A stretch of DNA of 64,000 nucleotides from assembly GCF_004216895.1 (NCBI RefSeq), contig NZ_SGXE01000001.1, forward strand, positions 1,594,208-1,658,207, read 5' to 3'. Shown piece after piece: positions 1 through 64,000 of this stretch. Both the position numbers and the translations under genes were made by a program. This DNA comes from Aquimarina brevivitae (GTDB lineage Bacteria > Bacteroidota > Bacteroidia > Flavobacteriales > Flavobacteriaceae). The notes under the pieces were generated by a model. The model was not told the DNA's origin, ran no database searches, and saw only the letters and a list, made by a program, of their open reading frames with translations. The first letter of the stretch is position 1. The number at the start of each line of letters is the position of its first letter.

Positions 1-107
1 AGCAACGCGAGTTTTTCGAAAAAATGGCTAAAGATGACCATTTTCAGCCAAATCCGGATAACGGAGATAAGTCCTTTTTCGAAAAAGTAAAGGATATGTT
101 CTCTTAA
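1..107 (+). CDS. dnaJ: DnaJ chaperone, C-terminal end (partial)
   Basis: Only the last 34 codons are inside the window, read in the frame that starts at base 3 and ends with TAA at 105-107. The tail ends in a charged stretch with two FFEK motifs and finishes VKDMFS. This resembles the C-terminus of flavobacterial DnaJ, the J-domain partner of DnaK in protein folding. The following ABC exporter genes are commonly found after dnaJ in this group, which supports the call. With no J domain or zinc finger visible, the call rests on tail similarity and context. Confidence 0.6.
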   Translation, partial: QREFFEKMAKDDHFQPNPDNGDKSFFEKVKDMFS

Positions 108-192
108 CAAAAAATCAAAGCATATTGAGGTTAATACAGTTATTGACTTGACAATAGTGTTATTTGATTAATAAAAATTTGTATATTTGAGA

Positions 193-227
193 TATCACTA
201 ACACTTTTAGTGATAATTTTTCTTTTT
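193..227 (+). terminator. Rho-independent terminator after dnaJ
   Basis: A perfect 9-bp stem (TATCACTAA with TTAGTGATA, 5-base loop) is followed by a T-rich run. It lies 86 bases after the dnaJ stop and probably ends that transcript. A second hairpin follows directly. Confidence 0.7.
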
Positions 228-242
228 CATAGCAATTTTTTT

Positions 243-283
243 CCCATCCTTAATACCTGGTATTTAGGGTGGGTTTTCTTTTT
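243..283 (+). terminator. Second tandem hairpin terminator before the ABC exporter
   Basis: CCCATCCTTAATAC pairs with GTATTTAGGGTGGG with two imperfect positions and is followed by TTTTCTTTTT. With the hairpin at 193 it makes a double terminator between dnaJ and the exporter genes. The rest of the 299-base gap shows no other clear structure. Confidence 0.65.
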
Positions 284-406
284 AATACGACCTCATCTAT
301 GCGTATCAGGTTGTTGAAGTTTTTAATTTTGAAATTTAGCCGAATAAGAATCTCGTTTTTTATAGGCGAAGTTCTCTAAGTTTTTGTAATATTCCACTTT
401 AATCGT

Positions 407-1342
407 ATGTCAATGACAAATTTATTGGAAGTAAAAAATGTAAGTAAGCATTTTGGTTCTTTTACTGCACTGGATTCGGTAAGTTTATCGGTACCCGAAG
501 GTAGTATTTTTGGTCTGCTTGGACCCAATGGAGCCGGCAAAACCACACTAATTCGTATTATAAATCAAATCACCATGCCTGATGAAGGTGAGGTGTTTCT
601 TGGACAAGAAAAACTTCATCCTTTGCATATTAAAGATATAGGCTATTTACCTGAGGAACGAGGACTATACAAATCAATGAAAGTAGGGGAGCAGGCCTTG
701 TACCTGGCACAATTAAAAGGGTTGTCAAAGCAAGAAGCTAAAGAACGACTTAAATACTGGTTCGATAAGTTCGAAATTTCACATTGGTGGGGTAAAAAGA
801 TTCAGGAGTTGTCCAAGGGGATGGCACAAAAGGTGCAATTTATTGTAACGGTTTTACATCAACCAAAACTACTGATATTCGATGAACCCTTTAGTGGTTT
901 TGATCCTGTAAATGCCAATATCATCAAAGACGAAATTTTAAAACTTAAAGAAGAAGGAGCAACTATTATTTTTTCTACACATCGAATGGAGAGTGTAGAA
1001 GAACTTTGTGACCACATTGCTTTAATCAATAAGTCTAAAAAATTAGTAGAAGGAAAGCTCTCTGACGTCAAAAGGTCACATAAAGGGAATATCTTTGAAG
1101 TTGGAGTGTTGTTTGATGATCAGGATCGGAGGTTACAAGAATTGAAGCAAAAGTTTGTAGTTACTGATGCAAACTTTAAAACTATTGATGAGCAGTTAAA
1201 AATAAAAGTAACCTTAGAGGATAATGCCAGTCCTAATGACCTATTGGCTTATCTGACTGCAAATGGTAGGGTGTTGCGTTTTAACGAAGTGATCCCTACT
1301 GTAAATGAAATATTCATTAAAACCGTTTCAGAAAATGAATAA
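407..1342 (+). CDS. ABC exporter ATP-binding protein, NatA type with DUF4162 tail
   Basis: This is the ATPase of a two-gene ABC-2 exporter. Walker A GPNGAGKT is at residues 39-46, the signature LSKGM at 135-139 (last position of LSGGQ changed), Walker B LLIFDEP at 155-161, and the H-loop His at 192. The remaining 90 residues match the DUF4162 domain of NatA/YhaQ-type ATPases. It would energise export by the permease encoded next, whose start overlaps this stop. The substrate is not known; NatA homologues have been linked to sodium or drug efflux. A second Met two codons in (413) could also be the start. Confidence 0.9.
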   Translation: MSMTNLLEVKNVSKHFGSFTALDSVSLSVPEGSIFGLLGPNGAGKTTLIRIINQITMPDEGEVFLGQEKLHPLHIKDIGYLPEERGLYKSMKVGEQALYLAQLKGLSKQEAKERLKYWFDKFEISHWWGKKIQELSKGMAQKVQFIVTVLHQPKLLIFDEPFSGFDPVNANIIKDEILKLKEEGATIIFSTHRMESVEELCDHIALINKSKKLVEGKLSDVKRSHKGNIFEVGVLFDDQDRRLQELKQKFVVTDANFKTIDEQLKIKVTLEDNASPNDLLAYLTANGRVLRFNEVIPTVNEIFIKTVSENE

Positions 1343-2633
1343 TCTACCCTTAATACTTAAAAGAGAATTTATCGCCAGAGTGCGTAATCGTACTTTTGTA
1401 GTAATGACATTTTTGAGTCCCTTAATCTTTGTAGGGATGATTTTGTTAATTAGTTGGTTAGCGACAATTAATAGCAGCGATGTAAAACAAGTCGCAGTTG
1501 TTGATGAAACAGGTTCATTTTTTGAAATTTTAAAGAGCTCAGAAGAGGTAAACTTTTTAAATTATACAGACTATAAACTAGAACAGGCTAAAGATTCTGT
1601 GCGATCAAAGGAGCTATATGGATTATTGTATATTCCCGGTAATACGGCTAATAGCAAACTGGAGGAATCAGTGCAATTTTACGCGGATGAATCACCGAAT
1701 ATTTCCGTTATAAGAAATATCGAAAAAAGTATTGCCACTAAAATTACCAATCAAAATTTTAAAGAACAAGGGTTAGATATCCATAAAATAGAAGAAGCCC
1801 GTGCCCGTGTCAATATACAGATTGAAAATTTTTCAGGAGAGAAAACATCAAAAATGTCAACATATATTAAGATGATTTTTGGTGGAGCTGCAGGATATTT
1901 TTTAATGATGTTTATCATTATCTATGGCAATATGGTGATGCGCTCGGTAATCGAAGAAAAATCGAATCGTATTATCGAAATTATCATTTCTTCGGTGAAA
2001 CCGATGCAACTGATGTTGGGTAAAATCTTGGGCACTTCCTTTGCGGGCATTTTACAATTTTTTATTTGGGTATTATTAGGAGGGATATTGTTAACGGTAA
2101 TCACCTCTATATTTGGGGTTAATGCACAGCCGCCATCAATGGATGCTGCTGAAGCGATGGCAGGTGCCAACCAAGAACAGATACAACTTATATTAAATGA
2201 TATTTTAAAATTACCATTGCTAACGCTGGTAGTTTCTTTTTTGATCTATTTCATAGGAGGCTACTTTTTGTATAGTGCTATTTATGCTGCGATTGGAGCT
2301 GCTGTAGATAGCGAAACCGATTCTCAACAATTTATGTTACCGGTTATCCTACCCTTGATGCTAGGAATTTACGTAGGTTTTTTCTCAGTGATTGAAAATC
2401 CGCACGGTACTATTTCGACCATATTTTCTATGATTCCACTGACTTCTCCCATAGTTATGCTGATGAGAATTCCATTTGGGGTACCCTGGTGGGAAGTGGC
2501 GATATCTATGCTATTACTAATCGCTAGTATTGTTTTAGTAATTTGGTTTGCCGGTAAGATTTATAGAATTGGTATATTGATGTACGGTAAAAAACCGACC
2601 TACAAAGAATTGTTTAAGTGGCTTAAGTATTAA
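1335..2633 (+). CDS. ABC-2 type exporter permease, NatB type
   Basis: The membrane partner of the preceding ATPase, about 432 residues. One membrane helix lies near residues 20-45, followed by an extracytoplasmic domain of about 130 residues and five or so helices in the C-terminal half. EEKSNRIIEIIISSVKP is the conserved coupling motif of the NatB/ABC2_membrane_3 family. I chose ATG 1335, which overlaps the ATPase stop by 8 bp, because the family starts close to LILKREF. A longer reading from 1305 would run through the upstream gene. Confidence 0.88.
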   Translation: MNNLPLILKREFIARVRNRTFVVMTFLSPLIFVGMILLISWLATINSSDVKQVAVVDETGSFFEILKSSEEVNFLNYTDYKLEQAKDSVRSKELYGLLYIPGNTANSKLEESVQFYADESPNISVIRNIEKSIATKITNQNFKEQGLDIHKIEEARARVNIQIENFSGEKTSKMSTYIKMIFGGAAGYFLMMFIIIYGNMVMRSVIEEKSNRIIEIIISSVKPMQLMLGKILGTSFAGILQFFIWVLLGGILLTVITSIFGVNAQPPSMDAAEAMAGANQEQIQLILNDILKLPLLTLVVSFLIYFIGGYFLYSAIYAAIGAAVDSETDSQQFMLPVILPLMLGIYVGFFSVIENPHGTISTIFSMIPLTSPIVMLMRIPFGVPWWEVAISMLLLIASIVLVIWFAGKIYRIGILMYGKKPTYKELFKWLKY

Positions 2634-2638
2634 TTGCT

Positions 2639-3541
2639 ATGATCATTCAAGAAGAAATTACAGAACAGGCAAAAGAATTTATCGAAGAAAATGTCTGGGA
2701 TAGTGTTCGGGATTTCCTGGAATATGAGATTTTTCATTTTGGAGATAAAAATCCGCTAGTACTAACTGTTGGACTATTGATTTTTGTCTTTATTGTTTTT
2801 ATAGTAACCACAGTGCTGCTGCGAATGGTTCGCAAAATAGTGACAAGAAGAATGGAGTCATCAGACAAACAAAAGTTTGATTCTGTTTTTTCATTTTCTA
2901 AATATTTTATTTATGTCATTGTCATCTTTTTTGCCTTAGATAGTATTGGGTTCAATATCACCGCCGTTTTTGCAGCCTCTGCAGCATTATTGGTTGGTGT
3001 TGGTTTGGCATTGCAAACCTTTTTTCAGGATATATTATCGGGCATATTCATATTTATAGATAAAACAGTACACGTTGGAGATATCATTGAATTAGATGGT
3101 AAAATAGGTAGAGTAGAAGAGATAAAACTCAGAACCACCAGAGCGGTCACTATAGATAATAAAGTCCTTATTATTCCAAACCATTTGTATTTGACCAATA
3201 CACTTTACAACTGGACCCAAAATAATATCATTACCCGAGAGTTTATCGAGGTAGGTGTTGCGTACGGTAGTGATACCACTTTAGTCAAAGAATTGTTGAT
3301 TAAAGCAGCATTGTCAAATAAAATGGTACTTAAAAAGCCTGCACCCTTGGTATTATTCACCAATTTCGGAGATAGTTCGCTTAATTTTAGGCTGGTATTT
3401 ACGATCAATGATAGTTTTATGGCAGCCATTCCAAAAAGTGAGATCCGATTTGAGATTGATCGTTTGTTTAGAGCGCATAACGTAGAAATTCCATTCCCAC
3501 AACGTGTGGTTACTATGGCCGGTGGTTCGAAAAAGGAGTAA
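2639..3541 (+). CDS. MscS-family mechanosensitive ion channel
   Basis: A small-conductance mechanosensitive channel of the inner membrane, expected to release solutes on hypo-osmotic shock. The 300 residues hold three membrane helices (about 40-62, 85-103 and 105-128). The last is the Gly/Ala-rich pore helix ending in LQTFFQDILSGIFI. The beta domain follows (VGDIIELDGKIGRVEEI, then IPN), then the alpha/beta C-terminal domain. Length is typical of the core family. It follows the exporter permease by 5 bases and is likely cotranscribed with it. Confidence 0.93.
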   Translation: MIIQEEITEQAKEFIEENVWDSVRDFLEYEIFHFGDKNPLVLTVGLLIFVFIVFIVTTVLLRMVRKIVTRRMESSDKQKFDSVFSFSKYFIYVIVIFFALDSIGFNITAVFAASAALLVGVGLALQTFFQDILSGIFIFIDKTVHVGDIIELDGKIGRVEEIKLRTTRAVTIDNKVLIIPNHLYLTNTLYNWTQNNIITREFIEVGVAYGSDTTLVKELLIKAALSNKMVLKKPAPLVLFTNFGDSSLNFRLVFTINDSFMAAIPKSEIRFEIDRLFRAHNVEIPFPQRVVTMAGGSKKE

Positions 3542-3547
3542 GTTGGT

Positions 3548-4444
3548 ATGAAGGCAACAAAAAACATCCTATTGTTTTTTTTAGTACACAGCTTTTTTGC
3601 CGTGTACGGCCAAAGTACAGATTTAGCTCGATTAGAATACACGAATATACCGCTGCAAGGAAGCGATAATCAATTTAGTAGATTTAGAATCTCAGGTAAT
3701 ATTCCTTTTAAACTAAATGATAAGGGATCATACCTCGTTATAGAAACCCAATATCGATACCACAGCCTTCAAGTAAAAGACCCGGTACCTTTTATTGATC
3801 CTCAGGGTTTAGATGCATTACAGACTTATGGACTGGCACTAGGTTATACCTTTAAAATAAATCAGAACTGGCGTTTTGGTGCCAAATTTGGAACCAGGAT
3901 GTCGTCGAACTTTGAAGCTTCGGGCATTGAAGCAGATGACTTTAGATACACAGGTTCTTTTTATTTTATACGAACTAGTGACAAAAGTTTGTTACCGCTA
4001 AAATCCAGGCTGATTGTTGGAGTACAATATTCTAACCCTGCAAGTATACGATTTCCCTTACCTATTTTGAATTACTATAGGCGTTTTAAACCACGTTGGT
4101 CTTTTGCCTTGGGTACGCCAAAAAGTAATATCAAATATTTCTTTAATGAAAAAAATACCTTACAACTTTTTGTGAGTTTAGATCAATTCTATGCTAACTT
4201 GCAAAATGATCGTATCATTACACAAAACGGGCTTACCCAAATTGCAGAAAATATATCTTTGATTACGGTGGTAAATGCGTTGGGATACGAACATTATTTT
4301 ACGGAACACTTATTGTATTACGCTTACGCAGGATACACATTATTAAACGAAATTCGCTTACGAGATAAGGATCAAGAGGATGTGTATATCCTTAATGATC
4401 AAAATACTTTTTATTTTAGAAGCGGCATAAAAATTAAAATATAA
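3548..4444 (+). CDS. DUF6268 family outer-membrane protein
   Basis: A 298-residue predicted outer-membrane beta barrel of unknown function. The N-terminus is a signal peptide (hydrophobic stretch to about residue 20, ending VYGQS). The rest alternates short amphipathic strands rich in aromatic residues and ends with FYFRSGIKIKI, a barrel-like last strand. Pattern and length agree with DUF6268 proteins of Flavobacteriia. Its stop shares one base with the start of the response regulator gene, so the two are translationally linked. Confidence 0.75.
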   Translation: MKATKNILLFFLVHSFFAVYGQSTDLARLEYTNIPLQGSDNQFSRFRISGNIPFKLNDKGSYLVIETQYRYHSLQVKDPVPFIDPQGLDALQTYGLALGYTFKINQNWRFGAKFGTRMSSNFEASGIEADDFRYTGSFYFIRTSDKSLLPLKSRLIVGVQYSNPASIRFPLPILNYYRRFKPRWSFALGTPKSNIKYFFNEKNTLQLFVSLDQFYANLQNDRIITQNGLTQIAENISLITVVNALGYEHYFTEHLLYYAYAGYTLLNEIRLRDKDQEDVYILNDQNTFYFRSGIKIKI

Positions 4445-5607
4445 TGGCAAAAATACTTGTTATAGAAGACGAATCAGCAATACGTAGAGTATTGGTTAAA
4501 ATACTATCAGAAGAAAGTGATCAATATGAAGTAATTGAAGCAGAAGATGGACTGGTAGGTATAGAAAAGATAAAAGCAGATGATTTTGACTTGATTCTCT
4601 GTGATATAAAAATGCCTAAAATGGACGGAGTCGAAGTGCTTGAAGCCGTTAAAAAAATAAAACCTGAAATTCCTATCGTAATGATCTCCGGTCACGGGGA
4701 TTTAGATACCGCTGTTAATACGATGCGATTAGGTGCGTTTGATTATATCTCAAAGCCACCAGATTTGAATCGTTTGCTGAATACCGTTCGAAATGCATTG
4801 GATCGAAAAGAATTGGTCGTAGAAAATACGATGCTGAAGAAAAAGGTATCTAAGAACTATGAAATGATCGGAGAGTCTAAAGCGATTTCGGATATTAAAG
4901 AAATGATTGAAAAAGTAGCACCTACCGACGCCCGGGTATTGATTACAGGTCCCAACGGAACCGGGAAAGAGTTAGTAGCGCACTGGATACACGAAAAGAG
5001 TCAACGTGCCAAAGGACCGATGATCGAGGTGAATTGTGCAGCAATACCTAGCGAGCTTATAGAAAGTGAACTTTTCGGTCACGTTAAAGGTGCGTTTACC
5101 TCTGCGAATAAAGATCGAGCCGGTAAATTTGAAGCTGCCAATGGCGGAACCATATTTTTAGATGAGATCGGAGATATGAGCCTTTCTGCTCAAGCAAAAG
5201 TATTACGCGCCCTGCAAGAAAATAAAATTCAACGTGTGGGTAGTGATAAAGATATTAAGGTAGATGTACGTGTGGTGGCAGCAACCAACAAAGATCTCAA
5301 ACAGGAGATTGAGGATAAAAAATTTAGAGAAGATTTATACCATCGATTAGCTGTAATATTAGTACAGGTACCACCATTAAATGATCGTAGAGATGACATT
5401 CCGTTATTGGTAGAGCATTTTGCCAATAAAATTGCAAAGGAGCAGGGTACGGCCTTAAAAAAGTTTTCGCCCAAAGCCATCAAACAATTACAGCAGTACG
5501 ATTGGACAGGTAATATCCGAGAATTGCGCAACGTTATTGAGCGTTTAATTATTCTGGGAGGTAAAGAAGTTAATGAAGAAGATGTAAAGCTTTTTGCAGC
5601 GAAATAA
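4444..5607 (+). CDS. Sigma-54 activator response regulator without a DNA-binding domain
   Basis: An NtrC-like response regulator. The receiver domain (1-120) has phospho-acceptor Asp54 and Lys104. The AAA+ domain has Walker A GPNGTGKE at 169-176, the sigma-54 contact motif GAFTSA at 216-221 and Walker B GTIFLDE at 235-241. WTGNIRELRNVIER ends the ATPase module. The protein stops at residue 387, about 15 residues after that module, so the usual C-terminal Fis helix-turn-helix is absent. It should activate RpoN promoters, perhaps from solution, as reported for Helicobacter FlgR. No partner histidine kinase is adjacent. Confidence 0.93.
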   Translation: MAKILVIEDESAIRRVLVKILSEESDQYEVIEAEDGLVGIEKIKADDFDLILCDIKMPKMDGVEVLEAVKKIKPEIPIVMISGHGDLDTAVNTMRLGAFDYISKPPDLNRLLNTVRNALDRKELVVENTMLKKKVSKNYEMIGESKAISDIKEMIEKVAPTDARVLITGPNGTGKELVAHWIHEKSQRAKGPMIEVNCAAIPSELIESELFGHVKGAFTSANKDRAGKFEAANGGTIFLDEIGDMSLSAQAKVLRALQENKIQRVGSDKDIKVDVRVVAATNKDLKQEIEDKKFREDLYHRLAVILVQVPPLNDRRDDIPLLVEHFANKIAKEQGTALKKFSPKAIKQLQQYDWTGNIRELRNVIERLIILGGKEVNEEDVKLFAAK

Positions 5608-5672
5608 GAGTGTAAAGTCAGTAGCGTAAGTACGACTACTACTACCAATTGAACATAAAGGTCATAGCCCCA

Positions 5673-6197
5673 ATGAGATTTAAAAGGTATTTGATAGGAT
5701 TGCTGCTTAGTTCTGCAGTTATGGCAACTGCACAATACGAGCCTCAAGCCTGGAATTATGGATTGACCAGTAGTAAAACGATTGGTATCGAAGCTGAGGT
5801 TGGCTTTGGTGTTCGTATCGAATATGCGCCCAATTGCTATACTACTTATATGGCAGAATACAATCGATCGTTTGATTTTGGTGATACTGAAGAAGATTTA
5901 AGTTTTAATGAATTGGCTTTAGGTGTCAACCTCATTTTATTCAACTGGTATCCTACCACCATCACTGCAGGTATGGGCTATGTTGGTAACAATTCTAAAT
6001 TGATTACTGAAGACGGCGATGATGCTTTTTTGGTGATAAGCTCGGAGACGTTTAACCACGGAGCACAAATAAAACTCAGGGCTTTACATCAGGTTGCTAT
6101 ACCGATCCACATTTTTGCAGAACTAAATCTCAAAAGCTTAGGTAATGATTTTCATACCGTATTGATTGGTTTTAGTTATGATTTTAATGCCAGATAG
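5673..6197 (+). CDS. Secreted or outer-membrane beta-barrel protein, unknown function
   Basis: About 174 residues from ATG 5673, which places a signal peptide first (RFKRYLIGLLLSSAVMATAQ). Eight or so short strands with alternating polar and hydrophobic residues follow, ending GFSYDFNAR, consistent with a small barrel. The family is not recognised. A TTG 8 codons upstream (5649) would add residues before the signal peptide and is less likely. It follows the sigma-54 activator by 65 bases and is the last gene before a terminator-like hairpin. Confidence 0.7.
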   Translation: MRFKRYLIGLLLSSAVMATAQYEPQAWNYGLTSSKTIGIEAEVGFGVRIEYAPNCYTTYMAEYNRSFDFGDTEEDLSFNELALGVNLILFNWYPTTITAGMGYVGNNSKLITEDGDDAFLVISSETFNHGAQIKLRALHQVAIPIHIFAELNLKSLGNDFHTVLIGFSYDFNAR

Positions 6198-6207
6198 GTA
6201 GTAATTT

Positions 6208-6246
6208 TAAGGTGGAAAAAGATTGCAAGATCCACTTTATAATTTT
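6208..6246 (+). terminator. Rho-independent terminator
   Basis: TAAGGTGGA pairs with TCCACTTTA (one G-U pair) across a 14-base loop and is followed by TAATTTTT. It lies 10 bases after the preceding stop and probably ends the exporter to response-regulator operon. Confidence 0.6.
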
Positions 6247-6448
6247 TGTGAATTATTTCAATTAAAGATTTCTGGATTATAAATTTAACGTAAAATGGAT
6301 TAATCAATTAATAGTATGAAAATATGTGAAACTTTTTTCATTTTATTTTTATCTTTAGGAAAAAATAAAAATCAATGCCTATTCAAAAGGTATTCTCATA
6401 TTTCCTAAAATTTTTACTTACACAAATCAGCTTACTTAAAATTCTATT

Positions 6449-8344
6449 ATGAAAAATCTAATCTTAACTTTCTTTGGGCTTACTGTTCTTTACAGTTGCA
6501 ATGAATCCCCCACATTTGATAAAAAACTGTTGGATCCTGAGGTTATCGATCATAATGTTCCCTTGTCAACTGAACCTTATGCAGATGAGGAAGTGCTAAA
6601 AAATCTAGCCCCAATACGTCAAAGATTCGATAATTTTGCAATTACTAAGGATAGTGAATTCATAAATGATAGGATGACTTCTTTTGGCAAACAAATGCCA
6701 AAGACGGTTTATGAACCCGTTAAAGATAAAGCATTCTTAATGGCAGGATGGCAATTAACTTCTACTTTAATTGTGGTTGGTGATGATGGGTTGATCGTTG
6801 TTGATCCCGGAGAAAGTGATGAGGCTTCAAAAAGAATCATTGAAGATTTTAGAAAAGTAACTGGTATTAATTTGCCGGTTAAAGCAATTGTTTATTCACA
6901 CAGGCATCCAGATCACTCATTTGGAGCTGCTGGTATGGGTGTTACTCAAAAACAGGTAACCAATGGAGAGGTAAAAATATTTGCGCATTACCAATTTATG
7001 GATTATTTAGCTAACGACGCAAGTGTTGTAGGGTCTATACTAACAGAACGGACAGCATACGGAGGAGCAACTTATTTAGGGCAAAATGAAAAAGGACTTG
7101 TCCACGCTGGTTTAGGGCCTACTTTTGCCGGAGGTAAAATATCTTTTTATAGACCTACTGACGAAGTTAAAGGAGAGCTAATAACAGAGGTAGCTGGTGT
7201 AAAAATGATTCTATTTGAGGCTTATGGTGATGCCGAAGATGAAATTGATGTGTATTTCCCTGACTTAAAGCATGTGCACGGTTCAGAAACGGTACAGGGA
7301 GAGTCTTTTCCGAATTTATATACCCTCAGAGGTACAAAATACAGAGATTTAGTCAAATGGTATAAAGGTGTTGATAATTTATTAGCTTACGCTAAGAAAA
7401 GTGACAGTTATAGTCACTCCCATATGAGATCCTGGGTAGGTAATGAATTTATTGTAGAACGCATTCAGAATTACAGAGATGCTATTCAATATACACACGA
7501 TCAGTCTATTTATCATATGAACCAAGGTGCCACAAGAGAAGAATTGGTGGCGTTGGTTTCATTACCAGAACACCTCAAAAAGGATCCTTGGTTACAAGAA
7601 TTTTATGGTAGTGTAGAACACGTGGTCAGGAACGTGTATAACGGATATCTTGGATGGTATTCTGGTGATGCTACTGAGCTTGCAACACCATCCTTTTATA
7701 GAAAAGCTAAATTGTACGTGTCTGCCATGGGAGGTCGCGATAATATATTAAAAATAGCTGAAGAAGCTATTGAGGCTAAAGACTACGGCTGGGCTATGGA
7801 AATTACTACACATTTGATTAGATCCAATCCTAAGGATACTGTTGCCAGAAATGTTAAAGCTAGGGCGATGGAGGCTTGGGGATTTGATCAATCCAATATT
7901 TATTATAGAAACTTTGCATTATCGGGTGCAAAAGAGTTGGACGGTACTCTTGATAAATCGGGAGCTTTTGATTTTGCAAATCCGGTTATTATTCAACAGT
8001 TTTCTATTGGAACAATTCTTGAAAATTTGAGAGTTAAAATAAATGCACCCAAAGCGACAGATGCAAATTTTAAAATTGGTTTTAACATATCGGATCGGAA
8101 TGAACAATATGGATTTCACGTTAGAAATGGAATTGCCGCCTTTTACGATTATATCCCTCAAAATTCAGATTTAGTGCTTAGTGTGCCAAGTAGTGTTGTA
8201 TATGACTTTGTTTTAGGTAAAGGAAAAGTAAAAGACGCAATCAAAAATGGAGTCGGTACTGCCGATGGAGATATAAATCAATTAGATACATTTGCAAACT
8301 ATTTTGATTTTAGTAAGTCGCCCATAAACCTATCTTCAAGATAA
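6449..8344 (+). CDS. Alkylsulfatase-like metallo-beta-lactamase-fold lipoprotein
   Basis: A 631-residue SdsA1/BDS1-type alkyl sulfatase homologue. The zinc motif is HRHPDH (His151, His153, Asp155, His156). A second ligand region reads SETVQGESFPNLYTLRG, the family's Glu-containing segment, and SHSHMRSW probably supplies the later His. The C-terminal 120 residues match the SCP2-like domain of these enzymes. The family hydrolyses primary or secondary alkyl sulfates to alcohol and sulfate. The N-terminus is a lipoprotein signal with Cys17 (LYSC), so the enzyme is membrane-anchored. The gene stands alone, and the substrate cannot be told from the sequence. Confidence 0.85.
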   Translation: MKNLILTFFGLTVLYSCNESPTFDKKLLDPEVIDHNVPLSTEPYADEEVLKNLAPIRQRFDNFAITKDSEFINDRMTSFGKQMPKTVYEPVKDKAFLMAGWQLTSTLIVVGDDGLIVVDPGESDEASKRIIEDFRKVTGINLPVKAIVYSHRHPDHSFGAAGMGVTQKQVTNGEVKIFAHYQFMDYLANDASVVGSILTERTAYGGATYLGQNEKGLVHAGLGPTFAGGKISFYRPTDEVKGELITEVAGVKMILFEAYGDAEDEIDVYFPDLKHVHGSETVQGESFPNLYTLRGTKYRDLVKWYKGVDNLLAYAKKSDSYSHSHMRSWVGNEFIVERIQNYRDAIQYTHDQSIYHMNQGATREELVALVSLPEHLKKDPWLQEFYGSVEHVVRNVYNGYLGWYSGDATELATPSFYRKAKLYVSAMGGRDNILKIAEEAIEAKDYGWAMEITTHLIRSNPKDTVARNVKARAMEAWGFDQSNIYYRNFALSGAKELDGTLDKSGAFDFANPVIIQQFSIGTILENLRVKINAPKATDANFKIGFNISDRNEQYGFHVRNGIAAFYDYIPQNSDLVLSVPSSVVYDFVLGKGKVKDAIKNGVGTADGDINQLDTFANYFDFSKSPINLSSR

Positions 8345-8430
8345 GATAGCATGTTTACATTTTTGGTAATGGAGATTGGAGAATTGAGTTGACTAAAAGT
8401 CATTAGATGCATAACAAGTGACGTTATGTT

Positions 8431-9087
8431 ATGAAAAAGATCATATTTACTTTAGTCATATTAATAAGTGCTAAAAGTTATACACAAAATGAATTTTTTC
8501 TTGATGTATATATTGAAAAAGAATTGTTTTCTTTAGATCGATTATCATTACTTGTTGAAACTAATTATAAGCATGCATATCAAAAAAGCAGATGGAGAAG
8601 AGGCGCTTTGAACGTAAAGTTAGAACATCAACTTTCTTCGAATTGGTTATTGTTTGGTAAGTTGGTAAACAACTATCGCTTTGACAATATTTTGGGTGAT
8701 TTTTATGAACTTAGACCATCTTTAGGTGTTGGATTAAAAGTTCCGTTATTTAAAAAAATAAGCTTTGCGCAAAAGTTAGCTGTAGAATGGCGTAATTTTT
8801 TCATTTCAAGACACGATCAATATCTAAGGTCAAGATATAAAGTTCAATTAAATTATAGATTTGACAAAAGAAACGAATGGAATATTAACTCTGGATTTGA
8901 GTGGTTCTTTTTAAGAGATCCTGTATTGAATGAGCGATATTCAACTTCTAGGAGATTTTCAACCTTTATATCAAAAGAGATCAAAACGGTTACCTTAAAA
9001 TTGGGATATCAACGAGAAGTTTTTCTTAGAAGCAGTAGTAACTTTAATAGAATTGGTAATACTGTTTCTTTTCAAATAGCATTTTAG
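8431..9087 (+). CDS. DUF2490 family outer-membrane protein
   Basis: A 218-residue protein with a short signal peptide ending SYTQ, followed by repeated strands rich in Arg, Tyr and Phe. Segments such as YELRPSLGVG, WRNFFISRHDQYLRSRYKVQLNYRF and a final NTVSFQIAF strand fit DUF2490, a predicted outer-membrane barrel of unknown function common in Bacteroidota. It lies 86 bases after the alkylsulfatase gene and ends 46 bases before the converging vWA/plug gene. No hairpin is obvious between the two. Confidence 0.75.
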   Translation: MKKIIFTLVILISAKSYTQNEFFLDVYIEKELFSLDRLSLLVETNYKHAYQKSRWRRGALNVKLEHQLSSNWLLFGKLVNNYRFDNILGDFYELRPSLGVGLKVPLFKKISFAQKLAVEWRNFFISRHDQYLRSRYKVQLNYRFDKRNEWNINSGFEWFFLRDPVLNERYSTSRRFSTFISKEIKTVTLKLGYQREVFLRSSSNFNRIGNTVSFQIAF

Positions 9088-9133
9088 TAGCATTATCGAA
9101 AACAAAATTCTTATTCAGTATAGGTGCATCAAT

Positions 9134-12133
9134 CTAAGAATCGGTTTGATTTTCAAAAGTATCTATGGTGACCTTGGTATCTTGATTGTATAGCTTTATA
9201 AATTTCACTTCTTTTGTTTCCTCAGGTAAGCCATAGTTAGTATATATGGTGTATTTAAGATACACAGGGTTTTCCTTTACATATTGACCATTCAAAGATT
9301 GAATATTCACTATCCATTTTCCAGGAAAATTTTTATCCACGATAAATTGTTTAGAATAGACACCATTTCTAATTTCGGTAGCAATCATTTCAGGATCTGA
9401 TTCATAAAACCTGGACCAGGTGTAGTATTTGTTATCTGGATTTACAAATTGAACCTGAAACTCAGCCATAGGATCACTCCAGTCCAAATCGATTTTTATA
9501 GGTACTGATTTTACTGTATTGAACATTTTAGGTAAATCTTCTGAAGAAATATAGTTTCGGTACAAATTGGCAAATTTTTGAAATTGAGTTTCAGCTTGCT
9601 CTAATATTGGGGCAAAGTCAATTCCTTTTTCATCGTTAGCCAATATTCTTTTGTATATATAAAGTGACTCCGTAAGTCTTTTGTTTTCCATATAAGTTCT
9701 GGCTAAATCCAAGTAGGCCTGAGCAGAACTTTGGTATTGTATTTCAAAAATTCTTAGATACACCAGTAGTGCTTTTTCTTTTTGCTCATTCGCTTCTAAA
9801 TGAAAAGCAAGTGACCTAAGTGCTTGGGGGTTGTTCCAGGCTAAGTCTGCAATACTGGATAATACCTCATTACCAATAGCTGTATTATACCTATAAAAAA
9901 AGGTTGCTGCGTACTGATAGAAAGGAACTTCATTAACGTGATTGGCTCTTAGGGTATAAAACGTTGCCAATGCGTCGTCCAAAGATTTTGTGTTTTTTAA
10001 TTGGTTGACATAAGCTGGTGCTTTATAATAGGGGTCTACTGTAGGTAGCGTTTCTTTATAATCATTTCCTTTAACTAACAAGGTGTTTAATTCGCTAGGG
10101 TCTCTATATTTCGGACCTTTCTTGGTTTCTACGATGAATACACCTGCTCTACCGGCATTGCCATAACGGGCAGAACCTGCGGGGCCTGAAATTACTGAAA
10201 TACTTGCTATCCTGGCAGGTTGCAGAAACAACGGAGGGCTAAAATACTGTGCTCCATCTACAATCCATAAGGGTTGGCCTTGGTTGTTAAAGGAACTTAC
10301 TCCTCGAATGAGATAAGTTGCCTGGTCACCGAATCCAAAAACTTGAACCCCCGGCAAGCGATTCCTAATGATATCTGATAGATAGATGGCGGATTTAGGG
10401 AATTCATCATTGGTTAAGGTATACAATGCCGTTCCTGAAGCTCTTTTGCTTTCCTTTTTACCAAGAACGTCCATAGTTTTACTGTCCGTGGTATCTTTAA
10501 CTGCTGTTTTCAGGTTTATTTCTTCGAGTACGGTGGCTTCAGAAGTAAAAGATAGATTAATAGGTTGACTCCTATCAACTACTGTTTTGGTTTCGGGGAT
10601 CATACTCAAAAACTCAAATCGAAGCACTTGACCTTCCTCAGCGGGTATTGTATAATTGCCATCTACATTGGTTTGTGCTTGAATTAAAGTTTCTTGTACA
10701 GTTATGATTGCTCCTTGTACAGGCTGTCCATTCTGAGTCACGGTTCCTGTGATCATATCTGCTACAGTAGTATCAAAATCTCTAAAATCATCCTGATCTT
10801 TTCGGATTTGTTTTAGCGCGGTGTCGACATCACTTTGGTATAGGTCAATAAGATATCCTCCGGATAGCTCACAGGTATTTTGCATCGTAGCTCTATCTGC
10901 CTCTTTACTACTATTGATAAAAAAGATGGGAACATTAAAGATATTGCTATAGTCTCCAAAGGTAGCCTGACCATCACTACAGATTAGATAAATATCTGGG
11001 GTATGCCCTTCGGTCAATAAATTGGAAAAATTGGTGCCCCCATTATACCTAAAGGATCGGATGGCTGCTATCAAATTCGAAGTATTGCCATTTTTGATGG
11101 TAAATAGTTGAGCTACTTTTTTATCTGCGGCAAAAGGAATTAAGGTAACGTCAACATTCTTAAGTCCTGCGAGATATTGGGTTAAGAAGTTGAGCTCTTT
11201 ATCCAGATCTCTATCTTTGGTAGATAAGGAAGTATCCCAAAATAGTGTAATGTCTTTGGGCTCTTCTCTTTCTTTAAAGTCACCATCTGCGGGTACGGAA
11301 GCCTCTACCGTAAATGCCATACCGGTATTCGTAAATTTTTTCCAGCTATCCTGGCTTACATCTCTCAGATACGCTTTTCCTCTATTAGTACCCTGAACAG
11401 AAAAGCCAATATAGTCACCATAGACTTCCACCAACTCAATACTTATAATGAAATCATCTTGTACCACAATGTTGTAGGGGCTAAGGTCAATGGTTTCTTG
11501 AGCGTGATGCTTTGCTTTAATGGTGTGATAAATATTTTCCGTAACTAGTTTGTCTCCCGGTTTATTGTGTTTTTCTTCATATACATTGACTCTTACCAGT
11601 AAACTATCCGACTCATTTTCGTTAACCACAAAGTTAAGTTCACGCAGTTTCACATCATCGTGGCGTACTTTGATTAGGGTCGCAATTTCGCCTCCCAATC
11701 CTTTTTTATCTTTCCAGTATCCAATGAAATTATAAAATCCTCTCGGTTTATTGAGCATTAGTTTTCTGCGTTTAGCAGCCACGAGTGTGGCCTCCTCCAA
11801 TTGGGTAATAGTAGGACGCATATAGATTTTATTGGTTCTGGCTAAACGAGCATATAGGTCTTGAAGCTTAATTTTCAAGGTTTCATAGCCTAGCATGGAA
11901 ATCTGTAATGTAGCATCTTGACCCACGGCATTTTCATCAAATTCCAAAACTACCTTACCATTTTGATCACTAACCGTACCAATGGCCTGATCCACAAATC
12001 CAACATTGACGTAGGGGATAGGCTGATCGGTATCGGTATCTAAAACAACAGCGTCGATCGTTACTACGTATTGCGCCTGTATTGAGATTGTGCTAAATAG
12101 AATAAAGAGTACTAGGTAAAAATTAGTTTTCAT
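9134..12133 (-). CDS. Multidomain vWA and TonB-plug envelope protein lacking a beta barrel
   Basis: This 999-residue exported protein (signal peptide to about residue 20) has an unusual order of parts. A carboxypeptidase-regulatory beta-sandwich (22-105) is followed by an unclassified region (110-290). A von Willebrand A domain comes next, with an intact metal site (DTSLS at 300-304, Thr367, Asp387). A second beta-sandwich (458-535) leads to a TonB-receptor plug domain (about 575-672, with LPGVQV, LIRG and PLWIVDG). TPR-like helices (785-850) and a C-terminal sandwich (about 878-965) end it. The 22-strand barrel of TonB receptors is missing, so it cannot be a transporter itself. A role in envelope adhesion or assembly is inference. 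Confidence 0.8.
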   Translation of the reverse strand: MKTNFYLVLFILFSTISIQAQYVVTIDAVVLDTDTDQPIPYVNVGFVDQAIGTVSDQNGKVVLEFDENAVGQDATLQISMLGYETLKIKLQDLYARLARTNKIYMRPTITQLEEATLVAAKRRKLMLNKPRGFYNFIGYWKDKKGLGGEIATLIKVRHDDVKLRELNFVVNENESDSLLVRVNVYEEKHNKPGDKLVTENIYHTIKAKHHAQETIDLSPYNIVVQDDFIISIELVEVYGDYIGFSVQGTNRGKAYLRDVSQDSWKKFTNTGMAFTVEASVPADGDFKEREEPKDITLFWDTSLSTKDRDLDKELNFLTQYLAGLKNVDVTLIPFAADKKVAQLFTIKNGNTSNLIAAIRSFRYNGGTNFSNLLTEGHTPDIYLICSDGQATFGDYSNIFNVPIFFINSSKEADRATMQNTCELSGGYLIDLYQSDVDTALKQIRKDQDDFRDFDTTVADMITGTVTQNGQPVQGAIITVQETLIQAQTNVDGNYTIPAEEGQVLRFEFLSMIPETKTVVDRSQPINLSFTSEATVLEEINLKTAVKDTTDSKTMDVLGKKESKRASGTALYTLTNDEFPKSAIYLSDIIRNRLPGVQVFGFGDQATYLIRGVSSFNNQGQPLWIVDGAQYFSPPLFLQPARIASISVISGPAGSARYGNAGRAGVFIVETKKGPKYRDPSELNTLLVKGNDYKETLPTVDPYYKAPAYVNQLKNTKSLDDALATFYTLRANHVNEVPFYQYAATFFYRYNTAIGNEVLSSIADLAWNNPQALRSLAFHLEANEQKEKALLVYLRIFEIQYQSSAQAYLDLARTYMENKRLTESLYIYKRILANDEKGIDFAPILEQAETQFQKFANLYRNYISSEDLPKMFNTVKSVPIKIDLDWSDPMAEFQVQFVNPDNKYYTWSRFYESDPEMIATEIRNGVYSKQFIVDKNFPGKWIVNIQSLNGQYVKENPVYLKYTIYTNYGLPEETKEVKFIKLYNQDTKVTIDTFENQTDS

Positions 12134-12178
12134 AGCTGTGAAAAATGTATGAAGAGATTATTTAAAGCTTTAGATTCT

Positions 12179-12715
12179 CTAAAAAGTTATGGAACCAAAC
12201 ATATATTGAACTTCCTTTAGATGTTTATTATAAAATTTTGGGATAGCTTCGTATTCTAAAAAGTAAACTATCCCATTTACTTTATGATATTGTGTGAGTA
12301 TATTGTATACATCAGTTCCAATTTTTGCTGTTCGTTGTACGATATATGCTTTTCCGTATTTGCTATCGGTAGTATGGATTACTATTTTATTTCTTTTTAA
12401 CTCTTCTTCATTATATTTTGTACCAATGCTATGGGATATTATATCCTCAATAGATACGGTATTGGGTGGAGCATCAACTCTAAATATCTGAAAATGCACT
12501 TTACTTCTACGTCCTCTTTTATTTTTAGGAGCATAATAAGTGAAAAGATTCATATGTTCGTACGTAAACCAACTATCCAAAAGCTTGAATGTGTATCCTT
12601 CCTTTTCAATTTCCGAATATGCAATATCCTCTTTAGAAGATTGGGCAAATAAATTGTGCTGTACGATAAAACTCAAAAGTATAATCGCGAAAAAGGAGTT
12701 TAAAGTTTTTTTCAT
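12179..12715 (-). CDS. Secreted protein of unknown function
   Basis: A 178-residue protein with a clear signal peptide (hydrophobic residues 8-22, ending LFAQ). The mature part alternates strands and helices, with a central GYTFKLLDSW and a closing YMFGSITF. That pattern loosely recalls PsbP/DUF1795-like folds, but I do not recognise the family. It is 45 bases upstream of the vWA/plug gene on the same strand, so the two may be cotranscribed and act together in the envelope. Confidence 0.7.
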   Translation of the reverse strand: MKKTLNSFFAIILLSFIVQHNLFAQSSKEDIAYSEIEKEGYTFKLLDSWFTYEHMNLFTYYAPKNKRGRRSKVHFQIFRVDAPPNTVSIEDIISHSIGTKYNEEELKRNKIVIHTTDSKYGKAYIVQRTAKIGTDVYNILTQYHKVNGIVYFLEYEAIPKFYNKHLKEVQYMFGSITF

Positions 12716-13292
12716 AGCATTTCTTTGATGTATGTATAGTATAGTGTCAAAGACAATAATTTTGTTACTACCAATCTTCTACTTTTTTGGTTTGGAATGC
12801 GAAAATAGCCGCTCATTAGCACAAAAACAACATTAGGACTCTGGCTTTAAGGCAGTAATTCTGGGTTTTCGATAAGATGGTATGAGAAGCGGATTAAAGA
12901 TGTTAAAATATGAACTGTAAAAGGCAGGGTAAGAAAGAATTTACATCCTGAATGTACTTGAGTAATATATGCTATAACGATCAAATAATTAATGGGTCGG
13001 CAGAATGAATATAGAGATAGTATCGTATTCCATACAAAGTAAACAAATTGTTATTTAGCGATTCCTTAAGAAGCCTCTCCATTAATTTTATATATCTTAA
13101 AAATCAAACGGTAGCTTCACGATGATGCTGTGAATTTAAGCGCAATACTAGCATAATACACTAATTGGCGATTAAAGTGACACATATCAATGGATTAGCG
13201 TGAAGCCTACACACAAGACTATCTTAATTCAAATCAATACCATAAGCTTCCAGGAGTAATCTTAGGGAAGCTTACTTATTAAAACGCAACGT
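12716..13292. other. 577-bp intergenic region, no gene seen
   Basis: Divergent region between the secreted-protein gene (- strand) and katG (+ strand). There is no open frame of convincing length. A TAATTTTG box at 12757-12764 lacks a properly spaced upstream TTG, and no palindrome that could be called a peroxide-regulator site stands out. It probably holds promoters for both genes that I cannot place. Confidence 0.5.
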
Positions 13293-15593
13293 ATGAAAGA
13301 AATGTTAGACATCAACAATCCAGAAAGTTTAGGTCAATGTCCGTTTAGAGGTACCCGAGTAGGAGGTGCTCTGGGTAAACAACCTCAAATTGACGACTGG
13401 TGGCCCAACCGCTTAAAGGTGGAGCTACTCCATCAAGACCCACCACAGGCCAATCCGTTATCAGATTACGATTATAAAGAAGCCTTCCTAAAACTTGACT
13501 ATGAAGCGCTTAAAAAGGATATCAAAGCGCTATTGACCGACTCCAAAGACTGGTGGCCGGCGGATTATGGCAATTATGGTCCACAAATGGTTCGAATGGC
13601 CTGGCACTCGGCCGGATCGTATCGAATTGCTGATGGTCGAGGAGGAGCTGGTACGGCCTTGCAGCGCTTTGCTCCTATAAATTCCTGGTGGGATAATGGG
13701 AATATTGATAAATCCAGACGCTTAATATGGCCGATCAAGCAGAAATACGGAGCGGCAATATCCTGGGGGGATTTGATTATCCTTACCGGTAACTGTGCGC
13801 TAGAGCTGATGGGCTTCAAAACCTATGGTTTTGCAGCAGGTCGACGAGATGCCTGGGAGCCGGATCGCGGTACCTATTGGGGTACCGAATTCTGGAACGG
13901 AAAAACCATTTCTGAAGTACCTAAACAAAGTTATGATGGCAATCCAGGAGAAATGGTTACCCGAACCGTACGCTGGAAAGGCAAGCCAGGTGATGCATAC
14001 TACGATCTCGAAAATCCTTTAGCAGCAACCAATCAGGCGCTGATCTACGTAGATCCCGAAGGGCCAAATGGTAATGGGGTGCCACTGGATTCTGCCAAAG
14101 ATATCCGAGAAACCTTTGCTCGCATGGCGATGAATGATGAAGAAACGGTAGCACTGATTGCTGGGGGACACGCCTTTGGTAAAAGTCACGGGATGACACC
14201 ACCAGATAAAATTGGTCCCGCACCAGAAGGCGCTCCAATCCAGGCGATGGGACTAGGCTGGCAAAATCCTAATGGTACCGGTTTTGCGCAATACACTATG
14301 ACCAACGGTATTGAGGGTTCCTGGACACCGAATCCTACACAGTGGGACAACAGCTACTTAGAAAACCTGTTTAAATACGACTGGGAAAAAACGAAAAGCC
14401 CGGCAGGTGCGGTGCAGTACAAACCTAAAGATTCCAATGCACCCAAAACACCAGACGCCCATGAGGAAGGTAAAATGAATGAACTGATGATGATGACCTC
14501 TGATTTGGCGCTCAAAGAAGATCCGGCCTACAATAAGATTTGTAAAAAATTTCTAGAGGATTTCGACTACTTCAGTGAAGCCTTTGCAAAAGCCTGGTAT
14601 AAATTAACGCATAGAGATATGGGGCCTAAGGATCGCTATTTTGGTCCAGAAGTGCCTAAAGAAGATTTGATATGGCAAGATCCGTTACCGAAACGTGATT
14701 ATGAGCTGATCGATGCTAAAGATATTACCTACTTAAAAGACGAAATTTTAAGTACGGGTCATGGTATTTCAGCTTTAGTATCTGCTGCATGGTCCAGTGC
14801 ATCTAATTATCGAGATTCGGATAAACGAGGAGGAGCTAATGGAGCCCGCGTTCGATTAAACCCCATAAAAAACTGGGAGGTCAACCGACCAGAGGAGTTG
14901 TCAGAGGTACTGGCGAGTTTAGAAACTATAGCTGCGGATTTTAATAAGGCGCAATCAGGGAACAAAAAAGTTTCAGTAGCCGATCTAATTGTACTCGGAG
15001 GCTGTGCCGCGGTAGAAAAAGCGGCCAAGGCTGCTGGAGTGGCTGTAGAAGTACCCTTTACTCCCGGTAGAGTTGATACCACACAAGAACTGACAGACGA
15101 AGAAAGTTTCAACTGGCTAAAACCCGTATCCGATGGTTTTAGAAACTATCAGAATGATAAAGTAGGTTTTCACATACGTCCGGAGCATCTGTTTTTGGAT
15201 CGGGCACACTTATTAACGCTAACGGCACCTGAGTGGACAGCATTGGTAGGCGGATTACGAGTATTGGATCAAAACTATGATCATAGTGATCTCGGGGTGT
15301 TTACCGACAAGAAAGAAACGCTGAGTAATGACTTTTTTAAGGTGCTGACCAGTATGGAGTACGAATGGGTACCTGATGAAGCGGAAATGATATTTACGCT
15401 TAAGGACAGAAGTTCTGGTACGCCCAGGTATAAAGCTTCGCGCTGTGATCTGATTTTTGGATCCAATGCGCAACTGCGTAATATCGCTGAGGTTTATGCC
15501 GCTAATGATGGCCACGAGCGTTTTGTACATGATTTTGTCAAAGTATGGGACAAGGTAATGATGCTGGATCGTTATGATGTAAAAAATTCCTAG
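13293..15593 (+). CDS. katG: Catalase-peroxidase KatG
   Basis: A bifunctional haem catalase-peroxidase that removes hydrogen peroxide, 766 residues in two fused peroxidase domains. The active N-terminal domain has distal Arg101, Trp104 and His105 (RMAWHSAG) and proximal His293 ([10 protein letters not shown]). The Trp104-Tyr252-Met278 set forms the covalent adduct needed for catalase activity. The C-terminal half repeats the fold without haem ligands. No signal peptide is present, so it is cytoplasmic. It stands alone with a terminator 42 bases downstream. ATG 13293 gives the usual start [12 protein letters not shown]. Confidence 0.98.
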
Positions 15594-15634
15594 AGGTTAA
15601 TATAATTGATACTACTAGATAGTAGTGTAGCGCT

Positions 15635-15668
15635 AAAAGCACATCGGTAAATTACTGATGTGCTTTTT
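15635..15668 (+). terminator. Rho-independent terminator of katG
   Basis: A perfect 11-bp stem, AAAAGCACATC with GATGTGCTTTT, and an 11-base loop followed by T residues. A smaller palindrome, ACTACTAGATAGTAGT, sits just upstream at 15611-15626. Confidence 0.85.
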
Positions 15669-15791
15669 AGATACTAAACTACTCGAAGAATAGCTATGCA
15701 TACACGCTAAAAGCTCAACAGATTTCCAGGAATGTATTGTACAATGCCTATATTTATACGTTTTATAGTACCTCACACAAAATCATTCGCA

Positions 15792-16226
15792 ATGAAAATT
15801 GAATTCGAAATTGACGAAAAGGAGTCCGTTCTGTTACTGGATATTATCAAACAGTTTATGGGGCAAACCTCCGATCCCCAGGCATTGAAAGCACTATCTA
15901 AAATTGCCACAGAGATTGAGGCAGATATGGCGATGGGCGATGAAATCTTTAAGCGCCTGCGATACCGACTCACACCCTATACCAATGGCAACCGAATTAC
16001 ACCAGCCGCAGCTATGAAATTGGATTTAGGGATCAGCCAGAACTTTTTGACCAGACTGGGTGGTTTGGAGCGGGAGGTGAATTCCTTACTAAAAAACATC
16101 GTACAAAAATATAAACCCGACTATGATTTGAGGACCTTACATCATATTCCGTTATCCGCAATCAAAAAATGTAAACGGATTACTGATGTGGTAACGTTAA
16201 TCCAAAGTAGTTATGAAAGTTTGTAA
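15792..16226 (+). CDS. Small cytoplasmic protein of unknown function
   Basis: A 144-residue soluble, mainly helical protein from ATG 15792 (MKIEFEIDEKES). The frame stays open to 15732, but the extra 20 residues look non-native. There is no signal peptide and no membrane segment. Charged helices and a central RITPAAAMKLDLG segment are visible, but I do not recognise the family. Its last 14 bases overlap the start of the next gene, so the two form an operon. Confidence 0.6.
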   Translation: MKIEFEIDEKESVLLLDIIKQFMGQTSDPQALKALSKIATEIEADMAMGDEIFKRLRYRLTPYTNGNRITPAAAMKLDLGISQNFLTRLGGLEREVNSLLKNIVQKYKPDYDLRTLHHIPLSAIKKCKRITDVVTLIQSSYESL

Positions 16227-17121
16227 AGTAGTACTAATTGTTTGCCTGTCCTTTTTGGTAAAAACGGTTGCAGCACAAGGAGTCAGTGTTACCCTGGGGG
16301 AGTCAACCTCCAATAGACTTACCAAGGTAAAACCGGCGCAGTTGTTGGCTACGTTTCCGGATAATGATACCATAGCGGATAGCTGGTTGATCAATGGATA
16401 CCTGGAGGTGAAACTGGATAGTATTTGGGGACCTAGCGGTCGTGTGGGTATATTGGGTGAAATACATAAGAATAATTTAATAGCAAAAGAACAGGACATC
16501 CGGCAGTTTGGTCTGTCCTTGGAAAAAGACTTTTTGATTCAAAAGAAGACAGTAGACTATGACGGTAATCCAGACTATGCTTTGCATTCCCGATTTATCA
16601 CTAACCTTACGGTACGCAGCAGCACCGATCGCATAAACGACGAACACGCCATCATTGCCAATTTGGGGATTGCGTATTCCCTAGAGCGAAGTAAACAATG
16701 GCGGTTTCTACAAACCAATACCCGATTGATACGGATGGACAGGGGATTTGGTAAAATCCTAACGCTGGCGCATAATCATAATTTTGGTATTAGCTACCTG
16801 GGTGGTGACCAGCAAGCACTGTTAGGCGATGTATCGTTTAGTGTGGTGGTGTTTCCCTTTAGCGGATTGATGAATACTATTGACCAGCCAGAATTTTTTC
16901 AGCTGCAATACCAACTCCAGGCTCGTTCTGTACTTGCGGGTAGTACCGAAAAGGAGCTCACTGCACTACAGCAGTTTTCTGCCGGAATCAGCTATGCCAT
17001 CAACTCAAAATCATCAATTGGCATTGCCTACACCCATCAGGAAGGCGCAGACCCCTATACGGCATTAGCGGATCAAAAGTTTGAAACCTTGTCCGCTAAG
17101 CTTAGATTAGTGTTAGAGTAG
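16213..17121 (+). CDS. Predicted outer-membrane protein, unknown function
   Basis: A 302-residue exported protein. The signal peptide ends VAAQ at about residue 22. Alternating strands rich in aromatic and Arg residues follow, such as WRFLQTNTRLIRMD and FGISYLGG, and the last strand KLRLVLE ends like a barrel. The family is not recognised. The start overlaps the upstream gene by 14 bp, so translation is probably coupled, although one product is cytoplasmic and the other is in the envelope. Confidence 0.65.
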   Translation: MKVCKVVLIVCLSFLVKTVAAQGVSVTLGESTSNRLTKVKPAQLLATFPDNDTIADSWLINGYLEVKLDSIWGPSGRVGILGEIHKNNLIAKEQDIRQFGLSLEKDFLIQKKTVDYDGNPDYALHSRFITNLTVRSSTDRINDEHAIIANLGIAYSLERSKQWRFLQTNTRLIRMDRGFGKILTLAHNHNFGISYLGGDQQALLGDVSFSVVVFPFSGLMNTIDQPEFFQLQYQLQARSVLAGSTEKELTALQQFSAGISYAINSKSSIGIAYTHQEGADPYTALADQKFETLSAKLRLVLE

Positions 17122-17127
17122 TAATAA

Positions 17128-17274
17128 CTATTTTTTTTCGATATCCTCCTTGGCAGCATCGCGTTGATCACTGCCTGGTAACTTTTCTTTTTTGTCACGT
17201 AGGTGCGAATCACCGTGATGGTCTTTTGGGATGCCATCAAATTTCCCTTTGTCTTCAAATGGTGCTGTGCTCAT
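17128..17274 (-). CDS. Small hydrophilic protein
   Basis: A 48-residue, very charged and probably disordered protein starting MSTAPFEDKGKFDG and ending AAKEDIEKK. Its Lys/Asp/Gly-rich make-up resembles small stress-related proteins, but no family is recognised. I chose ATG at 17274 rather than the longer reading from 17310, whose extra residues are hydrophobic and unlike the rest. It converges on the preceding + strand gene with 6 bases between stops. Confidence 0.5.
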   Translation of the reverse strand: MSTAPFEDKGKFDGIPKDHHGDSHLRDKKEKLPGSDQRDAAKEDIEKK

Positions 17275-17462
17275 CGTTTTTTGTTTTAGCGATAAGATAA
17301 CATAAATCACTGCCGTTACCTAAGGCTTTAAGGTTAGTTTAATATAAACGATACCGTAGTTTGGATTGCTTTTAACTAAACTCATTTCATTTGGTACTGA
17401 TTTTATTACTTTTGTAGCAAATACCAAGGGTACAGTAATTTAAAAGTATTACACTAATTTAA

Positions 17463-17633
17463 ATGAAGAAAACCATTCGTAACATAAAATCTATCTATCT
17501 ATACCTATTATCATCAGTGTTTTTTTTAATTTCTATGAATTTGAGTACGGATAGTTAAGTAATTGCCTATGTGCTATTCGCTGTGGGTTGTAGTTTTCTT
17601 ATTTCGGCGGTGATGAAGTATTTTAAAAATTAA
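17463..17633 (+). pseudogene. Small two-helix membrane protein broken by one in-frame TAA
   Basis: From ATG 17463 the frame encodes MKKTIRNIKSIYLYLLSSV and a first hydrophobic helix, then stops at TAA 17556-17558 (codon 32). The same frame continues without interruption, encoding a second hydrophobic helix (VIAYVLFAVGCSFLISAV) and ending at TAA 17631-17633, three bases before the next ATG. The hydrophobic second half in phase, and the tight link to the next gene, suggest a 56-codon gene with one nonsense change. A true 31-residue peptide is the alternative. Confidence 0.55.
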
Positions 17634-17636
17634 AGT

Positions 17637-18158
17637 ATGAATTTCTTTATTAAAAACCTACTCATTATATGTTGTTGCTTTTTATGCTGCCAGGGTTGTT
17701 ATGATGATAAGGCTACATCTTCGAATAAAAATCTGATGTCTTCCGATGAGAAAGCGGTACTTTTATTGAAATCAAATTATAACCAATGGCTATACACTAC
17801 ATATGGTTATCGAAAATGGGCGCCAACAAAAAAGGATATCGATCGTGCACACCATATTTTGAGTACGGCGATCAAAAACGATGAATTTAACTTTTTAAAA
17901 ACACCAAGTCTACAGGATTTAAAAGGGTATTATAGACAATATATTCCCTATATCAATGCTAAGGGAGAGAAAGTAATTAAAATAAACGCCTTTTGTGAAT
18001 TATTAGAAGTACCACCAGCATCAACCAGTGAATCCAAGGTTTGGACAAAAATGGATTGGAAAAATAGATATGTGGATGTAGATGATGGAGGATATTGCTA
18101 TTGGCGGGTAGTTATAAACTTGGATAGAAATACATATTACAACCTAATCATAGGGTAA
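17637..18158 (+). CDS. Lipoprotein of unknown function
   Basis: A 173-residue protein. The signal sequence NLLIICCCFLCCQGC is unusually Cys-rich; the lipobox Cys is probably Cys21 (CQGC). The mature part has many aromatic residues and ends with a Trp/Tyr-rich strand region (YCYWRVVINLDRNTYYNLIIG). The family is not recognised. It starts three bases after the interrupted membrane gene and may share its transcript. Confidence 0.6.
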   Translation: MNFFIKNLLIICCCFLCCQGCYDDKATSSNKNLMSSDEKAVLLLKSNYNQWLYTTYGYRKWAPTKKDIDRAHHILSTAIKNDEFNFLKTPSLQDLKGYYRQYIPYINAKGEKVIKINAFCELLEVPPASTSESKVWTKMDWKNRYVDVDDGGYCYWRVVINLDRNTYYNLIIG

Positions 18159-18316
18159 TATTTTGATAACCTATAAAACGTTAAGAATACCACACGCAAG
18201 GATTCGTGCGGTGGCAGTGAGCTTTGATACGTCTAGATGCTCATATCATCCTGCAATCGCTTAACACAAGATTAAGATCAAAAAAGTTGGCGATTGGAAA
18301 TTTCAAAAATTACTTA

Positions 18317-18871
18317 ATGAAGAATACTAAAGCAATTGCTATAATATTCATGCTACTTATTATTGGTTCTTGTAAAAATGAACCCTATAAATCCAATTTA
18401 AAGTTGACTGAACATCTACCGGATTTCACTTCTAAAATGACAGAAAATGATACTATAAAAATTTTTGCGGTATTAAATATGGAATGGTGGGTTAGACGTG
18501 ACGAGTTAATCGTTACAAAAAGGAACAACGAAATTCGACTTCAAACAATTATTAAAGAGGATACTACATTTCAGATGAAAAATGAAATGCGAACAAATGT
18601 ATTACCAGAAATAACCATTTCAAATAGCAACCATACCTTTGAGCAACATTTCTTAAATAAAATTGAGCGAACAAAAGATAAAAAACTACGACAATATATT
18701 TATAAGATAATATCACCTAATGATACGTTGATATTTTATACTGACGGATTGAGCGATAAAGGAGGCGAAGTAAGAGAGTATTACAAGTTTATGAACCAAT
18801 ATTATCCAGCTGAAAAGGAATTTCGATTTCCAGAAGTCAAAATTGAAGAAGTAGATGATTTTACGTTTTGA
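18317..18871 (+). CDS. Lipoprotein of unknown function
   Basis: A 184-residue protein from ATG 18317, giving a classic lipoprotein signal (AIAIIFMLLIIGSC). The open frame extends upstream to 18224, but that adds 31 residues before the signal and crosses a hairpin, so it is unlikely to be translated. The mature part is charged, with acidic C-terminus VKIEEVDDFTF. No family is recognised. Confidence 0.6.
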   Translation: MKNTKAIAIIFMLLIIGSCKNEPYKSNLKLTEHLPDFTSKMTENDTIKIFAVLNMEWWVRRDELIVTKRNNEIRLQTIIKEDTTFQMKNEMRTNVLPEITISNSNHTFEQHFLNKIERTKDKKLRQYIYKIISPNDTLIFYTDGLSDKGGEVREYYKFMNQYYPAEKEFRFPEVKIEEVDDFTF

Positions 18872-19044
18872 ATAAATACCTTCGTTCTTTAACTTCTTCT
18901 AACTTCCAGCGATAATCCCTATCTTGCACAACCAACCTAAAGGAAATAAACACATGTATAGGAATAACCACCGTAGCTAGTACGGTTTGCCTAGGTTATA
19001 GTGCCATATAAATAGTTCAATACCTTAGTTAACCATACTACCCC

Positions 19045-20007
19045 ATGGCTTCAAAAAAAGGAAAAGAAGAAAAATCAAGGCTGCATCCTCGAAATAAGAA
19101 CCGAGCACGCTATGACTTACGTGCTTTAAAAAATGCTACTCCAGCATTAGCAATGCATATCAAACCTAACAAATATGGCGAGGATTCCGTCGATTTTTCG
19201 AACCCTTTGGCGGTTAAAGCACTGAACAAGGCATTGCTCCATCATTATTATGATATTACCAACTGGGAATTTCCGGATGAAAATTTATGTCCTCCGATTC
19301 CGGGTAGAGCCGATTACCTTCACTATATAGCAGATCTCTTGGCAGAACATAATTTTGGCAACATCCCAACAGGTAATAAAATTACAGGCTTAGATATTGG
19401 TGTAGGAGCGAGTTGTATTTACCCCATTATTGGGGTTACAGCCTATGACTGGCAATTTATTGGGTCTGATATCGCGCCTAAATCGATAGCTTCTGCTCAG
19501 CATATTGTTGCAACTAATCCCGCACTCAACGGTAAGATCGAATGTAGGTTACAACACCATAAGAAAGCTATTTTTAAGGGAATACTTAGTAAGGAGGAGA
19601 AAATTGATTTTACGCTATGTAATCCACCTTTTCATGCGTCCATAAAAGAAGCTCAAAAAGGAACACGACGAAAAATAAAGAACCTGACGGGGAAAAAAGA
19701 AAAAAAACCAACGCTGAACTTTGCAGGAATTAACGAAGAACTTATTTGTGAAGGCGGCGAACATACTTTTATTCATAGGATGGTGAAAGAAAGTAAACGG
19801 TTTGCTACCAATTGTTTTTGGTTTTCAACTTTAGTTTCCAAACAATCCAACCTAAAAGGCATGTATAACGCATTACAACAACTAAAGGCGAATCAAATCA
19901 AAACTATTCCTATGGGCACCGGCAACAAATCCAGTAGGATTGTAACCTGGACCTTCCTGGATGCAGCAGAACGAAAAGCGTGGAGAGAAACCCGATGGAA
20001 AGGATAA
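19045..20007 (+). CDS. rlmF: 23S rRNA m6A1618 methyltransferase RlmF
   Basis: An S-adenosylmethionine-dependent methyltransferase that modifies A1618 of 23S rRNA. The 320 residues begin with a basic leader (KKGKEEKSRLHPRNKNRARYD) typical of the family. The SAM-binding segment LDIGVGASCIYP is at 116-127 and the N6-adenine catalytic motif NPPF at 193-196, followed by the family's RRKIKNL stretch. Length and motif order fit RlmF (YbiN). It is a single housekeeping gene within the accessory stretch. Confidence 0.95.
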   Translation: MASKKGKEEKSRLHPRNKNRARYDLRALKNATPALAMHIKPNKYGEDSVDFSNPLAVKALNKALLHHYYDITNWEFPDENLCPPIPGRADYLHYIADLLAEHNFGNIPTGNKITGLDIGVGASCIYPIIGVTAYDWQFIGSDIAPKSIASAQHIVATNPALNGKIECRLQHHKKAIFKGILSKEEKIDFTLCNPPFHASIKEAQKGTRRKIKNLTGKKEKKPTLNFAGINEELICEGGEHTFIHRMVKESKRFATNCFWFSTLVSKQSNLKGMYNALQQLKANQIKTIPMGTGNKSSRIVTWTFLDAAERKAWRETRWKG

Positions 20008-20160
20008 GTTTAGAAAGTACTGTTGCACTAAATTGAAGATTTGACAACGCCTAACGTTGCGATGAACTATACATTTTAAAATTAAGTTACTACTTTTGAT
20101 GACCATATAAGGAATAAATGAACCCATTTATTTGTTCTGTTTATGGTTAAAGCCCCCAAC

Positions 20161-21249
20161 ATGAATTTAGAATTAGAAAACTTACAATCGACAATTAAAA
20201 GAAAATACAGCTTTAAATACAAACCTGAATTTTCTGAATCTTTTAAAACAGATAGCAAAGAAAGTCAAATCATTCCTTTGACCATCGAGGTCTTTGAAAA
20301 ATTGGAATGGCCAATTGTTTATAGGGATACAAATTCTGTTGAAGCTAAGAGAAAAGGTGACTGGAATAAGCTAACTGAAAAGATAACAGTTACTAAAAAA
20401 GCAGCTGGACGAATAGAAGTACATAGTAAATCAATTGAGGGTAATTTTATTGATTTTGGAAAAAATTCATTAAGAACTGGTTTATTTATTGCGCTTTTTA
20501 AAAAGTTAGAAACCGAATATAAAGAAAATGGAAAGCTCGAAGTATTAGAAACTGAATTTGAAAAACAAAGTAATTGGGACGATTATGAAATCCCAGCTGA
20601 ATTGCCAAAACCTAAACAATTCAGAAAACCGAGTTTAAGTCTTTCCATCCTTGGTGGGCTAAGTATTGTAGTCTTATTCGGTGTTTTGATAGCATTTTTG
20701 ACCGTTAGTTTTACATATGTAATTGGTTTGTATGAACTTGGAATAGGGTTGGGAATAGGATACTTATTTGGTCAGGTTTTAAAGAAAACCAATTATGTTG
20801 ATTTTAATCCAATTCAGTTTGTGCTTGCCGGTATGATGATTGTAATGTTTATTACTAATCAGTTTACACAGTATCAAATGCTAATTGCAGAAAACAACAT
20901 TTCTGAATTTAGCTTTTTGGAGTTCATAAATATCCGTTTCAAAGGAGGTTTAACTATAAAAAGTTTGAATACGGGGTGGATTGGACTAACTTTAAGTTGG
21001 ATATTTCAGATGACTTTTCCTTATTTCTTAGCACTTGCTAGAATAGGAGGGATTACAACCAGTTATACGATTGAAAAAGTTCCAAAAGAAGCTTTAGAAT
21101 ACACCGTCTACCTTTTTGAAATGAACAAATCTGAAAGTGAAGTAAGAGCAGTACTATCACAAAAAGGTTGGAATAAAAAAGTTGACCAAGATATGGTTTT
21201 TCAGGCAATAGGTGCGATACTTGGTTTTCAAGAAATGAATAGAGAGTAA
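20161..21249 (+). CDS. Membrane protein of unknown function
   Basis: A 362-residue protein from ATG 20161 (an ATG 6 codons upstream at 20143 is possible). The first 160 residues are soluble and mixed alpha/beta, with a conserved-looking EWPIVYRDTNSVEAKRKG. Four hydrophobic segments follow between about residues 165 and 310, then a charged helical tail (SESEVRAVLSQKGW). I do not recognise the family. A TACTTTTG box at 20091-20098 could be its promoter -7 element, but no spaced -33 TTG is present. Confidence 0.65.
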   Translation: MNLELENLQSTIKRKYSFKYKPEFSESFKTDSKESQIIPLTIEVFEKLEWPIVYRDTNSVEAKRKGDWNKLTEKITVTKKAAGRIEVHSKSIEGNFIDFGKNSLRTGLFIALFKKLETEYKENGKLEVLETEFEKQSNWDDYEIPAELPKPKQFRKPSLSLSILGGLSIVVLFGVLIAFLTVSFTYVIGLYELGIGLGIGYLFGQVLKKTNYVDFNPIQFVLAGMMIVMFITNQFTQYQMLIAENNISEFSFLEFINIRFKGGLTIKSLNTGWIGLTLSWIFQMTFPYFLALARIGGITTSYTIEKVPKEALEYTVYLFEMNKSESEVRAVLSQKGWNKKVDQDMVFQAIGAILGFQEMNRE

Positions 21250-21390
21250 ATAATTGCTATCGCATCAAGTTTTTAGATTTAGTGAGCCTAACTTTTAGTA
21301 AGCTAGTTTAGATTATTTAACTTTGGATGACTCTTGTTTTGATGAACAGTTAAAATTATCATATCGATTTTATTAATATCATAAATCCAG

Positions 21391-21792
21391 ATGATTAATT
21401 CTGCAGAAGAATTTAAAAGATTAAGAGAAAGTGAATCTAAATCTGAATATCAACGGGCTTTTACGGAAAAAGCATCAATAGAAATCTGCTATGATATTCT
21501 AAAAAAATATCCTGATTTAGCTTTTTGGGTTGCGCAAAATAAAACTATACCAATTGAAATTCTTTACATTTTGGCAGAGCATAAAAATGCTAAGGTTAGA
21601 TGTATGGTTGCCAGAAAAAGAAAAATTGATGATTTTATTTTGGATAAACTTAGAGAAGATCCAGATGAAGCTGTGAGATATGTTCTGATCTGTAATACAA
21701 ATCTTTCCAATGAAAAGAAAAAATTGATTAAAACATCAGATTCAGTATGGTTAGAAAAACAATTAAAAGAAATAGTAGAAAATACACTTTAG
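21391..21792 (+). CDS. Small helical-repeat protein (HEAT/LRV-like)
   Basis: A 133-residue soluble protein with repeating helix pairs of about 23 residues, for example IPIEILYILAEHKNAKVRCMV then IDDFILDKLREDPDEAVRYVL. Alternating PxxxxxxLaxdxdxxVR units resemble leucine-rich-variant or HEAT-like repeats, which usually bind proteins. Function and partners are unknown. A TAACTTTG box at 21318-21325 lies upstream. Confidence 0.6.
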   Translation: MINSAEEFKRLRESESKSEYQRAFTEKASIEICYDILKKYPDLAFWVAQNKTIPIEILYILAEHKNAKVRCMVARKRKIDDFILDKLREDPDEAVRYVLICNTNLSNEKKKLIKTSDSVWLEKQLKEIVENTL

Positions 21793-21953
21793 AGTTTAAT
21801 TTTCGCTTGCTCCCATACTAAATAGTAGTGTAATCATAGTCAAAACACAGTTTGATCAACAAGAAATTTAAGTTAACTGATTTTTTTACGACTTGTAACA
21901 GCTCTAAGGTTTCTGTTATAGCTACTTTAGTATTGACCTTAAAGTGAAATGCA

Positions 21954-22466
21954 ATGAATAAACTTTTAATAACAATTCTTTTACTATAAATCGTCCCAAC
22001 TTTATATTCACAAAACCTAAAGTTAAAACCTTCAAATCTCAAGAACTTGCTTAGCGAAAGTATAAAGCAAGATTCACGTGGAAGTATTTCGACCGTATCT
22101 AATCCTTGGGTAAGTGACAATACTGATGGTTTATTTTTCAAAGCAGATACACTGAGATTAATCAACAATAAGACTCAGTATGATTTTGGTTTTTGCGAAA
22201 AAGTAAATTGGTCTTTCTATATTAAGTCTAAATTTTATCAAGTTGAATCGCAAACTTGTGAAGAACCAGCCTCGGTAAAAGTTAGTAATATAAACAACCA
22301 GTATCAAATAACCCTATCAAAAAATAAATTGGGATTGATTTTAAGCACATCTAATTTAAACGGACTAGTAGATCAATATTTAGTCGTATCGATTAATCGT
22401 GATCATATAAAAGATGAAATCGTACTTAAGAGAATAACAAAAAATGCCAATCGCAAATACTATTAA
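21954..22466 (+). pseudogene. Secreted protein gene interrupted by TAA inside its signal peptide
   Basis: ATG 21954 begins MNKLLITILLL, then TAA at 21987-21989, then the same frame continues IVPTLYSQNLK and stays open to 22466. Read through the stop, this is a normal flavobacterial signal peptide (hydrophobic core, cleavage near YSQ) and a 145-residue mature protein with several Tyr- and Lys-rich strands. A single TTA to TAA change explains the stop. A shorter protein starting at TTG 22047 would lack any export signal. The family is not recognised. Confidence 0.6.
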
Positions 22467-22820
22467 AAATTTTACTTACACATTTAATTATAAATTCGAT
22501 TAAGTAAATTTATCCGTTCCAATTAGTAGGGAATAAATAGCATACTCTCCAACTCACTGACTCATCCACTCAAAAACTCCAAGACTACACCTAATGGCCT
22601 CACTACAACATGAGTACAACATTAGAATGATACTCCTCAATTAGGGCAAGATTAAGTTATGGTTAAATCCTAATTTATCTTTGTTAGTTTGCTTGGTTTG
22701 CAACATAGTTTTTGACTACTTTCGCGCCGCGTAATTCGGGGCTGGTAGTGCGCAATATCAGAACCGTTATAAATTACGATTTGAGGGATTAATTAAAACA
22801 ACAAACTTTTAAAAATTAAC
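22467..22820. promoter_or_regulatory. 354-bp intergenic region with ACTC-rich tract and candidate -7 box
   Basis: No gene is seen. Bases 22541-22590 are a C/A-rich tract with repeated ACTC/GACTC words that recur upstream of two other genes. TATCTTTG at 22676-22683 matches the Bacteroidota -7 box TAnnTTTG, without a clear -33 TTG. If used, it gives a leader of about 130 nt for the next gene. Confidence 0.4.
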
Positions 22821-23375
22821 ATGAAAAAACATTTAGTATTCATTTTAGGGCTAACATTATTATTAACCGCTTGTGAAGAGCAAGACATCACTTCTTCACC
22901 AGCTGAGGTGGCACAACAACCAACCAGCGAAATACAAATTGACGAGTTAGTGGCACAGGCGAATGGCGCTAAGTCAAGCACGGGGATTAACTTTTCGTTA
23001 GGGTACGAGCAACAAGTATTATTGATTAGCCGCAAAGGTGATGTTAGAGAAAGCTTACTATTAGGATTTACAGGGATTGAAGACAGCCGTTGTCCGATCA
23101 ATGCAAGATGTATTACTCCAGGAGCTGCTGAAGTTACGATGTCATTTGCCAATAGATTTGGATTCAACACTCTGCCGATGTGTATCGGAGCTTGTGGCGT
23201 ATTAGATCGTCCATTTGATAACGAAGCACAGCAAAGAATGGAAGACGAAATCGTATTTGAGCTGAACAACACCAACTATGTATTAGTGTTAAAAGACGTA
23301 ACACCATATCTAGAGGCAGGTGTACCAACTGTAGAAGAAGACTACGCAGTACAACTACAGATAAAAGTACAGTAA
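22821..23375 (+). CDS. Lipoprotein of unknown function with RCP/RC motif
   Basis: A 184-residue lipoprotein (signal KHLVFILGLTLLLTAC, Cys18). The mature part contains SRCPINARCITPGAAEV, a Cys-pair motif seen in several families of small bacterial lipoproteins, and a second Cys pair in CIGACG. It ends with a short YAVQLQIKV strand. These four cysteines could form disulfides or a metal site. The gene is followed by a strong terminator and stands alone. No function is assigned. Confidence 0.7.
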   Translation: MKKHLVFILGLTLLLTACEEQDITSSPAEVAQQPTSEIQIDELVAQANGAKSSTGINFSLGYEQQVLLISRKGDVRESLLLGFTGIEDSRCPINARCITPGAAEVTMSFANRFGFNTLPMCIGACGVLDRPFDNEAQQRMEDEIVFELNNTNYVLVLKDVTPYLEAGVPTVEEDYAVQLQIKVQ

Positions 23376-23417
23376 TCGTATCGATGTATTAGCTAGCCTA
23401 CATCTTTATCGTATAGG

Positions 23418-23457
23418 ATAAACCCACAAGAAAACTTCTTGTGGGTTTATTTTTTTA
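23418..23457 (+). terminator. Strong Rho-independent terminator
   Basis: A perfect 15-bp stem (ATAAACCCACAAGAA with its complement), a 3-base loop AAC and a run of seven T residues, 42 bases after the lipoprotein stop. Confidence 0.92.
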
Positions 23458-23583
23458 GGAGTGGTGTCAAACGCTACAATTTTGCGGAGAAGTTCATTGA
23501 TTCGTAGAATCCAGTACACAAGAACTAACATACTCATCAGCTAAACTACCCAACTACTGATCAACTCACCCGTTCAGTTTTAT

Positions 23584-23591
23584 TATCTTTG
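23584..23591 (+). promoter_or_regulatory. Candidate -7 promoter box close to a start codon
   Basis: TATCTTTG fits the Bacteroidota -7 consensus TAnnTTTG. It ends 7 bases before the ATG at 23599, so the transcript leader would be almost absent. No -33 TTG is seen at the usual spacing. Confidence 0.4.
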
Positions 23592-23598
23592 ACTACCT

Positions 23599-24552
23599 AT
23601 GGATGACTATACAAAAGCAATACTACTACAGTGTACCGGAGCTGCTGCAATTACCAAAAAAGAGGTGATTCAGGAGTTGTGGAGTGGATATGGCACCATA
23701 AGTCGCATCGAACTAGTTGACGCCCCGGTAAATAGTGTGGTGGTTAAACACGTACAACTGCCCCAACAGCACCAACACCCACGGGGGTGGAATACGGATA
23801 TTGGTCATCAACGAAAACTGAGATCCTACCAGGTAGAAACGACCTGGTACCAAAGATATAGTATTAACAGTAAAGCTCGTCTGCCGCTCTATTTAGCACT
23901 TGAGAACAAAGGAGATGAGGTATTGATAGTGTTGGAGGATTTGGATGCAGCAGGGTATCACTTGCGCAAGACAAGCATTAGCTGGGAAGAGATTGTACAA
24001 TGTTTGACCTGGTTGGCACAGTTTCATGCCAGTTACCTGGATACAACACCAGAAGGGTTATGGCCCGTCGGTACGTATTGGCATTTGGCAACACGGCCAC
24101 AGGAATTAGCCGTGTTAGAAGATTCACAGTTACAAGCGGCAGCGCCGCTTATCGATCAAAAATTGAATAACTGTACTTACCAAACTATTGTACACGGTGA
24201 TGCGAAACTGGCTAATTTTTGTTTTGCCGAAGACGGACAGGTGGCTGGGGTAGATTTTCAGTACGTAGGTGGGGGATGTGGTATGAAGGATGTGGCCTAT
24301 TTTATAGGCAGTTGCCTTAACGAAAGCGAATGCGAACGATTGGAAGCAAAAATCCTGGATACCTATTTTGAACAGTTACATGATCATTTACCAGAAAAAA
24401 ATAAAACACTTGAAGATGAATGGCGTTCTTTATATCGGGTAGCCTGGGCGGATTTTCACCGCTTTTTAAAAGGATGGAGTCCTAATCATTGGAAAATCAA
24501 TAGCTACAGTGAACGCATCACCGCTGAAGTTATAAATACCCTTTTGCCGTGA
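23599..24552 (+). CDS. Aminoglycoside-phosphotransferase-fold small-molecule kinase
   Basis: A 317-residue kinase of the APH/choline-kinase fold, closest in style to EcKinase-like (CHK) proteins. Lys50 in VVVKHV fits the ATP-binding lysine. The catalytic loop HGDAKLAN is at 199-206, and DFQ at 219-221 takes the place of DFG. A conserved FHASYL precedes the loop. It transfers phosphate from ATP to an unknown small alcohol. Its stop overlaps the GTG of the phosphatase gene by 4 bp, so kinase and phosphatase are made together. Confidence 0.82.
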
Positions 24553-25388
24553 AGCTGACTGAACTCACCGCCATAGCGATACAAGCAGCTCGTGCTGCAG
24601 CCCAAGTGATTCAGCAGTATAGCCAGGAGGCCATTACTGTGCAAAAAAAAGAAGGAGGAGCCAACTATGCCTCCCAAGTGGTGACCGCCGCAGATTTGGC
24701 TAGCGAAAAAGTGATCCTTTCGCATTTGCTGCCTAGTTGTAAAGCTTATGATATAGGATTGTTATCCGAGGAGACCGATGATGATGGTAGTCGATTTACA
24801 AAAGATTTTTTTTGGTGTATCGATCCCATGGACGGTACGCTTGCTTTTATAAATGGAGAACCAGGGTACGCAGTGGCTATTGCTTTAGTAGCCAAAGACG
24901 GCACTCCTTATATCGGAGTGGTATTGGATCCCAGCACGAACACTTTGTACCACGCGGCGAAGGGGAAGGGAGCTTTTAAAAATCAAAAGCCTTGGAAGAT
25001 TACCCGTGGCAATAACCATCTTACCTATGTTACGGATAAAAAGTTAACGGATACCCCTGGTATAGCTACGATTGAAAAGTACTTGGAACGCCAGGTACAC
25101 CAATTAGGCTTAAGTGGGTTTGTGGAAATGTCAGGAGCGGGAGCTGTATTAAGTGCCATCCGTGTGTTGGAAAACGGTCCGGCCTGTATGCTAAAGCTAC
25201 CCAAAAAACAAAAGGGAGGCGGCAGCATTTGGGACTATGCCGCTACGGCTTGTATCTATAACGAATTGGGGTTACCCGCAACCAATTTTGATGGAGGGCA
25301 ATTAGACTTGAACAGTACCGAAAGCACTTTTATGAATACTCAAGGAGTGTTTTTTGGGAATTTAGGAGAAAGACAAAAGAGATATTAA
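24549..25388 (+). CDS. Inositol-monophosphatase/CysQ family phosphatase
   Basis: A 279-residue metal-dependent sugar-phosphate or nucleotide phosphatase. Motifs are SEET (metal-binding Glu), DPMDGT (motif 1) and SIWDYAA (motif 2). The segment [22 protein letters not shown] resembles CysQ (3'-phosphoadenosine 5'-phosphate phosphatase), but substrate cannot be fixed. It uses a GTG start that overlaps the kinase stop (GTGA). That overlap suggests the pair acts on related substrates; this is inference. Confidence 0.82.
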
Positions 25389-25453
25389 TCTTTGTTTTTA
25401 AGTGTAGCAAAGAACAAGAAGGCTAATAAATAAAAAATAATAATGAATAAAGA

Positions 25454-26548
25454 ATGAGTTTTTTTAAATCAATTTTTACCTCAAAGAAAAGTTCGATAAC
25501 TTCATATTCTGACTTTTGGATTTGGTTTGAACAGAACGAAAATAAATTTTCCAATGTTCTGAAAAATCACGGAGATATCAATAAAGTTTTTTTTGAAAAA
25601 CTTGCTCCGAAATTGAATCAAGTAAAGGACGGAATTTGGTTCTTAGCCGGAATGTATGATAAAAATACAGCAGAATTAATATTAACAGCTGACGGCGTCA
25701 TCAAAAATATTGTATTCGTTGAGGAATTGGTAGAAGCTGCTCCAAAAATTAATAATTGGAAAATTACAGCACTCAAACAACCTTCTAAACTTAACCAATA
25801 CGGAATTGAAATTGAAGGCTATAAGTTTGATGAGAACACGATGAGATTTTATTCTAATTTTAATAAACAAATGCCAGACGAAATCGACATAACGATTGCT
25901 CATAAAGATTTTAGGGAAGATAATAAAGACATAATGATGAATGGAGTATATCTTTCTTTGGATAATTCTCTTGGCGAATTAAATGCCGTAACTACAATAG
26001 ATAACCTTAATATCATAAATCCAAAAGATGCTTCATCGGAATTAATAGGATTAGAAAAACTCAAAGACTTTTTAATATGGAGAGAAAAAGAGTTTGTAGA
26101 GAAATACGAAGGATTTAGACATAATACAGAGAATGATAATTATTCTGGTCTAGAGGCAACAATCAATAATGGTTTACCCGTGGTAGCTATGGTAAATAGA
26201 GATTTATTAGAGTGGGATGGCAAAGCATCTCATCCTTGGATTACAGTATTAGAAATAATTTTTGACGGGAAAAATAACAACGGAATGCCAAATGAATCCC
26301 AGTATAAGCTTCTTGATGAAGTTGAAAATAAAATTATGGAACAATTAAAAGACTCTGAAGGCTATCTAAATATTGGAAGGCAAACGGCAAATTCGGTTAG
26401 AGAAGTTTATTTTGCTTGTGTTGAGTTTAGAAAACCTTCAAAAGTATTTCATAGGATTAAAGAAGAGTATAAAAATAACATTAAGCTCGAATTTGATATT
26501 TATAAGGATAAATACTGGCAGTCATTCAATCGATTTATGAAAAATTAA
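25454..26548 (+). CDS. DUF695 family protein
   Basis: A 364-residue soluble protein. The N-terminal half has WFLAGMYDKNTAELILTADG and resembles a family of unknown role. The C-terminal 140 residues fit DUF695: YLNIGRQTANSVREVYFACVE with conserved Arg, Thr and aromatic positions, then a helical end. DUF695 proteins have no settled function. No signal peptide is present. The gene stands alone, with an AT-rich 65-base gap before it. Confidence 0.72.
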   Translation: MSFFKSIFTSKKSSITSYSDFWIWFEQNENKFSNVLKNHGDINKVFFEKLAPKLNQVKDGIWFLAGMYDKNTAELILTADGVIKNIVFVEELVEAAPKINNWKITALKQPSKLNQYGIEIEGYKFDENTMRFYSNFNKQMPDEIDITIAHKDFREDNKDIMMNGVYLSLDNSLGELNAVTTIDNLNIINPKDASSELIGLEKLKDFLIWREKEFVEKYEGFRHNTENDNYSGLEATINNGLPVVAMVNRDLLEWDGKASHPWITVLEIIFDGKNNNGMPNESQYKLLDEVENKIMEQLKDSEGYLNIGRQTANSVREVYFACVEFRKPSKVFHRIKEEYKNNIKLEFDIYKDKYWQSFNRFMKN

Positions 26549-26842
26549 AAAAACTTATTCTTTTTTATAGGTTAACCTAACTGTTCGAAGTAGGTAACTT
26601 CGAAAGCTACTTTATTTATAAAACATTCCACTTTACGGCAATGTAAAATACATTTTATGGATAGTTGATATCAAATTAAGGTGAAACAATCAATATCATT
26701 ATAAGACTATTGAACTCCTTACCATTCTTACTAATTTTTAGCAATTACCACACCAAATAAAAGAATCGATGGCTGTTTATTCTTTTATGTACAGTTATTT
26801 TTTAAAAGTTGGGGTGCAACCTTAACCTTAATCATTGCTTAA
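26549..26842. repeat. 294-bp gap with three palindromic elements
   Basis: TAGGTTAACCTA (26568-26579) is a perfect 12-bp palindrome. TTCGAAGT-AGGTA-ACTTCGAA (26584-26604) is a perfect 8-bp hairpin. ATAAAAGAAT pairs with ATTCTTTTAT (26757-26788). The first two could be a terminator region or binding sites; none has a long T run directly after it. Confidence 0.45.
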
Positions 26843-27625
26843 ATGTATATATTGAAAACCGATAGAACGAATAACACACAATACCAATTGAAATTGAATA
26901 GTAAATACATATATATTGGATTACTGATGGTGGGATTTATCGGCTGCCATTCCATTCAAAAAAATAATAACGCCACCACAGCGGACAGCTATCCCGATAT
27001 TGCTATAGTTGGTGCAATGAAAAATGTAATGTGGAAAGGCGAATTAGGTGGTGTCATTAACCTGGACACCATAGCCAATAAAAATGGACTATATGGGTTG
27101 GGACCACTTAGCTATTTGAAAGGTGAACTATTGATAAACAATGGTAAAAGTTATGTATCTAGGGTAACTTCTGATAGCACCATGACCGTTGAAAAAAGTG
27201 ATATGGTATCCGCTCCATTCTTTGTCTATGGTAATGTTACCGAATGGCATAAAATTGATTTACCTGCTGAAGTCAACACCATAAAAGCGGTAACGCAATT
27301 TATTGATGATAATACTTCAGCCTACGAGAAACCATTTGCTTTTAAAATAATCGGTAAGGTTTCGACAGCACAAATCCACATTCAAAATTTACCAGAGGGA
27401 ATGACCGTATCTTCCCCAACGGAAGCTCATCAGGGCCAAACAAACTATGTAATCAATGATGAAGATGTAGAAATAATTGGATTTTTCTCCAAGGAGCATC
27501 AAGGTATTTTTACACATCACGATGCTTGGTTACATATGCATTTGATTACCAAAGACGAAAGCAAAATGGGCCACGTGGATACCTTATTCCCGGCTGGTAT
27601 GACACTGTACCTGCCTAAAAAGTAA
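26843..27625 (+). CDS. budA: Lipoprotein acetolactate decarboxylase homologue
   Basis: A 260-residue alpha-acetolactate decarboxylase family protein, which in known members converts acetolactate to acetoin using zinc. The zinc-binding pattern is present as His231, His233 (HMH) and His244 (GH), with HQGIFTHHDAW before it. The N-terminus has a lipoprotein signal ending VGFIGC (Cys35), so the protein is probably anchored outside the cytoplasm, unlike Bacillus or Klebsiella enzymes. No acetolactate synthase or butanediol dehydrogenase lies nearby. Function outside the cytoplasm is unclear. Confidence 0.8.
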   Translation: MYILKTDRTNNTQYQLKLNSKYIYIGLLMVGFIGCHSIQKNNNATTADSYPDIAIVGAMKNVMWKGELGGVINLDTIANKNGLYGLGPLSYLKGELLINNGKSYVSRVTSDSTMTVEKSDMVSAPFFVYGNVTEWHKIDLPAEVNTIKAVTQFIDDNTSAYEKPFAFKIIGKVSTAQIHIQNLPEGMTVSSPTEAHQGQTNYVINDEDVEIIGFFSKEHQGIFTHHDAWLHMHLITKDESKMGHVDTLFPAGMTLYLPKK

Positions 27626-27843
27626 AAAAATTATTCAGTTGACTTTTAATTTGTTTCAAATCGATAAAAAATTATCCATACCGCAAAACACTAAAATTTA
27701 AGAAGTGTAGAAATTCATCTCAATGCTTCACTGACTCCAAGACTCAAAGACTCACTCTCTCAAAAATTAATCAACTCAACATCCATTTCATCGTCACCAA
27801 ATAGTTTAGTATCTTTCACCAATAGATCACACAATGCATTGCT

Positions 27844-28722
27844 ATGAAGGATATCAACCCTGAAGATTTTAAGGTTACCAGTCCGGTTAATCTTGCTGAC
27901 ATTCCTACGACTTACGATTTAGATGCCAGCGAAAAAAAGATCGAAAAAGAACTTGAAGACGTCCGAGAAGATCTTGGCGACTGGCAAAATACCATGTATG
28001 CTCACGATAAATATGCAGTGTTGGTATGTTTACAGGGTATGGATACGGCCGGTAAAGATAGTCTGATCCGAGAGGTGTTTAAAGACTTTAATGCCCGTGG
28101 AGTAGTGGTGCATAGTTTTAAAGTGCCTACGGATAAGGAGCGTGGTCACGATTATCTGTGGCGCCACTATATTGCATTACCCGAGCGCGGAAAGTTTGGC
28201 GTTTTTAATCGTACTCATTATGAAAATGTGCTGGTAACACGCGTGCATCCAGAGTATATTATGAGCGAAAATATTCCGCATATCAACAGTGTGGATGATA
28301 TTGATGAAGTCTTTTGGACAAAGCGCTTTGAACAGATCCGTAATTTTGAGAAACATATCGCCCAGAATGGCACAATTATATTTAAATTCTACCTGCATTT
28401 ATCCAAAGAAGAACAGCGCAAGCGTTTACTGCGCAGGTTAGAAAAAGAAGAAAAGAATTGGAAGTTCTCTGCAGGAGACCTTAAAGAACGTCAACTATGG
28501 GATAACTATATCGCGTGTTATCAAGATGCGATCAATAAAACCTCTGTGGACCACGCACCCTGGTATGTTGTCCCAGCAGATGATAAACCAACGGCACGCT
28601 ATATTGTGGCTAAAACGTTGTGTGATACTCTAAAAGCATTCGAGGATATCCAGGAACCGGAGTTGGATGATGAAACCAAAGAAAATCTACATTTGTACAA
28701 AGAGCAGCTGGAGAAAGAGTGA
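27844..28722 (+). CDS. Polyphosphate kinase 2 family protein
   Basis: A 292-residue PPK2-family enzyme that moves phosphate between polyphosphate and nucleoside mono- or diphosphates. Walker A GMDTAGKDS is at 65-73 (Lys71). The lid region contains RGHDYLWR, and GVFNRTHYENVLVTRVHP (119-136) contains the Walker B-like segment. WKFSAGDLKERQLWDNY is the conserved late motif. Single-domain size and motif spelling fit class I or III enzymes that act on NMP/NDP. A TATCTTTC box 27 bases before the start may serve as promoter. Confidence 0.92.
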   Translation: MKDINPEDFKVTSPVNLADIPTTYDLDASEKKIEKELEDVREDLGDWQNTMYAHDKYAVLVCLQGMDTAGKDSLIREVFKDFNARGVVVHSFKVPTDKERGHDYLWRHYIALPERGKFGVFNRTHYENVLVTRVHPEYIMSENIPHINSVDDIDEVFWTKRFEQIRNFEKHIAQNGTIIFKFYLHLSKEEQRKRLLRRLEKEEKNWKFSAGDLKERQLWDNYIACYQDAINKTSVDHAPWYVVPADDKPTARYIVAKTLCDTLKAFEDIQEPELDDETKENLHLYKEQLEKE

Positions 28723-28775
28723 AATCATAGAAACCATGATTACTTGTAAAAGGAGTATAATAATATAGCTTCGCG

Positions 28776-28801
28776 GTCACACTGAGCCTGTCGAAGTGTT
28801 T
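28776..28801. repeat. Short palindromic intergenic element
   Basis: The sequence CACTGAGCCTGTCGAAGTG with flanking T/A pairs belongs to the CTGAGC-TGTCGAAG group of short palindromes that I recognise from intergenic regions of many bacterial genomes. Ends ACACT and AGTGT pair. Only one copy is seen here. Confidence 0.5.
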
Positions 28802-28865
28802 TGAGAACAAGATAAAAGCAATTACAGGCTTTAGATGGACGGAAAAGAAAAGAATAAAATATAAA

Positions 28866-30251
28866 ATGAAAAAGACTCTAGTATTAATAGTATCAGTATT
28901 CACCTTAACCCTTAGCGCACAACAAACCGCTACAGAAGACTCAGTAACGCTCAAAAAGTTTTACAACACTTCATTGCTTAATGGTAAAAGTTACGTCTGG
29001 TTAGATCATTTATCCAATCAAATTGGTCCACGCTTATCAGGTTCAATTAATGCGGAGAAAGCTGTGGAGTGGGGAGAGCAGGAGTTAAAAAAATTAGGAC
29101 TCGACAAGGTTTGGCTACAATCGGTGATGGTGCCCAAATGGACTCGTGGTGTTGCCGAATATGCTTATATTGAAACTGATCCTGGTAAAACTACCAATGT
29201 GCCGATATGCGCTTTGGGAGGATCCATTGCTACACCGATTGGTGGACTAAAAGCAAATGTAGTAGAGGTTCAAGGAATTGAGGATTTGCGTAAACTAGGT
29301 ACTACTGCCATCGAAGGTAAAATTGTGTTTTTTAACCGGCCCATACAGGCGGATTTGATCAATACCTTTGAAGCCTATGGGGGTTGTGTAGACCAGCGTT
29401 ATTCTGGTGCTAAAGAAGCCGCAAATTTTGGCGCGGTTGGCGTGATTGTTCGTTCTATGAACTTACGCAATGACGATTTGCCACATACTGGTGCGATGAG
29501 CTATGGTGATCTCAAGGATTTAGATAAGATACCGGCAGCAGCGATTAGTACCAACGGTGCTAATTTATTGAGTTCAATGCTAAAGCTCAATCCTGAAATC
29601 AAATTTTTTATGAATATGAATTGCCGCAGCTGGAAGGATGTGGAATCTCATAACGTAATCGGGGAGATTAAAGGAGCCGAATTTCCTAATGAATATATCG
29701 TAGTAGGCGGGCATTTAGATTCCTGGGATATGGGAGACGGATCTCATGATGATGGAGCGGGTATCGTACAATCCATGGAGGTACTGCGCTTATTCAAGGA
29801 AACAGGATATACTCCTAAACGAACCATCCGAGTGGTTCTATTTATGAATGAAGAAAATGGCTTACGAGGCGGTAAAAAGTATGCCGAGGAGGCTCAGCGT
29901 AAGGAAGAAAAACACGTTTTTGCATTAGAGAGTGACGCCGGAGGATTTACGCCTCGTGGATTTTCATTCGATTGCGATGCTACAAATTTTGCACAGATCG
30001 AAAGCTGGAAGCCTTTATTTGCTCCGTACTTGATCCATCAGTTTAGTAAAGGGGGCAGCGGTGCAGATATCAGCCCACTAAAAAACGAAAAGATCGTATT
30101 AGCAGGATTACGTCCAGATTCGCAGCGCTACTTTGATCATCACCACGCCGCTAATGATACTTTTGATGCCATTAATAAACGCGAGTTAGAGCTGGGGGCA
30201 GCTACCATGACCAGTCTGGTGTATTTGATGGATAAATACGGTACCAAGTAA
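28866..30251 (+). CDS. M28 family metallopeptidase, carboxypeptidase Q-like
   Basis: A 461-residue exported zinc peptidase with a signal peptide ending LSAQ (about residue 19). The di-zinc site of M28 is complete: His283 (GGHLDSW), Asp295/296 (HDDGAG), catalytic Glu329 and ligand Glu330 (NEEN), Asp357 (ESDAGG) and a His in DHHHAAND (425-427). An inserted PA-like domain lies between residues 120 and 250. It should remove amino acids from peptides in the periplasm or outside the cell. The gene stands alone. Confidence 0.93.
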   Translation: MKKTLVLIVSVFTLTLSAQQTATEDSVTLKKFYNTSLLNGKSYVWLDHLSNQIGPRLSGSINAEKAVEWGEQELKKLGLDKVWLQSVMVPKWTRGVAEYAYIETDPGKTTNVPICALGGSIATPIGGLKANVVEVQGIEDLRKLGTTAIEGKIVFFNRPIQADLINTFEAYGGCVDQRYSGAKEAANFGAVGVIVRSMNLRNDDLPHTGAMSYGDLKDLDKIPAAAISTNGANLLSSMLKLNPEIKFFMNMNCRSWKDVESHNVIGEIKGAEFPNEYIVVGGHLDSWDMGDGSHDDGAGIVQSMEVLRLFKETGYTPKRTIRVVLFMNEENGLRGGKKYAEEAQRKEEKHVFALESDAGGFTPRGFSFDCDATNFAQIESWKPLFAPYLIHQFSKGGSGADISPLKNEKIVLAGLRPDSQRYFDHHHAANDTFDAINKRELELGAATMTSLVYLMDKYGTK

Positions 30252-30300
30252 TACAATTCAGTAATATAGGTTATATTTATACTAACCAACTTATATTACC

Positions 30301-32088
30301 ATGCAGCTAAGTATCAAACAAAAGGTATTACTCATTCTTTTTGTAGTCAGTGTTGTGCCTATAATAGGCATCATAATCTGGCAGTATAACTACGCTATAG
30401 ATAGTTTGACCAATCGGAGTTTTGAGCAGTTAAATACTATCAAGCAAATCAAAAAGAAAGAGTTAGAATGGTACTTTTCTAAAATTAGAACCGAAACAGG
30501 GCTATTTGCACAGAGCAAGTTTGCAGTCAATGCGATGTATGATTTTAAACAAGCATTTAGCGAACTAAAGGATGTAGAACTTATTGAAGCCCGCAGTGGA
30601 GCCTTAGAAAAATACTATACAGATCATTTGCAAGGAATTCCTTTTGAACAAGATATGGAGACGGTGTTAAGGGAGGTACTACCCCAAAATAACCGAACCA
30701 TATATCTGCAAAGCCAATACCTTAAAAAGTCGCGATTACCTAGAGAGGCCTTTAATTACGAAAAAATACACGAGCGCTTTCATAAAACCTTTTCAGATTT
30801 TGTAGCCAGGTACGATATGTATGACCTGTTTTTAATTGAAGACAAAACGGGTAATATCGTATACAGTGTAAAGAAGGAAATAGATTTTGCAACGAATCTA
30901 TTAGACGGTCCTTATGCCAATTCTAAAATAGGATTACTCTATCGAGATATACGAGATACCGGGTTGAAGACAACAACCTTGATGTGCGACTTTGATCGTT
31001 ATTTACCTTCTAAAATGGCCCCTGCTGCATTTTTGGCAGCCCCCATTTTTGATGAACGAGTCAAGATCGGCACTATGATTGTGCAGATACCCTTAAAAAA
31101 GATCAATCAAATTACTACAGGCACACAGACTTGGCAGGAAGAAGGATTGGGCGACACAGGCGAGACCTATATTGTAGGTAACGACTATAAGATGAGAACA
31201 GACTCACGATTTATTCTCGAAGAGCCTGATGATTTTTTGGAAACAGTGGCAAAAGCTAATACTGCATCAAAGGACCAGCTGCAATTAATGGATCATTACA
31301 ATACCACGGTTCTTTTTCAGCCGGTAGAAACCACAGCCACACAAAAAGCTTTGAAAGGAATGTCTGGGACTGTAATTACAGAGAACTACAGAGGGATTGA
31401 GGTATTAAGTTCTTTTATAAAATTAGATATTGATGATATCTCTTGGGTACTATTAGCGGAGATTGACTCTGATGAAATTTTTTATGCTGTTAAAACTGAA
31501 GCGCGGAAGTCATTGTGGATTTTGATACTGGTTTTTTTGATCACCTTATTGGTGGCAAGTTTTTTAGGTAAAATGATCTATAAGCCAATACGCACATTAA
31601 CGCAGAGTGCTGCAGCATTAGGAAAAGGAAATTTTGATGTCAAAGTGAAGGTTAATCATAAAGGTGAATTGGCAAACTTGGCGCATAGCTTTAATGAAAT
31701 GGTAGTAAAGCTCAAAAAGGGACGAGAGGAAATTATTGCAAAAAACGAATTATTAAGCGAACAGCGCGATGAGTTGCAAAAACAATCTGAAGCGTTGAAA
31801 AAAATGAATGAAGAAATTCTTTCGTTTAATGAAAAATTAGAGGATTTAGTACGACAACGTACTGCTAAATTAAAAAGTAAGAATAAGATTTTACTAGACT
31901 ATGCCTTCTTTAATTCGCATAAACTTAGGGCACCGATATCTAATATTTTAGGTCTCATCCATTTGTTATCAGTAAATCACAGTGAGCACGATAGGGCACA
32001 AACCCTTTCGTATCTCCAAAAATCTGCTAAAGATTTAGATGACATGGTACGTGAAGCTCAAGAATTATTGAATCAAAAGGACCTATAA
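30301..32088 (+). CDS. Cache-HAMP sensor protein with DHp helix but no kinase domain
   Basis: A 595-residue membrane sensor. Membrane helices at about 8-28 and 404-424 flank a large extracytoplasmic Cache-type ligand domain. HAMP spans 425-478, and a coiled coil 478-530. The last part is a histidine-kinase dimerisation helix with an H-box SHKLRAPISNILGL (His540) and a second helix. The protein then ends; the ATP-binding domain (N, G1, G2 boxes) is missing. Only 23 bases separate it from the converging next gene, so the missing part is not hidden by a simple frameshift. It may be phosphorylated by another kinase. Confidence 0.85.
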   Translation: MQLSIKQKVLLILFVVSVVPIIGIIIWQYNYAIDSLTNRSFEQLNTIKQIKKKELEWYFSKIRTETGLFAQSKFAVNAMYDFKQAFSELKDVELIEARSGALEKYYTDHLQGIPFEQDMETVLREVLPQNNRTIYLQSQYLKKSRLPREAFNYEKIHERFHKTFSDFVARYDMYDLFLIEDKTGNIVYSVKKEIDFATNLLDGPYANSKIGLLYRDIRDTGLKTTTLMCDFDRYLPSKMAPAAFLAAPIFDERVKIGTMIVQIPLKKINQITTGTQTWQEEGLGDTGETYIVGNDYKMRTDSRFILEEPDDFLETVAKANTASKDQLQLMDHYNTTVLFQPVETTATQKALKGMSGTVITENYRGIEVLSSFIKLDIDDISWVLLAEIDSDEIFYAVKTEARKSLWILILVFLITLLVASFLGKMIYKPIRTLTQSAAALGKGNFDVKVKVNHKGELANLAHSFNEMVVKLKKGREEIIAKNELLSEQRDELQKQSEALKKMNEEILSFNEKLEDLVRQRTAKLKSKNKILLDYAFFNSHKLRAPISNILGLIHLLSVNHSEHDRAQTLSYLQKSAKDLDDMVREAQELLNQKDL

Positions 32089-32111
32089 TTACCATAAATA
32101 CTTAAAGCAGT

Positions 32112-32558
32112 TTACTCTATACGCTTATAATTCTCAGAATGGCAAAATGTACCGTCTTTATTCAAATCTATTTGTCTGAAATGATCTTTACTTATTTGTA
32201 ATTCGAACCTAAAGACCTCAGTAGTATCAATAATTTTCATCATTGGGTCTGAGGCATACTCAAGAAATTCTTCGAGTGTGTTGTCCTTTACAGTGTAACT
32301 TCCGTATCCAAACCATTCATTTCCATCGGCAGGGTCAAAGCGTGTCCACATTACTTTACCTTTGCTAAACATTTTTATCTGGCGATAACCATTGGGATTG
32401 AAAATCGTATCCGATACTTCATTGTTTTCATACATGAACTGATGCTCTAGTTCCCAAACACCTTCTAAATTAGCAACATTCGAGGTTTTATTAAACTCTG
32501 GCAGTCCAGCGGAGGTCATTACTAAGGAACAAAAGATAATGAGTATTATATTTTTCAT
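32112..32558 (-). CDS. Secreted lipocalin-like protein
   Basis: A 148-residue protein with a signal peptide (IILIIFCSLVMTSAG). The mature part follows the pattern of small calycin/lipocalin-like proteins of Bacteroidota: LEGVWELEH at the start, a G-x-R-Q-I-K-M-F segment, GYGSYTVKDNTLEEF in the middle, then alternating strands. This suggests a small ligand-binding barrel; no ligand can be named. It converges with the sensor gene. Confidence 0.6.
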   Translation of the reverse strand: MKNIILIIFCSLVMTSAGLPEFNKTSNVANLEGVWELEHQFMYENNEVSDTIFNPNGYRQIKMFSKGKVMWTRFDPADGNEWFGYGSYTVKDNTLEEFLEYASDPMMKIIDTTEVFRFELQISKDHFRQIDLNKDGTFCHSENYKRIE

Positions 32559-32724
32559 AATAGGGAAGATTTAAAAGAACTACCATTAAGTTACGAAAAA
32601 AATCACATATTATAGATATTTAATTCGTTTTCAATACTTTAAAATTCAGTAAAGAATTGTCATCGATAGGAAAATGTACAATGCTGACGGAGTAAGAACG
32701 CTTATTCTATAAAAGAATAATTAG

Positions 32725-32758
32725 TTGATGTATTTGAAGAAGGATCTTAATACCTTTG
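32725..32758 (+). promoter_or_regulatory. Bacteroidota-type promoter for the MATE gene
   Basis: TTG at 32725-32727 and TACCTTTG at 32751-32758 are 23 bases apart, within the TTG-N17-23-TAnnTTTG consensus known from Flavobacterium. The start codon is 16 bases after the box, giving a very short leader. Confidence 0.55.
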
Positions 32759-32774
32759 CGCCTATTGTTTTTTT

Positions 32775-34154
32775 ATGTGGCGTCAATACACCAAAGAGTT
32801 TCGATATAATCTGTCTTTAGCAGCACCTGTAATGTTAGGGATGCTAGGGCATACCTTTGTGGGGCTAGTGGATAACATTATGGTTGGGCAGCTGGGCACC
32901 GCACAGTTGGCAGCCGTATCATTAGGTAATAGTTTTATGTTTATTGCTATGTCCTTTGGTATTGGTTTTTCCACAGCTATTACACCTTTGGTCGCAGAAG
33001 CAGCTGGCGAAAAGGATTTTAAAAAAGGTAAATCAGCTTTAAAACACGGATTGTTTTTATGTACAGTGATTGGGCTATTACTCTTTGGACTAATTCTCAT
33101 TGCTAAACCCTTGATGGATGTAATGAACCAACCTGAAGAGGTGGTTTCCTTGGCGTTACCATATTTGGATTTGGTAGCCATATCTTTGATTCCTTTGATT
33201 ATTTTTCAGGCATTTAAACAGTTTTCGGATGGTTTATCATTGACCAAATATCCTATGTACGCTACAGTAGTTGCTAACATTTTAAATGTACTATTAAACT
33301 ACCTCTTGATTTTCGGTAAAGCTGGATTTCCTGAAATGGGGATCGTTGGAGCTGCAATTGGCACGCTAATTTCTCGGGTGATCATGGTGCTGCTGCTATG
33401 GTTTCTTTTAAAAATCAAACAGAAGTCTAGTGCATATGTAACCCATATCAAAATATTTACGCTGAATAAGGCGATGCTAAGAAAGATAACCGAATTGGGG
33501 CTACCGTCGTCATTGCAGATGTTTTTTGAGGTGGCTATTTTTACTGCAGCTATTTGGTTATCAGGTATCCTGGGAAAAAACCCCCAGGCAGCAAATCAAA
33601 TCGCATTGAACCTGGCTTCTATGACCTATATGATCGCTACAGGACTCAGTGTTGCTGCGATGGTACGCGTTGGAAATCAAAAGGGATTAAGAGCATTTAA
33701 AGAATTACGTAGAATTGCATTTTCAATATTCTTACTAGGCTTTTTAATCGCATTTGGTTTTGCGATTTTCTTTGTGGTCTTTAATACACTTTTACCACAA
33801 ATTTATCTTGATGTCAATGATACCAATAATATGGCGGATAATATGCAGGTAATTACTATAGCCGCTCAATTATTACTTGTCGCTGCATTATTTCAGATAT
33901 CCGATGGGGTGCAAGTGACAGTATTGGGTGCATTGCGTGGACTACAAGATGTAAAAATACCCACCACCATAACTTTTGTTGCCTATTGGATAGTAGGCTT
34001 TCCTATCATGTACTACTTTGGTTTGCATACAGATATGGAAAGCATAGGGATTTGGATTGGTTTGTTAGCAGGACTCACCGTTTCTGGCGGGTTGTTATTC
34101 ATTCGGTTTAATCGCTTGACTAAAAAACTTATCGCAACGAAAACTTCTTACTAG
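32775..34154 (+). CDS. MATE family multidrug efflux transporter, NorM type
   Basis: A 459-residue inner-membrane antiporter with 12 predicted helices in two homologous halves. The N-terminal signature LAAPVMLGMLGHTFVGLVDNIMVGQLG matches the NorM branch of MATE, as do the mirrored second-half elements LGLPSSLQMFFEVAIFTAA and NQIALNLASMTYMIATGLSVAAMVRVG. These proteins export cationic drugs or metabolites driven by sodium or protons. The gene has its own promoter and stands alone. Confidence 0.93.
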   Translation: MWRQYTKEFRYNLSLAAPVMLGMLGHTFVGLVDNIMVGQLGTAQLAAVSLGNSFMFIAMSFGIGFSTAITPLVAEAAGEKDFKKGKSALKHGLFLCTVIGLLLFGLILIAKPLMDVMNQPEEVVSLALPYLDLVAISLIPLIIFQAFKQFSDGLSLTKYPMYATVVANILNVLLNYLLIFGKAGFPEMGIVGAAIGTLISRVIMVLLLWFLLKIKQKSSAYVTHIKIFTLNKAMLRKITELGLPSSLQMFFEVAIFTAAIWLSGILGKNPQAANQIALNLASMTYMIATGLSVAAMVRVGNQKGLRAFKELRRIAFSIFLLGFLIAFGFAIFFVVFNTLLPQIYLDVNDTNNMADNMQVITIAAQLLLVAALFQISDGVQVTVLGALRGLQDVKIPTTITFVAYWIVGFPIMYYFGLHTDMESIGIWIGLLAGLTVSGGLLFIRFNRLTKKLIATKTSY

Positions 34155-34204
34155 CTTGATATTTTGAGGGGTTGAGTATACTATTTTGATATTTACCACG
34201 TTTT

Positions 34205-34238
34205 TTTGGCAATGTTTTTGGTAACATTGTTATATTTG
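34205..34238 (+). promoter_or_regulatory. Bacteroidota-type promoter for the OmpA-like gene
   Basis: TTTG at 34205-34208 and TATATTTG at 34231-34238 are separated by 22 bases, fitting the TTTG/TAnnTTTG consensus. The gene starts 56 bases downstream. Confidence 0.55.
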
Positions 34239-34293
34239 ATTTTAATATTTAATTAACTTTATTATCCCAATTTGAGAATATAAAAAAGAACCG

Positions 34294-35376
34294 ATGAACA
34301 GCCCAAAATTTACTTTTTACCTACTTGCTATTTTATGTTTAGTGTTTAATTCCACCACCACTGCACAGACATTAGAGCATACTACCAACGAAAACTTATT
34401 ACCTAATCCTAGTTTCGAAAACATCAATGAGGTTAGTCGACTAACACACGAGATGCAGAATTTTGAGATTATGGCGGATTGGAAACCGGCGATTAATTCG
34501 CCAGATGTTCATCATCCTTATGCAAATGAGGTAAAATACTATCACATTGCGCCTGGATTTTTAAAACAATTTGGTCCTCAAAAACCGAGATCAGGAGAGG
34601 GAAAAGTGGGTATGTATATTGCTGGAGGTGCCTATAAAGAAGGGATCACTGCAAAGTTAAAACAAACTTTAAAAAAAGGTGCTTTTTATTACTTTCATAT
34701 CTACGTTTCTTTGGCTGAGGGTGTTTCCAACTCCTGTACCTCTTCTATAGGAGGATACTTTAGTGCAAGAGATCCAAAGATCACCTTAACTTCTAGGTTA
34801 CCCCTGCATGTACAATCTTCAAAAATGGTGTGTGATGCTCAGGGCTGGACTAAAGTTTGTGGTGTATATAGAGCGAAAGGAAATGAGCAATACTTATCTA
34901 TTGGTTATTTTGGTGAGGATCCAAGAGGGAAATCACTTCGTTCCGGAGGCGAATATAGCGATGCCTATTATTATGTAGATGATGTATTGTTGATGGAAAT
35001 GTATAACCCTGAAGGTTTAGATGCGGGTGTAGTATGTAATATGGCGCTTGATTTTGAACCGATTGAATTTCTTGAGGGAGAATATGAAACGTACAACGAA
35101 ATTAAAAAAGGCCTCGATAAATACATCCAGTACGTAAAAATATTTAAGGTAAATACCATTAAGATAATTGGGCACGCTGACGATGCAGGAACTCCCTACG
35201 AAAACGAAATTATGTCAGCTGTACGTGCAATTCGAGTCAAAAACTATTTTGTGGAGCAAGGGATCGATGAGGCTTTAATAGAGATTATTGCTAAAGGAGA
35301 TACTGCCCCTATAGTTACAGAGGATTCAGACCTGGACCCTACATCAAACAATAGAGTAGAAATTAAGATCGAGTAA
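34294..35376 (+). CDS. OmpA-family protein with N-terminal sandwich domain
   Basis: A 360-residue exported protein with a signal peptide ending TTAQT. Residues about 30-245 begin LLPNPSFENI and resemble the galactose-binding-like sandwich found at the start of many Bacteroidota surface proteins. The final 110 residues are an OmpA domain (IKIIGHADD, then RAIRVKNYFVEQGI and SNNRVEI), which binds peptidoglycan. Together they suggest a periplasmic or outer-membrane protein tied to the cell wall. The sandwich ligand is unknown. Confidence 0.85.
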   Translation: MNSPKFTFYLLAILCLVFNSTTTAQTLEHTTNENLLPNPSFENINEVSRLTHEMQNFEIMADWKPAINSPDVHHPYANEVKYYHIAPGFLKQFGPQKPRSGEGKVGMYIAGGAYKEGITAKLKQTLKKGAFYYFHIYVSLAEGVSNSCTSSIGGYFSARDPKITLTSRLPLHVQSSKMVCDAQGWTKVCGVYRAKGNEQYLSIGYFGEDPRGKSLRSGGEYSDAYYYVDDVLLMEMYNPEGLDAGVVCNMALDFEPIEFLEGEYETYNEIKKGLDKYIQYVKIFKVNTIKIIGHADDAGTPYENEIMSAVRAIRVKNYFVEQGIDEALIEIIAKGDTAPIVTEDSDLDPTSNNRVEIKIE

Positions 35377-35391
35377 TTTATACCTCCGAAA

Positions 35392-35425
35392 TTTGGTAAA
35401 AGCTTTTTAAATCTTAGTACATTTG
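35392..35425 (+). promoter_or_regulatory. Bacteroidota-type promoter upstream of a small acidic protein gene
   Basis: TTTG at 35392-35395 and TACATTTG at 35418-35425 are 22 bases apart. The first ATG (35437) lies 11 bases after the box. Confidence 0.55.
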
Positions 35426-35436
35426 GGCATAAATAA

Positions 35437-35673
35437 ATGGCGACCATGGACTTCCCAAAATTTTTATTAGGGGATAATACCGATTATCCTGATGCAATTT
35501 TTGTAATTCATACTGATTTCCCCAGGTTTATTATAAATCTAGAGAATGATGAAGTAGAGTGGCTTGAGGAGTTTGATAAATCAGAAGAAAAAGACTTGCT
35601 CGAGGAAGCTCAACAGCTTTTTGAAGCGGCGAACCAATTTTATGATAGGGAAATAGAACGATACGAAGAATAG
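35437..35673 (+). CDS. Small acidic protein of unknown function
   Basis: A 78-residue soluble protein with many Asp and Glu residues. It has two strands (AIFVIHTDFPRFIINLENDEVEWL) and a charged C-terminal helix. An ATG three codons in (35446, MDFPK) may be the true start. The family is not recognised. It is followed 18 bases later by the PAP2 phosphatase gene, so the two are probably cotranscribed. Confidence 0.65.
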   Translation: MATMDFPKFLLGDNTDYPDAIFVIHTDFPRFIINLENDEVEWLEEFDKSEEKDLLEEAQQLFEAANQFYDREIERYEE

Positions 35674-35691
35674 ACAATTTATCTAGCGCTA

Positions 35692-36282
35692 ATGATAGAA
35701 ACACTGCACGAATTAGATCAAGAGTTATTTTTATTTCTTAATGGTTTGGGTACTTCTTCCTGGGATGGTTTTTGGCTTTTTATGACAGAGAAGTTTTACC
35801 AAATTCCATTATACCTCGTTTTATTATTGCTATTTTATAAATACTACGGAAAAAAGGGAACTTTAATAACCTTACTTACGGTAGCCTTATTGATTACAGC
35901 TTCAGATCAACTAGCGAACTTATTTAAATATGTTTTGGTACAACGTCCACGCCCGTGTCAACCACACGCTATAGGCGATCTAACTCGCTTGGTAGCCGAG
36001 CACTGTGGGCGCTATGGATTTTTCTCTGGTCATTCGACCAGTTCTATGGCCTTAGCGGTATTTACAGGCCTGACACTTCGAAAGTATCTTAAGTATATTT
36101 TCCCTTTTATGATTTGCTGGTCTATCATCGTTAGTTATAGTAGAATTTATTTAGGTGTGCACTATCCAGGAGATGTGTTGGTGGGGTGGACTGCAGGCAC
36201 ATTGTTGGGTCTACTTGCCTATAACGTGTTTAACTGGGGTATTAAAAAATATGCGCCAAATGCACTGGAGACTGTAACTTGA
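35692..36282 (+). CDS. PAP2 family lipid phosphatase
   Basis: A 196-residue inner-membrane phosphatase with five or six helices. All three catalytic motifs of the family are present: KYVLVQRPRP (KxxxxxxRP), FSGHS (SGH) and SRIYLGVHYPGD (SRxxxxxHxxxD). Small members of this kind remove phosphate from undecaprenyl pyrophosphate or phosphatidate. It ends 10 bases from the converging penicillin-binding protein gene. A role in recycling the wall lipid carrier is plausible but not proven. Confidence 0.92.
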   Translation: MIETLHELDQELFLFLNGLGTSSWDGFWLFMTEKFYQIPLYLVLLLLFYKYYGKKGTLITLLTVALLITASDQLANLFKYVLVQRPRPCQPHAIGDLTRLVAEHCGRYGFFSGHSTSSMALAVFTGLTLRKYLKYIFPFMICWSIIVSYSRIYLGVHYPGDVLVGWTAGTLLGLLAYNVFNWGIKKYAPNALETVT

Positions 36283-36292
36283 TATGCTAGTT

Positions 36293-38563
36293 TTAGTTTT
36301 TAGTAAACTTTTTTTCCTTTTTCTTTTTTCCAAATAGGCGTTTTAAAAATCCATCACGTTTTTCTGGTTCACAGTCCAGGTCCGCAAGCACCTCAGGAGT
36401 CGGAGGGATAAACTTCGCTTTTGTGATCTTATCAAAGTAATTGTCTTTATTTAACTGTTGATAGAGCTTTGCAAAAATAGGTAATGCACTATTCGCTCCT
36501 TGTCCTAAAGATGTGGAAGGGAAGCCAATGTTATAGTTATCATTACCTACCCAAGTTACTGTAACTAATCTGGGAGTAATACCAACAAACCAGCCATCTT
36601 TGTTGTCTTGTGTGGTTCCGGTTTTACCAGCAATATCATTGGTTAGCTTGTACTCGGTTCGGAGTCGAGTTGCGGTACCATTGGCTACTGTATTTTGTAA
36701 CATTTGTACCATAACCTGACGCGTATATTCTTTAAAAGCTATGTTTTTAGCTATTTTGGGATTAAACTCTGCAATAATGCTGCCATTACGATCGGTGATT
36801 TTAGTGATGTAATACGGGGAAACACTTTTTCCTGCGTTAACATAACTAGCATAAGCACCAGCTAGGTCAATCAATTTTATACCATCGATACCTAATACCA
36901 TGGAAGGTTCTTTTGATAATTTTTTTTCAATACCCAAGGCGCGAAGCATATCGTGTACATTTTCAATACCGGTATCTTGTAATACCTTAACAGCTATAGT
37001 GTTTATAGAATTGCTAAGTGCTTTTTCTAAGGTATAGTTGAGGTAAGGATCCTTTTGTTCCGAAGCATTTTGCGGTGTCCAGTCCTCATAATCACTATAG
37101 GTTACCTCCTTAATGGAGTAGTAGGTACAGGGATCCATTCCATTTTCAATGGCAGTGGTATATACAAATGGCTTCATGGTAGAGCCTATTTGCCGTTCAC
37201 TTTGAGAAATATGATCGTATTTAAAATAGCGATAATCAATTCCGCCTATGTAGGCAAGTACAGCTCCATCTTTAGGATTGATGGATAGCATACCTGTGTT
37301 TAAGAACTTCATATAGTGCTGAATGCTATCTATAGAGGTCCCTTTGGTAGTGATGTTGTTATCCCATTCAAATAGTTCTAAGGACTTAGTTTGGGATAAA
37401 GAGTCTTTGATTTGGGCTTCTGACAAACCTTCAGCTTTAAACCTTTTATATACAGGTGAGTTTTGTATGGCTTGATTTAATATGGTTTTATTTTTCCACG
37501 GGGGTATTTTTCCATGAGCTTTTTCATATTGTTGCTGCAAGTTACGAAGGTGTGAGCTCATAGATGCTTCTGCCAGTGTTTGCAGCTTTGAGTCTAAGGT
37601 GGTATGGATGACTAAACCATCTTTATAGATATCATAGGGTGACCCGTCTGGTTTTTTTAAATCGCTGAGTATTATTTCTACATCTTTTTTGACTTGTTGT
37701 CTAAAATATGGAGCCAACCCTTGATTATGATCATAAAATTGATAGTCTAGTGTTATAGAGGTGTTCATGATTTCTTTGGCCTTTGCAGCATCGAGGTAAT
37801 CGTATTTTACCATTTGCTGCAGGACCACATCTCTTCTCAGTTGACTTCTTTCAGGAAAAAGTCTTGGATTATAACTGTGATTGGCTTTGAGTGTTCCAAT
37901 CAAGGTAGCCGCTTCAGAAAGATTCAATTCCTGCGTGCTTTTATTAAAAAACTTGTGCGCAGCACTCTCGATTCCATAGGTGTTATCAGAAAAAGGTACG
38001 GTGTTAAAGTATAGTGTTAGCAGCTCATTTTTGGAGTAGATATCCTCTAAGCGACTTGCTACGATAGACTCTTTTAGTTTATTGACAGGTAAGCTAAAAA
38101 GCCCATAGTCGTTTCTACCAAATAAATTTTTGGCCAATTGAAGTGTTATGGTACTACCTCCACCTGAGGATTTGTCTTGAAGCAAGATCGTTTTAAAAAA
38201 TACGCGTAACAGACTTTTGTTGTCTATTCCATCATGTTCAAAAAATCGGGCATCCTCTGTGGCAATTAATGCATCAATTAGATGTTGCGGTAAATCAGCA
38301 AATTGTACAGGCTGTCGATCGTAGATATAATATTTACCGATCAAATCTTCATTACGGTCTAATACCTGTGTGGCTTCAGCTTGTTGTAAAGAACTGAGTT
38401 CTTCACTGGTAGCGATCTTACCCCAAAAACCAAAATAAATACTACCATAAAAAATAAAAAACAAACCGATAAGTACAGCTGCTAGTACTAGTGTTGCTTT
38501 GACCCATTTGTTTTTTAATGCTTTTCGAAATAGAAGAGAATAGGATTTGAAATTGATGTTCAA
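36293..38563 (-). CDS. Class A penicillin-binding protein (PBP1A type)
   Basis: A bifunctional peptidoglycan synthase of 756 residues. One membrane helix (20-45) anchors it. The glycosyltransferase domain has catalytic Glu103 in EDARFFEHDGID and the GGSTITLQLAKNLF motif. The transpeptidase domain has Ser461-x-x-Lys464 (GSTMKPF), SNS and KTGTT. The C-terminus is a short basic tail. Its start overlaps the BCCT transporter stop by 4 bp, an operon link not usual for this enzyme. Confidence 0.95.
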   Translation of the reverse strand: MNINFKSYSLLFRKALKNKWVKATLVLAAVLIGLFFIFYGSIYFGFWGKIATSEELSSLQQAEATQVLDRNEDLIGKYYIYDRQPVQFADLPQHLIDALIATEDARFFEHDGIDNKSLLRVFFKTILLQDKSSGGGSTITLQLAKNLFGRNDYGLFSLPVNKLKESIVASRLEDIYSKNELLTLYFNTVPFSDNTYGIESAAHKFFNKSTQELNLSEAATLIGTLKANHSYNPRLFPERSQLRRDVVLQQMVKYDYLDAAKAKEIMNTSITLDYQFYDHNQGLAPYFRQQVKKDVEIILSDLKKPDGSPYDIYKDGLVIHTTLDSKLQTLAEASMSSHLRNLQQQYEKAHGKIPPWKNKTILNQAIQNSPVYKRFKAEGLSEAQIKDSLSQTKSLELFEWDNNITTKGTSIDSIQHYMKFLNTGMLSINPKDGAVLAYIGGIDYRYFKYDHISQSERQIGSTMKPFVYTTAIENGMDPCTYYSIKEVTYSDYEDWTPQNASEQKDPYLNYTLEKALSNSINTIAVKVLQDTGIENVHDMLRALGIEKKLSKEPSMVLGIDGIKLIDLAGAYASYVNAGKSVSPYYITKITDRNGSIIAEFNPKIAKNIAFKEYTRQVMVQMLQNTVANGTATRLRTEYKLTNDIAGKTGTTQDNKDGWFVGITPRLVTVTWVGNDNYNIGFPSTSLGQGANSALPIFAKLYQQLNKDNYFDKITKAKFIPPTPEVLADLDCEPEKRDGFLKRLFGKKKKEKKFTKN

Positions 38564-40077
38564 CGCTCAACAAGTTTTTGTTTTTGACTAAAATCTTTGA
38601 TAAAAAAAATAATCATGATTACCATTAAAATTGCAAAAGGTAACGAGGTAATAATAAGTAATTTTTGCATAGCAACCAGGATATTTATGTCTTCTTTAGT
38701 ATTGCCTAATAAAATAATACCGATACTAAAAATAGTCAGTATGATGCTCCATAGTATACGGTGTTTTTTGGAAGGCTCCTTGACACCATTATTGGTAAAC
38801 ATACTTAATACGAAAATGGCAGAATCTAAAGAAGTGACTAAAAAACTTACTAGAAGTACAATCACTAAGGTGTTAATTACCCCTTGAAACGGATAGTTTT
38901 CAAAAAAAATAAATATAGAATTGAAAACATTATCAAATTGGCCATTATACATCCCTAAATCATCGATTAAATTAAACGCCGACTGACCAAACGTGGTAAA
39001 CCAAAAAAAAGTGCCTAATGAAGGTACTAAAAGTACTCCGATAATGATTTCTCTCAGGGTTCTTCCCTTAGAAATACGAGCAATGAAGATTCCTGTAAAT
39101 GGGGCCCAAGCTAGCCAGAATGCCCAGTAGTAATAGGTCCAATCTGTCAAAAAAGCTTCGCCAGGATCATAGGTATCATAGGCTAGGCTTAACGGAATAA
39201 AAGCAGTGACATAGTGATAGAGTGAGTTAAAAAATTGTGCTATAGTTTGGAATACATTATTTTGAAACAATACAAAAAGTAATAGAGCTATAGTGCCATA
39301 TACGTTCCAAGTACTAAGTATCCGTATTCCTTTGTTGACTCCTCGATAGACAGAAATAAAGGCTAAAGCGGAGATCACAAGTAAAGTGACCATAGTACCT
39401 TTAACGCCAAAATTAATAGTTGTCAAATGACTAATGCCTCCATTTATTTGTGTGGTTCCAAGACCAACAGCAGCTACTAGTCCGAAGACCGTAGTAAGTA
39501 TCGCCAAAATATCTATTCCTTTTAATAAAGTATTACGGATACAATTTGATGTAACGTATGTACCAATACTGGCAAAAGCAGTGCTAGACAATACTTTTTT
39601 TGATTCTACAAATAAATAATATCCTACAGCTATGGCAAAAATCGCATAAAAAGCCCAAGCTGTGAATCCCCATTGATAAAAAGTATACTGTAGGGCTATT
39701 GTAGATGCATCAGTTGCAGTATCGATTGGTGGATGTTGATACATATACACCGGCTCTTGAACGGCTCGGAGTAATATACCAGAACCCATACCTGCACTAT
39801 ATAACATAGCGATCCACGAAAGACGTGAAAATTCTGGTTGGTCTTTAGCAGTACCCAGCTTTTGCTTACCCCATTTCGAAAAGGCCAAGAGGAGTAATAG
39901 AAGCACACAAATCAGGCCTAACCATAAATAAAACTTACCAAAGTATTTGCGAAATAAAAGCGATGTAGATTCAATATAAGTGTAAGTTTCAAGGCTGAAA
40001 AAATACAGAAAAAATGAAAACACTAATAGAATACCGATGGAGGAATATAACAGTTGATTTTTGCTAAACATACTCAA
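38560..40077 (-). CDS. BCCT family betaine/choline/carnitine transporter
   Basis: A 505-residue inner-membrane symporter with 12 helices that imports compatible solutes such as glycine betaine. The family signature is present as WTYYYWAFWLAWAPFTGIF followed by ARISKGRTLREI. The start is taken at 40077; a second ATG two codons in (40071) is equally good. The gene is upstream of the penicillin-binding protein gene, sharing ATGA. No long hydrophilic C-terminal sensor tail is present, unlike BetP. Confidence 0.92.
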   Translation of the reverse strand: MSMFSKNQLLYSSIGILLVFSFFLYFFSLETYTYIESTSLLFRKYFGKFYLWLGLICVLLLLLLAFSKWGKQKLGTAKDQPEFSRLSWIAMLYSAGMGSGILLRAVQEPVYMYQHPPIDTATDASTIALQYTFYQWGFTAWAFYAIFAIAVGYYLFVESKKVLSSTAFASIGTYVTSNCIRNTLLKGIDILAILTTVFGLVAAVGLGTTQINGGISHLTTINFGVKGTMVTLLVISALAFISVYRGVNKGIRILSTWNVYGTIALLLFVLFQNNVFQTIAQFFNSLYHYVTAFIPLSLAYDTYDPGEAFLTDWTYYYWAFWLAWAPFTGIFIARISKGRTLREIIIGVLLVPSLGTFFWFTTFGQSAFNLIDDLGMYNGQFDNVFNSIFIFFENYPFQGVINTLVIVLLVSFLVTSLDSAIFVLSMFTNNGVKEPSKKHRILWSIILTIFSIGIILLGNTKEDINILVAMQKLLIITSLPFAILMVIMIIFFIKDFSQKQKLVER

Positions 40078-40515
40078 ATTTCAATCATATAGATGGTCTT
40101 CAAGATAGTTTTTTAATGAAAACTTAATCTTATAATTATGATAAAAGCAGCTAAAATTTATTTTTTTGAATGTAAAATAATTAATTTTAAAGCTATTATA
40201 TGCGTTTAAAAGCATTTATAATTTTTTTAGATAAATAACGAAATATTAATTTTTTTAATTACAATTGTACCAGCATATCGCTGCGTATAATGACAAGTGT
40301 TTTTGCTTTCGGTTTGTTGAAAGGATGGAAGTTACTTTCAAGAAATACTTATCGGATAAGTGCCCGAAATTTAGAGCTTTCTTCTAATTTATCAATACTT
40401 GCTAGCCAGCATGAATATCTATTCGTGCCAACGACTTGTAACCCTTTAAGAGTTTGATTTCGTTATTTGTTTTTGTAGACTTGTTCACCAATTAAATACT
40501 ATTTAAAACATACTA
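40078..40515. other. 438-bp divergent intergenic region
   Basis: The half nearest the transporter gene (40080-40265) is very AT-rich. No convincing open frame, RNA or paired promoter boxes are seen. The region must hold the promoters of the transporter and polyamine operons, which diverge from it. ACAATTGT near 40262 is a small palindrome. Confidence 0.45.
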
Positions 40516-41919
40516 ATGAATATAAAGTACATCGATCTTATAGATCAAACCTATTATTTTCCACAAGAAGAATTTAAACTCAAGGGTGATAGCCAAACGC
40601 TCACCTTTCATGATATTGATTTAATGGAGCTGGTAGAACAGTACGGCGCCCCATTAAAGTTTACCTACCTACCTAAGATTTCTGAAAATATTCAAAAAGC
40701 TAAAGGCTGGTTTGCTAATGCCTTTAAAAAGCATAACTATAAAGGCAATTACCATTATTGCTATTGCACCAAAAGTTCTCATTTTGAACATATCCTCCAG
40801 GAGGCACTAAAAAATGATATCCATATCGAAACGTCATCTGCTTTTGATATCAATATCATTGAAAACCTTAAGGCAAAAGGCAAAATAAAAAATGACGCCT
40901 ACGTAATCTGTAATGGTTTTAAAAGAGAGCAGTATATTAATAATATCGCAAGGCTTATCAATAACGGTCACGAAAACTGTATACCTATTATTGATAATTA
41001 TGAGGAAATAGATCTGCTAAGCGAAGAGATCAATGATGATTTTAAAATAGGGATCCGTATTGCATCCGAAGAAGAGCCTAAGTTTGAATTTTATACCTCA
41101 CGATTAGGAATTGGCTATCGAAATATTGTTCCTTTTTATAACGAACAAATCAAGGATAATGAAAAGGTAGAGCTTAAGATGCTTCACTTTTTTATCAATA
41201 CTGGGATAAGAGATACCGCCTATTATTGGAACGAACTGTTAAAGTGTTTAAAAGTATATATACGATTGAAAAAAATCTGTCCTACCTTGGATAGCTTAAA
41301 TATTGGTGGTGGTTTTCCTACCAAAAATTCATTAGCTTTTGAATACGATTATCAATATATGATTGATGAGATTATCAATCAGATCAATATTGCTTGTCAA
41401 GAAGCGGAAGTTCCTGTGCCTGATATTTTTACCGAATTCGGAAGTTTTACGGTTGGAGAAAGTGGAGGAGCGATTTATGAGGTTTTGTACCAAAAGCAAC
41501 AAAATGATCGCGAAAAATGGAATATGATCAATTCTTCGTTCATCACCACTTTGCCAGATACCTGGGCTATAAACAAACGATTTATAATGTTAGCCATTAA
41601 TAGGTGGAATGATGAATATGAACGCGTTTTATTAGGTGGTTTAACTTGTGATAGTGATGATTATTACAACAGTGAGCAACATATGAATGCGATTTATTTA
41701 CCAAAATATAAAAAGGATAAACCGCTTTATATCGGCTTTTTTAATACAGGAGCCTATCAGGAAACTATTGGAGGCTACGGGGGGCTTCAACACTGTTTAA
41801 TACCACAACCCAAACTTGTCTTGGTAGACAAAGATGAAAATGGTAACTTAACGACACGATTATACAGAGAGCAACAAAGGAGCGAAGAGCTACTACAAAT
41901 TTTAGGATACAATGAGTAA
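40516..41919 (+). CDS. speA: Arginine decarboxylase, alanine-racemase fold
   Basis: A 467-residue pyridoxal-phosphate enzyme that converts arginine to agmatine, first step of a polyamine route. The cofactor lysine is Lys86 in HYCYCTKSSHF. The Gly-rich phosphate-binding segment is LNIGGGFP, and CDSDDYY near the C-terminus is the substrate-site motif of fold III decarboxylases. It is shorter than the Escherichia SpeA (about 630 residues) and fits the Bacteroidota type. The next gene starts within its stop region (8-bp overlap), which ties it to the agmatinase. Confidence 0.9.
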   Translation: MNIKYIDLIDQTYYFPQEEFKLKGDSQTLTFHDIDLMELVEQYGAPLKFTYLPKISENIQKAKGWFANAFKKHNYKGNYHYCYCTKSSHFEHILQEALKNDIHIETSSAFDINIIENLKAKGKIKNDAYVICNGFKREQYINNIARLINNGHENCIPIIDNYEEIDLLSEEINDDFKIGIRIASEEEPKFEFYTSRLGIGYRNIVPFYNEQIKDNEKVELKMLHFFINTGIRDTAYYWNELLKCLKVYIRLKKICPTLDSLNIGGGFPTKNSLAFEYDYQYMIDEIINQINIACQEAEVPVPDIFTEFGSFTVGESGGAIYEVLYQKQQNDREKWNMINSSFITTLPDTWAINKRFIMLAINRWNDEYERVLLGGLTCDSDDYYNSEQHMNAIYLPKYKKDKPLYIGFFNTGAYQETIGGYGGLQHCLIPQPKLVLVDKDENGNLTTRLYREQQRSEELLQILGYNE

Positions 41920-42847
41920 GAATTACGCTGGCATCGAAGATACCTATGCCAAAATTGAAACTGCAAAAGTAGTTTTGATCCCTGTGCCTTATGACGGCAC
42001 AAGTACTTGGCAAAAAGGTGCAGACAAAGGACCGGAAGCATTTTTGAATGCATCAGAGAACATGGAATTATACGATATCGAAACTGATACGGAAGTTTAT
42101 AAGCAAGGGGTGTATTTAGCGGCACCTATTACTGAAAATTCTTCTCCAGAGGCTATGGTTCAAAAAGTACACGAGGAGACCAAGAAGTATATCAAGAAAA
42201 ATAAATTTGTTACTTTATTTGGAGGAGAACACTCTATTTCCATTGGCTCCATTAGAGCTTTTAATGAGTGTTTTGATAATTTGTCTGTGCTGCATATCGA
42301 TGCACACGCTGATTTAAGGCCAGAGTATGAAGGGACTAAATGCAATCATGCTTGTGCGGTCTATGAAGCCAGCCAGACCACCAATTTAATTCAGGTGGGG
42401 ATCCGCAGTATGGATAGCATCGAAAAGAGTGTAATGAATGAGGAGAAAACTTATTTTGCACACGATATGGTGAATGACGAATATTGGATGGACAATGTAA
42501 TTGACCAACTAACAGACAATGTTTTCATCACTTTTGACTTAGATGCATTTGATCCTTCCATTTTGCCTTCAACAGGCACACCAGAACCTGGAGGGTTGTT
42601 ATGGTATGAAACACTTGAGTTTTTGAAAGAAGTTTTTAAAGAAAAAAATGTGGTAGGGTTTGATATCGTGGAGCTTTGCCCAAATGAAGTAAATAAATCT
42701 TCAGATTTTGTGGCTGCAAAATTGTATTATAAAATGCTTAGTTATAAATTTATAGATGAAGCAGTGGATGATGCATATGAAGGCGCACAAATAGAAGAGG
42801 TTACAACGAAACCAAAAAAAATAAATTTAAATCAGGATAATGAATAA
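41912..42847 (+). CDS. speB: Agmatinase (ureohydrolase family)
   Basis: A 311-residue dimanganese ureohydrolase that should split agmatine into putrescine and urea. Metal ligands are visible as His107 (GGEHS), Asp130, His132 and Asp134 (HIDAHAD), and Asp209 and Asp211 (FDLDAFD). Position after arginine decarboxylase supports agmatine rather than arginine as substrate. It overlaps both neighbours by 8 bp. The extra C-terminal tail of about 30 residues (DDAYEGAQIEEV onwards) is charged and of unknown role. Confidence 0.92.
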   Translation: MSKNYAGIEDTYAKIETAKVVLIPVPYDGTSTWQKGADKGPEAFLNASENMELYDIETDTEVYKQGVYLAAPITENSSPEAMVQKVHEETKKYIKKNKFVTLFGGEHSISIGSIRAFNECFDNLSVLHIDAHADLRPEYEGTKCNHACAVYEASQTTNLIQVGIRSMDSIEKSVMNEEKTYFAHDMVNDEYWMDNVIDQLTDNVFITFDLDAFDPSILPSTGTPEPGGLLWYETLEFLKEVFKEKNVVGFDIVELCPNEVNKSSDFVAAKLYYKMLSYKFIDEAVDDAYEGAQIEEVTTKPKKINLNQDNE

Positions 42848-43811
42848 AGGGGCTATCTCACAATTTATAGAAAAATATTATTTACACTTTAATGCAGCTG
42901 CCTTGGTAGATGCAGCAAAGGGATATGAAGATCAATTAAACGGTGGTGCTAAAATGCTAGTTTCGCTTGCCGGTGCTATGAGTACCGCTGAGCTGGGCAA
43001 AATTTTCGCAGAGATGATTCGCCAGGACAAGGTGCATATTATTTCTTGTACAGGGGCTAATTTAGAAGAGGATATTATGAATTTGGTTGCACACTCTCAT
43101 TACAAGCGTGTGCCTAATTATAGAGATTTAACACCACAGCAAGAGTGGGATTTATTGGAAAAAGGATTGAACAGAGTTACTGATACCTGTATCCCTGAAG
43201 AAGAAGCGTTTAGAAGATTGCAGGAGCATATTTTTAAGATATGGAAGGATGCAGAAGCAAAAGGAGAACGCTATTTTCCACACGAGTTTATGTATAAAAT
43301 GTTACTTTCGGGTGTTTTAGAAGAGCATTATGAGATTGATATCAAAGATTCCTGGATGTATGCTGCAGCAGAAAAGAATTTACCAATTGTGGTGCCCGGT
43401 TGGGAAGATAGTACTATGGGTAATATTTTTGCCTCTTATGTACTAAAAGGAGAGCTAAAGGCGAGTACTATGAAATCTGGGATAGAGTATATGACCTTTT
43501 TGGCGGATTGGTACACTGATAATTCTGAAAAAGGCATCGGTTTCTTTCAAATAGGGGGTGGAATCGCAGGTGATTTTCCTATATGTGTTGTACCAATGTT
43601 GTATCAGGATATGGAGCGGACAGACACACCGTTTTGGAGCTATTTTTGCCAAATCTCTGATTCGACCACCAGTTATGGATCATATTCCGGAGCAGTGCCA
43701 AACGAAAAAATTACTTGGGGTAAATTAGACATCGATACTCCTAAGTTTATCATAGAAAGTGATGCTACCATTGTAGCTCCATTGATATTTGCCTACTTAT
43801 TAGATATGTAA
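42840..43811 (+). CDS. Deoxyhypusine-synthase-like enzyme, probable homospermidine synthase
   Basis: A 323-residue NAD-dependent aminobutyl transferase of the deoxyhypusine synthase family. GAMSTAELGK, CTGANLEED and GGGIAGDFP match NAD/spermidine site segments. SYSGAVPNEKITWGK holds the catalytic lysine (Lys295). Bacteria lack the eIF5A substrate. A bacterial homologue, SpeY of Anabaena, makes homospermidine from putrescine and spermidine-type donors. Because this gene overlaps agmatinase, which provides putrescine, homospermidine synthesis is the likely role. Flavobacteria are known to contain homospermidine. Confidence 0.85.
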   Translation: MNKGAISQFIEKYYLHFNAAALVDAAKGYEDQLNGGAKMLVSLAGAMSTAELGKIFAEMIRQDKVHIISCTGANLEEDIMNLVAHSHYKRVPNYRDLTPQQEWDLLEKGLNRVTDTCIPEEEAFRRLQEHIFKIWKDAEAKGERYFPHEFMYKMLLSGVLEEHYEIDIKDSWMYAAAEKNLPIVVPGWEDSTMGNIFASYVLKGELKASTMKSGIEYMTFLADWYTDNSEKGIGFFQIGGGIAGDFPICVVPMLYQDMERTDTPFWSYFCQISDSTTSYGSYSGAVPNEKITWGKLDIDTPKFIIESDATIVAPLIFAYLLDM

Positions 43812-43830
43812 CTAACTAAACCTGTGACCT

Positions 43831-44127
43831 ATGAGAAGAGTAATAGTTGATTATAAAAAATTGAATAAAGATATTCTCAATATGCTAGTGGAAAAATTTC
43901 CAGATGGCTATGAGGATAGAGATATAATTACCTTTAAAAATCAGTTTAATGAAACCATCGAAGCTGTAGAGGTAAGAACTGAAGACACCTGCTATTTGGT
44001 AAAAATTAGTAAACGTCTCGCTGATACTATGGAGAATTGGGACGACGATGATGATGATAACGATTCATCAGATATGGAAGTGTCTTCTCCTGAGCCATCC
44101 GAGGAAATGGATGAGGATGATGACTAG
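43831..44127 (+). CDS. Small protein with acidic C-terminal tail
   Basis: A 98-residue protein. The first 70 residues form an alpha/beta unit (MRRVIVDYKKLNKDILNMLV and YLVKISKRLAD). The tail from residue 71 is almost all Asp, Glu and Ser. It follows the deoxyhypusine-synthase-like gene by 19 bases and is followed by a terminator, so it closes the polyamine operon. A link to polyamines, for example by charge binding, is only an idea. No family is recognised. Confidence 0.7.
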   Translation: MRRVIVDYKKLNKDILNMLVEKFPDGYEDRDIITFKNQFNETIEAVEVRTEDTCYLVKISKRLADTMENWDDDDDDNDSSDMEVSSPEPSEEMDEDDD

Positions 44128-44154
44128 ATAAAGTAACCTATAGTACATATTAAA

Positions 44155-44187
44155 AAAAGCTACGCATAATATGGGTAGCTTATTTTA
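44155..44187 (+). terminator. Terminator of the polyamine operon
   Basis: AAGCTAC pairs with GTAGCTT around an 11-base loop, with A-rich and T-rich flanks, 30 bases after the last stop of the operon. Confidence 0.65.
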
Positions 44188-44289
44188 TATGCTTTTTAGT
44201 TATTAAAATAAATTTATTCATATTTGTTAAAATTTTCTAAAAAAAATATAAGTAAATAGCTTGTTTGATAATCTAAAGTAGTTTCAGCC

Positions 44290-45594
44290 TTGACACATTT
44301 CTTCAGTACTATCTTTAAAAACTATATACAACAGCAAGCCTCCTGTTTAATTATTTTCTTTGGAATGATGTCATTGCACGGGCAAACTGAGGAATCCGGT
44401 AAGTTTTCTAATTTTTTCTTTACACCTGAGATTTTGTTAGGTAAGACTATGGAAGCAAATACTGATTTTCCAAAAACTACGCTACAAAAAGGCTTGTTTT
44501 TGAACTTTGGAACACAAAAACGTGATAGCAATCTACATTGGGTAAGAGTATTAGGATTTCCAAAAACAGGTTTGTCCTTAGGCATAACGGAATTTGGTAA
44601 TATCGAAAAAATTGGAATAGCATATAGCGTAATGCCTTTTGCGGAATTTGATTTGTTTAAGAAAAAAACAGATCGCTGGAGTTTACATCTGGGTTTTGGA
44701 GCCGGGTATATAGATACAAAATACGATCCGGAAATGAATCCGAATAATTTGGCAGTTACAACATCGATTAACTGGTCCTATAAGTCGTTTTTGTATTATC
44801 GCATATCGAAGGGAGAACTATACAACTGGCGATTAGGATTAGGATATGCTCATTTTTCTAATGGTCATACTCGACTGCCAAATCAAGGGTTAAATTCATT
44901 TCTTATTAGTGCTTCTTTGGTAATAGGTAAGGATTTTTATGCACAGCCGGTTCAGGATATAGATAAATTAGGTATCCGAAATAGAATAAAGGAATATTAC
45001 TTTGAAACTCGTGGTGGAATCGGCCAAAATGTGTTATCCCGGGTATTTAATACCAAAAAAGAGGTGTTTTCCATGGCGTTATCTGGCGGTACAATAGTAA
45101 ATAGAACATTTAAGTTTGGGGGTGGCGTTTACTATAGGTTTTATGAACACTACTATGATTATATCAAAGAAGGTGGACAACTCGTACAGGAACAGCGAAC
45201 TAATTATAGGAATCATCCATACCGGTATGCTACAAATATTGGACTTTTTGGAAGTGCAGAACTCCTTTTAGGCCATGTGGGAGTCGAATTTAACCTAGGA
45301 GTTAACATCTACAAACCATTTTACAAATTTGATTGGCAGCTCAGTCAAGGTTTTTATCAAAATGGGACATATCTTAAATTGGGTGAATTAGATGATTATT
45401 ATAAGCTAAAGAAAATAATATCCAGTCGAATGGGCTTACGATATTATTTACTAAATACCGCTAAGGCGTTACAACATAATTTCTTTTTGGGAGCCCATAT
45501 TAATGCTAATCTTGGACAAGCTGATTTTTCGGAACTTAGTTTGGGTTATGTTTATCGTTTTACCACTAAAAGGAAATCAAAAACAAAATCATGA
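44290..45594 (+). CDS. Acyloxyacyl hydrolase (PagL-like) outer-membrane protein
   Basis: A 434-residue predicted barrel protein. The segment YAHFSNGHTRLPNQG contains the HxSN motif (His188, Ser190) of PagL lipid A 3-O-deacylases, which trim an acyl chain from lipid A in the outer membrane. The region after residue 210 adds further strands not present in the small PagL of Pseudomonas but usual in Bacteroidota members. The reading starts with TTG at 44290; a hydrophobic signal (SCLIIFFGMMSLHGQ) follows. No better ATG lies upstream of it. It converges with meaB with a 6-bp overlap. Confidence 0.75.
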   Translation: MTHFFSTIFKNYIQQQASCLIIFFGMMSLHGQTEESGKFSNFFFTPEILLGKTMEANTDFPKTTLQKGLFLNFGTQKRDSNLHWVRVLGFPKTGLSLGITEFGNIEKIGIAYSVMPFAEFDLFKKKTDRWSLHLGFGAGYIDTKYDPEMNPNNLAVTTSINWSYKSFLYYRISKGELYNWRLGLGYAHFSNGHTRLPNQGLNSFLISASLVIGKDFYAQPVQDIDKLGIRNRIKEYYFETRGGIGQNVLSRVFNTKKEVFSMALSGGTIVNRTFKFGGGVYYRFYEHYYDYIKEGGQLVQEQRTNYRNHPYRYATNIGLFGSAELLLGHVGVEFNLGVNIYKPFYKFDWQLSQGFYQNGTYLKLGELDDYYKLKKIISSRMGLRYYLLNTAKALQHNFFLGAHINANLGQADFSELSLGYVYRFTTKRKSKTKS

Positions 45595-46662
45595 GTTGTC
45601 ATTTAACTCCAATAAATATCGAGCCGCAGCAAATGGAGTTGTTTTGTGCTGTAATACATCTTCTATTTGCACAGGAAGTTCTTTTTTAACCTTAGGATGC
45701 TCAAAAAAACGTTTTTTTAATTGCTCTTCTATAGTTTGTAGCAGCCAGTACTTATTTTGATGCTGTCTATTGGCATAAAAATAGCCGTTTTGCTGAGTCA
45801 TATCTATATACTTGGCAATGAGAGTCCAAACTTCGTCAATACCTTCTTTTTGTATTGCACTACAGGTAAGTACCTGTGGTTGCCATTTATTTTGATTGAT
45901 GGGTAAGAGGTGTAAAGCTTTTTGAAATTGATTTTTAGCTTCCTTAGCGCGCAACTTGTTATCTCCGTCTGCTTTATTGATAACGATAGAATCTGCCATT
46001 TCTATAATTCCTCTCTTAATACCTTGCAGCTCATCACCAGCACCAGCCAGTTTAAGCAATAAAAAGAAATCCACCATACTATGCACCGCTGTTTCACTTT
46101 GACCGACACCAACCGTTTCAATAATGATAATATCAAAACCGGCAGCTTCGCATAAAACAACCGATTCTCGAGTTTTTTGAGCTACTCCACCTAGTGAGGT
46201 TCCTGCAGGGGAGGGTCTGATGTAAGCGTTTTTGGAACGTACCAACTGTTCCATTCGGGTTTTATCACCCAGGATACTACCTTTAGATATAGTACTACTA
46301 GGGTCAATGGCTAATACAGCAACTTTTTTACCCAAATTGATGAGAAGTTCACCAAGCGCTTCGATAAACGTACTTTTACCAACGCCAGGTACACCGGTTA
46401 TACCAATCCTAACGGATTTATTAGCATAGGGTAAACATTTTTCGATGAGTTGTTGTGCTTTTTCGTTATGATTTTGTTGGTTGCTTTCTATTAAGGTAAT
46501 AGCTTGGCTTAGGCTTGTAGTGTTCTTGGCTATAATACCGTCAAATAATGCTTTAATATCAACGGATTTTCGTTGTTTTTTTTTAAAAAGTTCTAACGCA
46601 GCCTTTTGCTTTTCAGAAGTTGCCTGATGGCTTGGATTGGTATTTTCGTTTTTTGGGTTCAA
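45589..46662 (-). CDS. meaB: Methylmalonyl-CoA mutase-associated GTPase MeaB
   Basis: A 357-residue P-loop G protein that guards and reloads the B12 cofactor of methylmalonyl-CoA mutase. Walker A is GVPGVGKST (90-98). The family segments LAIDPSS, DKTRMEQL, YIRPSPAGTSLGG, IIIETVGVGQSE and NKADGDN are all visible. The mutase genes are not in this window, but a cobalamin adenosyltransferase lies at 56.2 kb, consistent with a B12-dependent propionate pathway. Confidence 0.95.
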   Translation of the reverse strand: MNPKNENTNPSHQATSEKQKAALELFKKKQRKSVDIKALFDGIIAKNTTSLSQAITLIESNQQNHNEKAQQLIEKCLPYANKSVRIGITGVPGVGKSTFIEALGELLINLGKKVAVLAIDPSSTISKGSILGDKTRMEQLVRSKNAYIRPSPAGTSLGGVAQKTRESVVLCEAAGFDIIIIETVGVGQSETAVHSMVDFFLLLKLAGAGDELQGIKRGIIEMADSIVINKADGDNKLRAKEAKNQFQKALHLLPINQNKWQPQVLTCSAIQKEGIDEVWTLIAKYIDMTQQNGYFYANRQHQNKYWLLQTIEEQLKKRFFEHPKVKKELPVQIEDVLQHKTTPFAAARYLLELNDNS

Positions 46663-46702
46663 AATTATGATTTGTACAAAGGTATATTCTTTTTTGGAGA
46701 AA

Positions 46703-47224
46703 TTAAATCATCTCTTTGGTGGTGATAGGAATAGCCAGGGAGGTTTTATGATAAGAAATTATAAGTAGGGTAAATCCATTTGCATTTTCAAAATAAATAG
46801 CAAACTGGTCTACTTCTTTAAGTAAAGGGATTTTAGGAACCTCTAGTGTTAAAACACTTTGATCTTCAGTTGAATCTTTCGCTGTATTAAAAATCTTTTT
46901 CCACCAGGGTAGCTTGGCGTTGAAAAGGACTTTGAAAGACTGTGTCTTGGGAACAAGAGTAAGGTGATAAGTGCCTAGCTTTAATGTACTGCCATCAATT
47001 AAGACTTGCTTGTTAATCTCAAAATCAATTTTAGGAAGTGGGTACGTGCCTTCTTTTGTAGACTGATGTAGTGAAGCTGCCTGGTTTTTGTGGTATGCTA
47101 TTTTAATAGTTGTATTATTAAATTGATGCTCTACAAGAACTGATGGCTCTTTTTTAACAGTAAAAAATAAAAGCCCTAGTCCTACAACCAAAAGGAGTAA
47201 AAGAATTAATTTTCTTTTTGTCAT
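46703..47224 (-). CDS. DUF2911 family protein, membrane-anchored
   Basis: A 173-residue protein with an N-terminal hydrophobic anchor (LILLLLLVVGLGLLFFTV). The rest matches DUF2911: LIDGSTLKLGTYHLTLVP, then FKVLFNAK, and the final LLIISYHKTSLAIPI. This is a beta-sandwich family of unknown function common in Bacteroidota. The periplasmic side is predicted from the anchor. It sits 40 bases upstream of meaB on the same strand. Confidence 0.65.
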   Translation of the reverse strand: MTKRKLILLLLLVVGLGLLFFTVKKEPSVLVEHQFNNTTIKIAYHKNQAASLHQSTKEGTYPLPKIDFEINKQVLIDGSTLKLGTYHLTLVPKTQSFKVLFNAKLPWWKKIFNTAKDSTEDQSVLTLEVPKIPLLKEVDQFAIYFENANGFTLLIISYHKTSLAIPITTKEMI

Positions 47225-47277
47225 AGGAGCTTTAATTTAAGACACATAAAACTATTGCATTTTACACTGCTACCAGA

Positions 47278-47484
47278 TTAAAAGCAAATATTTAACTCTT
47301 TTTTGATTTCTAAGATACCAATGGCAAGTTTTATTTTTTCTTCATAGATAAGTTGTTGAATATCGTTATCTACCATCGACGTATGCATAAAATTATCCAG
47401 TTGCAGCAATTCACGTTCTTTCATCAGCATATAGTTCATTATGGAATCTACACGGGGTTGTTTTGATACAAAAGTAGTATTCAT
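47278..47484 (-). CDS. Possible small protein of unknown function
   Basis: A 68-residue reading, mostly helical and charged (MLMKERELLQLDNFMH and YEEKIKLAIGILEIKKEL). It has no export signal. It lies between the sigma factor and the DUF2911 gene in a space otherwise without genes and does not overlap another gene. Support is only its composition and position, so this is tentative. Confidence 0.4.
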   Translation of the reverse strand: MNTTFVSKQPRVDSIMNYMLMKERELLQLDNFMHTSMVDNDIQQLIYEEKIKLAIGILEIKKELNICF

Positions 47485-47789
47485 AAGATGTGCAATTTTG
47501 TGTTCTACATACTTATGTACGAAGAAAGCATCAGTAGGGTTTTCAGTTGATTCATTTTTTTAGCATAATTTTAAAAGCATAGGGGAGTTATCCATATCTT
47601 TTGGTATACTTTGTGCATTAAAAATCTTGGATTTTATGTAAAGGATGAACTAGAAATTAAAGAGTGGTATAAAATTTTACTTTTTTTACAAAGTCAGCAA
47701 TGATTTTTGCAACACTTATAGTTCCAGTTCGTTTATAGTAGTAAGAATAAAAACCAAAGGTTAATTCACTAATCAAAATTTAGAAAAGT
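47485..47789. other. 305-bp intergenic region, nothing clear seen
   Basis: Divergent space between a small - strand reading and the sigma-factor operon. No open frame, strong hairpin or paired promoter boxes are visible. Confidence 0.4.
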
Positions 47790-48335
47790 TTGTTACAGAG
47801 CGAGCTTATAGAAAAATGTAGAGCTAACGATCGTAAAGCGCAGATGAAACTGTATAATAAATACTGTGATGGTATGTATTATGTAGCCCTACGTTTTTTA
47901 AAAGATCCGTTTGAAGCAGAAGAAGCCATGCAAGAATCTTTTATAAAGGCTTTTGCAAAGCTCCACCAATTTACAGGGGATGTAACCTTTGGGGCTTGGT
48001 TAAAAAGAATCGTTATTAATAAGAGCATTGATATGCTCAAAGCAAAAAAGCTGAATATGGTAGCAATCAATGAGCAGGTGATGGGGACAGTAGAGGAACA
48101 AAATGATTGGTCCGTAGAAGATTCAGTAACTGTAGATGAAATAAAGAAGGCAATTGAGTCCTTGCCCGAAAAATATAGATACGCAGTCATGTTATTTCTA
48201 ATAGAGGGCTACGATCATAAAGAAATTAGTGAAATATTAGATATTACTCCAGTAGCTTCAAGGACGCTGGTTCATAGAGGTAAAAAACAACTTCAGGAGA
48301 AGCTAAAACATTTGAAAGATGGCACAGGATATTAG
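47790..48335 (+). CDS. ECF-type RNA polymerase sigma factor
   Basis: A 181-residue extracytoplasmic-function sigma factor. Region 2 contains FLKDPFEAEEAMQESFIKAF and FGAWLKRIVINKSIDML, and region 4 contains LPEKYRYAVMLFLIEGYDHKEI and the helix-turn-helix EILDITPVASRTLVHRGKKQL. It should direct transcription of envelope genes on signal. The start is TTG at 47790; no ATG fits upstream of region 2. It overlaps the next gene by 17 bp, which encodes a likely anti-sigma factor. Confidence 0.92.
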   Translation: MLQSELIEKCRANDRKAQMKLYNKYCDGMYYVALRFLKDPFEAEEAMQESFIKAFAKLHQFTGDVTFGAWLKRIVINKSIDMLKAKKLNMVAINEQVMGTVEEQNDWSVEDSVTVDEIKKAIESLPEKYRYAVMLFLIEGYDHKEISEILDITPVASRTLVHRGKKQLQEKLKHLKDGTGY

Positions 48336-48930
48336 AGAACTTTTAAGGCAGGATAATAAGATCCCAACCGGAACGATTAGAAAAGGGCATAAAGATCGAT
48401 TTTTAGCAAAGCTAGATCAGGAATTACCTGTAAAGAAGAGTACCCCTTCATTTTATTGGCTGAAAATAGCTGCGAGTATTACAGTTTTATTTTCGATATC
48501 TGTTTTGACATTTAATCAGTTGAATACTGGGGCTAATGCTAATAATCCCTTAGTTGATGCTGAGCAAGTAGAGTCAAAAAATGCAACCGTAGTTTTGCCT
48601 AAGCAAAACTCTGCCTTAGCAAAGATGAATCCTGATTTTGAGAAAATTGAAAATACATTCTTAACCGCGATGAAGGTTCAACTCACAGAAATTAATATAA
48701 CTGATGAAAACCGCGAGATGGTAGATAGTTATATGAAAAGACTTAAAAATTTGGACGAAGAATATCAACGGTTAAGTAAAGAGCTGATTGAAGTAGGGCC
48801 AAATACACAAAATGTAGACGCAATGATAGAAAATTTAACGATGCGACTCAATTTATTAAAACGACTTAATGAGCAGCTCAAAGCGCTAGAAAAGATTGAA
48901 AATGAAGATTATTATGAAATACAGGCTTAA
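48319..48930 (+). CDS. Probable membrane anti-sigma factor
   Basis: A 203-residue protein with one membrane helix at about 45-65 (WLKIAASITVLFSISVLTF). The short cytoplasmic N-terminus faces the sigma factor, and the C-terminal part is helical and probably coiled-coil (EENREMVDSYMKRLKNLDEEYQRL style). Its gene overlaps both the ECF sigma gene and the following surface-protein gene. No zinc-binding motif is seen, so the anti-sigma role is inferred from topology and position. Confidence 0.7.
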   Translation: MAQDIRELLRQDNKIPTGTIRKGHKDRFLAKLDQELPVKKSTPSFYWLKIAASITVLFSISVLTFNQLNTGANANNPLVDAEQVESKNATVVLPKQNSALAKMNPDFEKIENTFLTAMKVQLTEINITDENREMVDSYMKRLKNLDEEYQRLSKELIEVGPNTQNVDAMIENLTMRLNLLKRLNEQLKALEKIENEDYYEIQA

Positions 48931-50320
48931 CGTTTTTATACTGCTATCTTTTTCTGGTTGGTTAGCGTCAGCTCAGGATATACAGCAAAAGCTAAAAGAA
49001 TCTTTTGCTGTAGATAAAGAGGTGGTTATTGCCATTAATGCCAGTCATACCAATATAGTGTTTGAAACCTGGAATAAAAATACGGTGGAAGTTTCAGCCT
49101 ATATTCAAGGTAATGATTTAGGTGGTGATTACACCGATGCTTTATTAAAAAGCTGGCAGGTGGATGCTACAGGGAGTGCCAACGCGGTAACCGTAAATGC
49201 TTCAGCAGGTAGTTTTTGGTTTAAGAAAATAGAACCACAACAAGTATACGTACAGCAAGGATCAAATGAGCTTAGAGCATTAAATCCGGTTATTTCAGAT
49301 ATGTTAGAACCTATTTTAGAAAATCTTTCGGATAACCCAATGCCAAGTACACTCGAAGAAAATTTAGCAGCTCTCAATTCAGAGTATCAAAAATTCAAAA
49401 AGGACGAAAATAAATACATTCAACAGTGGGAGACTCAAATAAAAGATAAATTCGGAGACGACTATAGTAAGGAATCCAAAAGCTGGACTCAGCGCTTCAC
49501 TTCAAATACGGATCAATCTAAAATGGAGGTAAGCATTACTATGTCTACTGATCAATTGCAAAATAATGATCAGGGATGGCGAGATGAATTTAACCGTAGA
49601 ATGCAACAGTGGGCAGAGCAGCTGGCTACGGAATTTTCGGCAAATCCTGTAAATCAAAATGCAGCTACTTATCAATTTTATGTATACAAATCTGGCGACA
49701 ACACACAAAGCCCTAAAGGAATTGATAAGGTGATTAAAATTAAAATGCCTTATAACGCCAATGTGCGATTAAATGTTCGTCACGGAGATATTAATTTACC
49801 GCCTAAAATTCTGGATCTTAAGGCTTCGCTATCTCACGTTAAATTAAATGCTAATGAAATAGATGGGGATCAAACCTATATCAAAGCTTCCTACTCTCCA
49901 GTAACCGTAACGGAATGGAAAAATGGTAGATTGGTTATGAATTATGTAAAGAATTGTCGAATTCAAAAAGCGACAAATTTGAATTTAAATTCGGATTCAA
50001 GCAATATTTTTATTCAGCAATTGACGGGTAAAGGAGTAATATCCGGAAGTTTTGGAGCCGTAACCATTGCTAATGTGTCAGAATCATTTTCTACGCTGGA
50101 TTTAGTGATGCAAAACAGTGATTTTAAGCTTAAGCTACCTGAAGGTGCATTCAATTTGATGTATACCGGCTCTCAGAGTAGAGTAGCAATACCTAAAACC
50201 TTAGAAGCTAACGCGCGACGTAATTTCGGCAACGTTTTTATAAATGGATACCAGACAAGTAGAGATACAGAAAAAGTGATAACGATTAATGCAAAATACA
50301 GCAGTGTAATATTGCAATAA
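48914..50320 (+). CDS. Secreted adhesin-like protein (DUF4097-like)
   Basis: A 468-residue exported protein, taken from ATG 48914 so that the signal peptide begins MKYRLNVFILLSF and ends ASAQ. The N-terminal 220 residues contain strands and a long charged helix region. The C-terminal 200 residues form repeating beta turns (VRHGDINLP, ATNLNLNSDSSNIFI, FGNVFINGY) like the DUF4097 beta-helix family, often called putative adhesin. It overlaps the anti-sigma gene by 17 bp, so it is made with the ECF pair. Confidence 0.75.
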   Translation: MKYRLNVFILLSFSGWLASAQDIQQKLKESFAVDKEVVIAINASHTNIVFETWNKNTVEVSAYIQGNDLGGDYTDALLKSWQVDATGSANAVTVNASAGSFWFKKIEPQQVYVQQGSNELRALNPVISDMLEPILENLSDNPMPSTLEENLAALNSEYQKFKKDENKYIQQWETQIKDKFGDDYSKESKSWTQRFTSNTDQSKMEVSITMSTDQLQNNDQGWRDEFNRRMQQWAEQLATEFSANPVNQNAATYQFYVYKSGDNTQSPKGIDKVIKIKMPYNANVRLNVRHGDINLPPKILDLKASLSHVKLNANEIDGDQTYIKASYSPVTVTEWKNGRLVMNYVKNCRIQKATNLNLNSDSSNIFIQQLTGKGVISGSFGAVTIANVSESFSTLDLVMQNSDFKLKLPEGAFNLMYTGSQSRVAIPKTLEANARRNFGNVFINGYQTSRDTEKVITINAKYSSVILQ

Positions 50321-50343
50321 ATAAATAGTAGTGTTAATTGTAG

Positions 50344-50386
50344 AAAAGCTCTATAAATTCAATGATATGATTTATAGGGCTTTTTT
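50344..50386 (+). terminator. Terminator of the ECF sigma operon
   Basis: AAAAGCTCTATAAAT pairs with ATTTATAGGGCTTTT (one G-U pair), followed by T residues, 24 bases after the stop. Confidence 0.8.
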
Positions 50387-50727
50387 AATTCATTATATTT
50401 TGCACCAAAAGTTGTCATATTATCAGGGATTTTAAGGCAGCTTTAAAAAAATAGAGATGACAGAATCTAGTGAAATTGTGTATTTCATCTACTATATATG
50501 TAACACATCTGCTTTTCATTTCTTTTTTTAGGTACAAATATTTGATTTTCAGGTAATTACAATTTAGTATGTGCTAAATGTTAAAGTTTTGTGTCATTGA
50601 TCGATACAGATTTCCGTTTGGTCTAAAAGTTCTCCTTTTATTTTAATTATCAGCATTTTAGTAATATAATTGTATGGTAAACCCGTAAGAAAATTACCAG
50701 ATTAAACAATATTTACCCAAAATAGAT
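50387..50727. other. 341-bp intergenic region, nothing clear seen
   Basis: AT-rich space upstream of the tandem-module protein gene. It probably contains its promoter, but no TAnnTTTG box with a correctly spaced TTG was found, and there is no open frame or strong hairpin. Confidence 0.4.
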
Positions 50728-51357
50728 ATGAGAACTTTAGCCTACATAATTATACTTTTCTTTTGTTTTAACGCACACGCTAATTATGTGAATGATACTC
50801 TTAAGGTAGAAAAAGAGGGATTCATTGTTAGTGTAGTTGATTTCCAAGAAGGTGATAAGATAAAGCTTTTTGAAGCCGAGACTATGGTGCATATTCTATC
50901 TAAGACAAGAGGTCAAGTAGATTTATCAATGTTACCAATTGGGAAATACTTATTAGAAAACAATGAGGGTAGATCTGTAATTATCGAAAAAAGCGAAAAC
51001 GATTTAGTCGTTGAGCAGGGAATGTTAACGGATGAGTATGTAGTGGCTAATGATAGCGAATATGTTAAAGATGGGGATTATGATACAGCTGAAGAATTAG
51101 AGACATATTATACGGATAATGAAGCAGACTTGTTAAATATTACAAGAGAAGGGGATAAGATTACTGTTGTAGATTTTGAAGCTGGTGATGAAATTAAACT
51201 ATTTGAAGTAAAAAATACAGTTCACGTTTTAACGAAAAGCATAAGACACGTTGATTTAACACAGTTACCTGATGGTGTATATGTATTAAAGAATAACAGG
51301 GGTCAATCAGTTGTTGTTGAGAAATTCTCTGAAGACAACCCGATTGCTGATATGTAG
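50728..51357 (+). CDS. Exported protein of two tandem sorting-domain-like modules
   Basis: A 209-residue protein with a signal peptide (LAYIIILFFCFNAHA). The mature part is two copies of one module, residues 25-90 and 135-201, identical at about half of positions, each with VVDF, GD-IKLFE, VH-L-K, VDL--LP-G-Y and NN-G-SVV-EK. This layout resembles the C-terminal sorting domain of type IX secreted proteins, though here there is no cargo domain. An acidic Tyr-rich linker joins them. Function is unknown. Confidence 0.7.
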   Translation: MRTLAYIIILFFCFNAHANYVNDTLKVEKEGFIVSVVDFQEGDKIKLFEAETMVHILSKTRGQVDLSMLPIGKYLLENNEGRSVIIEKSENDLVVEQGMLTDEYVVANDSEYVKDGDYDTAEELETYYTDNEADLLNITREGDKITVVDFEAGDEIKLFEVKNTVHVLTKSIRHVDLTQLPDGVYVLKNNRGQSVVVEKFSEDNPIADM

Positions 51358-51381
51358 AAGTATTCGACTTCATTTTCACAT

Positions 51382-51412
51382 AAAAAACCTATCCGTTCTG
51401 GATAGGTTTTTT
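51382..51412 (+). terminator. Strong Rho-independent terminator
   Basis: AAAAAACCTATCC pairs perfectly with GGATAGGTTTTTT across a 5-base loop, 24 bases after the stop. Confidence 0.92.
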
Positions 51413-51541
51413 GATTTTATTAGAGAGGTATAGTATCTTTTAAAATCTTTCGATGTTTCTCCACTTGCCTACGAATATTGTTTACTATTTTTGAAGCGTT
51501 TTACGATCGTAATTTTTATCAGGTATTATCTCTTTTATATT

Positions 51542-52222
51542 ATGAATGCTGAATTAATAAATGCCTTATCCAATAGTTTTACCAATATACTTCCTTCTTA
51601 CTACCAATCCTCAGATTACCTACCCATAAATTTGTCAAACACTAACACGGAGCTACAAGGTGTTGATGTTGCTTCCTCTAGTGCTATGGAACGGTATATA
51701 GAGGGCTATTTAAAAAGGAATAAAGCAAAAGTGGCCTATGGAGGTTACCTCGAAAAAAGAGCTATTTATCAAAGAAGTGAACACTTTAATCAAAACGATC
51801 CTGATACTGAGCGTAACATCCACTTGGGGTTAGATTTATGGTGTCCTGCTGGTACTCCTATCATCGCTCCTTTATCAGGAACAGTTCATAGCTTTAAAAA
51901 CAATGATAACTACGGAGATTATGGTCCGACTATTATAGTAGAGCATACGGTAGGAGATATAAAATTATATACTTTATACGGACATTTAAGCTTAGCATCT
52001 ATACAAGGCTTAGAAAAACAAAAAAACGTCGTTAAAGGTCAGCAAATAGCCGAATTAGGGGACGCTTCTGTCAATGGAGACTACGCACCACATTTACATT
52101 TTCAAATCATACTGGATATGCAAGGGAATGAAGGAGATTATCCGGGTGTCTGTTCTAAACGAGACCTATCTTTTTATCAAAAAAATTGTCCGGATCCTAA
52201 TCTAATTTTAAATTTAGGTTAG
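51542..52222 (+). CDS. M23 family metallopeptidase
   Basis: A 226-residue LytM-type zinc peptidase from ATG 51542; a TTG at 51491 would add 17 residues. The zinc motif is HLGLDLWCPAGTPI (HxxxD) and the later PHLHFQI supplies HxH, with YGHL between. These enzymes cut peptidoglycan cross-bridges. There is no obvious signal peptide in the chosen start. The longer TTG form has a hydrophobic leader (FTIVIFIRYYLFYI) that could serve as one, so the start matters for location. Confidence 0.85.
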   Translation: MNAELINALSNSFTNILPSYYQSSDYLPINLSNTNTELQGVDVASSSAMERYIEGYLKRNKAKVAYGGYLEKRAIYQRSEHFNQNDPDTERNIHLGLDLWCPAGTPIIAPLSGTVHSFKNNDNYGDYGPTIIVEHTVGDIKLYTLYGHLSLASIQGLEKQKNVVKGQQIAELGDASVNGDYAPHLHFQIILDMQGNEGDYPGVCSKRDLSFYQKNCPDPNLILNLG

Positions 52223-52261
52223 ACAAGCTAAGGATGTGAAATTGTAAATAGATTCAAAAAC

Positions 52262-52299
52262 AAAAAAAGCTCTTGATGTTTTCACCAAGAGCTTTTTTT
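52262..52299. terminator. Bidirectional terminator between the M23 gene and secA
   Basis: AAAAAAAGCTCTTG pairs with CAAGAGCTTTTTTT (perfect 14-bp stem, 10-base loop). It has T runs in both directions and lies between two converging genes. Confidence 0.9.
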
Positions 52300-52316
52300 A
52301 AACCTAAAGCAATCTT

Positions 52317-55300
52317 TTATTCATCCACAAGCACCCATTCTCCCTTGTCCAATAAAGGAATAGCTTGTTTATATTTCAAGGTTTTATTTTCTCCACTCAT
52401 TACGTGCTTGATGGTAACCTTATCGTTTCTACCGATTTTAGGCTGTTCTCTTACAATCGTTTCAGTGACTTGCGGTCTTTGTTGTGTTTGTCCTGCAGCT
52501 CGATTCATAGCTGCTCTTTCATCCATATTTGGAATTTCCTCTTTGGTGGTTTCAAGATTTTCTTTTCGTCGTACTTGTCGCGCTTCAGAAATATCTTGTG
52601 TGTTACCTGTCGGTAACTCTCCTTTAAATAAGAATGAAATTACGTCTTTGTTAACCTCTTCGATCATCGCTTTGAATAATTCAAAGGCTTCAAACTTGTA
52701 AATAAGTAATGGGTCTTTTTGTTCGTGAACTGCTAGCTGCACACTTTGCTTAAGTTCATCCATTTTTCGAAGATGCGTCTTCCAGGCATCATCTATAATG
52801 GCTAAAGTGATATTTTTTTCAAAATCAGTAATCAGCTGTTTACCTTCTGTTTCATATGCTTTTTCAAGATTGGTAGCTACATTTAAACTTTTTACACCAT
52901 CTGTAAATGGAACTAAAATGCGTTCGTAATTACTACTTGGATCTTCAAAAACTTTTTTGATAACAGGATAAGCGATCTCAGCATTGCGCTTCATTTTATC
53001 TTGATAATGCTGATATGCGGCTTTATAAACTGCTCCAGTTATTTTCTGAGTATCCATTTTTTCGAACTCAGTTTCTGAAACTGGACTGCTCATAGAGAAA
53101 TAACGGATTAACTCAAACTCAAAATTTTTAAAGTCCTGAGCTATTTTATTACCCTCGGTGATTACTTCTGCGGTATCAAATATCATATTTGCAATATCAA
53201 CACGTAAGCGCTCACCAAATAACGCGTGGTATCTTCTTTTGTAAACCACCTCTCGCTGAGCATTCATTACGTCATCGTATTCTAATAGACGTTTTCTTAC
53301 ACCAAAGTTGTTCTCTTCTACTTTTTTCTGTGCGCGTTCAATGGATTTAGTAATCATAGAATGCTGAATAACCTCGCCTTCCTTGAGTCCCATTTTGTCC
53401 ATCATTTTAGCAATTCGCTCCGATCCAAATAATCGCATTAAATTATCTTCTAAGGATACATAGAACTGAGAGCTACCAGGATCTCCCTGACGACCAGAAC
53501 GACCGCGAAGCTGTCTATCTACACGTCTGGAGTCGTGGCGTTCTGTACCGATTATCGCTAAACCGCCAGCTTCTTTTACCTCATCACTTAGCTTAATATC
53601 TGTACCTCGACCGGCCATATTGGTAGCAATGGTTACCATACCTTTTTTTCCGGCTTCTGCTACAATGTCTGCTTCTTTTTTGTGGAGTTTCGCATTTAAT
53701 ACATTGTGTTGTATTTTTCGCATACTCAACATTCGCCCTAATAATTCAGAGATTTCAACTGAGGTAGTACCAATCAGTACAGGTCTACCTGCATTAGATA
53801 ATTCTACCACCTCTTCGATAACAGCATTGTATTTTTCGCGCTTTGTTTTATAGACGAGGTCTTCCTTATCTTTTCTCGCAATAGGTCTGTTAGTCGGAAT
53901 TTCTACAACATCTAATTTATAAATTTCCCAAAGCTCTCCCGCCTCTGTAACTGCTGTACCTGTCATACCCGACAGTTTTTTGTACATTCTGAAATAATTT
54001 TGCAGTGTTACCGTAGCAAATGTTTGGGTAGCATCTTCAATCTTTACATTTTCCTTTGCTTCTATAGCCTGGTGAAGACCATCACTATACCTACGGCCAT
54101 CCATAATACGACCGGTTTGCTCATCAACAATTTTTACTTTGTTATCCATTACTACATATTCAACATCTTTTTCGAATAGTGAATATGCTTTTAACAATTG
54201 TCTTAGGGTATGTATACGTTCACTCTTAACGCTATAATCTCTAAAAAGTTCTTCCTTCTTTTCTGCTTCTTCTTCTTTAGATAACCCTAAACTTTCTATT
54301 TTGGCGATTTCCATACCGATTTCGGGGAGTACAAAGAACTCTGGATCTTCTTTACCAGAAATGTAATCTACACCTTTGTCGGTTAAATCTATCTGATTAT
54401 TCTTTTCTTCGATAACATAGTAAAGATCAGCATCCACTTTGTGCATTTCTCTATTGTTATCCTGCATATAAAAGTTTTCTGTTTTTTGAAGCATTTGTTT
54501 TACTCCTTCTTCACTCAAAAACTTGATTAATGCTTTGTTTTTAGGCATTCCTCTATAAACCTGTAATAGTTTAAAACTACCATCTTTGGTATTGCCTTCA
54601 TTAATTAGTTTTTTGGCTTCAGCTAAAACAGTGGTAAGGTATTTTTGCTGTACACTAACAATATCAGCAATTTTTGGTTTTAATTCATCAAACTCGTGGA
54701 CATCTCCTTTAGGTACCGGACCTGATATAATTAATGGCGTTCGGGCATCATCAATAAGTACGGAATCCACCTCATCAATAATTGCATAGTTATGTGGTTT
54801 CTGTACAAGATCATCAGGGGCGTGAGACATATTATCTCTTAAGTAATCAAAACCAAATTCATTATTAGTTCCGTAAGTAATATCTGCATTATAAGCAGCT
54901 CTACGCTCTGCTGAATTAGGTCTGTGATTATCGATACAGTCAACAGAAAGCCCGTGGAATTGAAATATCGGAGCCATCCATTCACTATCTCGTCTTGCCA
55001 GGTAGTCGTTAACCGTTACCAAATGTACTCCATTACCCGATAATGCATTAAGGTATACAGGTAGCGTTGCCACCAAGGTTTTACCTTCACCTGTTTGCAT
55101 TTCGGCAACTTTTCCTTCGTGTAATGCGATACCACCGATTAACTGTACATCATAGTGAACCATATCCCAGGTAACTTCTTTCCCGGCAGCATCCCAGCTT
55201 GTTTGCCATATGGCTTTTTCGCCTTCCAGGGAAACATAATCTTTGGCTCCGGACAATTCTCTGTCATAGGTAGACGCAGCAACTTCGATTTGATCATTAT

Positions 55301-55673
55301 TCGCAAATCGTTTTGCGGTTTCCTTAACAACAGCAAAAGCTTCTGGTAATATTTCGTTAAGTACCTTTTCGGAGGCCTCGTAAGCATCGTTTTTTAATTT
55401 ATCGATCTCGGCATAGATATCTTCCTTTTCATCGATATTATCCGTAGTATTGGCTTGATCTTGTAGGTCTTCTATCTTTTTCAAAGACTCCGCACGTGCT
55501 TCATTGATTTTAGCTTTGAATTCAGCGGTCTTAGCGCGTAATTCATCATGCGATAATCCTTGTAGGGTTTCTTCAGCTTTTTTGATGAGCTCAACCCTGG
55601 GTTGTATTTCTTTAATGTCTTTTTTGGATTTGTCTCCGACAAATACTTTTAATACAGAATCTAAAATTCCCAT
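52317..55673 (-). CDS. secA: Protein translocase ATPase SecA
   Basis: The motor ATPase that drives proteins through SecYEG. The 1118 residues include Walker A MQTGEGKT (192-199), the DEVD box (IDEVDSVLIDDARTPLI), the preprotein-binding domain, the second nucleotide fold with GRGTDIKL and RQLRGRSGRQGDPG, and the helical scaffold. It is longer than Escherichia SecA (901), as usual in Bacteroidota, with an inserted charged segment near residues 60-95. The C-terminus lacks the Cys-rich zinc motif and ends HVMSGENKTLKYKQA. Confidence 0.98.
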   Translation of the reverse strand: MGILDSVLKVFVGDKSKKDIKEIQPRVELIKKAEETLQGLSHDELRAKTAEFKAKINEARAESLKKIEDLQDQANTTDNIDEKEDIYAEIDKLKNDAYEASEKVLNEILPEAFAVVKETAKRFANNDQIEVAASTYDRELSGAKDYVSLEGEKAIWQTSWDAAGKEVTWDMVHYDVQLIGGIALHEGKVAEMQTGEGKTLVATLPVYLNALSGNGVHLVTVNDYLARRDSEWMAPIFQFHGLSVDCIDNHRPNSAERRAAYNADITYGTNNEFGFDYLRDNMSHAPDDLVQKPHNYAIIDEVDSVLIDDARTPLIISGPVPKGDVHEFDELKPKIADIVSVQQKYLTTVLAEAKKLINEGNTKDGSFKLLQVYRGMPKNKALIKFLSEEGVKQMLQKTENFYMQDNNREMHKVDADLYYVIEEKNNQIDLTDKGVDYISGKEDPEFFVLPEIGMEIAKIESLGLSKEEEAEKKEELFRDYSVKSERIHTLRQLLKAYSLFEKDVEYVVMDNKVKIVDEQTGRIMDGRRYSDGLHQAIEAKENVKIEDATQTFATVTLQNYFRMYKKLSGMTGTAVTEAGELWEIYKLDVVEIPTNRPIARKDKEDLVYKTKREKYNAVIEEVVELSNAGRPVLIGTTSVEISELLGRMLSMRKIQHNVLNAKLHKKEADIVAEAGKKGMVTIATNMAGRGTDIKLSDEVKEAGGLAIIGTERHDSRRVDRQLRGRSGRQGDPGSSQFYVSLEDNLMRLFGSERIAKMMDKMGLKEGEVIQHSMITKSIERAQKKVEENNFGVRKRLLEYDDVMNAQREVVYKRRYHALFGERLRVDIANMIFDTAEVITEGNKIAQDFKNFEFELIRYFSMSSPVSETEFEKMDTQKITGAVYKAAYQHYQDKMKRNAEIAYPVIKKVFEDPSSNYERILVPFTDGVKSLNVATNLEKAYETEGKQLITDFEKNITLAIIDDAWKTHLRKMDELKQSVQLAVHEQKDPLLIYKFEAFELFKAMIEEVNKDVISFLFKGELPTGNTQDISEARQVRRKENLETTKEEIPNMDERAAMNRAAGQTQQRPQVTETIVREQPKIGRNDKVTIKHVMSGENKTLKYKQAIPLLDKGEWVLVDE

Positions 55674-55791
55674 AAGTAATGGTTATATTTTTTAGCTTGT
55701 TATTTGATGGTAAGACAAATGACAAACCGTTTTTGTAATTATATAAATAGTTCTAATGCTTTTGTAGCTCTCTAAAAGCGCCACAATTTAA

Positions 55792-55820
55792 GCAAAAAAA
55801 AAGCCTCTTTCGAGACTTTT
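55792..55820 (-). terminator. Terminator of the DUF2795 gene
   Basis: On the - strand AAAAGTCTC and GAGGCTTTT pair with one mismatch, followed by a run of T residues, just after the DUF2795 stop and before secA. Confidence 0.65.
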
Positions 55821-55839
55821 GATTTATTTTCGATGTTAA

Positions 55840-56061
55840 TTAATATTCATCTTCATTCCATAGATAATCCTCATCTGTAGGATAATCTGGCCAGATTTCT
55901 TCGATTGAGTCATAAGAGTCTCCTTCATCTTCTATCGACTGTAGGTTTTCTACCACTTCAAGAGGAGCTCCAGTACGAATAGCGTAATCAATCAATTCAT
56001 CTTTTGTAGCTGGCCAAGGTGCGTCACTTAAATAAGACGCTAATTCTAATGTCCAATACAT
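55840..56061 (-). CDS. DUF2795 family small protein
   Basis: A 73-residue acidic protein. MYWTLELASYLSDAPWPATKDELIDYAIRTGAP contains the DUF2795 core (a short helical unit with conserved Trp/Pro and a DELI-DYA segment), and the tail is rich in Asp, Glu and Tyr. Function is unknown; the gene is a regular upstream neighbour of secA in flavobacteria. Confidence 0.8.
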   Translation of the reverse strand: MYWTLELASYLSDAPWPATKDELIDYAIRTGAPLEVVENLQSIEDEGDSYDSIEEIWPDYPTDEDYLWNEDEY

Positions 56062-56194
56062 AGTTTTACTGGTTTAAGATTTTTGCAAAAATAAATTTTT
56101 AGTTGAAAAAGTCAAGTAAAAAATCAATTATTTAAACAATAATTATAAGAACGTGATTTTTATGGCACTACTACAACTAATTTTATAGTTTTTT

Positions 56195-56770
56195 TTAAGA
56201 TTCTTTCTTGGGAATCCATTTTATTTCTTCTGCCTTTAAATCATAGGTCAACTTCCGTGCCAGTACAAAAAGGTAGTCAGATAGTCGGTTTAAATACTTT
56301 AGTGTATTCTCTTCAAATGGAGAAATCTCGTATAAAGCGGTGGCTAATCGCTCAGCACGGCGACAAACACATCTGGCGATGTGACAGAATGACACAGTTT
56401 GGTGTCCACCGGGTAATACAAAATGTGTCATGGTGGGTAGGGTGGTGTCGATATCATCCATGATTTGCTCCAATTGTTCGATGTCTTCATCAACAATAGT
56501 AGGAATGTTTAATCGTTTAGATCCGTTTTTTAAGGTTGCTTTTTCAGGATCAGTAGCCATAATTGCACCAATGGTAAACAGCTTATCCTGTACGGAAATT
56601 AAGAGTTCCTTACTTTTGTCATCAATGTTTTGATCCCTGATGAGCCCAATGTGCGAATTTAACTCATCGATTGTACCGTAGGCTTCGATACGGAGGTGAT
56701 GCTTAGGGACCCGCGTTCCACCAAATAAAGCTGTTGTACCTTTATCACCAGTTTTAGTGTATATCTTCAT
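56195..56770 (-). CDS. Cobalamin adenosyltransferase, PduO type
   Basis: A 191-residue corrinoid adenosyltransferase that makes adenosylcobalamin from ATP and cob(I)alamin. I start at MKIYTKTGDKGTT (ATG 56770), the usual N-terminus; a longer start at 56797 adds nine basic residues. TGDKGTTALFGG binds ATP, and CVCRRAERLAT with the LNRLSDYLFVLAR end are family motifs. It overlaps the small membrane-protein gene upstream by 17 bp. The coenzyme would serve the mutase guarded by MeaB. Confidence 0.94.
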   Translation of the reverse strand: MKIYTKTGDKGTTALFGGTRVPKHHLRIEAYGTIDELNSHIGLIRDQNIDDKSKELLISVQDKLFTIGAIMATDPEKATLKNGSKRLNIPTIVDEDIEQLEQIMDDIDTTLPTMTHFVLPGGHQTVSFCHIARCVCRRAERLATALYEISPFEENTLKYLNRLSDYLFVLARKLTYDLKAEEIKWIPKKES

Positions 56771-56936
56771 CTCTATTTTTCTTTTTTTCTTGAACATTCT
56801 TTCTGAAATCCCTTTTTTTACGCCCGTAAAATTTAGAAGAGTTCCGTTTGGTATTCCACATTACCAAAATAAAAAGTAAGGCTAAACCTAACACCATTAC
56901 CAATAGCTGGGTTTCTTCAGAAAGTGAATCAAACAT
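56754..56936 (-). CDS. Small single-helix membrane protein
   Basis: A 60-residue protein with one membrane helix (TQLLVMVLGLALLFILVMW) and a very basic C-terminal tail (SKFYGRKKRDFRKNVQEKK). Its end overlaps the cobalamin adenosyltransferase start, indicating cotranscription. Function is unknown. Confidence 0.6.
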   Translation of the reverse strand: MFDSLSEETQLLVMVLGLALLFILVMWNTKRNSSKFYGRKKRDFRKNVQEKKKNRDEDIH

Positions 56937-57043
56937 GATTTTTAATTTTTGTAAAAATACTAAAAGCAGTTTAGTTGACTAAAAATTATAATTGTAGTTC
57001 AAGTTATTTATAAAATAGCTGGCAGGAGATACGTCTCTTTTAC

Positions 57044-57051
57044 TACCTTTG
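57044..57051 (+). promoter_or_regulatory. Candidate -7 box for recR, almost leaderless
   Basis: TACCTTTG fits TAnnTTTG and ends 7 bases before the recR ATG at 57059. No TTG is seen at the proper upstream distance. Confidence 0.45.
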
Positions 57052-57058
57052 CAAGGTA

Positions 57059-57679
57059 ATGGAATTTTCATCAAAACTTTTAGAAAAAGCAGTATATGAG
57101 GTGTCCCAACTACCGGGTATTGGGAAACGAACAGCCTTGCGATTGGTGCTTCATTTGTTAAAACAACCTGAATCACAAACGGATCATTTGGTGTCGGCGT
57201 TAGCAAGTTTGCGAAAAGATATCAAGTTGTGTACAACTTGCTATAGTATAAGTGATACCGGAATTTGCCACATATGTGCGGATACCTCAAGATTGGACAG
57301 TCTAGTATGTGTAGTTGAGGATATTAGAGATGTGATGGCAATAGAGGCTACAGGTCAATATAGAGGAGTCTACCACGTGTTAGGTGGTAAAATAAGTCCT
57401 ATGGATGGTATAGGTCCTCAGGATTTACACATTGCTTCTCTTGTAGAAAGAGTAAAATCTGGAGCTATAGAAGAATTAATTTTTGCGCTTAGCGCATCGA
57501 TGGAAGGCGATACCACTAATTTTTATATTTACAAGCAACTTGAAGATATGCCCATTAAAACTTCAACTATTGCCAGAGGAATTGGAGTGAATGATGAGTT
57601 GGAATACGCAGATGAAATAACATTAGGAAGAAGTATTTTAAACCGGGTTCCCTTTGAAAATGCTTTGAAAAAGCCTTAA
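57059..57679 (+). CDS. recR: Recombination protein RecR
   Basis: A 206-residue DNA repair protein that works with RecF and RecO to load RecA at gaps. The N-terminal helix-hairpin-helix ([12 protein letters not shown]) is followed by the four-Cys zinc motif ([16 protein letters not shown]) and a Toprim domain ([14 protein letters not shown], then GVYHVLGG). Length is typical. The start is close behind a TAnnTTTG box. Confidence 0.97.
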
Positions 57680-57704
57680 TTTCAACTCCTAAAAATTATG
57701 CTAT

Positions 57705-58841
57705 CTGGAACTTTCTGTTGTCATTCTTAATTATAAGGTACGCTACTTCTTAGAACTCTGTATTTTGAGTACTATTCAAGCATTGCAGGATATAGATGCA
57801 GAAATTATTGTAGTGGATAATTTTTCTGAGGATGAAAGTTGCGCTATGGTGAAAGCTCATTTCCCGGAGGTGATTTTAATAGAAAACATAGAGAATGTTG
57901 GTTTTGCTAGGGCGGTTAATCAAGGAGTTGCTGTAGCTAAAGGAACATATGTATGTATTTTAAACCCGGATATTGTAGTTCCTAAAACTATTTTTAACTC
58001 GTTAATTTCTAAATTAAAAGAACGTACGGCTTCCGGAATTATTGGTCCCAGGCTTATCGACGGAGCTGGTCGTTTTTTACCAGAAAGTAAACGTAATGTA
58101 CCTTCTCCATATACATCATTTAAAAGGCTTTTTGGGATCAAAATTGGAAAGACAAAAAATTATTATGCAACCCACGTAAATCCGAAGGAAGTAGGTAAAG
58201 TCGATGTTTTGGTTGGTGCATTTATGATCCTAGAACGCGCTTTATTCATGGAAGTAAAAGGATTTGATGAGGCCTATTTTATGTATGGGGAAGATATTGA
58301 TCTTTCTTTTACAATTCAGAAAGAAGGCAAAGAAAACTGGTATAGTGGAGAGGACGTTGCCATTCATTTTAAAGGCGAAAGCACAGTTAAAAATGCAGTA
58401 TATATCCAACGTTTTTATGGTGCAATGCGTATTTTTTATAGAAAACATTTTAAGTATAATCTGCTTGTGGATACTATTGTATCTTCAGGCATTCGAATTG
58501 TTTCGCTGTTAAAGACAGCTAAAATTACCAAAAGGACAAAAAGAGCTATTGATTTTTATCTTTTAATAAGTGATGATCTAGACTTAATGCAGCAAGTAAA
58601 GAAAACTCGACATAAAAATGTTATCTTAGAAAGAAGTAAATCATTGGAAAAGTATCTTACCAAGGATATCGAAATCTTGTTAGATGCTGATTACATCTCT
58701 TATTCGGAGATTATTTATTTAATGGATATGTATCAGAGAAATAACTTTACATTTAAAATTAAACCAACGGGATGTAATTATTTCGTTGGAAGCGATTTTA
58801 GTGATGGTAAAGGAGAGGTGATCGTTTTAAATAAACTTTAG
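57705..58841 (+). CDS. Family 2 glycosyltransferase with non-standard start
   Basis: A membrane-associated or cytoplasmic sugar transferase of GT-A fold, about 378 residues. The N-terminal core LSVVILNYKVRYFLELC is encoded upstream of the first usual start codon (TTG 57765) and in its frame, which is open back to 57693. CTG at 57705, reading (M)ELSVVILNYK, is the best initiation site. Other motifs are IIVVDNFSED, ENVGFARAVNQG and LNPDI (metal/nucleotide site), and the acceptor-site region FDEAYFMYGEDIDL. It probably builds a cell-surface polysaccharide. Confidence 0.85.
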   Translation: MELSVVILNYKVRYFLELCILSTIQALQDIDAEIIVVDNFSEDESCAMVKAHFPEVILIENIENVGFARAVNQGVAVAKGTYVCILNPDIVVPKTIFNSLISKLKERTASGIIGPRLIDGAGRFLPESKRNVPSPYTSFKRLFGIKIGKTKNYYATHVNPKEVGKVDVLVGAFMILERALFMEVKGFDEAYFMYGEDIDLSFTIQKEGKENWYSGEDVAIHFKGESTVKNAVYIQRFYGAMRIFYRKHFKYNLLVDTIVSSGIRIVSLLKTAKITKRTKRAIDFYLLISDDLDLMQQVKKTRHKNVILERSKSLEKYLTKDIEILLDADYISYSEIIYLMDMYQRNNFTFKIKPTGCNYFVGSDFSDGKGEVIVLNKL

Positions 58842-58920
58842 TAAATAAAAATTAATACTAAAAGCGAAATTTAATTAAATTCGCAAAAAAAATAACTTAT
58901 TAACCCTTTTATTTAAGAAT

Positions 58921-60282
58921 ATGGCAAAGTTTGAGCTTAAGCTACCTAAGATGGGGGAAAGCGTTGCTGAAGCAACAATAACAACCTGGTTAAAAGAAGT
59001 AGGAGATACTATTGAGTTAGATGATCCTGTAGTAGAAATTGCAACAGATAAAGTAGATAGTGAAGTGCCGAGTGAAGTTGAAGGGGTTTTAGTAGAGAAA
59101 CTTTTTGATGTCGACGATGTAGTTCAAGTAGGGCAAACTCTTGCTATTATTGAAATTGATGGGGAGCAAGAAGAGACTAGCGAAAAAGAACCAGAGTCTT
59201 CGGTAAAAGAAGAAGAGCAGACAGCTACTGAAGAAGTAGCACATCTTGAACAGGAAATAGAAGCAGCTTCGGAAACAGCAAAAAATACAACTGCGGATTA
59301 TACTGAAGGAAGTAAGTTTTATTCTCCTTTGGTAAAAAACATTGCTACTGAAGAAAATATTTCTTTAGCAGAATTAGAGGCTTTAGAAGGAACAGGTAAA
59401 GATGGAAGAGTTACCAAAAATGATATTCTACAGTATGTTGAGGATCGTAAAGCAGGTAAAACCGTTGCACCACAAACAGCACCTGAAGCAGCGCCTAAAA
59501 CTCAGCCAAAAACTGCTCCAGTACAATCGGTAGAGAAGAAAGCTCCTAAAGCAGAGCCAGTGGTAGCATCAGGAGAGGATGAGATTATTGAAATGACCAG
59601 AATGGGTAAAATGATTGCACATCATATGGTCGAATCTGTACAAACTTCAGCTCACGTGCAATCCTTTATCGAGGCCGATGTAACCAACATCTGGAATTGG
59701 CGTAAGAAAGTTAAGGATGAGTTTAAAAAACGTGAAGGTGAAAATATAACCTTTACGCCTATTTTTATGGAGGCGGTAGCCAAAGCGATCAAAGATTTTC
59801 CGTTAATTAATATTTCGGTTGCAGGCGATAAAATCATAAAGAAAAAGAATATCAATCTTGGGATGGCTGCAGCTTTACCAGATGGTAATCTAATTGTACC
59901 TGTGATTAAAAATGCGGATCAGCTTAATTTGGTTGGTATGACTAAAGCTGTAAATGATTTAGCAAATCGAGCTCGATTGAATAAACTTAAGCCAGACGAT
60001 ATCCAGGGGGGTACGTATACGGTAACTAACGTGGGGACTTTTGGTAGTATTATGGGTACTCCTATTATCAATCAACCTCAGGTAGGTATATTAGCGCTAG
60101 GAGCTATTCGTAAAGTGCCTGCGGTAATTGAAACACCAGAAGGTGATTTTATTGGTATCCGTTATAAGATGTTCTTATCACACTCCTATGACCATAGAGT
60201 AGTAAACGGAGCGCTAGGAGGGCAGTTTGTACAACGGGTTAAAGAATATTTAGAAGCTTTTGATCCGAAACGAGAATTTTAG
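58921..60282 (+). CDS. 2-oxo acid dehydrogenase E2 dihydrolipoyl acyltransferase
   Basis: A 453-residue E2 core protein of a 2-oxo acid dehydrogenase complex. The lipoyl domain carries Lys44 (EIATDKVDSEV). A linker rich in Glu, Ala and Pro leads to the E3-binding domain (about 135-177) and the catalytic domain (from about 220). The active-site motif reads DHRVVNGALGG: His425 is present but the usual Asp is Asn429. Substrate type (pyruvate, branched-chain or 2-oxoglutarate) is not fixed. E1 and E3 genes are not adjacent. Confidence 0.9.
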   Translation: MAKFELKLPKMGESVAEATITTWLKEVGDTIELDDPVVEIATDKVDSEVPSEVEGVLVEKLFDVDDVVQVGQTLAIIEIDGEQEETSEKEPESSVKEEEQTATEEVAHLEQEIEAASETAKNTTADYTEGSKFYSPLVKNIATEENISLAELEALEGTGKDGRVTKNDILQYVEDRKAGKTVAPQTAPEAAPKTQPKTAPVQSVEKKAPKAEPVVASGEDEIIEMTRMGKMIAHHMVESVQTSAHVQSFIEADVTNIWNWRKKVKDEFKKREGENITFTPIFMEAVAKAIKDFPLINISVAGDKIIKKKNINLGMAAALPDGNLIVPVIKNADQLNLVGMTKAVNDLANRARLNKLKPDDIQGGTYTVTNVGTFGSIMGTPIINQPQVGILALGAIRKVPAVIETPEGDFIGIRYKMFLSHSYDHRVVNGALGGQFVQRVKEYLEAFDPKREF

Positions 60283-60304
60283 CATCAAAAAATAATAGAT
60301 CAAA

Positions 60305-60337
60305 TAACAAAAGAGACCTAAAAAGTCTCTTTTGTTA
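60305..60337. terminator. Bidirectional terminator
   Basis: TAACAAAAGAGAC pairs perfectly with GTCTCTTTTGTTA (13 bp, 7-base loop), between the converging E2 and serine-hydrolase genes. Confidence 0.9.
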
Positions 60338-60340
60338 TTT

Positions 60341-61486
60341 TTACAGCATTTCCATTAATGTAAAGCATAACCTGTCAATATTGGAATGCTCAGGATAAAA
60401 AGCATTGACATTTGATAAGATCACTACGCCAGTTTTGTTTGTTGGGTCAATAACTAAACAAGAGCTATAGCCCTGAGTACCGCCGTTGTGCCAAAACCAA
60501 TTGGCGCATTCTCTTTTACTTATCATCCAGCCTAAAGCTATAGATCGTTTGTCAGATATAGAAAAGGTAGGCTTTCGCTGTAAGGAAAGTACTGAGTCTT
60601 TAGCAAAATTTGCTTTCATAAATTTTGATAGATCTTCAACATTAGAGTACATAGCTCCTAAACCGTGCATACTTGAAAATTTCCAGGAAGGAGTGGGAGT
60701 TCCCTGATTATTCAATCCTTTGACAGTAATATCATCAACCATTTCTCTTCTGCTAGAGGAATGTGACATCTGGTATTTGCTAAAAATTCGCTCTTGCAAT
60801 AGTTGCTCAAAACTTTTGCCCGATAGTTTAGAAAGCGTATAACTTAACACACCTGCTCCTAAATTAGAATACGCCATTTTGGATCCAGGTTTGGTCTTGG
60901 GCTCCATTTCTGTAGTTAAGTATGCTTCTAACTTCTCTTCTGTGTAGTTTTCATAAACTTTATCTGGATCTAGCAAGGAAGATGTCATCATACCGGGAGG
61001 TACTCTTGGTAATCCAGCAGTATGGTTTGATAAATTTTGTAACGTTATACTTGCTCCGTCTTTTTGATATTGATGTAGGGTAATGTCTAAGTACTCTTGT
61101 ATTGGTTTTGTAGGGTCTATTTGATCATTAACAATAAAATCGCTGAGAAGCGTTGAATTGAATACTTTAGTAATGGATCCGATTTGAAAGACAGAATCTT
61201 TATTAGAGATTGTTCTTAGCGTGTCGCTCTTTCTTTTGATCCCATAGTAGTCAACTTTTTCATCATTGATAAAGGCAATAGCAAGTTGTGTATTGTTAGG
61301 AAATTCTTTGCTGTACTTATAAATAGAATCAATTTTTGGTCTGTTGATGTTCTCTGTGACTTGCAAATGATTTACCGCTGGATCAGCAACTTTAGTAGTT
61401 ATATTTTTTGCATAAATAAATAGTGCTATTACAAGGATGATACCCAATGTGATCACACTACCCAGTACAATTAAGAAAGTTCTCAT
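60341..61486 (-). CDS. Class C beta-lactamase-like serine hydrolase
   Basis: A 381-residue membrane-anchored or exported hydrolase of the beta-lactamase/D-peptidase fold. From ATG 61486 a hydrophobic anchor (FLIVLGSVITLGIILVIALFIYA) comes first; the frame extends upstream to 61549 without good reason. The active site has Ser104-x-x-Lys107 (GSITK), Tyr in AYSNLG, and HNGGTQG near the end in place of the KTG motif. Members cleave beta-lactams, D-peptides or esters; this one's substrate is unknown. Confidence 0.88.
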   Translation of the reverse strand: MRTFLIVLGSVITLGIILVIALFIYAKNITTKVADPAVNHLQVTENINRPKIDSIYKYSKEFPNNTQLAIAFINDEKVDYYGIKRKSDTLRTISNKDSVFQIGSITKVFNSTLLSDFIVNDQIDPTKPIQEYLDITLHQYQKDGASITLQNLSNHTAGLPRVPPGMMTSSLLDPDKVYENYTEEKLEAYLTTEMEPKTKPGSKMAYSNLGAGVLSYTLSKLSGKSFEQLLQERIFSKYQMSHSSSRREMVDDITVKGLNNQGTPTPSWKFSSMHGLGAMYSNVEDLSKFMKANFAKDSVLSLQRKPTFSISDKRSIALGWMISKRECANWFWHNGGTQGYSSCLVIDPTNKTGVVILSNVNAFYPEHSNIDRLCFTLMEML

Positions 61487-61559
61487 AATCAAAAAAGAGT
61501 AAAATGTTTCCCTATAGGTGATATAGTGAGCAAAAATGTTACATCTCAATGGAATAAAA

Positions 61560-62723
61560 TTATCCTCTGAATAAGAAAAACCGGTCTTTCATTTTTTCGA
61601 TCTCAGTATCTTTATTAGTAATGATATAGTTAATGGCTTCTTCAGTAAACGTTTTTCCTTTATCGGTAAGTGCTATGATTTGATTGTCGATGGTAATCAT
61701 ATTATTTTTTAAAGCTAGGGAAAGCACTGTTCTTGATTTTACCTTTTGCCAATTGATATGGTCGTTGAGATGTGCTACTTTTCTTTCTTCTTCTTCGTCA
61801 GAATGATTGTGAAGATGCAGTAAAAAAGTAAGTAATAATACTTCTTTTTGCTGTTGCTTTTGTCGATACAGTACAGATATTAAGCCTTTATTTTTTGCAA
61901 ATAAATACACTAATAAAAACACTATTCCTAACACTGTAGTAATGGATCCGGATATTGAAGCATCTAATAGGTGGGCTGACCAATAACCAAGAATAGCTCC
62001 GGTTATACCAAATAATGTAGCTAAAAGTAACATTTTCTTAAGGTCTTGTGTCAATAAGTAGGCGGTGGCTGCTGGTGCAATCATCAATGCAATCACTAAA
62101 ATAGCACCTACGGCATCAAAGGCGCCAACCGTTGTCACTGAAGAAACAGTCATCAGTCCATAGTGAATAATTGCCGGCGAAAAACCTAAGCTGGCAGCTA
62201 ATCCTTTATCAAATGTACTTACTTTTAATTCTTTGAAAAAAGCAATAAGTAATAGTAGCGTAGTAATTAAAATACTTCCGATAATCCATAGTGATTTGGG
62301 TCCGAGATCGGTAGTTCCAACGGTAATTCTATCAAAAGGAGCAAAGGCTAATTCTCCTAGTAACACCGCATCAATATCTAAATGGACATCGCTGGCATTT
62401 TTAGAAATAAGAATAATACCTATACTAAACAAGGCAGGGAAAACTAATCCAATAGCAGTATCTTCCTTAACCAAACCTGTTTTTTGAATAAACTCCACCA
62501 AGACAACAGTCAGTACACCACTTGCAGTGGCTAACAGAATCAGTAAAGGAGAGGAAAGATCGTGAGTTATAAAAAAACCAATAACAATTCCCGGTAAAAT
62601 AGAATGGCTAATTGCATCGGTTATCAATGCCATTTTTCGAAGCACCAAGAATGTCCCTGGAATTGCACAAGCTATGGCAACCAAACTAGCAATAAGTTGT
62701 ATTTCAATTTGCGCGCTATTCAT
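61560..62723 (-). CDS. Metal ABC transporter permease with winged-helix-like tail
   Basis: A 387-residue inner-membrane permease of the zinc/manganese/iron ABC-3 family. The membrane part (about 1-280) has eight or nine helices and the conserved DAISHSILPGIVIGF and VGAFDAVGAILVIALMIAPAATAYL. The last 105 residues are cytoplasmic and read like a winged helix of the DtxR/MntR type (VLSLALKNNMITIDNQIIALTDKGKTFTEEAI). Its start overlaps the upstream permease by 8 bp. The metal cannot be told from sequence. Confidence 0.9.
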   Translation of the reverse strand: MNSAQIEIQLIASLVAIACAIPGTFLVLRKMALITDAISHSILPGIVIGFFITHDLSSPLLILLATASGVLTVVLVEFIQKTGLVKEDTAIGLVFPALFSIGIILISKNASDVHLDIDAVLLGELAFAPFDRITVGTTDLGPKSLWIIGSILITTLLLLIAFFKELKVSTFDKGLAASLGFSPAIIHYGLMTVSSVTTVGAFDAVGAILVIALMIAPAATAYLLTQDLKKMLLLATLFGITGAILGYWSAHLLDASISGSITTVLGIVFLLVYLFAKNKGLISVLYRQKQQQKEVLLLTFLLHLHNHSDEEEERKVAHLNDHINWQKVKSRTVLSLALKNNMITIDNQIIALTDKGKTFTEEAINYIITNKDTEIEKMKDRFFLFRG

Positions 62724-63843
62724 CGGACTTACTTATTTGATCATATAGGGTAGCGGCTTTTTCGTAGCCTGTAGGTGTCATTTGCCACATATTTCCATCA
62801 AGTGATATGTAATTTTTATCTTCAAGTTGCTTTAATGTTTTTCTGGTAAACCCCTGAAAGTTGTTGAGTATTTTAATTGCGTGTGGATGTGAAATATTAG
62901 CGTGATCTTTAGCAATATGATACATAAAAGAAAGGGTTTTGTGTAATTGTAAGTCTCTTCTGTTTTTTCTAAATCGTATTTCTCTAAATAACAGCCCTCT
63001 TCCGGGAGAAAACACAAATGAAAAGAGTACAAAAATAGCCGCGACTATAACAATTATAGGACCTGTGGATAAATTATTGGAACTGGCGCTTATTCCCGTG
63101 CCGATTACCCCAGATAAAGCTCCAAAGATCGCTGCTACAATGACCATAGTACTTAGTTTATTTGTCCATTGCCTTGCGGCAGCTGCAGGCGCCAAAAGCA
63201 TTGCACTCATTAATACGACACCCACTGTTTGTAAGCCAAGTACAATAGCGACAACAATAAAGGATGTGATTAGAATATCCAGAAATTTAGTATTGAAGCC
63301 AATTGTTTTGGTGAAGTCCGGATCAAAGAGCAGGATTTTTAGTTCCTTCCAAAACAGTAGTAAAATAATAAAACTAATTCCAGTAACCCCACTCATTAAC
63401 CAAACATCACTTTCCACTAATGTTGCAGCTTGACCAAATAAGTAACTTTCTAACCCCGCCTGATTAGCATTAGGAATCTTTTGAATATAGGTTAATAGCA
63501 ACATCCCAAAACCAAAAAAAGTAGATAAAATCAGACCTAAAGCGGTATCAGATTTTAAATGTGTTTTGTTGACTATTCCTCGAATCCAAAATGTACCGAG
63601 CAAACCGCTTAGTAATGCTCCGATAAGAAACACTACACTGTTCTTAGATTCGATAATTAAAAAAGCTATGGCGATCCCTGGTAAAGCAGCATGGGATATG
63701 GCATCTCCCAATAAACTTTGCTTTCTTAACACCGCAAAACTACCTAACATACCACAGATAGCTCCTAACACTGCAGTTCCTATAGATATTGTTCTTAGGG
63801 TGTAGTCCGAAATTAGAAATTCAAAATATTCTTTTAGCTCCAT
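62716..63843 (-). CDS. Metal ABC transporter permease with winged-helix-like tail
   Basis: A 375-residue partner of the next permease, from the same ABC-3 family. The membrane part contains GDAISHAALPGIAIAF and LQTVGVVLMSAMLLAPAAAARQWT. The last 90 residues (from about 285) are again soluble and resemble a winged helix (FTRKTLKQLEDKNYISLDGNMWQMTPTGYEKA). It follows the ATP-binding protein gene by 20 bases. The two permeases likely pair in one importer. Confidence 0.9.
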   Translation of the reverse strand: MELKEYFEFLISDYTLRTISIGTAVLGAICGMLGSFAVLRKQSLLGDAISHAALPGIAIAFLIIESKNSVVFLIGALLSGLLGTFWIRGIVNKTHLKSDTALGLILSTFFGFGMLLLTYIQKIPNANQAGLESYLFGQAATLVESDVWLMSGVTGISFIILLLFWKELKILLFDPDFTKTIGFNTKFLDILITSFIVVAIVLGLQTVGVVLMSAMLLAPAAAARQWTNKLSTMVIVAAIFGALSGVIGTGISASSNNLSTGPIIVIVAAIFVLFSFVFSPGRGLLFREIRFRKNRRDLQLHKTLSFMYHIAKDHANISHPHAIKILNNFQGFTRKTLKQLEDKNYISLDGNMWQMTPTGYEKAATLYDQISKSDE

Positions 63844-63863
63844 GTAGCTTTTACTTAAAAAAT

Positions 63864-64000
63864 TTACTGCGTTATGGCAACTTTGTAATTGATTCCATAG
63901 GTTTTGGTAAGGTTATCATCATTAAAGATGTCCTTTACCGGGCCAGTAGCGATTTTCTTTACATTTAAAAAGGTAACCCAATCAAAATATTCTGGTACAG
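63864..64000 (-). CDS. Metal ABC transporter ATP-binding protein, C-terminal end (partial)
   Basis: The last 45 codons of a gene running off the window. They read [15 protein letters not shown], then a [17 protein letters not shown] segment and the end YKVAITQ. This is the usual end of the ATPase that pairs with ABC-3 metal permeases (the TGPVxExFtxenLxxTYG motif). It begins the operon with the two permease genes. Walker motifs are outside the window. Confidence 0.85.

Follow-up and report, generated by a model that had tools for sequence, protein, structure and literature searches.

An exported von Willebrand A protein of Aquimarina brevivitae with the N-terminal cassette of a SusC receptor and no barrel match

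The window analysed here is a stretch of 64,000 nucleotides from the genome of Aquimarina brevivitae (contig NZ_SGXE01000001.1). Its minus strand encodes a protein whose basic description is secure at the level of sequence and predicted structure: it is exported and soluble, has a von Willebrand A (vWA) fold, and carries the N-terminal cassette of a SusC receptor without a barrel match. The features of the gene, and the gene upstream of it, are listed below (window coordinates; CPD, carboxypeptidase-like domain).

9134..12133, minus strand: whole gene, one ORF of 999 aa plus stop, ATG start
12074..12133, minus strand: Sec-type signal peptide (residues 1-20), no lipobox Cys; boundary placed by eye
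11810..12070, minus strand: first CPD-like domain (~residues 22-108); Pfam and model
11291..11779, minus strand: jelly-roll beta-sandwich (~residues 119-281); model and structure comparison
10784..11266, minus strand: vWA domain (~residues 290-450); model, structure comparison and hhalign
11222..11236, minus strand: MIDAS motif D300-x-S302-x-S304 (T367 and D387 further on); sequence
10538..10753, minus strand: second CPD-like domain (~residues 461-532), of the SusC N-terminal-extension type; Pfam, NCBIfam and Foldseek
10505..10528, minus strand: Ton-box-like stretch (residues 536-543) in a low-confidence linker; model and alignment, candidate only
10118..10444, minus strand: SusC-type plug domain (~residues 564-672); Pfam, NCBIfam and fold of the isolated region
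9560..10066, minus strand: TPR-like helical domain (~residues 690-858); Pfam (weak), model and hhalign
9137..9538, minus strand: DUF2135-like C-terminal domain (~residues 866-999); hhalign, without a direct Pfam match
12179..12715, minus strand: upstream gene for an exported protein of 178 aa, 45 bp away and on the same strand

Pfam identifies CarbopepD_reg_2 in two stretches (E 9.4e-21), as expected from the two carboxypeptidase-like domains proposed in a sequence-only reading of this DNA, along with Plug (residues 564-665, E 2.1e-9) and a weak TPR match that, together with the model, agrees with the TPR-like helices of that reading. At E<=1, Pfam lists for this protein neither a vWA family (vWF_A and YfbK_C are not listed) nor a barrel family, nor the C-terminal sorting-domain family of the T9SS. 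The protein is also absent among the matches of its genome to the barrel families PF00593 and PF14905, and where the barrel would be, the model has the TPR and a sandwich. The SusC/RagA model TIGR04056 (NCBIfam) covers residues 461-680 with 125.8 bits, against a whole-receptor cut-off of 368 bits, and a sequence search of the PDB returned three SusC homologues. Seven plug frames elsewhere in the genome are without a match to PF00593 or PF14905, the two barrel families against which they were compared. Export without an outer-membrane barrel, as first proposed, thus agrees with the Sec-type N-terminus and the barrel family not being listed at E<=1. We infer a periplasmic location from the signal peptide, taken with the lack of a lipobox, of a listed sorting domain and of a barrel. 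A lipobox-like string occurs in one of 103 family proteins.

An AlphaFold2 model was built from 30 close relatives (mean pLDDT 81.5, pTM 0.67). The vWA fold ascribed earlier to residues 290-450 is recovered in it, with Z 15.6 to 4jdu (range 292-446, rmsd 2.5, 150 aligned). The plug region (546-684), modelled alone from 56 sequences (pLDDT 76.8), bears out the plug fold proposed for residues 575-672: its best Foldseek match is the SusC plug 8aa4 (E 4.6e-6), it aligns to the SusC plug 6z9a_B with Z 12.7 (rmsd 3.0, 115 aligned, 26% identity), and all of the best 50 matches in each of two structure lists are TonB-dependent receptors. The linker at 534-569 is modelled with pLDDT < 50. Two further parts go beyond the first description of the protein, namely the DUF2135-like domain (~866-999) and the jelly-roll (~119-281), which resembles 4ci7_B (Z 14.7, rmsd 3.4, 146 aligned) and 9euj_G (Z 14.8, rmsd 2.7, 147 aligned). 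Likeness of the modelled fold does not show a lectin function.

The window gene and the upstream gene may form one operon. No family was found for the 178-aa protein, which is matched in one of 149 genomes, its own, and in none of the 148 others. A scan for promoters and terminators gave 13 and 1 sites, compared with 16.4 and 2.6 in shuffles. Convergent with the window gene is a gene for a DUF2490 protein (8431-9087); further genes nearby encode an alkyl-sulfatase-like protein with a metallo-beta-lactamase fold (6449-8344) and a catalase-peroxidase-like protein of 766 aa (13293-15593) in which Pfam identifies peroxidase twice. Only W4444 and W13293 among the window neighbours have relatives in the loci of the family, and thus the surroundings of the window gene are not conserved. 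Beside relatives, a gene for an exported M24 peptidase was identified in 18 loci (e.g., L057:3926-5269). In 11 of these (10 distinct, as L043 and L106 are the same), a co-oriented family gene lies at a distance of -20 to +35 bp; the gap is 113-199 bp in four, and in three the family gene is farther away or missing. Because the gene order around the M24 loci is itself conserved, the pairing may in part reflect descent of the whole locus from a common ancestor.

The window protein is matched at E<=1e-20 in 59 of the 149 genomes of its family, its own included. The matches reach the TPR/C-terminal part in 42 genomes and are confined to the CPD/jelly-roll module in eight and to the vWA in two. In the remaining seven, only the CPD-plug part is matched, in long frames that are probably ordinary SusC receptors. 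A first scan of genome contigs with the single window protein gave no match. Two paralogues were identified in the same genome, one of 815 aa without a vWA and one of 744 aa with a vWA but without the CPD/jelly-roll head. Relatives occur as CPD-plug-TPR-tail proteins (~580-680 aa), vWA-CPD-plug-TPR-tail proteins (~740 aa), head-vWA-CPD-plug-TPR-tail proteins (~1000 aa, the window type) and VIT-vWA-CPD-plug-TPR-DUF2135 proteins (~1100-1150 aa); the 141 classified proteins include duplicates, and some of the classes were assigned heuristically. The loci come from two genome collections that overlap (e.g., L058/L082, L062/L090, L043/L106, L060/L107 and L063/L092). Relatives of the same architecture are present in other genomes, and thus the architecture is more than chance. 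The CPD/jelly-roll head is also encoded as a free-standing protein (~280-410 aa) that adjoins other forms of the family in several loci, suggesting a joint function of head and core. In one protein (L052:6091-8079) the head is fused behind an alpha/beta-hydrolase domain. No description of the window architecture was found in the open-licence literature, a scope that takes in little of the subscription journals, and no open-licence paper was found for DUF2135.

Across 395 genomes of the phylum, 33 encode DUF2135 (PF09906), and a smaller draw of 148 has it in 15; it is part of VIT-vWA-TPR-DUF2135 proteins of ~1000-1200 aa. When 30 of these proteins (hereafter the chassis) were compared with the window group by hhalign, the probabilities were 100.0% for the vWA (E 2.4e-48), 99.9% for the TPR (1.8e-34) and 99.3% for the C-terminal domain (4.9e-20), against 0.1-0.4% for three mismatched control pairs. 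These profile alignments make the vWA, TPR and C-terminal domain homologues of the corresponding domains in the phylum-wide proteins (PF08487, PF09906). Unlike them, the window protein has no VIT and carries the CPD/jelly-roll head instead. The head matches VIT with 0.2% by hhalign; VIT was not found in the window protein or its genome, and neither was a direct Pfam match to DUF2135.

Some VIT-bearing proteins carry the SusC N-terminal cassette (CPD, Ton-box-like motif and plug), or a CPD, between vWA and TPR, the place that the cassette occupies in the window protein. In the vWA-TPR linker of the 30 chassis proteins, neither CPD nor plug was detected in 20, CPD only in three, plug only in three and both in four (phmmer/HMM, > 12 bits). 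With Pfam, two of the 20 (L126 and L127) do have a CPD, and L124 and L129 show sub-threshold traces of a plug; four other linkers tested show none. By eye, linkers of the plug-less L124, L125, L129, L130 and L135 resemble pieces of receptor N-termini, for which Pfam matches are sub-threshold or absent. The sequence-only reading had found the combination of domains hard to explain; the combination stands, and the difficulty is eased by ancestry, the chassis being a VIT-vWA-TPR-DUF2135 protein with SusC N-terminal parts inserted.

In the SusC protein BT1763, the Ton box is DEVVVTG and the N-terminal extension is a CPD domain, according to the available text of PMC7782687. At the equivalent position between CPD and plug, the 30 proteins of the close group all have L536, V or I at 539 and L, I or V at 541, with E538 in 26 and Q in the other four. 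The motif of the window protein, LEEINLKT, is a weak version that departs from the DEVVV consensus. Among the chassis proteins, the motif pattern is present in the linker of five of the 20 without a detected CPD or plug (the other 15 lack it), in one of the three with CPD only and in all seven with a plug; elsewhere in these proteins it occurs in 0 of 30. No shuffle of 2000 reached five (mean 0.026), a comparison that ignores kinship, the five motif-bearers coming from two genera (g165 and g153). The first CPD of the window protein is also trailed by a like stretch (L112-E-E), with no plug behind it, so the Ton-box-like motif could be just the tail of a CPD. We treat the Ton-box reading of these alignments as a lead, not a result.

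All five residues of the vWA metal site named in the sequence-only reading (Asp300, Ser302, Ser304, Thr367 and Asp387) are present in the window protein. In the close group (30 proteins, window included) D300 is found in 30, S302 in 28 and S304 as S in 15, position 367 is T or S in 24, and D387 is found in 21; the five occur together in 13. Of 38 proteins of the VIT-bearing classes, 37 have a DxSxS motif where the vWA starts. On this residue evidence, the metal site is ancestral, partly eroded in the window's own group and intact in the window protein. Metal-dependent binding may thus be possible for the window protein; it may not hold for the whole group, as the complete site is present in only 13 of the 30.

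Mean pairwise identity in the close group is 0.457 for the DUF2135-like domain, 0.454 for the jelly-roll, 0.396 for the first CPD, 0.357 for the TPR, 0.346 for the vWA, 0.328 for the plug, 0.325 for the second CPD and 0.309 for the linker. The conserved ends are therefore the head and the tail, and the SusC-derived middle (second CPD, linker and plug) is the most variable. As an alignment-based measure, this variable middle speaks against a fixed role as a mimic of a receptor gate.

Tandem repeats of the cassette are encoded by a neighbouring gene in Dokdonia loci, where chains of 1188 to 1542 aa repeat the CPD three to four times, with a plug match after every CPD (the frames of 1188, 1230 and 1275 aa are cut by locus ends). 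The chains include L095:11085-15713, L098:7329-11267, L091:11062-15006, L093 and L094, and their units precede a TPR and a DUF2135-like tail. A plug HMM gives four matches in the protein of 1542 aa (76, 8, 120 and 156 bits), in which Pfam identifies five CPD and two Plug stretches, and four matches, all of at least 16 bits, in each of L093 and L094, both cut by locus ends. This HMM was built from alignment A3, which holds 56 of 64 listed stretches (eight of odd length, partial or poor were left out) and includes some plugs of the scanned Dokdonia proteins. A chain with several plugs is more easily reconciled with multivalent binding than with a plug for one gate. A CPD is also N-terminal in YfbK-type vWA proteins encoded in the same loci as relatives (L132:282-2372, L075:13280-15349 and L072:12697-14838), with a Plug over the cut-off in L132, below it in L075 and absent in L072. 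As in the window protein, a vWA is combined with a CPD and with plug sequence, here partial, in Bacteroidota members of this periplasmic YfbK type; they differ in belonging to another vWA family (vWF_A, YfbK_C) and in lacking the TPR and DUF2135.

TonB is known to drive outer-membrane receptors. Our main reading, to which we give a probability of roughly 0.35, is that the window protein is an exported, soluble periplasmic adaptor that docks to the TonB machinery through its SusC cassette. The protein would stay in the periplasm, where its vWA, jelly-roll and TPR/DUF2135 parts would bind envelope partners. Through the barrel-less cassette the protein would be bound, and perhaps pulled, by TonB or by a factor with affinity for TonB receptors, which would make it a soluble TonB client. 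As in SusC/RagA receptors, the CPD, Ton-box position and plug follow in the same order; unlike in those receptors, a vWA and jelly-roll precede the cassette, a TPR and DUF2135-like domain follow it, and there is no barrel. This retained order, Ton-box place included, argues for the adaptor, as do a proposal that vWA proteins act as force transducers and work implicating the CPD domain in interaction with TonB, both found in the available text of one review (PMC12204202). The force transducers described there, beside TolQR-like motors, resemble the window protein in being vWA proteins proposed for force transfer in the envelope; they differ in having a transmembrane helix and motor neighbours, and CPD-plug is not mentioned in that part of the review. 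According to a title in the references of PMC12419801, an isolated plug retains its structure without the barrel. Against the adaptor stand the weak motif of the window protein, its possible origin as a CPD tail, the 15 of 20 chassis proteins that lack the motif, and the low conservation of second CPD, linker and plug. A broader version, which we consider doubtful, is that the TonB handle of SusC, made up of CPD, Ton box and plug, is a mobile cassette in soluble vWA proteins, creating barrel-free clients through which ExbBD-TonB would pull periplasmic vWA/TPR complexes, with the tandem CPD-plug chains as multivalent versions.

The adaptor has at most a very slight edge over an equally probable alternative, in which the CPD-plug cassette serves as a general-purpose module for binding or spacing and the protein is an envelope scaffold or ligand binder with no involvement of TonB. 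Such a module is consistent with the three to four tandem units of the Dokdonia chains, with the faster evolution of plug and second CPD relative to the jelly-roll and DUF2135-like parts, and with the presence of the cassette in YfbK-type proteins. It accounts less well for a piece that is colinear with the SusC N-terminus, Ton-box position included, and for the Ton-box-like motif kept in five of 20 chassis proteins without a detected CPD or plug. It is improbable that the protein is instead a protease-linked envelope factor, like the inter-alpha-trypsin heavy chains, with the exported M24 peptidase as partner. Heavy chain 1 (6fpz) is the best Foldseek match of the whole model (E 3.6e-8), M24 genes adjoin many relatives, and the 744-aa paralogue in the same genome abuts one (0 bp). 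However, the window gene is not beside an M24 gene, and the pairing may be largely inherited gene order. The heavy-chain alignment has a TM-score of only 0.14 (rmsd 23.8 over 549 columns), and other vWA proteins outscore it in a second structure comparison, where a family missing from the aligner's list is not thereby excluded. The window protein also lacks VIT, and heavy chain 1 is not known to have the plug, TPR and DUF2135-like parts.

In the sequence-only reading, the free plug could occupy another receptor or imitate its gate. A genuine plug fold, nearest to those of SusC, is in favour of this. Against it, conservation of the plug is low (0.33, against 0.45-0.46 for the jelly-roll and DUF2135-like domain), Dokdonia relatives have several plugs per chain, and the analysis, which covered some of the neighbours of the window gene, showed no linked SusC gene. 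This role has gained no support so far, and we regard it, or any regulation of another receptor by the plug, as quite improbable. Least probable of all is that the cassette is a functionless relic undergoing loss. Plug traces of all grades in chassis proteins would fit such decay, whereas in several lineages the forms with a plug have open frames, recur and have been amplified.

Other identities were considered and rejected. For a link to the BAM complex, vWA, TPR and carboxypeptidase terms are absent from the available text of PMC12611786, and two relatives match NCBIfam BamP far below the cut-off, over their CPD region. For a phage or defence identity, the vWA region has a single weak PHROG match, and PADLOC gives none.

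Soluble proteins with a whole receptor front end would allow a test of TonB action on other envelope proteins, and the family would give a function to the DUF2135 lineage of Pfam in Bacteroidota. The cassette also bears on annotation. That of the VIT-bearing L039 matches the SusC model TIGR04056 with 282 bits over residues 572-795, and two barrel-less proteins (L039:5381-8698 and L123:2219-5881) reach 57.3 and 58.2 bits with the SusC signature TIGR04057, passing its curated cut-off of 46.2 bits, which is a trap for automated annotation.
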